From Streptomyces sp. LS1784 (GTDB taxonomy: Bacteria > Actinomycetota > Actinomycetes > Streptomycetales > Streptomycetaceae), in NCBI RefSeq assembly GCF_020103755.1, contig NZ_JAHSQD010000020.1:1-38662 (forward strand): DNA of 38,662 nt, given 5' to 3'. The notes beneath the pieces were generated by a model that ran no database searches, had not been told where the DNA came from, and saw only the letters and a program-made list of their open reading frames with translations. The position numbers were made by a program, and so were the translations under genes. Positions 1-38,662 of this stretch are shown piece by piece. Position 1 is the first letter of the stretch; each line of letters starts with the position of its first letter.

Positions 1-408
1 CGCGAGCGCCGGCAGCCGTCGGCGCTCCGGTCCGAGCACGTACCCGCCGAGCAGCGCGGCCGCGACCAGCGTCAGCCCGTAGCCGCCGATCAGCCAGCCG
101 TCGGCGCGCAGTGCGGCCAGGTGGTCCGCGGCGCGCCCGCCGACCACCGCCTCGGCGACCCTACGGGAACCGGCCAGTTGGAGCGCGACGTCCGGTACGC
201 GCGGTGCCTGGCGGAGGAACATCAGCCCGCCGAGGACGACCGGCAGCAGTGCGCCGAGGGCGAGCAGCAGGCCGACCCGGGCAGGCAGGGCGGGAGGCCG
301 TGCCGCCGGGCCTCCGCCCGCCGCCGTCCCCGTCGTACCCGGCGCTTCCGCCGTACCCGGTGCTTCCGCCGCTTCCGCCGCGGACTTCGACACCACCACC
401 GTCGTCAC
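1..408 (-). CDS. Membrane protein N-terminus, cut by the left edge
   Basis: This is an open minus-strand frame with no stop before base 1, so only about 136 N-terminal residues are visible. An Ala/Glu/Gly/Pro-rich cytosolic-looking stretch (about residues 1-44) is followed by a clear hydrophobic helix (about 45-64, VGLLLALGALLPVV...). A polar loop of about 40 residues and a second helix (about 107-128, LIGGYGLTLVAAALLGGY) follow. The protein is therefore an integral membrane protein. I do not recognise the family. The start chosen is the GTG at 408 (MTTVVVSKSAAE). A GTG at 468 is an in-frame alternative, and neither has a strong ribosome site. It is divergent from the hydantoin-type operon, and the 418-bp space between them carries the putative control sites. 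Confidence 0.6.
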   Translation of the reverse strand, partial: MTTVVVSKSAAEAAEAPGTAEAPGTTGTAAGGGPAARPPALPARVGLLLALGALLPVVLGGLMFLRQAPRVPDVALQLAGSRRVAEAVVGGRAADHLAALRADGWLIGGYGLTLVAAALLGGYVLGPERRRLPALA

Positions 409-667
409 CCCCCGCTTGGTCGCCCCGATCCCCCGTGACCGGGCCGCCGAACTCGTATGGAACCACACGGGACTGACAACCTGTCGTGATCCGCAGCGAT
501 GTCCACGCGGGTCTTACCCCGCCACCGCCGATTGCGCACCCCAAGCGTTCGGTTTCGCTCGAACGAGTAAGAAGGCAACTCCCTGGGTAGATCAGCTTTT
601 CATCCCACCCGGGACCGCCCGCGTGTCCGCGCAAGAGGATCGCTCCGGACGCGTTTCCGCCAACGTA

Positions 668-697
668 TTGTCAGGCCACCGAGGCCAGGCCTACCGT
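668..697 (+). promoter_or_regulatory. Promoter-like -35/-10 pair before the hydantoin-type operon
   Basis: TTGTCA at 668-673 and TACCGT at 692-697 are separated by 18 bases, which fits the Streptomyces vegetative pattern (TTGACx, TAxxxT). Transcription would start near 704, leaving a leader of about 120 nt before the hydrolase ATG at 827. The call is a consensus match only. Confidence 0.4.
682..692. promoter_or_regulatory. Palindrome in the promoter spacer
   Basis: AGGCC-A-GGCCT is an exact 11-bp inverted repeat lying between the putative -35 and -10 boxes. That is the place where a repressor would block polymerase. In GC-rich DNA such a short palindrome could be chance. Confidence 0.25.
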
Positions 698-710
698 CTA
701 CAGATCGCTT

Positions 711-724
711 TCTACGCACGTAGA
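711..724. promoter_or_regulatory. Operator-like palindrome downstream of the predicted start point
   Basis: TCTACG-CA-CGTAGA is a perfect 14-bp inverted repeat with a 2-nt centre, about 7-20 bases after the predicted transcription start. It is less GC-rich than its surroundings, so chance is a weaker explanation than for the AGGCC palindrome. It could be the operator of a catabolic regulator, but no regulator gene lies in the operon itself. Confidence 0.35.
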
Positions 725-826
725 CCCTGCGGTTCCCCGAGCGGACCCGCAGGCGAGACCCGCCCCGTCAACCCTCAGACCGCGGGTCCGACCGCACGGC
801 CGGACCGCGGAGTTGCGGAGGTACCC

Positions 827-1669
827 ATGTCGCAGATCGTCCGTGCCGCGCTCGTCCAGACCCGTTGGACCGGTGACCAGGAGAGCATGATCGCGCTCCA
901 TGAGCGGTACGCCCGGGAGGCCGCCGCCCAGGGTGCGAAGATCATCGGATTCCAGGAGGTCTTCAACTCCCCGTACTTCTGTCAGGTCCAGGAGGCCGAG
1001 CACTACCGCTGGGCCGAAGCCGTCCCCGACGGCCCGACCGTGCGCCGGATGCAGGACCTCGCCCGCGAACTCGGGCTGGTGATGGTCGTCCCGGTCTACG
1101 AGGAGGAGCAGAGCGGCGTCTACTACAACACCGCCGCCGTCATCGACGCCGACGGCAGCTACCTCGGCAAGTACCGCAAGCACCACATCCCGCAGGTCAA
1201 GGGCTTCTGGGAGAAGTACTACTTCAAGCCCGGCAACCTCGGCTGGCCCGTGTTCGACACCGCCGTCGGCAAGGTCGGCGTGTACATCTGCTACGACCGC
1301 CACTTCCCCGAGGGCTGGCGCGCCCTGGGCCTGGCCGGTGCGCAGATCGTCTACAACCCCTCCGCCACCAGCCGCGGCCTGTCCGCCTACCTCTGGCAGC
1401 TCGAACAGCCCGCCGCCGCCGTCGCCAACGAGTACTTCGTCGCCGCGATCAACCGCGTCGGCACCGAGGAGTACGGCGACAACGACTTCTACGGCACCTC
1501 CTACTTCGTGGATCCGCGCGGCCAGTTCGTCGGCGACGTCGCCTCCGACAAGGCGGAGGAACTCGTCGTCCGCGACCTCGACCTCGGCCTGATCGAACAG
1601 GTCCGCCAGCAGTGGGCGTTCTACCGCGACCGCCGACCCGACGCCTACGGACCGCTCGCCGAGGCGTGA
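827..1669 (+). CDS. Nitrilase-superfamily N-carbamoyl amidohydrolase (beta-ureidopropionase-like)
   Basis: 280-residue carbon-nitrogen hydrolase. The catalytic triad of the family is visible: Glu44 in FQEVF, Lys118 in KYRKHHIP and Cys155 in YICYDRHFPEG. The family hydrolyses N-carbamoyl-beta-alanine or N-carbamoyl amino acids to the amine, CO2 and ammonia, which is the last step of reductive pyrimidine or hydantoin breakdown. The ATG at 827 is preceded by GGAGG (817-821, 5-nt spacing); the open frame continues further upstream but without a ribosome site. It ends 11 nt before the dihydropyrimidinase start, whose ribosome site overlaps this stop codon. That neighbour supports the carbamoyl substrate. 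A plain amidase is the alternative. Confidence 0.88.
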   Translation: MSQIVRAALVQTRWTGDQESMIALHERYAREAAAQGAKIIGFQEVFNSPYFCQVQEAEHYRWAEAVPDGPTVRRMQDLARELGLVMVVPVYEEEQSGVYYNTAAVIDADGSYLGKYRKHHIPQVKGFWEKYYFKPGNLGWPVFDTAVGKVGVYICYDRHFPEGWRALGLAGAQIVYNPSATSRGLSAYLWQLEQPAAAVANEYFVAAINRVGTEEYGDNDFYGTSYFVDPRGQFVGDVASDKAEELVVRDLDLGLIEQVRQQWAFYRDRRPDAYGPLAEA

Positions 1670-1680
1670 GGAGCAGCACG

Positions 1681-3111
1681 ATGACCACCCGCGACCCGAA
1701 CCGGCGCACCGTCGTCCGCGGCGGCCTCGTCATCACCGCCACCGAGGAACTCCACGCCGACGTCCTGGTCGAGGGCGAGCGCATCGCCGCCCTCGCCGTC
1801 ACCGGCAGCTCCGCCGCCGAGGCCTGGACCGCCGACACCGTCATCGACGCCACCGGCCACTACGTCATCCCTGGCGGTGTCGACGCCCACACCCACATGG
1901 AGCTGCCGTTCGGCGGCACCGCTGCCTCCGACACCTTCGAGACCGGCACCCGGGCCGCAGCCTGGGGCGGCACCACGACCATCGTGGACTTCGCCGTCCA
2001 GCCGGTCGGCGGCTCGCTGCGCGAGGGCCTGGACGCCTGGCACGCCAAGGCCGAGGGCAACTGCGCGATCGACTACGCCTTCCACACCATCGTCTCCGAC
2101 GTCAACGACGCCGTCCTCAAGGAGATGGACACGCTCGTCGACTCCGGCGAGTCCACCTCCTTCAAGCTCTTCATGGCCTACCCCGGCGTCTTCTACAGCG
2201 ACGACGGCCGCATCCTGCGCGCCATGCAGCGCGGCGCCGTCAACGGCGGGCTGATCATGATGCACGCGGAGAACGGCATCGCCATCGACGTCCTGGTCGA
2301 GCAGGCCCTCGCGGCCGGGAAGACCGCCCCCCGCTACCACGGCGAGGTCCGCCGCGAACTGCTGGAGGCCGAGGCCACGCACCGGGCGATCAAGCTCGCC
2401 CAGGTGGCCGGCAGCCCGCTCTACGTGGTGCACGTCTCCGCCGCCGCCGCGCTCGCCGAACTCACCCGGGCCCGGGACACCGGCCTCAACGTCTTCGGCG
2501 AGACCTGCCCCCAGTACCTCTTCCTCTCCACCGACAACCTCGCCGAGGAGGGCGCCGACGGCTTCGAGGGCGCCAAGTACGTGTGCAGCACGCCGCTTCG
2601 GCCCCGCGAGCACCAGGAGGCACTCTGGCGCGGGCTGCGCACCAACGACCTCCAGGTGGTCTCCACCGACCACTGCCCGTTCTGCTTCGTCGGCCAGAAG
2701 GAGCTGGGCCGGGGCGACTTCTCGAAGATCCCCAACGGCCTTCCCGGCGTGGAGAACCGGATGGACCTGCTCCACCAGGCCGTGGTGGACGGGCACATCA
2801 GCCGGCGCCGCTGGGTCGAGATCGCCTGCACCACCCCGGCCCGGATGTTCGGCCTGCACCCGCGCAAGGGCACCATCGCCCCGGGCGCCGACGCCGACCT
2901 GGTGGTCTACGACCCCGCCGCGGTGCAGACCGTCTCCGCCGCGAGCCACCACATGAACGTGGACTACTCGGCCTACGAGGGCCGCCGACTCACCGGCCGG
3001 GCACGGACGGTGCTGTCCCGCGGCACCGTGGTGCTGGACGACGGGAACTGGCTCGGCCGGGTCGGCCACGGCACCTTCCTGCGCCGGGACACCTGCCAGT
3101 ACCTGGTCTGA
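1681..3111 (+). CDS. Dihydropyrimidinase / D-hydantoinase
   Basis: 476-residue cyclic amidohydrolase that opens 5,6-dihydropyrimidine or hydantoin rings. The binuclear metal ligands are all present: His70 and His72 (DAHTHME), the carboxylated Lys162 (TSFKLFMAYPG), His195 (MMHAENG), His251 (YVVHVSA) and Asp330 (STDHCPF). The length is normal for the family. The ATG at 1681 is preceded by GAGGAG at 1668-1673, which overlaps the upstream stop, so translation is probably coupled. Its product is the substrate of the upstream carbamoyl hydrolase. Dihydropyrimidinase (hydA/dht) and hydantoinase cannot be told apart from sequence alone. Confidence 0.92.
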   Translation: MTTRDPNRRTVVRGGLVITATEELHADVLVEGERIAALAVTGSSAAEAWTADTVIDATGHYVIPGGVDAHTHMELPFGGTAASDTFETGTRAAAWGGTTTIVDFAVQPVGGSLREGLDAWHAKAEGNCAIDYAFHTIVSDVNDAVLKEMDTLVDSGESTSFKLFMAYPGVFYSDDGRILRAMQRGAVNGGLIMMHAENGIAIDVLVEQALAAGKTAPRYHGEVRRELLEAEATHRAIKLAQVAGSPLYVVHVSAAAALAELTRARDTGLNVFGETCPQYLFLSTDNLAEEGADGFEGAKYVCSTPLRPREHQEALWRGLRTNDLQVVSTDHCPFCFVGQKELGRGDFSKIPNGLPGVENRMDLLHQAVVDGHISRRRWVEIACTTPARMFGLHPRKGTIAPGADADLVVYDPAAVQTVSAASHHMNVDYSAYEGRRLTGRARTVLSRGTVVLDDGNWLGRVGHGTFLRRDTCQYLV

Positions 3112-3231
3112 GCCCCTCCGCTACCGCCATCCCGCGCTTTTCGACATCCGCCCTTCGCCGCCCGCCCGTCCGCCGGATCGATCCGGCCGGCGCGCCGGGC
3201 GGCGGGCCGACCCCTCTGCCTGGAGACCCTC

Positions 3232-4245
3232 ATGGACATCGGCCTCGTCCTTCAGACCGACCCGCCCGCCCGACTGGTCATCGACCGGATGATCCGCGCC
3301 GAGCAGGCCGGGTTCACCCACGGCTGGACCTTCGACTCCTGCGTGCTGTGGCAGGAGCCCTTCGTCATCCACAGCCGGATCCTCGCCGAGACCGAGCGGA
3401 TGACCGTCGGCCCGATGGTCACCAACCCCTCCACCCGCACCTGGGAGGTGACCGCCTCCCTGTTCGCCACGCTCAACGACATGTACGGCAACCGGACCGT
3501 CTGCGGGATCGGCCGCGGTGACTCCGCCATGCGGGTCGCCGGGCGGCGCCCCGCCACCCTCGCCCGCCTCTCCGAAGCCATGCACGCCATCAAGGAGTTG
3601 GCCGAGGGGCGCACCGCCGAGGTGGACGGCACCGAGATGCACCTGCCGTGGGTCCGAGCCGGCGCGTCCCTGCCGATCTGGATGGGTGCGTACGGGCCGA
3701 AGGCGCTGAACCTGACGGGGCGTCAGGCCGACGGCTTCATCCTCCAGCTGGCCGACCCGTACCTCACCGAGTTCATGATCAAGGCGGCGCGGGCCGCCGC
3801 CGTGGAGGCCGGCCGGGACCCGGAGTCGCTCACCATCTGCGTCGCCGCCCCGGCCTACGTCACCGCCGACGACTCGCCCGAGGCACTCGCCCACGCCCGG
3901 GAGCAGTGCCGCTGGTTCGGCGGGATGGTCGGCAACCACGTGGCCGATCTGGTCAGCCACTACGGCGAGCACTCCGACCTGGTGCCGGAGGCGCTCACCG
4001 ACTACATCAAGGGCCGCCAGGGCTACGACTACAGCCACCACGGCCGGGCCGGGAACCCGGACACCGCCTTCGTCCCGGACGAGATCGTCGACCGCTTCTG
4101 CCTGATCGGCCCGGCGGAGCTGCAGCGGGCCCGGTTGGCGGAGCTCCGCTCGCTCGGCGTCGACCAGTTCGCCGTCTACGCCATGCACGACGCCATCGAG
4201 ACCACCATCGACGCGTACGGGACGGACGTCATCCCGCACCTGTGA
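3232..4245 (+). CDS. LLM-class F420-type oxidoreductase of the hydantoinase neighbourhood
   Basis: 337-residue TIM-barrel protein of the luciferase-like monooxygenase class, close in appearance to the TIGR03842 (CPS_4043) group. Typical signatures are the N-terminal MDIGLVLQTD strand, VGPMVTNPSTR and GIGRGDSAMR in the cofactor region, and LPIWMGAYGPKALNLTG. Members of this group often sit beside dihydropyrimidinase genes, as here, but their reaction is not well defined. Oxidation or reduction of the pyrimidine or hydantoin ring is an inference. The ATG at 3232 has GGAGA 5-9 bases upstream. The 120-bp gap from the hydantoinase has no obvious terminator, so it is likely in the same operon. Confidence 0.85.
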   Translation: MDIGLVLQTDPPARLVIDRMIRAEQAGFTHGWTFDSCVLWQEPFVIHSRILAETERMTVGPMVTNPSTRTWEVTASLFATLNDMYGNRTVCGIGRGDSAMRVAGRRPATLARLSEAMHAIKELAEGRTAEVDGTEMHLPWVRAGASLPIWMGAYGPKALNLTGRQADGFILQLADPYLTEFMIKAARAAAVEAGRDPESLTICVAAPAYVTADDSPEALAHAREQCRWFGGMVGNHVADLVSHYGEHSDLVPEALTDYIKGRQGYDYSHHGRAGNPDTAFVPDEIVDRFCLIGPAELQRARLAELRSLGVDQFAVYAMHDAIETTIDAYGTDVIPHL

Positions 4246-4385
4246 CGCCCACCTGCGGCGCCCGGACCGGGGCGTCCCGACTGTTCCGGCGATCGTGAAC
4301 CAGCCTGAGAACCTGCCCGTGGACCCGACTGTGAACCCCATCTGAGCTGAGCCGCGGATTCGCCCGCGGTGGACGGGAGTTGTTC

Positions 4386-5940
<1,555 letters not shown>

Positions 5941-5942
<2 letters not shown>

Positions 5943-6002
5943 CGGCGAACAGCGAACAGCTGACAGATTTCGAAATCTGTCAGCTGTTCGCTGTTCGCCG
6001 TC
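5941..6002. repeat. 62-bp perfect palindrome (element A), terminator-like
   Basis: The two 31-base halves are exact reverse complements with no loop: the centre is ATTTC|GAAAT, flanked by CTGACAG/CTGTCAG and by a doubled GAACAGC/GCTGTTC. It starts inside the TGA of the permease gene. RNA would form a very stable hairpin, so a terminator role is plausible, although no U-tract follows (normal for actinobacteria). Related elements occur at 9750, 15728, 24171 and 34980. Confidence 0.9.
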
Positions 6003-6212
6003 GTCTGTTGCTCGTCGCCCGGCCGCTGCCGCCGCCCGTTCGACGACGGTGAGGACCTTTGCCGCGCCGTCCTCGGCGGCCGGTTTGCCAGGTGGCGGAA
6101 CCGGGTGGACCGGGTAATCCCGGTGCGGAACCGGGGGGCGGGGCGGTGGCGTCTTCGAGGGCAGAGCGGACGGGGCGGGGCCCGTCGCGCCTCGGACGGG
6201 AGGGGCTGACCG

Positions 6213-6479
6213 ATGAGCATCGTCGCGTGGATCGTGCTGGGCCTGCTGGCGGGTGGGCTGGCCAAGCTGCTGCTGCCGGGGAAGGACCCGGGCGGCCTGA
6301 TCGTGACCACCCTGATCGGCATCGCCGGGTCCTTCGTCGGCGGCTGGATCGCGTCGCACTTCCTGCACCGCTCGGTCACCGCGCACTTCTTCGACGCGGC
6401 GACCTGGGTGTCGGCGATCGGCGGCGCCCTGGTGCTGCTGATCGTCTACCGTCTGCTGTTCGGCAACTCGCGCCGCTGA
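6213..6479 (+). CDS. YeaQ/YmgE (GlsB-type) small membrane protein, copy 1
   Basis: 88-residue hydrophobic protein with three predicted helices: SIVAWIVLGLLAGGLAKLLL, GLIVTTLIGIAGSFVGGWIA and WVSAIGGALVLLIVYRLLF. The Gly-rich spacing is typical of the transglycosylase-associated/YeaQ-YmgE family, which is linked to general stress but has no known biochemical activity. A ribosome site of the form GGGAGGGG lies just upstream of the ATG. A closely similar gene follows at 6688, so the pair is a tandem duplication. Confidence 0.88.
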   Translation: MSIVAWIVLGLLAGGLAKLLLPGKDPGGLIVTTLIGIAGSFVGGWIASHFLHRSVTAHFFDAATWVSAIGGALVLLIVYRLLFGNSRR

Positions 6480-6687
6480 CAGGCGAGTTCACCGCGGTCC
6501 CGGAGCCCCGGGCGGGTGACGGGGCCGCGTCGCAGGCGGGTCCGCCACCCGGAGCGGCAGCGCCCGGGTGGCCGGTTCGACGCGGTCCTGCCGGGTGCTG
6601 GAACGGTGCGGGGTCCTCGTACGTCCTTCCGGTCGGACCCGGGGGGGCTCGGCGGGGTCGTCACACCGATGACGCAAGGGGCGGCGG

Positions 6688-6951
6688 ATGAGCTGGATGG
6701 CGTGGATCGTGCTGGGCCTGGTGTCGGGGACCCTGGCCAGGATGGCGATGTCGAGGGGTGAACGCGGTCTGATCAGCAGCACCCTGATCGGCATCACCGG
6801 CTCCTACATCGGCACCTGGATCGTTCTGCACTGGATGCACGGGACGGTGAAGGTGGGCTTGCTCGACGTCACGACCTGGGTGTCGGCGATCGGCGGCGCG
6901 ATGGTCCTGCTCCTCGCCTACCGGGTGCTCCGCTTCGTCGCGCGGCGCTGA
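6688..6951 (+). CDS. YeaQ/YmgE (GlsB-type) small membrane protein, copy 2
   Basis: 87-residue paralogue of the upstream gene. WMAWIVLGLVSGTLARM, LISSTLIGITGSYIGTWIV and TTWVSAIGGAMVLLLAYRVL align closely with copy 1, and both end in an Arg-Arg tail. The likely ribosome site is AAGGGG ahead of the ATG at 6688. The two genes are 208 bp apart. The last 34 bp overlap the 3' end of the convergent ADP-ribosylglycohydrolase, so the two transcripts must be antisense at their ends. Confidence 0.88.
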   Translation: MSWMAWIVLGLVSGTLARMAMSRGERGLISSTLIGITGSYIGTWIVLHWMHGTVKVGLLDVTTWVSAIGGAMVLLLAYRVLRFVARR

Positions 6952-7907
6952 CCGCCGGGCGCCGATCCGCCCGGAGTTCCCGGTTGCCGGTCGGCGGTCC
7001 GGGGTGCTCCGGCGGCCCGGAGCGGGAGTTGCTCGCGCGCGTCGATCCAGCCGGGCGGCACGTCCGCGAGCCCGGTCCTGGCGGCGACCACGCCGGCGGC
7101 GATGGCGCAGGTGGTGTCCATGTCGCCCCAGCCCCCCAGAGTCTGCCAGATGGTCTCGGGCAGCGAGTCCAGGTGCCCGGCCGCGGACCAGAGGGCGAAC
7201 GGCACGGTGTCCGGGGCGGAGATCAGCGCTCCCGAGCCGAGCACGTTGGCGGCGTGTCGGACACTGGTGTGCTCGGGCAGCCGGGCGGCGATCCGCAGCC
7301 CGGAGCGGACCTCGCTGTCCGGCAGGCGTCCGGCGATCTCGGTCAGCAACTCGGCCCGGCCGGGCGGGTTTCCGCCTCGGCTCCGGACCGCCAGCGCCGC
7401 CGCGAGCGCGACCGCCACCGCCCCGGCGATCGCCTCCGGGTGGAAGTGGGTGGTGAGCGCCTGCAGTTCGGCCTGTCGGACCACCGTGTCGAGGTCCTCG
7501 GCGAACCAGGCACCCAGCGGGGCGACCCGCATCGCGGCGCCGTTCCCGTACGATCCCTGGCCCTCGAACTGGCCGGCGGTGATGGCGCGCCAGTCCCCAC
7601 CCGCGCCGATCCCGCGCAGCACCCGGTGCATCGACGGGCCGTACTTGCGCCCGTACTCGCGGGCGTACTCGGCGGCGAACTCCCGGGCGAGCGAGTCCGG
7701 TCGGACCTCTCCCGCGTCGTGCAGGTGGCGGACCAGTACGAGTGCCATGGCGGTGTCATCGGTCCAGTGCCAGGGCGCGGGCCGGACCAGCCGGGCGGCC
7801 AGTGCGGCGGGTGCCTCGTCCGGCGGGACCGAGAACCACCGGTCGCCGAAGGCGTCGCCGAGAGCAAGTCCCTCCAGGCTCTCCAGGACCGGGCCCGCCG
7901 CACGCAT
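6918..7907 (-). CDS. ADP-ribosylglycohydrolase family protein
   Basis: 329-residue all-alpha hydrolase of the DraG/ARH family, which removes ADP-ribose from proteins or small molecules using two Mg ions. The family motifs occur in order: LEGLALGDAFGD (13-22), WTDDTAM (48-54, metal ligands Asp50/Asp51), GNGAAMRVAPLG, THFHPEAIAGAVAVA and, near residue 275, GDMDTTCAIAAGVV with the C-terminal metal aspartates. The ATG at 7907 is preceded by GGAGG. The C-terminal 30 residues or so are Pro/Gly/Arg-rich and overlap the convergent small membrane gene. The target is unknown; no ADP-ribosyltransferase gene is in the window. Confidence 0.88.
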   Translation of the reverse strand: MRAAGPVLESLEGLALGDAFGDRWFSVPPDEAPAALAARLVRPAPWHWTDDTAMALVLVRHLHDAGEVRPDSLAREFAAEYAREYGRKYGPSMHRVLRGIGAGGDWRAITAGQFEGQGSYGNGAAMRVAPLGAWFAEDLDTVVRQAELQALTTHFHPEAIAGAVAVALAAALAVRSRGGNPPGRAELLTEIAGRLPDSEVRSGLRIAARLPEHTSVRHAANVLGSGALISAPDTVPFALWSAAGHLDSLPETIWQTLGGWGDMDTTCAIAAGVVAARTGLADVPPGWIDAREQLPLRAAGAPRTADRQPGTPGGSAPGGQRRATKRSTR

Positions 7908-8014
7908 GTCATCCTCCAGGTGAGATCAACTGTGCGCGGCAGTCTGCCGGGCGGACGAGGCGCCGGCGAGTGGATTTCCTCCCGCCCGTCGGCCCGTCCG
8001 GAACTGGCAGGTCG

Positions 8015-8602
8015 TCACTTCACCTTCAGGCCGCCGAGGACGAGCTTCCAGACGGCCTCGAACCGGTCGTCGACCCCGGGGGCGGACCAGGTGGACGCGT
8101 AGGCCGGATCGTGGAAGGGGCCGGTGGCGTCGAAGACGGCGCGGGCGATGTTGCGGATGTGGGCGAGCTTGAACTCCTTGCCCTCCATGCCTTCCTCGAC
8201 GATCTGCGCGATCTGGTCGACCAGGGTGTCGACGTGGGTGTCCACCAGGCCACTGTTCTCCTCGACCAGCACCATGTAGGTGGCGAACAGCTCCGGGTCG
8301 TCCAGCGCCTTCTTCCGCTTGGCCGTGAACAGCGTCGTCAGCCAGCGGTGCAGCCGCTCGGAGGCGGGGCCGCCCTCGTTGGAGATGGTCGCCAGCTCGT
8401 GATGGGCCTGGTCGAGCCAGCGCTGGGTGACCGCCTCGCGCAGCGCGGCCTTGCTGGGGAAGTGGCGGTAGACGCTGCTGTGGCTGACGCCGAGGATACG
8501 GGCGACGTCCACGACGGTGGCCTTGGCCGGGCCGAACCGCCGGAGGACGTCCTCCGCCGCGATCAGGATCTGCTCGGCGGTGAGTGTGCTGTCCGTGGTC
8601 AC
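8015..8602 (-). CDS. TetR-family transcriptional regulator
   Basis: 195-residue repressor-type protein. The N-terminal helix-turn-helix is clear (about residues 10-55: AEQILIAAEDVLRRFG, ATVVDVARILGVSHSSVYRHFPSKAALREAV). The C-terminal ligand domain resembles the TetR_C group with AFDATGPFHDPAYASTW. I chose the GTG at 8602 (VTTDSTLTAEQ); the frame is open further upstream but lacks domain character there. The ribosome site is weak (AAGGACGG). It lies 58 bp after the aldo/keto reductase on the same strand and may control that gene and itself. Confidence 0.85.
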   Translation of the reverse strand: MTTDSTLTAEQILIAAEDVLRRFGPAKATVVDVARILGVSHSSVYRHFPSKAALREAVTQRWLDQAHHELATISNEGGPASERLHRWLTTLFTAKRKKALDDPELFATYMVLVEENSGLVDTHVDTLVDQIAQIVEEGMEGKEFKLAHIRNIARAVFDATGPFHDPAYASTWSAPGVDDRFEAVWKLVLGGLKVK

Positions 8603-8660
8603 GGGGAGGTCCGTCCTTAGGGTCGTGCGGTCGGGTCGTGCGGCGATGGTGCCGGAGCGG

Positions 8661-9674
8661 TCAGCGCTCGCTGTCCAGGTGGGCCATCTGTGCGGCAGCG
8701 TACCGGTCACCGGCGGCCGAGCCGGCGGGTACGGCGGCCTCGATGGCGGCGAGGTCGGCCTCGGTGAGAGTGACGTCGAGTGCGCCGAGGGCCTCGGCCA
8801 GGCGGTCCCGGCGGCGGGCGCCGACCAGCGGGACGACGTCCTGCCCGCGCGAGGCCACCCAGGCGATGGCGACCTGGGCGACAGTCGCACCCCTTGCCGC
8901 GGCGATCTCGCGCAGGGCCTCGACCAGTGCCAGGTTGTGGGCCAGGTTCTCGCCCTGGAAGCGCGGGCTGTGGCTGCGGAAGTCGGTGCCGCCGAGGGTA
9001 CGGTCCCGGCCCCAGTGGCCGCTGAGCAGGCCGCGGGAGAGCACCCCGTACGCGGTGATGCCGATGCCGAGCTCGCGGGCGGCGGGCAGGACGGCGGCCT
9101 CGATCGAGCGGGAGAGCAGCGAGTACTCGATCTGGAGGTCGCTGATCGGGTGGACGGCGGCGGCCCGGCGCAGGGTGTCGGCGCCGACCTCGGAGAGTCC
9201 GATGTGGCGGACGTAGCCGGCCTGCACCAGGTCGGCGATGGCGCCGACGGTCTCCTCGACCGGGACGTTCGGGTCCAGGCGGGCCGGGCGGTAGACGTCG
9301 ATGTGGTCGGTGCGCAGGCGGCGCAGGGTGTAGGAGAGCGCGGTCTTGGTGGCGGCGGGGCTCGCGTCGTAGCCGAGCCACTGGCCGTCGGGGGTGCGCT
9401 GGGCGCCGAACTTCACGCTGATCTGCACGTGGTCGCGATCGCGACCACGCAGTGCCTCGTGGATCAGCAGCTCGTTGTGGCCCATGCCGTAGAAGTCGGC
9501 GGTGTCGAGCAGGGTGATCCCGGCGTCGAGCGCGGCGTGGATGGTGGCGATGCTCTCGGCTTCGTCGGCCGGGCCGTACAGGTCGGACATGCCCATGCAG
9601 CCGAGGCCGAGGGTCGAGGTGACCGGCCCGGTGGTGCCGAGGGGGCGCTGGGCGGGGCGGGTGTTCGTGGACAC
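8661..9674 (-). CDS. Aldo/keto reductase
   Basis: 337-residue NADPH-dependent oxidoreductase of the AKR (beta/alpha)8 family. Asp57 and Tyr62 (DTADFYGMGHNE) and Lys88 (SVKFG) of the catalytic tetrad are present. The position usually held by His (YQxHRxD) reads YRPARLD, with Ala131, so the tetrad is incomplete; I believe a subgroup of actinobacterial AKRs shares this. The cofactor-binding C-terminus is normal (VPLVGARRRDRLAEALGAL). The GTG at 9674 has GGAG 6 bases upstream; the frame extends further but runs into the repeat region. Probably one unit with the TetR gene downstream. Confidence 0.88.
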   Translation of the reverse strand: MSTNTRPAQRPLGTTGPVTSTLGLGCMGMSDLYGPADEAESIATIHAALDAGITLLDTADFYGMGHNELLIHEALRGRDRDHVQISVKFGAQRTPDGQWLGYDASPAATKTALSYTLRRLRTDHIDVYRPARLDPNVPVEETVGAIADLVQAGYVRHIGLSEVGADTLRRAAAVHPISDLQIEYSLLSRSIEAAVLPAARELGIGITAYGVLSRGLLSGHWGRDRTLGGTDFRSHSPRFQGENLAHNLALVEALREIAAARGATVAQVAIAWVASRGQDVVPLVGARRRDRLAEALGALDVTLTEADLAAIEAAVPAGSAAGDRYAAAQMAHLDSER

Positions 9675-9731
9675 GGGTGCTCCAGGGGGCGGGTGCGGTG
9701 CCAGGAGTCGGGGCAGGGGGACCCGGGTGCC

Positions 9732-9760
9732 ACTATGGCACGACATCGAACAGATTTCAA
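9732..9760 (-). promoter_or_regulatory. Promoter-like pair for the aldo/keto reductase, -35 inside element B
   Basis: On the minus strand TTGAAA (9755-9760) and CATAGT (9732-9737) are 17 bases apart. The predicted start is about 50 nt before the GTG at 9674. The -35 box falls within the palindrome ACAGATTT-ca-AAATCTGT, so a protein bound there would block transcription. The match is by consensus only. Confidence 0.4.
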
Positions 9761-9767
9761 AATCTGT
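9750..9767. repeat. Palindrome element B (core only)
   Basis: ACAGATTT-CA-AAATCTGT has 8-bp perfect arms and the same core as elements A and C. The left arm can also pair with TGAAATCTGT at 9793-9802, giving an alternative, larger stem-loop. The outer arms seen in elements A and C are missing here. Confidence 0.7.
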
Positions 9768-10024
9768 CCGCTGTCGTCTGTTATCTGAAAGTTGAAATCT
9801 GTCGATTGTCATTTGTTTGGATTGGCGGCTCGGGGTCAGCCGACCCCGAAGGCGCCCGACCGGTCGCAGTGCGGCTGTCCGGCTGCGCTCGCACGCACTC
9901 GACGGTGTGGCGGCAGACGCCCGCGTCGAAGGTGACCGCGATGCCCGCGCCCTGGTGCGTCCGCCCGCCGCCGTCCTTGCCCTCGCTCCGGTCCTTCTCG
10001 TTGTCCGGGCCCGGCCCCGGTCCG

Positions 10025-10939
10025 TCATCGAGCGACCGGGGCCGCCCCGCCCGTCGATTCGGCCGAGGTGGTCTTCGTACCCCTCGTGCTCGTGGCCCCG
10101 GTCGTGTCCCGGTCCCTCGCCTTCGCCGCCGTTGCCGCGTCGGCCGCCTTCGCCGCGTCCGCCGGCTCGACGACCGGGCTCCCGGCCGACCCCCAGACCT
10201 CACGTCCGCCCGGCGACCGCAGCAGGTAGGCGCGGGCGGGCGGCACATTGCGCCACGCCGTGCGCTCGCCGAGGCCGTACGCCGCCTCGAACCGTCGCAG
10301 CAGCCGCACCACCGCCCGGTGGCGGGCGCCCCGGCGGGGGCCCGAGGTGAGGGTGCGCGCCGTCGTCGTGCCGAGGTACCCGAAGTACGTCAGCTCCCCG
10401 CCGGGCGTCAGCAGTCGCAGGTAGAGGTCGAGGATGTCGCGCACCTGCGCGGGCTCGAAGTTGGTGAACGGCAGCCCGGACACGATCACGTCGTACCGCT
10501 CCGGGAACTCGTCCGTCCGGGCTCCTGCCGGCGTCGGCGGGTGGCATTCCGGAAGCTCCTCGACCCGGCAGGCCGACAGGCGCAGCCCGACACCGGGGCG
10601 GCGTGCGGCCAGTACCGGGTCCTCCCGCAGTCGGTCGGCGAACCGCGGGTTGGCCTCGACGACGTGCAACCGGTCGCCCGGGCGCAGCACTTGGGCCAGT
10701 CGACGCGTCACCACGCCGGTGCCGGCGCCGACCTCCAGCACCGAGATCGGACGGTTCGGGCGGCTGGTGACCGGCACCACTAGCGCGTTCACCAGCTCCG
10801 GGCCGCTCGGGGCCAGCGCGCCGGTGTCGTGGAAGGTGCGTAGCGCCTCGGCGAGGAACAGCAGGTGGTCCCCGCCGGTGGGCGAACTGTACCGGGGGGA
10901 AAGGGATTCGGGACGGTGGTGGAGCCGCTCGTTGGTCAT
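10025..10939 (-). CDS. Class I SAM-dependent methyltransferase (phospholipid N-methyltransferase-like)
   Basis: 304-residue protein with a Rossmann-type SAM site: motif I VLEVGAGTGVVTRRL near residue 70, acidic motif II LHVVEANPRF and post-motif IV SGLPFTNF. The SGLPF element with the long N-terminal helix resembles PmtA-type phosphatidylethanolamine N-methyltransferases and, more distantly, rRNA adenine dimethylases. The true substrate is open. The last 50 residues or so are Ala/Thr/Lys-rich low complexity (AAKAADAATAAKARDR...). No ribosome site precedes the ATG, but a TAGCGT box ends 7 nt before it, so the mRNA is probably leaderless. Confidence 0.75.
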   Translation of the reverse strand: MTNERLHHRPESLSPRYSSPTGGDHLLFLAEALRTFHDTGALAPSGPELVNALVVPVTSRPNRPISVLEVGAGTGVVTRRLAQVLRPGDRLHVVEANPRFADRLREDPVLAARRPGVGLRLSACRVEELPECHPPTPAGARTDEFPERYDVIVSGLPFTNFEPAQVRDILDLYLRLLTPGGELTYFGYLGTTTARTLTSGPRRGARHRAVVRLLRRFEAAYGLGERTAWRNVPPARAYLLRSPGGREVWGSAGSPVVEPADAAKAADAATAAKARDRDTTGATSTRGTKTTSAESTGGAAPVAR

Positions 10940-10946
10940 GCCGTCG

Positions 10947-10952
10947 ACGCTA
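10947..10952 (-). promoter_or_regulatory. -10 box for a leaderless methyltransferase mRNA
   Basis: TAGCGT on the minus strand is followed by 7 bases (CGACGGC) and then the ATG at 10939. This spacing places the transcription start at or next to the start codon. No convincing -35 box is seen (TTCGCG 16 bases upstream is weak). Confidence 0.45.
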
Positions 10953-11161
10953 GGCAGGGCGGAGGAGTCGCGAATCGGCCGGTCAGCGGCGCCGACCCCC
11001 GACGAAAGTCGAGGGCGCGGTTACCCGGAAGACAGAGGCGTTGCGCGGCCGAGCGCCCCTAGCATCGAGCCCGACATGCCGAACACCAGGCGTGCCGAAC
11101 ACCGGACGTACGGAAGGCCCTCGGAACGGGGGAAGAGGAACGGGAAAGGAGGAGGGGCGTC

Positions 11162-12580
11162 ATGCGTAGAAGTGTGCTCGGCTGGTACGGGCCGGACCAC
11201 CGGGCCGGGACCGACACGTTGCTGCTGCTCGGTCTGCTCGGTCTCACCACCGAGGAGGCCCTGGTCCAGTGGGCGCACTCCGACGGCCCGTTGCGCCTGC
11301 CCCGTACGGTCGTGGCCGCGCTCGCCTCGCTGTCGCTCGTCTTCGCCCGTCGCTACCCGGTGGCCTCGGCCGTGCTGCCGGTGCTCACCGGCGGGCTGTT
11401 CAACCGGGCCTTTCCCGGCCTGTTCAGCGTCTTCCACCTCGCCTACCTCGACCGGAGCGGCCCGGCGATGGCGGGTGGCGCGGTCATCGCGGTGGTCAGC
11501 GCGACGGGTGCGGATTCGCTGGTCGGCTGGGCCGGCACCACCGGGTCCCAACTCCTGGTCCAGGCCGCCACGCTGGCGGTCGGCCTGTGGCTGCACGGCA
11601 GACGGGTGCTGATCCGCACCCTGCACGAGCAGGTCGACGTGCTGCGCCGCGAGCGGGAGCTGCGCGCCGAACAGGCCCGGGCCGCCGAACGTGCCCGGAT
11701 CGCCCGGGAGATGCACGACGTGCTGGCCCATCGGCTCAGCCTCCTGGTGCTGCACGCCGGCGTGCTGCGCGACCAGGCCAGGGCCGGAACCGTCGCTGCC
11801 GACCCCGACCGGCTCACCCACCGTCTCGAACTGCTGCGAACCACCGCCGCCCGCTCGCTCGACGACCTGCGCGACGTCCTGGGCGCACTGCGGGCGGACC
11901 CACCGGCTCCGCCCGCCACGGGAGGCGAGCCGTCCGTTCCGGCCGAGGCCGGGCGCGTCCCGGCGCCCGCCCTGCGCGACCTGACCGAACTCGTCGGCGA
12001 GGCGAACCAGGCCGGTCAGCGGGTCGAACTCGCCCTCTCCGGAGACCCGGAGACCGTCCCGACCACCCACCGGCTGGCCGTGCACCGGCTGGTCCAGGAG
12101 GCACTGACCAACGCCCGCAAGTACGCGCACGCCGCGCCCGTCACCGTCCGGGTCGGCTACGGGGCGCCGGCGACGACGGTCGACGTCCGCAACGGCCCGG
12201 GCGAGGCGCCGCCGGACGGGCCGGGTACTGGCGGCGGGTACGGGCTGGTGGGGCTGGCCGAACGGGTCGGAGCCCTCGGCGGCCACCTCGACGCCGGACC
12301 GGACGGCAGCGGCGGCTTCCGGCTCGCCGCCCGGTTACCCGCGCCGGACCGCCGGCCGCAGGCGGTGCCCGACCCGGCTCCCGCCCGTGGCGACGGTCCG
12401 GCTGTGCATCCGGGGCGGGCGCTGCCGTGGCCGGATCAGGGGAAACGAGGGGCACGGCAGTCGCAGGAAGGGGGGCAAGAGGCGCAAGGGGTGCAACAGC
12501 CGGCGCCACCGAAGCAACCGAAGCAGGAGACGGAGCAGGAACCGAAGCAGGAACCGACGCAGCCGAAGGACGCCGCATGA
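11162..12580 (+). CDS. Two-component sensor histidine kinase (HisKA_3 type)
   Basis: 472-residue membrane kinase. Several N-terminal hydrophobic helices (about residues 18-140) are followed by the dimerisation and phosphoacceptor helix ERARIAREMHDVLAHRLS with His185. An HATPase_c domain follows: N-box HRLVQEALTNARKYA, then GGYGLVGLAERVGALGG. It phosphorylates the regulator encoded next, with which it shares an ATGA overlap. The C-terminal 60 residues or so are a hydrophilic Gln/Lys/Glu/Pro tail with PKQ/EPKQE repeats, which is not part of the family. A TAGCAT box at 11060-11065 may be the promoter. The signal is unknown. Confidence 0.9.
   Translation: MRRSVLGWYGPDHRAGTDTLLLLGLLGLTTEEALVQWAHSDGPLRLPRTVVAALASLSLVFARRYPVASAVLPVLTGGLFNRAFPGLFSVFHLAYLDRSGPAMAGGAVIAVVSATGADSLVGWAGTTGSQLLVQAATLAVGLWLHGRRVLIRTLHEQVDVLRRERELRAEQARAAERARIAREMHDVLAHRLSLLVLHAGVLRDQARAGTVAADPDRLTHRLELLRTTAARSLDDLRDVLGALRADPPAPPATGGEPSVPAEAGRVPAPALRDLTELVGEANQAGQRVELALSGDPETVPTTHRLAVHRLVQEALTNARKYAHAAPVTVRVGYGAPATTVDVRNGPGEAPPDGPGTGGGYGLVGLAERVGALGGHLDAGPDGSGGFRLAARLPAPDRRPQAVPDPAPARGDGPAVHPGRALPWPDQGKRGARQSQEGGQEAQGVQQPAPPKQPKQETEQEPKQEPTQPKDAA
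12467..12577 (+). repeat. Low-complexity repeat tail of the sensor kinase
   Basis: The 3' end of the kinase gene consists of imperfect short repeats of CGAAGCAGGA/CCGAAGCAGG type. They encode a Gln/Pro/Lys/Glu tail with repeated PKQ and QEP units. It looks like replication-slippage expansion inside the reading frame. Confidence 0.6.
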
Positions 12581-13236
12581 TCCGAACAATGGTGGTCGAC
12601 GACGATGCGCTGGTGCGCCTCGGCCTGGTCGATCTCCTGACCCAGGACCCGGCACTCACCGTGGTCGCCGAGGCCGCCGACGGGCTGCAGGCCGTCGAAC
12701 TCGCGGGCAGCCGGCGGATCGACGTCGTGCTGATGGACATCCGGATGCCCCGGCTCGACGGGATCGCCGCCACCCGGCGGCTGCGTGAACTCCCCGACGG
12801 CCCGCGGGTCATCGCCCTCACGACCTTCGACCTGGACGAGTACGTGTACCAAGCGCTCGCGGCCGGGGCGGACGGCTTTCTGCTGAAAGACACCCCGCCC
12901 GCGGAGATCGCACGGGCCGTCCACGTCGTCGCGGGCGGTCAGGGGATGCTGCACCCGGCGGCCGCGCGGCGGCTGATCGACCGCTACCACCGGGTCGGGG
13001 CGCCCCGGTCGGTGGCCGCCCGCAACCGGGTCGCCGGGCTCACCCCGCGGGAGACCGACGTGCTGCGCGAACTCGCCGACGGGCTCTCCAATGCCGAGAT
13101 CGCGGGCGTGCTCGGGATGCGCGAGAGCACCGTCAAGGCGCACGTCAGCCGGATCCTGACCGGGCTCGCGGTCGGCAACCGGGTCCAGGCGGCGCTGCTC
13201 GCACGGGATGCCGGGCTGGTGGGCGACGGTGCCTGA
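12577..13236 (+). CDS. NarL/FixJ-type response regulator
   Basis: 219-residue DNA-binding regulator. The receiver domain has the acidic pocket Asp8-Asp10, phosphoacceptor Asp54 (VVLMDIRMP), Thr in ALTTFD and Lys104 (LLKDTPP). The C-terminal LuxR-type helix-turn-helix is GLTPRETDVLRELADGLSNAEIAGVLGM followed by STVKAHVSRIL. The ATG overlaps the kinase stop in ATGA, so the two proteins are made in a coupled way. No obvious target gene lies downstream; the nearest is the M20 peptidase unit 640 bp away. Confidence 0.92.
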   Translation: MIRTMVVDDDALVRLGLVDLLTQDPALTVVAEAADGLQAVELAGSRRIDVVLMDIRMPRLDGIAATRRLRELPDGPRVIALTTFDLDEYVYQALAAGADGFLLKDTPPAEIARAVHVVAGGQGMLHPAAARRLIDRYHRVGAPRSVAARNRVAGLTPRETDVLRELADGLSNAEIAGVLGMRESTVKAHVSRILTGLAVGNRVQAALLARDAGLVGDGA

Positions 13237-13258
13237 GGACGGACGGCTGAGGCCGGCT

Positions 13259-13275
13259 GTGCCCGGACCGGGCAC
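13259..13275 (+). terminator. Terminator-like hairpin after the response regulator
   Basis: GTGCCCGG-A-CCGGGCAC has perfect 8-bp arms, 23 bases after the regulator stop. There is no U-tract, as is common in actinobacteria. The single-base loop would open somewhat in RNA. Confidence 0.45.
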
Positions 13276-13741
13276 GGGGGTTCCGACCGTCCGTGCCCGT
13301 CCGTGCCCGTCCGTGTCTGAGCGCCCTCCCGCTGTTCCCGGGTACCGCCCGGTCGTGCCCCGGGGGTCGCGGGCGAGGCACGTCGGGGCTCGGCGGGGCA
13401 CATCGGGGCACGGCATCGGCCGGTGTTCATACGGGTGTTCCCCGGACGTTCCCCCGGAGTCGGAGCGGGCGTCGGAGCGGGCTTCCCTGAGCCGCCGCGT
13501 GCCCCCGGTTCGTACCGCATGCTGAGCCGCTGTCACCCATCCGGCGTGGAAATGCCGTGCCTTGGCCGTTTGCGCTGCCGAACTCGGGCGGCGGGTCCAT
13601 GGTGGAGATGGGCGCGATCCGGCGACCGCGCCCGCGCGCCGATCCAGGCCCGCGCGCCGAGCGCCCGCGCCGATCGTGGACGGGCGGCCTCCGAAGCGGG
13701 GCCCGGTACCGGCACGCTGGGAGCAGGGCCACCTCGCAGGA

Positions 13742-13763
13742 AACCGAACGGTTCTTCTAGGCT
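13742..13763 (+). promoter_or_regulatory. Promoter-like -10 with inverted repeat sharing the paa operator core
   Basis: TAGGCT at 13758-13763 is a good -10 box. Just upstream, AACCG-AA-CGGTT (13742-13753) is an exact inverted repeat. Its inner 10-mer ACCGAACGGT is identical to the centre of the operator-like site in front of paaA (15819-15828). The -35 region is weak. This may drive the small ORF and M20 peptidase, and the same TetR-type regulator may act at both sites. Confidence 0.35.
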
Positions 13764-13874
13764 CACATCTCGGCTTCCCTGCGGCGGTCCGGCCACTGCG
13801 CCCGCCACCAGGAGGCCGCCGTCCACGGGGCTCCGGGCGGACCGGGGCCACCGGATCGAGCGAGGAGGACGCAC

Positions 13875-14048
13875 ATGCCAAGCACGCCGCCCAACCGTTC
13901 CACCGTACTTGGGCCAGACGGGCCGATTCGGTGGGCCGCTCATCATCCCGGCCGACCGGCGCGGTCCGGCCGGGCCTGGTACCCGGGCGGGAGTGGTCGG
14001 CCGGTACGGCCGCTGAATACCGGCGGCGGCCGCGGAGGCGAGCGTTGA
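13875..14048 (+). CDS. Possible small ORF coupled to the M20 peptidase
   Basis: 57 codons beginning MPSTPPNRSTVLGPDG, Pro/Gly/Arg-rich, with no recognised domain. A strong GAGGAGG ribosome site lies just upstream of the ATG at 13875. Its TGA overlaps the TTG start of the peptidase gene (TTGA), the arrangement used for translational coupling. Against it, only about 70% of third positions are G or C, lower than the neighbouring genes, and the sequence is low in complexity. It may be a leader peptide or a chance frame. Confidence 0.35.
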   Translation: MPSTPPNRSTVLGPDGPIRWAAHHPGRPARSGRAWYPGGSGRPVRPLNTGGGRGGER

Positions 14049-15634
14049 GTCCCCAGATCGTCGGGTCGCCGGGCGTGCCGGGCGCCGCAGCGGACTCCGA
14101 CGGGACCCCGGTCATCGTCCCGGCCGCCACCGACAACGAGGTCCTCGCCGCAGCCGCCACGACCACCGCAGCCGCCGCTGCCGGCACGGCAACTACCGCT
14201 GCGGCTCCGGCAACTATGGTTCCGTCTGCCTCCGTTCAGGCCGCTGCAGCTGCGTCAGGTGCCGCGAAGACCGCGGTGTCCAGGACGGCCGTCGCGAAGA
14301 CCGCAGCCGCCAAGTCCGCTCTCACGAAGTCCGTCCTCACCAAAACCGTCGTCGCGAAGACGGCGGTGGCGAAGCCCGCTTCCGCGAAGCCCGCGGCAGG
14401 ATCGGCCGCCACCGCCATCCCTGGGACCGCCACCATCCCTGGGAGCGCCGCCGTCACCACGGCGCTGCCGGGTGTGCCGCAGGCGCTCAGCACCCGTGCC
14501 CGGACCCTTGCCGGCGCCGTCCGGCGCCGCTGCGCCGACCTGGCACGGATCGAGTCACCCAGCGGAGATGCCCCCCGGCTCGACGCCCTCGCCGAGGAGT
14601 TGGCCGCCGGTTTCCGGGCCACCGGTGCCACAGCGCGGCGCGAACCCGCACCGGCCGGTGACCACCTCGTGCTGGAGTGGGAGGGCCGGGACGAGTCCCT
14701 GCCGCACCTGCTGATCGTCGGGCACCACGACACCGTCTGGCCGGTCGGTACCCTCGCAGACTGGCCGGTGACCGAGGAGGACGGCCGGCTCACCGGTCCC
14801 GGCGTGGTCGACATGAAGGGCGGACTCGCCATCCTGGAGGGCGCGTTGGCGCTGCTTGCGGACCTGGGCGAGCGCCCGCACCGGACCGTCCGCGTGGTCG
14901 TGGTCTCCGATGAGGAAGTGGGCAGCCCGGACGGGCGGCGCCTGGTCGAGCGCCAGCTACGTGGGGCCGCAGCGGTACTGGGGCTCGAACCGCCACACCC
15001 TGACGGTCGGTTGAAGACCGCGCGGCGCGGCAGCACCCGGGTGCGGCTCACCGTGACCGGCCGCGAGGCGCACGCGGGCAACGACGCCCACGACGGGGTG
15101 TCCGCGGTCGACGAGCTGGTGGACCAGCTCGTGCTGGTGCGCGACCTCGCCGGCCAGCCCGGTACCGAGCTCAACGCCGGTCGGATCAGTGGTGGTTCGC
15201 GTGCCAACGTGATCGCCGGCCGGGCCGAGGCCGAGCTGGGGCTGCGCTTCTCCACCGCCGAGGCGCAGCGCCGTACGCTTGACAACCTCGCCCGGCTCAC
15301 CGCGCTGCGTCCGGGGGCCCGCGTCCGTACGGAGGTGCTCTCCAGCCGTCCTGCCTGGCCGGAGCGGACCGGCAACCCGCTGCTGCGGCACGTGCGTTCG
15401 CTGGCCGCGGCGCTCGGGCAACAGCTGGACGGGGCCCCGGCGGGCGGGGCGGGGGACACCAACCTGCCGGGCTCGCGCGGGCTGCCGACCCTGGACGGTT
15501 TCGGTGCGGTGGGTGCCGGGGCCCATGCGCGGCACGAGTACATCCGGCTCGACCAGATCGCCCCCCGGATCGCCCTGCTGGCGGCGCTGCTCGCCGTGCC
15601 GCTGCCGCGACTGCGCGACCGCGCGGAGGGCTGA
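14045..15634 (+). CDS. M20-family metallopeptidase (carboxypeptidase G2-like) with a repeat N-terminus
   Basis: 529 residues from the TTG at 14045, which has GGAGG 5 bases upstream. The C-terminal 370 residues or so form an M20 zinc peptidase: His227 and Asp229 (GHHDTV), bridging Asp256 (VVDMKGG), catalytic Glu290 with Glu291 (SDEEVGS), His343 of the dimerisation domain (GREAHAGN) and His497 near the C-terminus (ARHEYI). Relatives cleave C-terminal amino acids such as glutamate from small conjugates. The first 150 residues are not family sequence: they are Ala/Thr-rich and include nine K/R-led pentapeptides (residues 75-117). No signal peptide is evident. Later starts (ATG 14216) would shorten only the low-complexity part. 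Confidence 0.82.
   Translation: MSPQIVGSPGVPGAAADSDGTPVIVPAATDNEVLAAAATTTAAAAAGTATTAAAPATMVPSASVQAAAAASGAAKTAVSRTAVAKTAAAKSALTKSVLTKTVVAKTAVAKPASAKPAAGSAATAIPGTATIPGSAAVTTALPGVPQALSTRARTLAGAVRRRCADLARIESPSGDAPRLDALAEELAAGFRATGATARREPAPAGDHLVLEWEGRDESLPHLLIVGHHDTVWPVGTLADWPVTEEDGRLTGPGVVDMKGGLAILEGALALLADLGERPHRTVRVVVVSDEEVGSPDGRRLVERQLRGAAAVLGLEPPHPDGRLKTARRGSTRVRLTVTGREAHAGNDAHDGVSAVDELVDQLVLVRDLAGQPGTELNAGRISGGSRANVIAGRAEAELGLRFSTAEAQRRTLDNLARLTALRPGARVRTEVLSSRPAWPERTGNPLLRHVRSLAAALGQQLDGAPAGGAGDTNLPGSRGLPTLDGFGAVGAGAHARHEYIRLDQIAPRIALLAALLAVPLPRLRDRAEG
14267..14395 (+). repeat. Pentapeptide repeat block in the M20 peptidase
   Basis: Residues 75-117 read as nine units with strict 5-residue period: KTAVS, RTAVA, KTAAA, KSALT, KSVLT, KTVVA, KTAVA, KPASA, KPA. 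The basic, Ala-rich pattern resembles the tails of histone H1-like nucleoid proteins. The DNA units are degenerate, so the periodicity is kept at the protein level more than at the base level. Confidence 0.85.
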
Positions 15635-15727
15635 TCCCGCGGTGAGTCGCTGACGGCCGACAGCCGGCAGCCGGCAGCAAGTGGCAGCAGCAGTCGGCGG
15701 GAGGCGACAGCGAACAGAGAGCAGCCG

Positions 15728-15773
15728 ACAGATAACAGCTGACAGATTCTGAAATCTGTCAGCTGTTATCTGT
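15728..15773. repeat. Palindrome element C, terminator-like
   Basis: Two perfect 21-bp arms (ACAGATAACAGCTGACAGATT and its complement) flank the loop CTGA. It lies 94 nt after the peptidase stop and just before the paa promoter. The inner part, CAGCTGACAGATT, is shared with element A, while the outer part differs (ATAACAG instead of GCGAACAG). It probably ends the peptidase transcript and isolates paaA. Confidence 0.85.
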
Positions 15774-15781
15774 TCCGCACC

Positions 15782-15811
15782 TTGCCATCCCTCCGTCCCG
15801 CTGCGCAGAAT
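15782..15811 (+). promoter_or_regulatory. paaAp: Promoter of the paa operon
   Basis: TTGCCA (15782-15787) and CAGAAT (15806-15811) are separated by 18 bases, a good fit to the actinomycete vegetative consensus. The predicted start near 15818 lies inside the operator-like palindrome, giving a leader of about 65 nt before paaA. Confidence 0.5.
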
Positions 15812-15814
15812 GGT

Positions 15815-15832
15815 ACCGACCGAACGGTCAGT
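15815..15832. promoter_or_regulatory. TetR/PaaR-like operator at the paa promoter
   Basis: ACCGACCG-AA-CGGTCAGT is an inverted repeat with one mismatch in 8-bp arms and a perfect inner GACCG-AA-CGGTC. TetR-type phenylacetate repressors of actinobacteria are known to bind ACCGxCCGxxCGGT-like sites, so repression relieved by phenylacetyl-CoA is a reasonable inference. No paaR gene is in the window. Confidence 0.5.
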
Positions 15833-15882
15833 CGGTTGGTTGGCGTCGAGGCGACCGACCGGGCAGGAGACGAGAGGGGACC

Positions 15883-16926
15883 GTGGTGACAGCAGAGGTG
15901 GCCGAGGCGGTCCCCGCGCAGACGCCGGAGGAGCGGTTCGAGGCGGTCGTCGCCGCCGAGCAGCGGATCGAGCCCAGGGACTGGATGCCCGACGCCTACC
16001 GGGCCACCCTGATCCGCCAGATCGCCCAGCACGCCCACTCCGAGATCATCGGCATGCAGCCCGAGGGCAACTGGCTGACCCGGGCCCCGTCCCTGCGCCG
16101 CAAGGCCATCCTGCTCGCCAAGGCCCAGGACGAGGCCGGCCACGGCCTCTACCTCTACGCCGCCGCCGAGACCCTCGGCGTCGACCGTGCCGAGCTCACC
16201 GAGAAGCTGATCTCCGGCCGGCAGAAGTACTCCTCGATCTTCAACTACCCGACCCTCACCTTCGCCGACGTCGGCGTGATCGGCTGGCTGGTCGACGGCG
16301 CCGCGATCTGCAACCAGGTCCCGCTCTGCCGGTGCAGCTACGGCCCGTACGCCCGCGCGATGGTGCGGATCTGCAAGGAGGAGTCCTTCCACCAGCGCCA
16401 GGGCTACGAGCTCCTGATGACGCTGATGCGCGGCACCGAGGCGCAGCGCCGGATGGTCCAGGACGCGGTGGACCGCTGGTGGTGGCCGTCGTTGATGATG
16501 TTCGGCCCCTCGGACGCAGACTCGCCGAACACCGCCCGCTCGATGGCCTGGCGGATCAAGCGGCACAGCAACGACGAGCTGCGCCGGCGCTTCGTCGACA
16601 TGACCGTCCCGCAGGCCGAGCACCTGGGCGTCACCCTCCCGGACCCCGAGCTGCGCTGGAACGAGGAGCGCGGCGGCTGGGACTTCGGCGAGCCGGACTG
16701 GTCCGAGCTGACCAGGGTCATCCACGGCCAGGGCCCCTGCAACGCCCAGCGGATCGAACGCCGCCGCGCCGCCCACGAGGACGGTGCCTGGGTGCGCGAG
16801 GCGGCCGTCGCCTACGCGGCCAAGCGCGCCGCCGAGGCCGCCACAGCCACCGAAGCGACCGAAGGCATCGAAGCCACCGAAGGCACCGAAGCCGTCGAAG
16901 CCACCGAACAGGAGAACGGAAAGTGA
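15883..16926 (+). CDS. paaA: Phenylacetyl-CoA 1,2-epoxidase subunit PaaA (catalytic diiron)
   Basis: 347-residue catalytic subunit of the multicomponent monooxygenase that epoxidises the ring of phenylacetyl-CoA. The diiron four-helix bundle is clear from the motifs [18 protein letters not shown] and [15 protein letters not shown], plus the family blocks [28 protein letters not shown] and [10 protein letters not shown]. The start is one of two adjacent GTGs (15883 or 15886) after GAGGGGA; 15886 has the better spacing. The last 30 residues or so are an extra acidic tail of [12 protein letters not shown] repeats. First gene of paaABCDE; it overlaps paaB in GTGA. Confidence 0.95.
16843..16910 (+). 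repeat. Short repeats encoding the PaaA acidic tail
   Basis: Imperfect ACCGAAG/ATCGAAG units repeat every 6-12 bases and encode (T/I/V)EA(T)EG-type units at the C-terminus of PaaA, beyond the conserved domain. In-frame slippage expansion is the simplest explanation. Confidence 0.6.
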
Positions 16927-17240
16927 CCGACCCCCAGGTTGGCTCCCCGGCCGGGTCCAAGGCCGGCTGGCCGCTGTACGAGGTGTTCGTGCGCCCCCGG
17001 CGCGGGCTGAACCACGTCCACGTCGGCTCGTTGCACGCCGCCGACGACCGGATGGCCCTGCTCGCCGCCCGCGACCTGTACACCCGCCGCAACGAGGGCG
17101 TGAGCCTCTGGGTGGTCCGCTCCGACGCGATCACCGCCTCCACCCCGGAGGAGCGCGACCCGTTCTTCGAGCCCAGCGGCGACAAGGTCTACCGCCACCC
17201 GACCTTCTACGACATCCCCGAGGATGTCCCGCACATCTGA
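16923..17240 (+). CDS. paaB: Phenylacetyl-CoA epoxidase subunit PaaB
   Basis: 105-residue small subunit of the epoxidase. Family blocks are [49 protein letters not shown] and [19 protein letters not shown]. It bridges PaaA/PaaC heterodimers in the complex and has no catalytic residues. The GTG at 16923 overlaps the paaA stop (GTGA), with an AGGAG-type ribosome site inside the paaA end. The gene has normal length. Confidence 0.95.
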
Positions 17241-17253
17241 CGGGGGAGCCATC

Positions 17254-18168
17254 GTGCACGACCACACCACCTCCACCACCGGCGCCGGTGAGGACGACCA
17301 CGTCTACCTCAGCCTCGTCGACTCCGCCCCCGGCCCCGAGGGCGAGGGCCGCTGGGCGTACGGGACGGGCTTCGCCGACCCGCTGCTCGGCGTGGACACC
17401 GCGCTGCCCGCCGGTCTGGACGGCGCCGACCTCGCCGCCTACTGCCAGATGCTGGGCGACGACGCCCTGGTCCTCGCGCAGCGGCTGATCGAGTGGTGCA
17501 CCCGGGCACCCGAACTCGAGGAGGAGGTCGCGCTGGCCAACCTGGGCCTCGATCTGCTCGGTCAGGCCCGGCTGCTGCTCACCCGGGCCGGCCAGGCGGA
17601 CGGCACCGGCCGGACCGAGGACGACCTGGCGTACTGGCGTGAGGAGCACGAGTTCCGCAACGTCCGCCTGGTGGAGACGCCGAACGGCGACTTCGCGTAC
17701 TCGATCGCCCGGCTGCTGCTGTTCGCCACCGCTCGCGGCGCCCTGTACGAGGCGCTGAGCGCGCACCCCGACCCGGTGCTGGCCGCGGTCGCCACCCGGG
17801 GCGTCAAGGAGCTGGCGTACCACCGGGAGTACGCCACCGCCTGGACGCTGCGCCTCGGTGACGGCACGCCGTACTCCGCCGAGCGGATGCAGGCCGGGCT
17901 GGATGCCGTCTGGCCGCTGCTGGAGGAACTGTTCACGGCGCACCCGGTGGAGCTGCGGGCGGGCGTCGACCCCGCGACCCTGCGCGACCCGGTGCTGCAC
18001 TCGCTCGCCGCCGTCCTCACCGAGGCCGGACTGACCGTGCCGGACGTGCCGCCGCTGGCCACCGTCCTCGGCCGGGCCGGCCGGGACGGCGTGCACACCG
18101 AGGCGCTCGGCCCGCTGCTCGCGGAGCTCCAGGTGGTGGCCCGAGCCCACCCGGGGGCGACATGGTGA
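17254..18168 (+). CDS. paaC: Phenylacetyl-CoA epoxidase structural subunit PaaC
   Basis: 304-residue ferritin-like subunit that pairs with PaaA but lacks a working metal site. Typical blocks are YCQMLGDDALVLAQRLIEWCTRAPELEEEVALANLGLDLLGQAR, EDDLAYWREEHEFRNVRLVETPNGDFA and KELAYHREYATAWTLRLGDGT. The GTG at 17254 has GGGGGAG about 5 bases upstream; an in-frame ATG at 17224, inside the end of paaB, is less likely. It overlaps paaD by 7 nt. Confidence 0.94.
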   Translation: MHDHTTSTTGAGEDDHVYLSLVDSAPGPEGEGRWAYGTGFADPLLGVDTALPAGLDGADLAAYCQMLGDDALVLAQRLIEWCTRAPELEEEVALANLGLDLLGQARLLLTRAGQADGTGRTEDDLAYWREEHEFRNVRLVETPNGDFAYSIARLLLFATARGALYEALSAHPDPVLAAVATRGVKELAYHREYATAWTLRLGDGTPYSAERMQAGLDAVWPLLEELFTAHPVELRAGVDPATLRDPVLHSLAAVLTEAGLTVPDVPPLATVLGRAGRDGVHTEALGPLLAELQVVARAHPGATW

Positions 18169-18746
18169 CGGGCGACGTCGCAACGGGTGACATCGTGACG
18201 GGCACGGCGGACCCGACGACCCGCGACTTGGCCTGGGCGGTCGCCGCAGCCGTCCCGGACCCGGAGCTGCCCATGCTCACCCTGGCCGACCTGGGCGTCC
18301 TGGCCGAGGTCGAGGTGGAAGGTGGCCGCGGCGCCGTGACCGCCTGGCTGACCCCGACCTACTCGGGTTGCCCCGCGGTCGCCGAGATGGCCGCCGACGT
18401 GGACCGTCGGCTGCGCGCGGCCGGGTACCCGGACGTCCGGGTGCGACTGCGGCTGGACCCGCCGTGGTCCACCGATCTGATCACCGCCGAGGGCCGCCGC
18501 AAGCTCGCCGAGGCGGGCATCGCCCCACCGCGCCCGACCGTCGTCGCCGCCGCGGCCGGACCGGTGGCGCTCACCCTCGGCCCGACCCGCACCGGAACCG
18601 CGACCGCGACCGCGCCCCCCGTGCCCTGCCCGCACTGCGGTGACGCCGACACGGAGGAGCTGTCCCGCTTCGGTTCCACCGCCTGCAAGGCGCTCTGGCG
18701 CTGCCGGGCCTGCCGCGAGCCGTTCGAACGCGTCAAGGAGATCTGA
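18162..18746 (+). CDS. paaD: PaaD, Fe-S maturation factor of the epoxidase
   Basis: 194-residue protein with a MIP18/DUF59 domain (AAVPDPELPMLTLADLGVL, TPTYSGCPAVAEMAADV) and a C-terminal zinc-ribbon-like part with two cysteine pairs, CPHC and CRAC. PaaD is needed for Fe-S assembly on the PaaE reductase. The ATG at 18162 or the GTG at 18165 can start it; both overlap the paaC stop. A Thr/Ala-rich linker joins the two domains. PaaE begins immediately after its stop codon. Confidence 0.93.
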   Translation: MVTGDVATGDIVTGTADPTTRDLAWAVAAAVPDPELPMLTLADLGVLAEVEVEGGRGAVTAWLTPTYSGCPAVAEMAADVDRRLRAAGYPDVRVRLRLDPPWSTDLITAEGRRKLAEAGIAPPRPTVVAAAAGPVALTLGPTRTGTATATAPPVPCPHCGDADTEELSRFGSTACKALWRCRACREPFERVKEI

Positions 18747-19934
18747 ATGCCCGCCGCTTCCCCCGCTGCCGCCTCCGCCACTCCCGCTTCCGCCGCCGGG
18801 GCCACCACCGGGTCCGCCCCCGACACCGAGGCGCCCGGCGTCCGCCCCGCCCGCCGTCCGACCTTCCACCGGCTGAGGATCGACCGGGTCGAGCGGCTCT
18901 GCGAGGACGCCGTCGCGGTGACCTTCGCGGTGCCGGACGGCCTGGCGGAGGAGTACGCCTTCCGCCCGGGGCAGACCCTGACCCTGCGCAAGCTGGTGGA
19001 CGGTTCCGACGAGCGCCGCTCGTACTCGATCTGCGCTCCGGTCGGCGGGCCGCTGCGGATCGCCGTGCGGGAGGTGCCCGGTGGGCTGTTCTCGCGCTGG
19101 CTGGTGCGCGAGGCGGAGCCGGGCGAGGAGGTGGAAGTCCTGACGCCCTCCGGCCTGTTCACTCCCGAGCTCGGCGTCCCGGCCGACCACGTGCTGCTCG
19201 CGGCCGGCTCCGGCATCACCCCGATGCTGTCGATCGCGGCCTCCGTGCTGGCTGCCGACCGCAGCTCCACCGTCACCCTGCTCTACGGCAACCGGCGCAG
19301 CGACACCGTGATGTTCGCGGACGAGCTGGCCGACCTGAAGGACCGCTACCTCGGCCGCTTCCAGCTGGTCCACGTGCTCTCCCGGGAGACCAGGGACGCC
19401 GAGCTGCTCAGCGGCCGGCTGGACCCGGAGCGGGTGCGCGCGCTGCTGGCGGCGCTGGTGGACGTCGGGAGCGTCGGGCACTGGTGGCTGTGCGGCCCGT
19501 TCGGCATGGTCGCCGGGGCGAAGGACCTGCTGGCCGAACTGGACGTGCCGGGCGAGCGGGTGCACCAGGAGCTGTTCCACGCCGAGGACGAGCCGCTCCC
19601 GGAGCGCGACGAGGACTGGGACCGGACCGACGGCGCGTCCGGCGGCGTGTCGGGCGCGCAGAGCGAGGTCACCGTCGTCCTCGACGGCCGCGGCAGCACG
19701 CTCTGCCTCCCGCGCGACCGCTCGATCCTGGACGGCGCCCAGCGCTCCCGCCCCGACCTGCCGTTCGCCTGCAAGGGCGGGGTGTGCGGCACCTGCCGCG
19801 CCCTGGTCACCGAGGGCGAGGTGGAGATGCGCCGCAACTTCGCGCTGGAGGAGAAGGAGCTGGCCGCCGGCTACGTCCTCACCTGCCAGGCCCGCCCGCT
19901 CACCGACCGGGTGACGGTCGACTACGACCGCTGA
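18747..19934 (+). CDS. paaE: PaaE, NADPH:ferredoxin-type reductase of the epoxidase
   Basis: 395-residue electron-transfer subunit that passes electrons from NADPH to the PaaA diiron centre. Domains in order: an Ala/Thr/Pro-rich N-terminus (1-35), FAD domain (RRSYSIC), NAD(P) domain (LLAAGSGITPML; WWLCGPFGM) and a C-terminal plant-type [2Fe-2S] ferredoxin with Cys342, Cys347, Cys350 and Cys380 (CKGGVCGTC, TCQA). It starts directly after the paaD TGA. The cluster ends here: paaF/G/H/J/Z/K for the later steps are not in the window. Its stop lies 3 bp from the stop of the convergent next gene. Confidence 0.94.
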   Translation: MPAASPAAASATPASAAGATTGSAPDTEAPGVRPARRPTFHRLRIDRVERLCEDAVAVTFAVPDGLAEEYAFRPGQTLTLRKLVDGSDERRSYSICAPVGGPLRIAVREVPGGLFSRWLVREAEPGEEVEVLTPSGLFTPELGVPADHVLLAAGSGITPMLSIAASVLAADRSSTVTLLYGNRRSDTVMFADELADLKDRYLGRFQLVHVLSRETRDAELLSGRLDPERVRALLAALVDVGSVGHWWLCGPFGMVAGAKDLLAELDVPGERVHQELFHAEDEPLPERDEDWDRTDGASGGVSGAQSEVTVVLDGRGSTLCLPRDRSILDGAQRSRPDLPFACKGGVCGTCRALVTEGEVEMRRNFALEEKELAAGYVLTCQARPLTDRVTVDYDR

Positions 19935-19937
19935 GCC

Positions 19938-21146
19938 TCAGACACCGGCGGGCTCCATCGCCGGGTCCCCGGGCGTCGGTTGTTCGGGCGTGAGTTCACC
20001 GAGCGCCGGGTTCCCGGGCATCGGTCCTCCGGGCGTCGGCCTCCCGAGTGCCGGGTCGCCGAGCAGCTTGACCAGGTCGTTGACGGCCGCGCGTCCGGCC
20101 CGGTTGGCGCCGACGGTGCTGGCGGACGGGCCGTAGCCGACCAGGTGGACCCGGGGGTCGGCGGTGGCGCGGGTGCCGGTGAGCGCGATGCCGCCGCCGG
20201 GGGAACGCAGCCCGAGCGGGGCGAGGTGCCCGACCTCGGGCCGGAAGCCGGTCGCCCAGACGATCGCGTCCACCGCCAGCTCCTCGTCGCCCCACGCGAC
20301 CCCGTGCTCGGTCAGGCGGTCGAACATCGGCCGGCGGTGCAGCGCGCCCAGCTCCTCGGCGCGCCGGTAGGCGACGGACGGGCCGAGCCCGGTCACGCTC
20401 ACCACGCTGCGTACGGGAAGGCCCTGCCGGACCCGCTCCTCGACCTTCGCCACCACCGCGCGCCCGTACTCGGGCGTGAACGGTCCGTCGTGGTAGACGG
20501 GTTCGGAGCGGGTGACCCACACCGTCTCGCCGACCGCCGCCACCTCCGACAGCACCTGGATCGCCGAGGCACCGCCGCCCACCACCAGCACGCGCTTGCC
20601 CGCGAACTCCTCGGGACCGCGGTACTCGGCATAGTGCAGCCGGCGGCCCGCGAAGTGGCCCGGGTAGTGCGGGAGGAAGGGACGCGTCCAGGTGCCGGTG
20701 GCGTTGATCAGCGCGCGGGTGGACCAGGTGCCGCGGTCGGTCTCGACCAGCAGCCGGGAGTCGGGGCTCCCGGACTCGGCGCGGACGGTGCGCACCGTGA
20801 CCGGGCGTACGACCGGGAGCGCGTGCCGGGCCTCGTACGCCGCGAAGTACTCCGGCACCACCTCGCGCGCGGGGGCCTCGGGGGCCGGCGGCGGGAGTTC
20901 GGCGTCGGGGAGGTCGTGGACGCCGTGCACGGTGGCCATCCGCAGGGACGGCGAGCGGTGCGTCCAGGCGCCGCCGGGTACGGCGTTGGCGTCGAGGACG
21001 ACGAAGCCGCCGACGACGCCCACCCGGTAGGGGGCGAAGCCGCGGCGGCGCAGGTGGTAGGCGGCGGACAGGCCCGCCTGCCCGGCGCCCACCACCAGGA
21101 CGTCCACGCGTTGCGGAACGCTGTTCGTTGCCCCGTAAACAGTCAC
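19938..21146 (-). CDS. FAD/NAD(P)-dependent monooxygenase-like oxidoreductase
   Basis: 402-residue flavoprotein with two dinucleotide folds: VDVLVVGAGQAGLSAAYHLRRRG (FAD, about 14-36) and KRVLVVGGGASAIQVLSEVA (NADPH, about 180-200). It also has a late ATG motif IVWATGFRPEV typical of the flavin-containing monooxygenase/CzcO group. Substrate is unknown; the close convergent position next to paaE does not imply a shared pathway. The GTG at 21146 lacks a clear ribosome site, so the start is uncertain by a few codons. The last 40 residues are repeats of GDPALGRPTPG type. Confidence 0.82.
   Translation of the reverse strand: MTVYGATNSVPQRVDVLVVGAGQAGLSAAYHLRRRGFAPYRVGVVGGFVVLDANAVPGGAWTHRSPSLRMATVHGVHDLPDAELPPPAPEAPAREVVPEYFAAYEARHALPVVRPVTVRTVRAESGSPDSRLLVETDRGTWSTRALINATGTWTRPFLPHYPGHFAGRRLHYAEYRGPEEFAGKRVLVVGGGASAIQVLSEVAAVGETVWVTRSEPVYHDGPFTPEYGRAVVAKVEERVRQGLPVRSVVSVTGLGPSVAYRRAEELGALHRRPMFDRLTEHGVAWGDEELAVDAIVWATGFRPEVGHLAPLGLRSPGGGIALTGTRATADPRVHLVGYGPSASTVGANRAGRAAVNDLVKLLGDPALGRPTPGGPMPGNPALGELTPEQPTPGDPAMEPAGV
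19950..20060 (-). repeat. Pro/Gly repeat tail of the monooxygenase-like protein
   Basis: About 110 bp of imperfect 27-33-bp repeats encode three or four units resembling GDPALG-RPTPGGPMPG, GNPALG-ELTPEQPTPG and GDPAMEPAG. They lie beyond the conserved fold and probably form a flexible tail. Confidence 0.65.
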
Positions 21147-21231
21147 GCCCGTGAAACATCGGAACCCCGGCGGCTGTTCCCGCAGGGGTTCGTCGGCGGA
21201 ACGTGACCGGGGGCGCGTGACCGCAGGGGCG

Positions 21232-21603
21232 TCAGGCGGCCGGGGAGATCACCGCGGCGGTGCCGTAGGCGCAGACCTCGGTGCCGACGTCAGCCGCCTC
21301 CGTGACGTCGAAGCGCATCATCAGGACGGCGTTGCCGCCGCGCGCCTTGGTCTGCTCGATCAGGCGCTGCATCGCCTCGTTGCGGCTCTCGACCAGGGTC
21401 TTCGTCAGACCGCGCAGCTCGCCACCGATCAGCGACTTCAGACCGGCGCCGATCTGGCTGCCTAGGTGGCGGCTGCGGACGGTCAGCCCGAAGACCTCGC
21501 CGATCACGTGGTCGACGCGGAAGCCGGGGATGTCGTTGGTGGTCACGACCAGGACGTCGGCGTTCGGGCCCTGCCCGCCGCCGTACTCGTTGATGTCTGC
21601 CAT
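21232..21603 (-). CDS. YbjQ/UPF0145 family protein
   Basis: 123-residue protein with the conserved pattern VLVVTTNDIPGFRVDHVIGEVFGLTVRSRHLG, RNEAMQRLIEQTKARGGNAVLMMRFDV and VCAYGTAAVI. The family forms pentamers and is annotated as heavy-metal binding, but its function is not established. The ATG at 21603 (MADINEYGGGQ) is preferred; one 9 nt upstream has no room for a ribosome site. It is divergent from the acidic hypothetical gene, with 126 bp between them. Confidence 0.9.
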   Translation of the reverse strand: MADINEYGGGQGPNADVLVVTTNDIPGFRVDHVIGEVFGLTVRSRHLGSQIGAGLKSLIGGELRGLTKTLVESRNEAMQRLIEQTKARGGNAVLMMRFDVTEAADVGTEVCAYGTAAVISPAA

Positions 21604-21729
21604 GGGACGCATCCTGCCAAAGTTCCTGCGTCCGAGTGAGCCAGGCGGGGCCGGGTGGTGGCCGAGAAGGCATCCGGAAGCTGGTCCGGACCGGTGATCG
21701 GGGGACCGAAAGGCCGTACCGTTAGCCCC

Positions 21730-22659
21730 ATGGGCGAGCGAAGCGATCATCCACAGGGGCCGGGCGCGGCGGAGGACTCCGGTGCGCAGGAGATCGAGGC
21801 GACGGTGGTGCTGGGCCTGCGGATCACCGACTGGCCGGCCCTGCGCGCGGCCGCGATCAGGGCCGTCGAGGAACTGGACTTCGAGGGCATCGACCCGGCC
21901 GGCCAGCGCCGCGAACTGCTGCGCGAGGTCGCCGAGGACGCCAACGCGGCGCTCGGCGCGCTGCTGCATCCGGACCGGCTGGTGGCCGCCATCCCCGGGG
22001 TCGAGGCGATCGGCGGCACGCTGGAGATCAGCGTCACCGAGGACTTCACACCCGACTTCGCCGACCTGTTCCCGCTGGAGGGCGACGAGGAGGAGGGCGG
22101 CGCGGGCGCGGACTGGACGCTCACCCCACGCACCGCCTGCCTGCTCCACGCCCAGCTGATCGGCCTGGCCGACGCCGCGTACGACGACTTCGACGAGCAC
22201 GGGGACGAGCCGGTCGCCGACGGCGAGGACACGGACTGGACGGTCTTCGCCCGGCTTCCCCAGCGCACCTGGCGGATGCACCGGGGCTGGCGCCGCGCGA
22301 TGGCCCGCGCCTTCGACGACCTCGCCGACGACCTCGCGCTCGGCGAGTGGCCGCTGCCGCGCTGCCTGGCCGAGGAGCTCGCGCTGCGGATGGCCCTGGT
22401 GGACGCCCGGGCCCTGCTCGTCGCGCAGCCCGAGTCGGTGGCGGACATGATGGGAGACCTTCCGGCCGACCTGTACGACTACGACTGGGACGGCTGCCAC
22501 GACGAGCTGTTCGGCGTCTACGGGCCGGACGACGGCGACCCGGAGCTGGGGGCGGAGCAGCGCACGGAGACGCTGCTGGCGGCCACCCACCCGGAGGGCT
22601 GGTTCCTGATGTACGAGGACGCGGAGGAGCGGGACCCGCAGCGCGGCTACCGGCGCTGA
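21730..22659 (+). CDS. Hypothetical acidic protein
   Basis: 309 residues, strongly acidic (EGDEEEGG, YDDFDEHGDEPVADGEDTDW, YDYDWDGCHDELFGVYGPDDGDPE), without a signal peptide or membrane helix. I do not recognise a family. Codon bias is fully normal, so it is a real gene. A TACCGT box ends 7 nt before the ATG at 21730 and there is no ribosome site, so the mRNA is probably leaderless. It lies upstream of a TPR-like gene and a peptidyl-tRNA hydrolase in the same direction, each seemingly with its own promoter. Confidence 0.8.
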   Translation: MGERSDHPQGPGAAEDSGAQEIEATVVLGLRITDWPALRAAAIRAVEELDFEGIDPAGQRRELLREVAEDANAALGALLHPDRLVAAIPGVEAIGGTLEISVTEDFTPDFADLFPLEGDEEEGGAGADWTLTPRTACLLHAQLIGLADAAYDDFDEHGDEPVADGEDTDWTVFARLPQRTWRMHRGWRRAMARAFDDLADDLALGEWPLPRCLAEELALRMALVDARALLVAQPESVADMMGDLPADLYDYDWDGCHDELFGVYGPDDGDPELGAEQRTETLLAATHPEGWFLMYEDAEERDPQRGYRR

Positions 22660-22758
22660 CGGGAGGTTGCGCCGCCGGGCCGGGCCGTGCGGGGCGCCGG
22701 GCCCCGTGGCCACCGCCCGGGTCGGGCGGTCCGGCGAATCGGCGGTTAGGCTGCGGGC

Positions 22759-23331
22759 ATGTCCGATGTGCCCGGCATGCGTGATCCGTCCCCCGAGGGC
22801 TCCGACGGTGCTTCCGGAAGTCCCGATGGTCCTGACGGTGTGGATGGGGCGGATGGGGCCAACAGGGCGCCGGGCGGTGCGGAGGAGGCGGCGCTGGCCC
22901 TGATCGCGCTCGGGCTGGACGGGGCCCAGGCGGCGCAGCACGGCCGGACGGCCGAGGCCCGGGCCGGCTTCGAGGCGCTCTGGGAGGCGCTGGGGGATCA
23001 GAACGTCTTTCACCGCTGCGTCGTCGCCCACTACCTGGCCGACCTGCAGGACGACCCGCGCGCCGAGCTCGAATGGGACCGGCGGGCCCTGGCCGCCGCC
23101 GACTCGCTCGGCACCGGGCGTGCCCGGACGTACGAGTCGGCCCTCCAGGTGCGGGCCTTCTACCCCTCGCTGCACCTCAACCTGGCTTCGGACCACCTCA
23201 AGCTCGGCGAGCCGGACCTCGCCCGCGACCAGCTCGAACGGGCCGTGCGCAGTCTGGACGCGCTGCCCGAGGGCGTGTACAGCGCGAGCATCCGGACGGC
23301 GGTGGACGAGCTGCGGCAGCGGCTGAGGTGA
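22759..23331 (+). CDS. TPR-like hypothetical protein
   Basis: 190 residues. After a Gly/Asp/Ser/Pro-rich N-terminus with GPDG/GVDGADG repeats (about 10-40), the rest is helical with tetratricopeptide-like pairs: HGRTAEARAGFEALWEALGD, HYLADLQDDPRAELEWDRRALAAAD and HLKLGEPDLARDQLERAVRSLDALPEG. The fold suggests a protein-binding role, not an enzyme. TAGGCT ends 6 nt before the ATG at 22759 and there is no ribosome site, so it is probably leaderless. Confidence 0.78.
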   Translation: MSDVPGMRDPSPEGSDGASGSPDGPDGVDGADGANRAPGGAEEAALALIALGLDGAQAAQHGRTAEARAGFEALWEALGDQNVFHRCVVAHYLADLQDDPRAELEWDRRALAAADSLGTGRARTYESALQVRAFYPSLHLNLASDHLKLGEPDLARDQLERAVRSLDALPEGVYSASIRTAVDELRQRLR

Positions 23332-23377
23332 ACGGGGGCGGGCGAGTCGGGCGGGGCGGGGCTGGCATCCTGGACTG

Positions 23378-24154
23378 GTGACTTCTCCTTCCGATGCTCC
23401 GACTTCCGCTTCTGTGACCCCTTCTTCGACCCTGCACTCCGTGTCTCCCGCTCCCGTGGCAGATCCCGGCGACGCCCCGGAGCGCGAGGACCGCGACGAG
23501 CGGCCGCAGTACGTGCTGCCGCTGGTCGTCCGGATGGAGCGGGCCACTCCGCCGGGCCGGACGGACGCGCTGGAGACCTCGGCGCGGGCGGTACTCACGC
23601 TGCTGGCCGACCCGCGGGTGACCGAGGCGGACGGCGAGTGGGCGGAGCGGGTCGCGGCCTGGGAGGACGCCCGGATCCGCAAGGTGGTCCGGCGGGCCCG
23701 GGGCGGGGAGTGGCGTCGCGCGGGCGAGCTGCCGGGTGTCACGGTGCACGGGCGGGAGGCCGAGGTGCGGGTGTTCCCGCCGATCCCGCTGGACGGCTGG
23801 CCGAAGGACCTGGCCAAGCTCCAGGTGTCCGGGACGGACCTGGAGGAGACGGCCGAGGCCGGCGCGCCCGAGCCGGGGCTGCCGGTGCTGTGGCTCAATC
23901 CGGAGCTGGAGATGAGCGCGGGAAAGACGATGGCGCAGACCGGCCACGCCGCCCAGCTCGCCTGGTGGCGGCTGGACGACGCACAGCGCAAGGAGTGGGC
24001 CGAGGCCGGCTTCGCGCTGGCGGTCCGGACGGCCTCGCCGGAGGTGTGGGAGGAGCTCGTCCGCAGCGGGCTGCCGGTGGTCCAGGACGCGGGCTTCACC
24101 GAGATCGCGCCGGGCAGCTGCACGGTGATCGCGGAGCACCCGGCGCTGCGGTGA
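23378..24154 (+). CDS. Pth2-type peptidyl-tRNA hydrolase domain protein
   Basis: 258 residues. The C-terminal 90 residues or so match the archaeal/eukaryal-type Pth2 fold: LWLNPELEMSAGKTMAQTGHAAQLAWW (the Lys and Gly-His of the active region), then the Leu-Val-rich GLPVVQDAGFTEIAPGSCTVIA. Pth2 releases peptides from stalled peptidyl-tRNA. The N-terminal 140 residues (PQYVLPLVVRMERATPPG... VRVFPPIPLDGWPKDLAKLQ) look like a partner domain found with it in actinobacteria; its role is unknown. The GTG at 23378 has no ribosome site, and a TGGCAT box 9 nt upstream may give a leaderless mRNA. Confidence 0.78.
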   Translation: MTSPSDAPTSASVTPSSTLHSVSPAPVADPGDAPEREDRDERPQYVLPLVVRMERATPPGRTDALETSARAVLTLLADPRVTEADGEWAERVAAWEDARIRKVVRRARGGEWRRAGELPGVTVHGREAEVRVFPPIPLDGWPKDLAKLQVSGTDLEETAEAGAPEPGLPVLWLNPELEMSAGKTMAQTGHAAQLAWWRLDDAQRKEWAEAGFALAVRTASPEVWEELVRSGLPVVQDAGFTEIAPGSCTVIAEHPALR

Positions 24155-24170
24155 CGGGTGTGGCGGACGG

Positions 24171-24217
24171 CAGCTGACAGTCGCCGGGGAACGCTGTTCC
24201 TTGCCGGCCGTCAGCTG
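24171..24217. terminator. Bidirectional terminator-like stem-loop (element D)
   Basis: Outer arms CAGCTGAC/GTCAGCTG, middle arms GCCGG/CCGGC and inner hairpin GGAAC-gct-GTTCC nest in one 47-base structure. It sits between the convergent Pth2 and ABC permease genes and includes the permease stop codon. The outer arm matches the CAGCTGACAG part of elements A and C, but the ATTT..AAAT core is replaced. Confidence 0.65.
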
Positions 24218-24954
24218 TGTTCGTACCGCCGCATCGCCCGCAACCCGCCGTAGACCGCCGACGCCGTCCAGAGCGCCATGATCAGCAGCCCGGTCCAGTG
24301 GCCGTAGTGGATGCCCGGCTCGGTCTGGGTGCGCATCGCGTACAGCCCGGCCCGGTCGGGCAGGAACTGGCCGAGCTCGCGGACACCGGGGATGGCGGCC
24401 AGCCAGGTGGTGCCCAGGAACACCATCGGGGTCAGCAGGCCGAGCGCGGCGCTGAAGTTGCCCAGCATCGCGGTCAGTCCGAGGCAGAGCAGCACCATCA
24501 TCGGGTGGTACAGCACGCCGGCCAGGAAGCTGCGGGCCAGGCCCGGGGTGGAGAGGTCCAGTCCGGCGGTGGTGCCGACGGCCAGGAACGAACCCGCCGT
24601 CGAGGCCGGCCCGAGCAGCAGGCCCAGCCCGGCGCCGAGTGCGAGCTTGGCGCCGTACAGCCGGCCGCGCCGGGGGACGGCGGTGAGCGAAGCGCCGATC
24701 ATGCGGGTGTTGAACTCCTGCCCCATCAGCAGGATGCCGAGGCAGGCCACCGCGACGTGACCGAAGAGCAGTCCGTAGAAGATCCCGCCGGCCGGGTCCT
24801 CGCCGGGCGTGTGGTCCTTCGCCCCGTAGGCGGCACTGACGGCCGCAGTGATGCCGACAGTCAGTGCCAGGGCGACCAGTGGGGCCGCCCACTGTGAGGG
24901 CAGAGTGGTGAACTTGACCCGTTCGGCGCGCAGGGCGTCGGTCATCGTGCTCAT
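24211..24954 (-). CDS. ABC-2-type transporter permease, copy 2
   Basis: 247-residue membrane protein with about six helices. It begins with the cytosolic start typical of ABC-2 exporter permeases (MSTMTDALRAERVKFTTLPSQWAAPLVALALT) and has GQEFNTRMIGASLTAVPRRGRLYGAKLALGAGLGL in the middle. It is clearly a paralogue of the next gene upstream. The ATG at 24954 has GGGAGG 6-11 bases upstream. It is the last gene of the ATPase-permease-permease unit, so the exporter probably has a heterodimeric membrane part. Confidence 0.87.
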   Translation of the reverse strand: MSTMTDALRAERVKFTTLPSQWAAPLVALALTVGITAAVSAAYGAKDHTPGEDPAGGIFYGLLFGHVAVACLGILLMGQEFNTRMIGASLTAVPRRGRLYGAKLALGAGLGLLLGPASTAGSFLAVGTTAGLDLSTPGLARSFLAGVLYHPMMVLLCLGLTAMLGNFSAALGLLTPMVFLGTTWLAAIPGVRELGQFLPDRAGLYAMRTQTEPGIHYGHWTGLLIMALWTASAVYGGLRAMRRYEHS

Positions 24955-24983
24955 GCTTCCTCCCATCTCCTTTTCGCCCGATG

Positions 24984-25781
24984 TCACTTGGTACGCCGCA
25001 GGGCGCGCAGGCCGCCGTATGCAGCCAGCGCCGTCCAGAGCGCCGTGATCAGCAGTCCGGTCCAGTGGCCGTAGACGACCTGCGGGTCGTCGGCGTACCG
25101 CAGGGCGTACTGGCCGGCCCGGTCGGGCAGGAACTGGACCACTCGGCGGACCCCGGGCACGCCGCCGAGCAGCGGCGAGAGCAGGAAGACGGTCGGTACC
25201 AGCACCCCCATGGCGGCGGTGAGGTTGCCGAGCAGCGCGGTCACCCCGAGACAGAACACCACCAGCAGCGCCTGGTAGAGCACGCCGGCGGCGGCGCTGC
25301 GGGCGAGGGCCGGCCCGTCCCAGGCGCCCGGGACGGTGGCCGCGTACCCGGCGAAGGAGCCCGCCGTGCCGAGTGCACCGACGGCGAGGCCGACCAGTGC
25401 GCCGAGCGCGAGCTTGGCGCCGTACAGTCGGCCGCGCCGGGGGACGGCGGTGAGCGAGATGCCGATCATGCGGGTGTTGAACTCCTGCCCGATCAACAGG
25501 ATGCCGAAGCAGGTCAGGGCCGCCTGGCCGAAGTTGAGCCCGTAGAAGATTCCGAGGCTCGGGTCGTCGGTGAGGTTGTGGTCCTTGCCGCGGAGGGCCG
25601 CGCCGACGGCTGTGGTGACCCCGGCGGTGAACACCAGGGCGAGCAGCGGGGTGACCCAGAGCGAGCGGAGGGTGGTGAGCTTGATCCGCTCGGCGCGGAA
25701 GGCATTGACGGCGGGCGTCACGGCGGGAGTCGCGACTGGGGTCACGGCGGGCGTCACGGCCGGGGCCGTCGGCGCGTTCAT
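24984..25781 (-). CDS. ABC-2-type transporter permease, copy 1
   Basis: 265-residue membrane protein with about six helices. AFRAERIKLTTLRSLWVTPLLALVFTAGV, then GKDHNLTDDPSLGIFYGLNFGQ and GQEFNTRMIGISLTAVPRRGRLYGAKLALGA, closely match copy 2. The first 25 residues are an unusual (A)VTPAVTP repeat, absent from copy 2. The ATG at 25781 overlaps the ATPase stop in ATGA. The substrate is unknown. A divergent two-component pair suggests a peptide or drug exporter induced by its ligand. Confidence 0.87.
   Translation of the reverse strand: MNAPTAPAVTPAVTPVATPAVTPAVNAFRAERIKLTTLRSLWVTPLLALVFTAGVTTAVGAALRGKDHNLTDDPSLGIFYGLNFGQAALTCFGILLIGQEFNTRMIGISLTAVPRRGRLYGAKLALGALVGLAVGALGTAGSFAGYAATVPGAWDGPALARSAAAGVLYQALLVVFCLGVTALLGNLTAAMGVLVPTVFLLSPLLGGVPGVRRVVQFLPDRAGQYALRYADDPQVVYGHWTGLLITALWTALAAYGGLRALRRTK
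25701..25775 (-). repeat. VTPA repeats at the start of permease copy 1
   Basis: GTGACGCCCGCC-like 12-15-bp units repeat about five times and encode PAVTPAVTPVATPAVTPAV at the N-terminus. Permease copy 2 has nothing similar, so the repeat arose after the duplication. Confidence 0.65.
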
Positions 25782-26695
25782 GCGGCGGCCTCCGCGCGGT
25801 ACTCGACGCTGTCGGCGGTCATCCGCATGAACGCTTCCTCCAGGGAGTCCTGTTGCACAGCGATCTCGTACAGCACCACGCCGCCGGCGGCGGCGAGCGC
25901 GGCGATCCGCTCGGGTTCGGCGCCGCTCACCTCCCAGGCGCCGCCGTCGACTTCGGTGGCGTCGAGGCCATGGCCGGGGTCACCGAGCAGGGCGGCGAGC
26001 TTGGTCGGGTCGACGGCGCGGACCCTGATCCGGGTCCGGCCGTGGCGGTCGATGAACTCGGAGGTGGCGGCGTCGGCGAGCAGCCGGCCGCGCCCGATCA
26101 CCACCAAGTGGTGGGCGGTGAGCGCCATTTCGGTCATCAGGTGGGAGGAGACCAGCACCGCCCGGCCCTCGGCGGCCAGGTCGCGCAGCAGGGTGCGGAT
26201 CCAGCGGATGCCCTCCGGGTCCAGACCGTTCACGGGCTCGTCCAGCAGCAGCACCGGCGGGTCGCCGAGCAGCGAGGCGGCCACCCCGAGACGCTGGCGC
26301 ATGCCGAGCGAGAAGCCCCGGATCCGCCGACCGGCCGCGTCCGCCAAGCCGACCTGGCCGAGCACCTCGTCGACCCGCCGCGCCGGCAGCCCGTTGCTCG
26401 CGGCGAGCCAGCGCAGGTGGCCGTGCGCGGTCCGGCCGCCGTGCAGCGCCTGGGCGTCCAGCAGCGCTCCGACCGTCCGTAGCGGGTCGGGGAGTTCGAC
26501 GTAGGGCCGGCCGCCGACCAGGGCGTGTCCGGCGGTCGGCCGGTCGAGGCCGAGGACCAGGCGCATGGTGGTGCTCTTGCCGGCGCCGTTCGGGCCGAGG
26601 AAGCCGGTCACCACGCCGGGTCGGACCTCGAAGGTCAGGTCGTCGACGACGCGCCGGCCGTCGTACTCCTTGGTCAGGCCCTGGATCTCGATCAC
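25778..26695 (-). CDS. ABC transporter ATPase (drug/peptide exporter type)
   Basis: 305-residue ATPase. Walker A GPNGAGKST (near 34-42), signature FSLGMRQRLGVAASL, Walker B VLLLDEPVNGLDPEG and the switch histidine in VLVSSHLMTEM are all intact. The C-terminal 80 residues form the regulatory tail common in BcrA/DrrA-like ATPases, ending SLEEAFMRMT. The GTG at 26695 has GGGGAG upstream; the frame is open further but without coding character. It is translated ahead of the two permeases and overlaps the first by 4 nt. It is divergent from the sensor kinase at 26895. Confidence 0.92.
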   Translation of the reverse strand: MIEIQGLTKEYDGRRVVDDLTFEVRPGVVTGFLGPNGAGKSTTMRLVLGLDRPTAGHALVGGRPYVELPDPLRTVGALLDAQALHGGRTAHGHLRWLAASNGLPARRVDEVLGQVGLADAAGRRIRGFSLGMRQRLGVAASLLGDPPVLLLDEPVNGLDPEGIRWIRTLLRDLAAEGRAVLVSSHLMTEMALTAHHLVVIGRGRLLADAATSEFIDRHGRTRIRVRAVDPTKLAALLGDPGHGLDATEVDGGAWEVSGAEPERIAALAAAGGVVLYEIAVQQDSLEEAFMRMTADSVEYRAEAAA

Positions 26696-26894
26696 GGCTC
26701 GCTCCCCTCGTCTCGTCGTCGGTGGTCTCCGCCGCTGTTCGCCGTGGTCGGCCCCGGGCGGTGGCTCCATTCGACCGGAGCGGGCCGGTGCGGCGGATCC
26801 CGCCGGGGCGGGGAGCCGCCTCCCTCCCGGGAGGGAGAGCACGGGCGACCGGCGCGGGAGCCGGAAGCCGGGGGCGACCTGGCAGGATGGCCCG

Positions 26895-28211
26895 ATGTCC
26901 AAGGTCGCAGCGCTCAGGATCGTGGTGTCCGGAACCGTCGTGCCGGGGAGTGCGGTGTCCAGGCTCACCACGCCGCTGCTGTCCGGCGTCACGTACGCGC
27001 GGCTGCTGCACCTGCTGGTCGGGTGGATCTTCGCCGGCGTCGTGCTGATGATCTATCCGGGGACGTACCACAAGAGCCTCGGCGAGATCCTGATGGCGAG
27101 CATCCCGCTGGACTGCGTGCTGCTCGCGGTGGTCGCCCTCGTCCCGGCGGTGCGGCGTGCCGAAGGGGTGCAGGCGCGGCTGCTGCTGGTGCCCGAACGG
27201 GAGGAGGACATCGCCACCGAGCCCTCCCGAACCTGGGCCGACCGGCGGCGTACGGCGGGCTGGTTGATCGGCCGGGTCGGGCTCGGCGAGGTGGTCGGGT
27301 CGGTGCTGTCCTCCGGCGCCGCCGCGTGCTACGACCGGCTGACAGGTTCGGACGCGCTCTGGTACCTCCCGCTCTCCCCGGTGCTGGTGCTCGGTTTCGG
27401 CTGGTTCCTGGTGTTCGCCGGGCGAATCCAACTCGCCATGGCCGTACGGCTGCTGGGTCCCTCACCGGCGGAGCGGCTGGCCGAGGCCGAGCTGCGGGCC
27501 GAACGACTGTTGGAGCGCAACCGGTTGGCCCGGGAGCTGCACGACTCGATCGGACACGCGCTGACGGTGACGGTCCTCCAGGCCGGAGCGGCGCGCGAGG
27601 TCGGGGACCCGGCCTTCGTCGCCAAGGCGCTCGAAGTCATCGAGGAGACCGGCCGGCAGGCCATGGAGGATCTCGAACGGACCCTCGTGCTGCTGCGCGA
27701 GACCCCGGCCGGGGCGAACGGCGTGGCCACCGAACAGCCCGGGATCGACCAGCTACCCGCACTGTTCGACACCGTCCGGGCGGCCGGCAGCCCGGTGGAG
27801 GCGCGGGTCGAGGTGCGGCCGGAGGTCCTGCCCGGAGTGCTCTCCCGCGAGTCGTACCGGATCGTCCAGGAGGGCGTCACCAACGCGCTCAAGTACGCAC
27901 CCGGCGAACCGGTCGACATCCGGATCGCCGTACGGGAGGGCCAGTTGGAGCTGCGCTGCGCCAACCGGCTGCCCGGCGCCGGACGTTCACCGGCGGGCCC
28001 GGCGCGGCCCCCGGCGAGCGGGGCGGGCAGGGGAGCAACGCGCAAGGGCGGCAAGGGGCTGCGCGGCATCCGTGAGCGTGCCACGCTGCTCGGCGGGGAG
28101 GCGACGGCAGGGGCGACGGCGGCCTCGGCGACGTCGGCGGCAGGACCGACAGGGGAGGGGAACGCAGAGTGGGTGCTGACCGTCCGGCTGCCCCTACGCT
28201 TGGGCTCGTGA
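26895..28211 (+). CDS. Two-component sensor histidine kinase (HisKA_3 type)
   Basis: 438-residue membrane kinase. Hydrophobic helices lie near residues 36-55, 70-88 and 160-180. The phosphoacceptor helix is [20 protein letters not shown] with His216, and the ATPase domain has [19 protein letters not shown] and [18 protein letters not shown] Gly/Arg/Pro-rich insert ([20 protein letters not shown]) lies just before the last glycine box. The ATG at 26895 has no ribosome site; CAGGAT ends 6 nt before it, so the mRNA is probably leaderless. Paired with the regulator downstream and divergent from the ABC exporter, its likely target. Confidence 0.9.
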
Positions 28212-28270
28212 CGAACGATCTTGATGCGGCCGGTTCCGATGCAGCAGGCCGTGGCAGGGGAACCGCCGGG

Positions 28271-28930
28271 ATGACGGACATCCTGCTCGCCGACGACGAG
28301 GAGCTGGTCCGGGCCGGCCTGCGGGCCGTCCTGGAGGTGCAGGGGGACCTGCGGGTGATCGGCGAGGCGGCCGACGGCGCGGAGGCGGTCGCCCTGGCCC
28401 GCGCACTGCGCCCGCAGGTGGTGCTGATGGACGTCCGGATGCCGGTGCTGGACGGCCTGGCGGCCACCCGCGAGCTGCTGCGCCCCGGAGCACCGGGGGA
28501 ACGCCCCCCGCGGATCCTGGTCGTGACCACCTTCGAGAACGACGACTACGTCTACCAGGCGCTGCGCGCGGGCGCCGACGGCTTCCTGCTCAAGCGCGCC
28601 CGCCCGGCCGAGATCGCCCACGCGGTGCGGCTGGTGGCGGCGGGCGAGTCGCTGCTGTTCCCGGCTGCGATCCGCCGCCTGGCGGCCGGGCACGGCAACC
28701 CGAGCGCCCGTGCGGCCATGGAGCGGGCGGCGCTGACCGAGCGCGAGGCGGAGGTGCTGCGACTGGTCGCGCGCGGCCTCAGCAACGGGGAGATCGCCGA
28801 GAAGCTGTTCCTCGGCGTGCAGACGGTGAAGACGCACGTCAGCAGCGTGCTGGCGAAGCTGGGTGCGCGGGACCGCACCCAGGCGGTGATCGCTGCGTAC
28901 GAGTCGGGGTTCGTCGAGCCGTCGGAGTGA
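28271..28930 (+). CDS. NarL/FixJ-type response regulator
   Basis: 219 residues from the ATG at 28271 ([16 protein letters not shown]), which has AGGGGAA about 8 bases upstream. The receiver has Asp8/Asp9, phosphoacceptor Asp54 (VVLMDVRMP), TTFEND and Lys in LLKRARP. The LuxR-type helix-turn-helix is [26 protein letters not shown] followed by [17 protein letters not shown] at 28208 overlapping the kinase stop (GTGA) is a possible start that would add 21 low-complexity residues. It probably activates the divergent ABC exporter genes. Its stop is 29 bp from the convergent modC stop. Confidence 0.9.
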
Positions 28931-28959
28931 CCCCGCCGAGGTGATGCCTCCGGTGGCTG

Positions 28960-30036
28960 TCAGGCCGGGTAGGCGTGGGTCTGGGCGGCCTTGACCGAGG
29001 CCCAGACCGCGACGCCTGGCGCCAGTTCCAGCTCGGCGACGGCGGCCGGGGTGAGGTCGGCGGCCATCGGCAGCTCGCCGGCGAGCTCGGCGCGGACCTG
29101 GTCGCCGTGCAGGTCCAGCCCGGTGACCTCGACCTTCCACAGGTTGCGCGCGCTGGTCTGCGGGCGCTCCCGGTACAGCGTCACGGCGGAGGGCGGGAAG
29201 GCGACGAAGGCCGGCCCGTCCAGCTCCTCGGTGGTGGCCAGGACCGTTCCGTCCGGGAGCGTGACCCGGGAGCCCTCGGCCCGGCCCTGGTACAGGTTCA
29301 GCCCGACCAGCCGGGCGATGTAGTCGGTGCGCGGGCGCCGGGCGACCTCCGCGGGGCTGCCGGACTGCACCTCCTGCCCGTCCTCGATCACCACCAGCCG
29401 GTCGGCCAGCACCATGGCGTCCAGCGGGTCGTGCGTCACCAGCACCGCCACCGCCTCGAACTCGGCCAGGTGCCGCCGTAGTTGGGCTCGTACGTCGAGC
29501 CGGGTGCGCGCGTCCAGGGCGGCCAGCGGTTCGTCCAGCAGGAGCAGTCGGGGGCGTACGGCGAGGGCGCGGGCGAGCGCCACCCGCTGGGCCTGGCCGC
29601 CGGAGAGCCGGCCGGGACGGACCGAGGCGTGGTCGGCCAGGCCCATCCGCTCCAGCCAACCGGCCGCCTCGGCCCGTGCCTCGCGCCTGGGGCGGCCCTG
29701 GCAGCGCGGGCCGAAGGCGACGTTGTCGAGTGCGCTGAGGTGCGGGAACAGCAGGTAGTCCTGGAACACCACGCCGACCGGGCGCTCCTCGGCCGGGGTG
29801 TGCACGCGCTGTGCCGGGTCCTCCAGGAGGCGGCCGTCCAGGCACAGGTGGCCGCCGGTGAGCGGGAGCAGTCCGGCGAGGGCGCGCAGGGCGGTGGACT
29901 TGCCGGCGCCGTTGGGGCCGAGCAGCGCCACCACCTCGCCGGGGGCGGCGGTGAGGGCGAGGTCGAGGGCGAACGCGGCGCGTTCGACCCGCAGACGGGC
30001 GTCCAGGGCGGGGCCGGAGAGGTTTTCGGTGCTCAT
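28960..30036 (-). CDS. modC: Molybdate ABC transporter ATPase
   Basis: 358-residue ATPase. Walker A LLGPNGAGKST, Q-loop VFQDYLLFPHLSAL, signature RLSGGQAQRVALARAL, Walker B LLLLDEPLAALD and switch His in LVTHDPLDAM are intact. The C-terminal 100 residues form the TOBE/Mop domain (NLYQGRAEG, FVAFPPSAVTLYRERP, GLDLHGDQVRAEL...VWASVKAAQTHAYPA) that binds oxyanion in ModC. It is the last gene of the mod operon. The ATG at 30036 overlaps in ATGA the stop of the small ORF that separates it from modB. Confidence 0.9.
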   Translation of the reverse strand: MSTENLSGPALDARLRVERAAFALDLALTAAPGEVVALLGPNGAGKSTALRALAGLLPLTGGHLCLDGRLLEDPAQRVHTPAEERPVGVVFQDYLLFPHLSALDNVAFGPRCQGRPRREARAEAAGWLERMGLADHASVRPGRLSGGQAQRVALARALAVRPRLLLLDEPLAALDARTRLDVRAQLRRHLAEFEAVAVLVTHDPLDAMVLADRLVVIEDGQEVQSGSPAEVARRPRTDYIARLVGLNLYQGRAEGSRVTLPDGTVLATTEELDGPAFVAFPPSAVTLYRERPQTSARNLWKVEVTGLDLHGDQVRAELAGELPMAADLTPAAVAELELAPGVAVWASVKAAQTHAYPA

Positions 30037-30185
30037 CGGGGCAGCGTCCAGGTTTCCGGGGGAGTGTCCGAGAGAGTGGCCGGGGGCGCGTCCGCAACCG
30101 CGCCCGAGGCGATGCCCGAGAAGGCTTCCGAGGCGGCGCGTACGGGCGAGGTGGCGCCCGAGGGGCCGCGTGCGGGCGGGGTCAT
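30033..30185 (-). CDS. Possible small protein between modB and modC
   Basis: 50-residue frame beginning MTPPARGPSGATSPVR and ending TPPETWTLPR. Its ATG (30185) overlaps the modB stop in ATGA and its stop overlaps the modC ATG in ATGA, so it exactly bridges the two genes with coupling at both ends. About 84% of third positions are G or C. It is rich in Ala, Pro, Ser and Thr and has no domain, signal or membrane helix that I recognise. It may be a real small protein, or a frame kept only so that ribosomes can travel from modB to modC. Confidence 0.5.
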   Translation of the reverse strand: MTPPARGPSGATSPVRAASEAFSGIASGAVADAPPATLSDTPPETWTLPR

Positions 30186-31090
30186 GGCGTCGACAGCCAG
30201 CGGTCGCGCAGGCCGACCAGGACGGCCACGGAGACCACCAGGAGCACCAGCGACAGCGCGATCGCCGCCTGCGGGTCGGACTCCATGGCCAGGTAGACGG
30301 CCAGCGGCATGGTCTGGGTGCGGCCCGGGAAGTTGCCCGCGAAGGTGATCGTCGCGCCGAACTCGCCGAGCGCCCGGGCCCAGGCCAGCACGGCCCCGGC
30401 GGCGATCCCCGGAGCGATCAGGGGCAGGGTGACCCGCCGGAACGCGGTCAGCCGGGAGGCGCCCAGGGTCGCGGCGGCCTCCTCGTAGCGGGGGTCGGCG
30501 GCCCGCAGCGCACCCTCGACGCTGATCACCAGGAACGGCATCGCCACGAACGCCTCGGCGATCACGACCCCGGTGGTGGTGAACGGCAGCGTGATGCCGA
30601 AGGCCGAGTCCAGCCAGGAGCCGACGATGCCGCGCCGCCCGAGCGCCAGCAGCAGCGCCACGCCGCCGACCACCGGCGGCAGCACCAGCGGCAGGGTGAC
30701 CAGAGCCCGGATCACCCGCCGGCCCGGCAGCTCGGTGCGGGCGAGCAGCCAGGCCAGCGGGACACCGAGGACCAGCGACACCGCGGTGGCCGCGGTCGCG
30801 CTGATCAGTGACAGGCGCAGCGCGTCCCACACGGCGGTGCTGGTGAGCTGGGCGGACAGGCCGCTCCACGGCGCCCGGATCAGCAGCCCGACCAGCGGCA
30901 GGATCAGGAACGCCAGTCCGAGAAGCGCCGGGAGCAGCAGGGTGACCGGGACGCGGTGCGTGCCCGGGCGGTGGCGCGGGCGGCGGCGCGGCAGGGGCTG
31001 CGCCGGTCCTGCCGGGCCGCTGCCGGCGGTCCGCGACTGGTGGTCCCGGTCCGGGCGGTTCTTCCCGAGGCCGGTGGTGCGGTCGCTCAC
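30182..31090 (-). CDS. modB: Molybdate ABC transporter permease
   Basis: 302-residue inner-membrane permease with about six helices. After a polar N-terminus (residues 1-45, Arg/Pro/Gly-rich) comes PVTLLLPALLGLAFLILPLVGLLIRAPW. The binding-protein-dependent EAA loop is EEAAATLGASRLTAFRRVTLPLIAPGIAAGAVLAWARALGEFGAT, a typical ModB sequence. The GTG at 31090 overlaps the modA stop (GTGA). It works with ModA outside and ModC inside to import molybdate. Confidence 0.9.
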   Translation of the reverse strand: MSDRTTGLGKNRPDRDHQSRTAGSGPAGPAQPLPRRRPRHRPGTHRVPVTLLLPALLGLAFLILPLVGLLIRAPWSGLSAQLTSTAVWDALRLSLISATAATAVSLVLGVPLAWLLARTELPGRRVIRALVTLPLVLPPVVGGVALLLALGRRGIVGSWLDSAFGITLPFTTTGVVIAEAFVAMPFLVISVEGALRAADPRYEEAAATLGASRLTAFRRVTLPLIAPGIAAGAVLAWARALGEFGATITFAGNFPGRTQTMPLAVYLAMESDPQAAIALSLVLLVVSVAVLVGLRDRWLSTP

Positions 31091-31923
31091 GGTGCCTGGA
31101 AGCCCGCCGCGGTCAGCACCTGCTTGGCCTCGGGCGACTGGACGTACGCGACGAAGGCGGCGCCGCCGTCCTTGTTCGGCGCCTTGGCGAGCGCGGCGAT
31201 CGGATAGTCGTTCACGGCCTTGTCGGCCTCGGGAAAGTCCACACCGTCGATCTTCGCGGCATCGGCCTGCACATCGGTCCGGTACACCAGGGAGGCGTCG
31301 ACCTCGCCGAGTTCGACCTTGGTGAGCGCGCCCTTGACGTCCTGCTCCAGGGTGACGGGGGTGAGGTCGACGCCGGCGGCCTTGAGTGCGGTCTGGGCGG
31401 CGGCGCCGCACGGCACCTCCTTGGCACACAGGGCGACCTTCACACCGGAGGCGGTGAGGTCCTTGAGGCCCGCGACGTGCTTGGGGTTGCCCTTGGGGAC
31501 GGCGATGGTGAGCGTGTTCTTGACGAAGGTCGCCGGCTGTCCGGCGGCGCCGCCCGCGTCCGTCACGGTCTTCATGGTGGCCGGGCTGGCGGCGGCGAAC
31601 ACGTCGGCCGGGGCGCCGGAGTTGATGCTGGTGGCGAGGCTGGAGCTGCCGCCGAAGTTGAAGGTGACCTTGGTGCCCGGATTGGCGGCCTCGAACTTCT
31701 TGCCGAGCTCGGTGAAGGTCTCCTTGAGCGAGGCGGCGGCGAAGACGGTGATGGTGCCGGAGGCCTTCGGGACGCCGCTGCCGGCGGCGGAGGCGTTCGA
31801 GGAGCCCGGGGAACCGGAGGACTTGCCGCCGTCGCTGCCGCAGGCGGTGACCCCGAGGCCGAGGGCGAGGGCCGCAGCGGCGGCGACGGCGAGTCTGCGG
31901 GTGGCGGGCGTACGGGTGCTCAT
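31087..31923 (-). CDS. modA: Molybdate-binding lipoprotein
   Basis: 278-residue periplasmic-type binding protein anchored as a lipoprotein: Arg-rich start, hydrophobic stretch 11-25 and lipobox VTAC with Cys28, followed by a Gly/Ser linker. Family blocks are TITVFAAASLKETFTELGKKFE, FNFGGSSSLATSINSGAPADVFAAA, NTLTIAVPKGNP and LGEVDASLVYRTDV; the Ser in AAASL and in GGSSSL would contact the oxyanion. Strong ribosome site GGAGGGG before the ATG at 31923. First gene of the mod operon and divergent from the RNA ligase. Confidence 0.93.
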   Translation of the reverse strand: MSTRTPATRRLAVAAAAALALGLGVTACGSDGGKSSGSPGSSNASAAGSGVPKASGTITVFAAASLKETFTELGKKFEAANPGTKVTFNFGGSSSLATSINSGAPADVFAAASPATMKTVTDAGGAAGQPATFVKNTLTIAVPKGNPKHVAGLKDLTASGVKVALCAKEVPCGAAAQTALKAAGVDLTPVTLEQDVKGALTKVELGEVDASLVYRTDVQADAAKIDGVDFPEADKAVNDYPIAALAKAPNKDGGAAFVAYVQSPEAKQVLTAAGFQAP

Positions 31924-31994
31924 CGGTGCTTCCCCTCCGGGGTGCGCGCCGGAAGGGGCGCGAGGGACTGGTCGCAGGTGCGGCCATTACGGCG

Positions 31995-32022
31995 ATCATA
32001 GTGCCGCAAATGCGAGCGATAA
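31995..32022 (-). promoter_or_regulatory. Promoter of the mod operon
   Basis: On the minus strand TATGAT (31995-32000) is an almost perfect -10 box, and TTATCG (32017-32022) 16 bases upstream may be the -35. The spacer contains CGCA-TT-TGCG, a short palindrome that could be an operator. The leader is about 65 nt. Confidence 0.45.
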
Positions 32023-32113
32023 ATCCCCTGTCGGTTTGCACAGGAGCGGGCGGGTGCGGGCCTCCGGTCTGCTGTGGGATGGCTCGAACGTGCCTGACGG
32101 GGGCGGCCTGTGC

Positions 32114-32137
32114 GGGCGGCGGGCGGCGGGCGGTGGG
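32114..32137 (+). other. G-quadruplex motif in the mod/RNA-ligase divergent region
   Basis: Four GGG runs are spaced by exactly four bases each (CGGC, CGGC, CGGT), inside a longer strand-biased G-rich tract (about 32097-32200) with nine runs of three or more G. The tract lies about 110-220 bp before the RNA ligase start. Confidence 0.5.
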
Positions 32138-32316
32138 CGGCGGCTGGTGGGGGTGGTGCGGCTGGTGGGCGTGGTGCAGGTGCCGGGGGCGGTAGGGGCG
32201 TGCGGAAATTGCGTCGCGCCGCGGGCGGCCGGGCGGCCAGAGTGGTCACCGTCCGTACACGCGGCCGGGTCGGTCGGATGCACCGCCGCGGCCGAACCAA
32301 GGGGAGGAGTCCGTCC

Positions 32317-33384
32317 ATGTCCACGCTGCGCGTCACCGCCGAGAAGCTGATCATCCTGGAGCACCCGAACGCCGATGCCCTGGAGCTCGCCCAGGTCGGC
32401 CTCTACCGGGCGGTGGTCGCGAAGGGCATGTACCGGACCGGAGACCACGCCGTCTACATCCCGGAACAGTCCGTCCTGCCCGAGGAGTTGATCGAGGAGC
32501 TGGGGCTGACCGGCAAGCTGGCCGGCGCCCGGGCGAACCGGGTGAAGGCCGTACGGCTGCGCGGCGAGCTGTCCCAGGGCATCGTCTGCCGGCCCGTCGC
32601 GCTCGCCGGCACCGACCTGGCCGCCGCGGCCGAGCGCGGCGAGGACTTCGGCGAACTGCTCGGGGTCGCCAAGTGGCAGCCGCCGGTGCCGACGTCGATG
32701 AGCGGTGACGTGGTCAGCGCGCCGGACCTGCTGCCCTGGGTGGACATCGAGAACCTCAAGCGCTACCCCGACGCCTTCGAGCCGGGCGAGCCGGTGGTGC
32801 TGACCGAGAAGCTGCACGGCAGCTGCTGCCTGGTCACGTACTTCGCCGCCACCGGCGAGGTGCAGGTGTCGTCCAAGGGCATCGGCGCGCAGGGGCTGGC
32901 GCTGGTCGAGGACGCGCGCAACCTGTACTGGCGGGCGGTGCGCGCGTACGACATCCCGGCGGTGGCGGCCCGGCTGGCGGAGCGCCTCGGGGCCGAGCGG
33001 GTCGGCATCTTCGGTGAGGTGTTCGGCGAAGGCGTGCAGGACCTGGGCTACGGCGCCTCGGCGCGTACCGAGCGGCCCGGCTACGCGGCCTTCGACCTGT
33101 CGGCCCTGGTGGACGGACAGCTGAACTGGCTGTCGGCGGCCGAACTGCTGGACGGGGAACTGCCACTGGTGCCCGAGCTGTGGCGCGGGCCGTTCGACCC
33201 GGAGACCGTGTTGGGGTTCGCCCGGGGCAAGGAGACCGTCTCAGGACGTGAACTGCACCTGCGGGAGGGTGTCGTGGTGCGGCCGGTCACCGAGCGCTGG
33301 AGCCCGGTGCTCGGCGGCCGGGCGATCGCCAAGGTGGTCGGTGACGCTTACCTGACCCGTAAGGGGGGCACCGAATACGAGTGA
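32317..33384 (+). CDS. RNA ligase, Deinococcus DRB0094 (Rnl5-like) type
   Basis: 355-residue nucleotidyltransferase. The N-terminal part (1-150: STLRVTAEKLIILEHPNADALELAQVG... RGELSQGIVC) is the OB-fold-like domain typical of this type. Then come ligase motif I LTEKLHGSC with AMP-accepting Lys165, motif III VGIFGEVFG, motif IV HLREGVVVRP and motif V AIAKVV. This fits the TIGR02306 family, whose Deinococcus member seals 3'-OH/5'-phosphate nicks in RNA-containing duplexes. The ATG at 32317 has GGGGAGGAG upstream. No partner repair or toxin gene is next to it; its targets here are unknown. Confidence 0.87.
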   Translation: MSTLRVTAEKLIILEHPNADALELAQVGLYRAVVAKGMYRTGDHAVYIPEQSVLPEELIEELGLTGKLAGARANRVKAVRLRGELSQGIVCRPVALAGTDLAAAAERGEDFGELLGVAKWQPPVPTSMSGDVVSAPDLLPWVDIENLKRYPDAFEPGEPVVLTEKLHGSCCLVTYFAATGEVQVSSKGIGAQGLALVEDARNLYWRAVRAYDIPAVAARLAERLGAERVGIFGEVFGEGVQDLGYGASARTERPGYAAFDLSALVDGQLNWLSAAELLDGELPLVPELWRGPFDPETVLGFARGKETVSGRELHLREGVVVRPVTERWSPVLGGRAIAKVVGDAYLTRKGGTEYE

Positions 33385-33397
33385 GACGGGTCCGGAT

Positions 33398-33423
33398 CCG
33401 GCCGGGCAGGCCGGCCCGGCCGG
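33398..33423 (+). terminator. Terminator-like hairpin after the RNA ligase
   Basis: CCGGCCGGGC-aggccg-GCCCGGCCGG gives perfect 10-bp GC arms with a 6-nt loop, 14 bases after the ligase stop. There is no U-tract. Confidence 0.6.
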
Positions 33424-33505
33424 CGGGTCCGGGCGCGGCTCCTTTCGGGTGCCGGCCGCCCGTCGGTAGGGCCGGCGGGCGCATCCCTGGACAGAAGGAG
33501 TGCCG

Positions 33506-34921
33506 ATGGCCACCGAAGTCGTCCCCGTCCCCGTTCCCGCTCCCGTCCGCGGCCCCGTGCCCGCCCCCACCTCCGCGATACCCGTCCCGGCCGGGAACCG
33601 CCTGGTCGGATCGCTGTTCGACCTCACCCGCCGCCCGCTGCGCAGCTACCTCGCGGCCCGCCGCGACCACGGCGACGTGGTGCGCTTCCAGGCCGGTCCG
33701 CCCGGGCTGCGGGCCGACTTCTACGGGGTGTTCTCGCCGGATGGCGTCCGCCAGGTGCTGGCCGGCGAGGCGGCCAACTTCCGCAAGGAGAACTCCTTCT
33801 ACGACGAGCTGCGGACCAGCGTCGGCAACGGGCTGCTGACCAGCCAGGACGCCGACTACCAGCGCCAACGCCGAATGATGCAGCCGCTGTTCACCCGGCG
33901 CCGGGTGGACGGCTACGCCGGCGCGCTCGCGCAGGAGGCGCAGTCGCTCACCGAGCGCTGGCGGGCGGTGCCCGGCGGGGTGGTGGACGCGGCCGAGGAG
34001 ATGTCCCGGTTCGCGTTGCGGGCGGTCGCGCGCATCCTGTTCGGCGCCGACGTGGAGGAGGCGGTGGCGGTGGTGCACCACAGCTTCCCGGTGCTCGGCG
34101 AGTACGTGGCGGAGCGCGGCTACGCTCCGGTCCGCCTCCCGCGCACCTGGCCGACCCCGGCCAACCGGCGCGGTGCCGCGGCCCAGCGGGCGCTGTACGG
34201 GGTCTGCGACCGGATCATCGCCGAACGGGCCGCGCGCGGCGGCGACGAGGACGTGGACGACCTGCTCACCCTGCTCGGGCGGGCCCGCGACGACAACGGC
34301 GATCGGCTGGACCCGGGCGAACTCCGCGACCAGGTCCTGGTGTTCCTGCTCGCCGGGCACGAGACCACGGCCACCGCGCTGGCCTTCGCGCTGCACCTGC
34401 TGGCGATCCACCCCGAGCACCGGCGGCTCGCCCGGGAGGAGGCACGGACCGTCCTGGCCGGGCGGGCGCCGACGGCGGCGGACCTGGACGCGCTGCCGTA
34501 CATCACCCGGGTGTTGAAGGAGGCCATGCGGCTCTACCCGTCGGCGGCCCTGGGCGGGCGGCGGGCGGTCGCGGAGACCGTCATCGACGGGTACGTGATC
34601 CCGGCCGGGGCGCAGGTCGTCGTCGCGCCGCTGGTCACCCACCGGCACCCGGACCACTGGGTGGACCCGGAGCGGTTCGACCCGGACCGCTTCCTGCCGG
34701 AGGCCGAGCAGGCCCGGCACCGCTACGCCTGGTTCCCGTTCGGCGGCGGGCCGCGGGCCTGCATCGGGCAGCACTTCTCGATGCTGGAGGCGGTGCTGAC
34801 GCTGGGGGTGCTGCTGCGGGACTTCGAGGTGGAGGCGGTGGACCGGCGGGTGGCGCTCGCGCAGGCGATCACGCTGCGGGCGGCGAGCCCGATGCGGATT
34901 CGGGTGACGGCGGCCGGCTGA
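33506..34921 (+). CDS. Cytochrome P450
   Basis: 471-residue soluble haem monooxygenase. I-helix oxygen motif LLAGHETTATAL, K-helix ExxR in KEAMRLYP, and the haem loop WFPFGGGPRACIGQHF with the thiolate Cys419 are complete, so it should be active. The start is Val/Pro-rich (VVPVPVPAPVRGPVPAP). The ATG at 33506 has AAGGAG at 33495-33500. No ferredoxin or reductase gene is adjacent. It lies upstream of an MHYT protein and a conservon-type kinase; P450 genes are often near such conservons, but a functional link is only inferred. Substrate unknown. Confidence 0.93.
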   Translation: MATEVVPVPVPAPVRGPVPAPTSAIPVPAGNRLVGSLFDLTRRPLRSYLAARRDHGDVVRFQAGPPGLRADFYGVFSPDGVRQVLAGEAANFRKENSFYDELRTSVGNGLLTSQDADYQRQRRMMQPLFTRRRVDGYAGALAQEAQSLTERWRAVPGGVVDAAEEMSRFALRAVARILFGADVEEAVAVVHHSFPVLGEYVAERGYAPVRLPRTWPTPANRRGAAAQRALYGVCDRIIAERAARGGDEDVDDLLTLLGRARDDNGDRLDPGELRDQVLVFLLAGHETTATALAFALHLLAIHPEHRRLAREEARTVLAGRAPTAADLDALPYITRVLKEAMRLYPSAALGGRRAVAETVIDGYVIPAGAQVVVAPLVTHRHPDHWVDPERFDPDRFLPEAEQARHRYAWFPFGGGPRACIGQHFSMLEAVLTLGVLLRDFEVEAVDRRVALAQAITLRAASPMRIRVTAAG

Positions 34922-34979
34922 CAGGCGGCAGAAAGCCGGTAGGCAGCCGGGAGGCGACAGAGTGCGACGGACGGAGTTC

Positions 34980-35021
34980 AGCGGACAGGTGACAGATTTC
35001 AAACTCTGTTATCTGTCCGCT
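34980..35021. repeat. Palindrome element E, terminator-like
   Basis: A 42-bp imperfect palindrome: AGCGGACAG/CTGTCCGCT outer arms and a degenerate GTGACAGATTT/AAACTCTGTTAT core with two wobbles and one mismatch. Downstream GTCACCTG (35036-35043) can pair instead with CAGGTGAC (34986-34993), giving a second fold. It follows the P450 stop by about 60 bases. Confidence 0.65.
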
Positions 35022-35157
35022 GCCGTTCGTGTGCCGTCACCTGTGAGTTGTCCGCCGCTCGCCGCCCACTGGGCATACGACAGGGCCATTCGAACACATC
35101 GCTCTCGTCCTGCGGGCAGCTTTTCGGATCTTTGTCTGGGCGATTCCGGCCCCTCGA

Positions 35158-35163
35158 TAGCGT
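35158..35163 (+). promoter_or_regulatory. -10 box before the MHYT gene
   Basis: TAGCGT fits the -10 consensus. TTGTCT at 35132-35137 is 20 bases upstream, too far for an ideal -35, so the promoter may depend on an activator or another sigma factor. The leader would be about 115 nt and includes the palindrome at 35190. Confidence 0.3.
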
Positions 35164-35189
35164 CCCAGGCACCCCAGACCGGAAGCGCA

Positions 35190-35217
35190 CATGCGGTTGG
35201 CATATGCCATTCGTATG
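35190..35217. promoter_or_regulatory. Operator-like palindrome in the MHYT leader
   Basis: The centre TGGCATATGCCA (35198-35209) is a perfect 12-bp palindrome in GC-rich DNA, flanked by half-sites CATGCGGT and TTCGTATG (an imperfect inverted pair). The place between the -10 box and the start codon suits a repressor site. Confidence 0.4.
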
Positions 35218-35283
35218 CAGTCCGCCCGGCCCGGGGAGCCCGGGCGCACCGCCCCCGGGCCCGACCGGTCGACCGGAGGTCCC

Positions 35284-36147
35284 ATGGGCACCCTGAACCA
35301 CCTCAGCCTCGGCTGGCTGACGCCTGCCCTCTCGTACCTGATGGCCTGCGCCGGCGCCGCCCTCGGGCTGCGCTGCACGCTGCGAGGCCTGGCCGCGAGC
35401 GGCCCGGCCCGGAGGAACTGGCTGATGACGGCCGCCGCCGCGATCGGTTCCGGCATCTGGACCATGCACTTCGTCGCCATGTTCGGCTTCACCGTCGACG
35501 GTACCGAGCTGCGCTACAACGTCCCGCTGACCGTCCTCAGCCTCGCGGTCGCGGTGCTGGTCACCGGCCTCGGCCTGACCGTGGTCTGCTACGGCCGGCA
35601 CCGCGGTCTCTCCCTGCTGTCCGGTGGCGTCACCACCGGCCTCGGCGTTGCCGCGATGCACTACCTGGGCATGGCCGCCGTCCGGATGCACGGCGGGCTG
35701 CACTACGACGCCGCGACGGTCGCGCTGTCCGTGCTGGTCGCGGTCGGCGCCGCCACCGCCGCGCTCTGGGCCGCCGTCACCATCCGTAACGTGTACGCGG
35801 CCGCGGCCGCCGCGATGGCCATGGGCCTCGCCGTCAGCTGCATGCACTACACCGGCATGGCCGCCATCCACGTCCAGCTGGAGCCGACCCGGACCGGTCT
35901 CGGCGGGGCCAGCCCGATGGAGTTCGTCTTTCCGCTCGCCGTCGGCCTCGGCTCGTTCCTCTTCCTCGCCTCGGCGTTCGTGGCGCTCTCACCGACCGCC
36001 CAGGAACGGGCCGGCTACCGGGAGGCGGGCGAGCCGGTCGTCGAGGACTTCCCCGGCACGCACCCGCACCCCGAGCCCGCCCGGCCCAGGCCCGCCCCGG
36101 CCGAGGCCGGGCACCACGGCGCGCAGTGGCATGACCACGCCGCCTGA
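35284..36147 (+). CDS. MHYT-domain membrane sensor protein
   Basis: 287-residue protein with seven hydrophobic helices and the three MHYT motifs MHFVAMF, MHYLGMA and MHYTGMA. Their His and Met residues are proposed to bind copper and sense gases such as O2, CO or NO. The C-terminal 45 residues are hydrophilic, rich in Pro and His (HPHPEPARPRP...GHHGAQWHDHAA), which may also bind metal. There is no output domain (GGDEF, EAL or kinase), so the signal must pass to a partner. The kinase 132 bp downstream is a candidate. The ATG at 35284 has GGAGG at 35275-35279. Confidence 0.9.
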   Translation: MGTLNHLSLGWLTPALSYLMACAGAALGLRCTLRGLAASGPARRNWLMTAAAAIGSGIWTMHFVAMFGFTVDGTELRYNVPLTVLSLAVAVLVTGLGLTVVCYGRHRGLSLLSGGVTTGLGVAAMHYLGMAAVRMHGGLHYDAATVALSVLVAVGAATAALWAAVTIRNVYAAAAAAMAMGLAVSCMHYTGMAAIHVQLEPTRTGLGGASPMEFVFPLAVGLGSFLFLASAFVALSPTAQERAGYREAGEPVVEDFPGTHPHPEPARPRPAPAEAGHHGAQWHDHAA

Positions 36148-36279
36148 GCCACACCCCCAGGCCGCCCGAACCGCACGCCCACCCCGCCGGTGCCTTCCCC
36201 GCCTCCGCCCGCCCCGTCTGCGCCTCCACCTCCCGCTTCCCCGCCCTCCCGCTCTCCCCGCCCGAAAGGCTCCTCACCC

Positions 36280-38662
36280 ATGCGAGATGACCGCGGTGCC
36301 GCCCCCGGTGCCCGTCGGGGTGCCCATGCCGGGCCGCCCGCCCGTCCGCCGCGCCCCGGCCCGTGGCTGCGTGGGCTGCGCCCACGGACCGTCCGCGCCC
36401 GGATCATCGCCCTGCTGATGGTCCCGGTCGTCTCCGTCATCGCCCTGTGGGGGTTCGCCACCGTCACCACCGCCCAGGGTGTTTGGGACCTGCTGCGCCA
36501 GCGCGACGCCCAGCGCACGCTGCTCACCCCCGTCGCCGAGACGGTCGCCGGGCTGCAGGCCGAACGCACTGCCGTCGGTCAGCTGCTGGCCGCCCCGGCG
36601 ACCGCCCCCACCGCCGCCCGGGAGAGCACCCTGCGCGAGACGGCGGCGGTCACCGACCGGGCGCTCACCCCGCTGTTCCCGGACGCCCGCCACCCCGACC
36701 GGGGCTACAACCGTGCCGACGCCCAGGGCCTGGCCGGTGACGCGGCCGCCCGGCTGGACGCCCTCGGCAGCTCGCTCGCCGCCCTGCCCGCACTGCGCGA
36801 CCGGGTCCTGGCCAGGAGCGTCGGCTGGCCCGAGGCGTACGCCGCGTACGGCGAGGCGGTGGACCGGGCGCTCGCCGCCGCCGGTGCCGTCACGCCGTTC
36901 CAGGACCGCCAGGTGGCCGCCGACGCGAGGGTGCTGCTGGAGCTGGCCCGGTCCCGCGAGCTGCTCGCCCGCGAGGACGCGCTGCTGCGCGCCGCCCAGC
37001 TGTCCGGCGGGCTCGGCGACGACCAGCTGCGGGAGTTCTCCGGCGCGGCCTTCGCCCGGCGCGAGTTCGAGCGGGGCGCCGCCGCCGACCTGGGTCCCGT
37101 CGACCGGGAGGCGCTGCTCGCCGTCACCGGCGGCCAGGACCACCGCGAGCTGGCCGGGTACGAGGACAAGGTGCGGACGGCCGCCGACGGCCGGACGGCG
37201 GTCGCGGTGGTGCCGGCCGACCGCTGGGCGATGGTCGCAGGCAAGGTGGCCGGCGCCCTGCGGACCGTCGAGGACCAGGCCGGACGGATCGCCGCCGAGC
37301 GCCAGGACCCCTATGCCCTGGGCCTGTTCACCCCGGCGGGGACGGCCGTGCTGCTCGGTCTGGTCGGCGTGGTGGCCTCACTGGTGATCTCGGTGCAGAT
37401 CGGGCGAGGGCTGGTCACCGAGCTGATCGGCCTGCGCAACTCCGCACTTGAGCTCGCCGGCCGCAAACTCCCGGCGACCATGCGGAAGTTGCGAGCGGGA
37501 GAGGAGGTGGACATCGAGGCCGAGGCGCCCGGACCGGTGGAGCGGGGCGACGAGATCGGCCAGGTGCACCGGGCGCTGGGCACCGTCCAGCGGGCGGCCG
37601 TCACGGCGGCCGTGGAACGGGCCGAGGTGCTCTCCGGGGTCTCCGGGGTGTTCGTCAACCTCGCGCGCCGCAGCCAGGTCCTGGTACACCGCCAACTCAC
37701 GCTGCTGGACGCTATGGAGCGCCGCACCGACGACCCGTCCGAGCTGGCCGACCTGTTCCGGCTGGACCACCTCACCACCCGGATGCGCCGGCACGCCGAG
37801 GGCCTGATCATCCTCTCCGGGGCGGCCCCCGGCCGGGGTTGGCGCCGGCCCGTCCCGCTGGTGGACGTGGTGCGCGCGGCCGTCTCGGAGGTCGAGGAGT
37901 ACGCCCGGGTCGAGGTGCATCCGCTGCCGCGGGCCGCCGTGGTCGGCCACGCCGTCGCCGACCTCACCCACCTGGTGGCCGAACTCGTCGAGAACGCCAC
38001 CGGGTTCTCCCCGCCGCACACCCGGGTGCACATCCGGGGCGAACGGGTCGGCAACGGCTTCGCGCTGGAGATCGAGGACCGCGGCCTCGGCATGGGCCCG
38101 GAGGTGCTGGCCTCGGCCAATCGCCGGATCGCCGCGGCCGAGCAGGCCGACCTCTTCGACAGCGACCGGCTCGGCCTGTTCGTGGTCAGCCGGCTCGCCC
38201 GACGGCAGGACGTCAAGGTCTCGCTGGTGACCTCCGCGTACGGCGGCACCACGGCGGTGGTCCTGCTGCCGACCACGCTGCTGGCCGACGAAGCGGCGGC
38301 GGTGGATCCGGAGGACCTGCGGTACGGCTTCGAACCGGTCGCGCCCGCGCCGCCCGCAGCGATGTCGGATGGCGCGGTGGTCGGGGTGGGGCCCGCGGAG
38401 CCGGTGTTCACCGAGCGGGCGCAGCAGGGCGGCCCGGAGCCGGAGTTCGCGCCGGTGCACGGTCACGTGGAGGGCCCGACGGGTGGTCCGAGCAGCGACC
38501 CGACCGGCAGCCCGACCGGCGGTCCGACCGGCGATCCGAGGTACCGGGAGCACCCGCGGGGCAGGGGGGATGACGGGCTTCCGGCGGCGGGTGGGCCGCC
38601 GCCGGAGGGCGGGGCGCTGCTGCCGTTCGGCGCCCGGGGCAGTGACCCCGGGCCGGTGCGCC
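36280..38662 (+). CDS. NIT-domain sensor histidine kinase (conservon CvnA-like), cut by the right edge
   Basis: 794 codons are visible with no stop. A short Arg/Pro-rich N-terminus is followed by helix 1 (about 42-63, IIALLMVPVVSVIALWGF), an extracellular nitrate/nitrite-sensing-like helical domain (about 65-345), helix 2 (about 348-374) and HAMP. A dimerisation region with His470 (VHRQL) and His497 (LDHLTTRMRRHAEG) follows, then an HATPase domain (N-box ELVENATGFS near 568-577, G-box EDRGLGMG near 599). The C-terminus has GPTG/SDPTG repeats. Such kinases head conservons encoding a roadblock protein, DUF742 and a GTPase; those would lie beyond the window. AAAGG at 36265-36269 is the likely ribosome site. 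Confidence 0.88.
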   Translation, partial: MRDDRGAAPGARRGAHAGPPARPPRPGPWLRGLRPRTVRARIIALLMVPVVSVIALWGFATVTTAQGVWDLLRQRDAQRTLLTPVAETVAGLQAERTAVGQLLAAPATAPTAARESTLRETAAVTDRALTPLFPDARHPDRGYNRADAQGLAGDAAARLDALGSSLAALPALRDRVLARSVGWPEAYAAYGEAVDRALAAAGAVTPFQDRQVAADARVLLELARSRELLAREDALLRAAQLSGGLGDDQLREFSGAAFARREFERGAAADLGPVDREALLAVTGGQDHRELAGYEDKVRTAADGRTAVAVVPADRWAMVAGKVAGALRTVEDQAGRIAAERQDPYALGLFTPAGTAVLLGLVGVVASLVISVQIGRGLVTELIGLRNSALELAGRKLPATMRKLRAGEEVDIEAEAPGPVERGDEIGQVHRALGTVQRAAVTAAVERAEVLSGVSGVFVNLARRSQVLVHRQLTLLDAMERRTDDPSELADLFRLDHLTTRMRRHAEGLIILSGAAPGRGWRRPVPLVDVVRAAVSEVEEYARVEVHPLPRAAVVGHAVADLTHLVAELVENATGFSPPHTRVHIRGERVGNGFALEIEDRGLGMGPEVLASANRRIAAAEQADLFDSDRLGLFVVSRLARRQDVKVSLVTSAYGGTTAVVLLPTTLLADEAAAVDPEDLRYGFEPVAPAPPAAMSDGAVVGVGPAEPVFTERAQQGGPEPEFAPVHGHVEGPTGGPSSDPTGSPTGGPTGDPRYREHPRGRGDDGLPAAGGPPPEGGALLPFGARGSDPGPVR

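Follow-up and report, generated by a model that had tools for sequence, protein, structure and literature searches.

The stretch of DNA considered here (the window, 38,662 nucleotides in all) carries a perfect palindrome of 62 bp immediately behind a permease gene, and the locus raises the question of whether such a structure is a local accident or one member of a larger population, and of what it might do for the chromosome. The segment equals its own reverse complement over all 62 nucleotides, with no loop and no mismatch, just as a preliminary description made from the letters alone had it; the pair of bases immediately outside it (T5940/G6003) is mismatched. The same description placed the start inside a stop codon, and the permease frame does end in a TGA at 5940-5942, with the palindrome starting at its G. 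At 73.6% GC, chance would supply about 4e-12 perfect palindromes with arms of 31 bp in a sequence of 38,662 bases. This one is the longest perfect palindrome of the window, and no arm of this length occurs in the 800 kb scanned of the relative G004 (520 kb around the domain discussed below and 280 kb of controls), where the longest perfect arm is 28 bp with a 4-nt loop. A very strong RNA hairpin had also been predicted, and the computed fold (-61.4 kcal/mol, z -11.5) agrees. The features of the window are collected in Table 1.

Table 1. Positions of the palindrome, the heptad arrays and the associated genes in the window
Feature	Position	Strand	Remarks
Perfect palindrome, 62 bp	5941..6002		Each arm has the words TCAGCTG, TTCGCTG and TTCGCCG; GAAATCTG centres lie between the arms
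Whole inverted heptad array at the flagged site	5943..6021		Left 5943-5970, right 5973-6021; heptad scan 32.5 and 42.8 bits
NCS1-type permease gene (Transp_cyt_pur)	4386..5942	+	Palindrome enters its TGA
Family core ACAGATTTCAAAATCTGT before the aldo/keto reductase (AKR) gene, with upstream heptad array to 9815	9750..9815		Putative TetR operator over promoter; core palindrome site at 9750-9767
Aldo/keto reductase gene (AKR)	8661..9674	-	First gene behind the putative operator
TetR-family regulator gene (TetR_N + TetR_C_27)	8015..8602	-	Downstream of AKR
Second 3'-end array, after M20 peptidase gene	15708..15773		Palindrome 15728-15773, 21-bp arms, 4-nt loop
Weak array remnant between convergent genes	24190..24217	+	16.7 bits
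Third 3'-end array	34958..35057		Imperfect palindrome 34979-35022

A family of inverted heptad arrays

The right arm of the palindrome is extended in the same 7-nt words up to position 6021, and the window holds four arrays built in this manner. Broadly, each member of the family has a conserved centre, in most cases with GAAATCTG on one side or both, from which 7-nt words (TCATCTG, TCAGCTG, TTCGCTG and so on) run outward in two opposed arrays. The vocabulary, compiled from 305 words at 32 sites of G004, comprises words that begin with TCAT, TCAG, TTCG, TTAT, TCAC, AAAT and others and then mostly end in CTG or CCG; at 55% GC the arrays are less GC-rich than the genome (74%). An innermost TCTG is common to nearly all of the sites listed, and positions 4-8 from the centre are paired in 65-69 of 70 sites. 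No fixed short consensus holds at all sites, since the words outside the core vary. A polar, KOPS-like signal was rejected on a count over the 28 sites paired between G004 and G011 (both near-complete genomes of the genus Kitasatospora), in which GAAATCTG stands on one side alone at 10 sites on the left and 8 on the right in G004, and at 11 and 8 in G011.

The genome from which the window comes (9.56 Mb in 1294 contigs) has 28 matches to the core ACAGATTTCGAAATCTGT when up to three mismatches are allowed; some contigs carry several, and four lie inside the window. A reversed-pattern control gave no matches in that genome. Near matches of the 22-nt core, one or more per genome, are present in 84 of the 199 genomes searched, the window's own included, and 17 of the 70 genomes of its genus have between 7 and 20 of them; G038 has nine core sites. 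An exact 20-mer was found in 48 stretches of a named collection, of which 45 are from records named Kitasatospora or Streptomyces and are taken here as one genus, Kitasatospora; the other three (Marinobacter and two Clostridia MAGs) look like chance. In a log-odds scan for heptad words with a cut-off of 20 bits, 69 arrays were detected in the 520 kb of G004 that cover the domain (1 in a shuffle of it), 69 in 520 kb of G011 and 1 in 280 kb of the array-free G025; the controls, 14 stretches of 20 kb elsewhere in G004, contained none, and a single one at 16 bits. The period is also evident without any model: the 3' gaps inside the domain have an excess of 5-mers that recur after exactly 7 nt, with 13.6 per thousand in G004, 11.4 in G011 and 20.1 in G042, against 2.8-6.4 per thousand at other distances in the 3' gaps of G004 and G011. 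By this test no 7-nt period appears in divergent gaps, in the flanks and controls of G004, in G025 or in G007.

The reading that the palindrome arose by a single inverted duplication, or as an artefact of assembly, which would account for a perfect 62-bp palindrome that is no chance event, is refuted by this wider family and by what stands at the same place in relatives. Among ten genomes compared there, an array is present in the window's own genome and in six of the nine others (G018, G066, G062, G008, G004 and G011), with differing words, and is absent from G051, G023 and G025; we leave this reading practically no probability, and a lone palindrome is likewise ruled out. In six of the seven array-bearing genomes the two arms have matching innermost words, the exception being G011. 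At the place of the weak remnant at 24190-24217, G018, G066, G062, G051, G023 and G004 have arrays, and G008, G011 and G025 have none.

A known Rfam family was dismissed, with no match in the window at gathering score, as was an origin from viruses, with no exact 20-mer match in viral contigs. No published description of an inverted heptad-array family was found in a literature search made mostly at listing level, and it is apparently an undescribed repeat family of Kitasatospora. Two further observations concern the surroundings. Related heptad hairpins lie scattered over the chromosome in G003 and G005, which belong to another clade, and also in G061, in some cases as long uninterrupted repeats of words such as CAGCTGA. 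Behind the palindrome, the window encodes two neighbouring paralogous small proteins (6213-6479 and 6688-6951), the first of which matches Transgly_assoc; the second has 55% identity to the G004 orthologue of the first.

Position relative to genes and the question of termination

The arrays of the domain lie mostly behind genes. Convergent or tandem gaps hold all 36 merged sites of G004 (18 convergent and 18 tandem, the AKR operator being among the tandem ones) and 30 of the 35 of G011 (13 convergent and 17 tandem). The G004 arrays are over-represented in convergent gaps (p=2e-6) and under-represented in divergent ones (p=3e-5), and in tandem gaps the arrays begin at a median of 4 bp (G004) or 22 bp (G011) past the stop codon. 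All four array folds computed are very stable, and the flagged palindrome, a stable stem just past a stop codon, is placed compatibly with a role in termination. In a study of Streptomyces griseus, 441 of the 2,115 transcript ends that were mapped have structure and lack a T-rich motif (PMC8914203). On the evidence of position and predicted folding it is likely that the arrays end transcription. On transcription, an array directly downstream of one gene or of two would give a long stem-loop, which would most likely end transcription from both sides, as a hairpin terminator free of a U-tract or as a protector of 3' ends.

Several observations count against such a role. Five of the 35 G011 sites are divergent according to the simple and rather crude gene caller used. 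A second hairpin with arms of at least 9 bp is rare in array gaps (3 of 61, as compared to 47 of 279 others, p=0.016), which speaks for such a role, but the signal is weak and becomes non-significant at longer arm cut-offs, with p values at cut-offs of 9, 11 and 12 of 0.10, 0.36 and 0.53 in convergent gaps alone and 0.02, 0.09 and 0.14 in tandem gaps alone. Mismatches at tandem sites show no excess of G.U pairs in the sense orientation (33 sense G.U versus 36 sense A.C), so that selection for pairing at the level of RNA is without support. The preliminary description had suggested that an intact palindrome of this size is recent, selected or repeatedly copied: repeated copying accords with its membership in a repeat family and with the arrays at the same place in other genomes, and the absent wobble bias leaves selection, in the sense of RNA pairing, unsupported.

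Matched turnover of words in the two arms

Between G004 and G011, the proteins of which have a median identity of about 88%, 28 of the 36 G004 sites are paired with a G011 site in the corresponding gap, and the words themselves have largely been exchanged. Within a site, the left and right words agree at rank 1 in 32 of 56 cases (shuffled mean 11.0) and at rank 2 in 27 of 56 (shuffled mean 5.7), values reached in none of 5000 shuffles, and the agreement fades at rank 3 (5 of 56, P=0.06). The same arm compared between the two species agrees in 8 of 56 cases at rank 1 (shuffled mean 6.7, P=0.33) and in 10 of 56 at rank 2 (mean 4.9, P=0.012). Words are thus replaced between species while both arms stay matched, and this matched turnover, together with the absent wobble bias, fits copying at the level of DNA. 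Template switching can create and repair stems, according to PMC8794818, and switching between the arms during replication would be the simplest way to keep them matched in whole 7-nt words; copying between arrays may also contribute. The change of whole words with matching kept offers a natural test of template switching as a source of hairpins.

The core and the TetR/AKR operon

The TetR and AKR genes of the window have the family core in front of them, and in most of the domain-free genomes examined this operon has one core, near TGACAGATATTGAAATCTGTCA, which overlaps a promoter-like TTGAAA-N17-CATAGT (the promoter was read by eye). The core TGACAGAT-N6-ATCTGTCA is likely to be the AKR-TetR operator of the relatives, and the centre of the arrays matches this putative operator. 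The TetR was found in 62 of the 70 genomes of the genus, most of them without the domain, and the other eight have no core match. G011 has lost the reductase and kept the TetR with its putative operator, and the same has probably happened in the draft genome G065, which has no reductase match and a TetR at 93%.

The putative operator and the recognition helix of the regulator appear to have changed together, from SHG/TCA to SHS/TTC, about once in the genus. Where the helix has SHS, the promoter-side word of the operator has TTC in 15 of 16 genomes (one operator was not found), and where it has SHG the word has TCA in 12 of 12; these genomes are not independent and amount to about one change on the tree. 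In G011, SHS occurs together with TTT. The inner words of the arrays mostly do not follow this change as the AKR operator does, for at the 27 paired G004/G011 sites TCA is found in 70 of 108 inner words and TTC in only 10, and so the regulator appears to have parted from the arrays.

These observations bear on the possibility that the arrays are operators of the window's TetR, either as a regulon or as titration sites. The near identity of the core with the AKR operator is in its favor, as are the location of the regulator in the domain, its retention after loss of the reductase, and the helix-operator correspondence, dependent as those genomes are. The scarcity of TTC in the array words after the switch argues against it, and so do the presence of the regulator in so many genomes that mostly lack the domain and the position of the sites, as only the AKR site is placed at a promoter and the other G004 arrays lie behind genes. 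We consider this reading very unlikely. The operator of this operon lies in the same domain, is almost identical in sequence to the family core and may be where the family originates.

The best-supported account is that of a 3'-end hairpin repeat with a core in common with a TetR operator and with arms homogenised at the DNA level. Taken as a whole, with the array as a probable two-way terminator, its core operator-like and its arms kept matched word by word, we give this account an even chance of being right.

Confinement to a domain of about 400 kb

Interspersed palindromic repeats are normally scattered. In this family, 29 of the 30 core sites of G004 lie in 1,668-2,065 kb and 29 of the 30 of G011 in 5,082-5,465 kb, with about 35 arrays in the domain. 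The inner edge falls at the same gap and gene in both genomes; the outer edge agrees within one site, G004 having one more, about 4 kb further out, and colinear orthologues without arrays run for more than 25 kb past both edges. When the arrays are counted in steps of 20 kb, the edges are sharp and the numbers do not visibly fall off from a founder. In G066 the matches listed lie in 0.970-1.381 Mb, and in G017 those listed lie in 5.863-6.346 Mb, with two weak outliers besides. The single outlying core site, identical in sequence between G004 and G011 (ACGGATTTCAAGATCTGT, at G004:C1:4748128 and G011:C1:3148508), is about 290-295 kb from dnaA in both, and G017 has a half site, GAGCTGACAGATTTC, outside the domain and without a heptad array (C1:3823001-3825000). 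One array pair of G011 lies about 80 kb outside the domain, at about 5.001 Mb.

The surroundings are unexceptional. In the array-free G025, gene content and gene order are unchanged over the inner part compared, from which it follows that the domain is ordinary chromosome, and eight proteins at the domain edges belong to ordinary Pfam families, save one without a match. A foreign island was rejected on this colinearity and on the synteny of G004 and G011 past the edges. With dnaA at 4.453 Mb in G004 and 2.859 Mb in G011, the domain is 2.2-2.8 Mb away, and parS sites at oriC were rejected on this distance. Mobilisation by a RAYT, as for REP elements, was rejected as well: Y1_Tnp (E 0.001) has matches in 6 of 11 genomes, the array-free G030 among them, and none in the array-bearing G011, G066 and G003.

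The presence of arrays differs within a pair of sisters. In a tree of AKR and TetR (midpoint root; G002, for which no frame was found, and G011 and G065, which lack the reductase, are excluded) the domain-bearing genomes included fall within one clade of 18 rows with support 100/99, and G042 and G007 make up one of its two branches. Their median identity is 92%, as compared to 86% between G042 and G004, and 85 of 93 genes of G042 are closer to G007. G042 has 11 array sites on 168 kb, and G007 has, in 400 kb, one strong array, at the AKR operator, and one weaker match of 20 bits. A shift of vocabulary in G007 was rejected, as some GC-rich hairpins stand at the same places but no 7-nt period stands out. 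In one case the gap around a G042 array (C8 85961-86033) measures 240 bp; its counterpart in G007 has 81 bp and no array, with conserved flanks, and this looks like a clean loss or gain. The nearly array-free G007 beside G042 provides a natural control.

One reading of the confinement takes the arrays for DNA sites by which a single chromosomal domain is marked or organised; a putative protein would bind them, and their 3'-end location would merely spare promoters. The 29 of 30 core sites within about 400 kb in each genome, the coinciding edges with array-free synteny beyond, the interval of the matches listed in G066 and the lack of any sign of sense-RNA pairing would be expected of such a mark. 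The spacing of the arrays points the same way, being slightly more regular than if gaps had been chosen at random (CV 0.69 versus 0.92, P=0.026, and 0.72 versus 0.91, P=0.066). Set against this are the want of a candidate for the binding protein, the restriction to one arm of the chromosome, the near absence of arrays from the true sister G007, the scattered hairpins of G003 and G005, the outlying array pair of G011 and the consideration that a degenerate binding motif would not need matched arms of varying words. On balance this is an unlikely reading.

A second reading is that of a selfish repeat without host function, spreading locally and tolerated mainly at 3' ends, in which case the domain would be the reach of copying from a founder. 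It gains from the sole strong array in 400 kb of G007 lying at the AKR operator, from the contrast of that genome with G042, from the shared vocabulary and turnover of words, and from the scattered relatives in G003 and G005. It loses by the 28 of 36 positions kept between species at such protein divergence, by the sharp edges without a founder gradient, and by the missing Y1 transposase in three array-bearing genomes; we judge it to be improbable in about the same measure.

The preferred account of a 3'-end hairpin repeat is itself challenged here, as a plain terminator leaves the sharp-edged confinement unaccounted for and G007 does without nearly all of the arrays. Neither termination, a founder gradient, a foreign island nor RAYT mobilisation explains a confinement so sharp and conserved. 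A more speculative proposal, which we offer tentatively and as rather unlikely, is that this Kitasatospora clade marks the domain with about 35 arrays read by a putative factor that keeps the arms matched and the borders sharp, an address system that would have evolved from the TetR operator, the regulator later escaping through the change of recognition helix and operator. A family that fills one domain of about 400 kb and stops at nearly the same genes across species provides a handle on the limits of copying, or of function, within a chromosome.

Comparison with known systems

The matS sites of MatP and the parS sites of ParB are palindromic, occur in tens of copies, are restricted to a chromosomal domain and have a fixed short motif. 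The Kitasatospora arrays resemble them as palindromes present in tens of copies and confined to a domain, but they are long and variable, mark only one arm of the chromosome and have no known protein counterpart. The STRR heptanucleotide repeats of cyanobacteria are degenerate 7-nt units arranged in tandem between genes. The likeness to them lies in the degenerate units in intergenic gaps, whereas in Kitasatospora two arrays oppose each other to form an inverted repeat and are limited to a domain.

With REP and BIME elements the arrays have in common that they are short intergenic palindromes, present in many copies per genome and found at the 3' ends of genes, where REPs cluster according to PMC1590033. 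They differ in that the arms are heptad arrays of interchangeable words and in that, in G004 and G011, they occupy one domain and are not dispersed over the genome, although their relatives in G003 and G005 are. Like the U-less ("I-shaped") hairpin terminators of GC-rich actinobacteria, as these are presented in PMC8914203, the arrays form a stable stem right after the stop codon, with no T-tract seen; those terminators are unrelated GC-rich stems, whereas the arrays are a single, less GC-rich and domain-limited sequence family. Finally, the array core is nearly that of the putative AKR-TetR operator and in this respect recalls the operators of the TetR family, but the arrays stand behind genes, are many words long and have mostly not followed the later change in the operator of the regulator.
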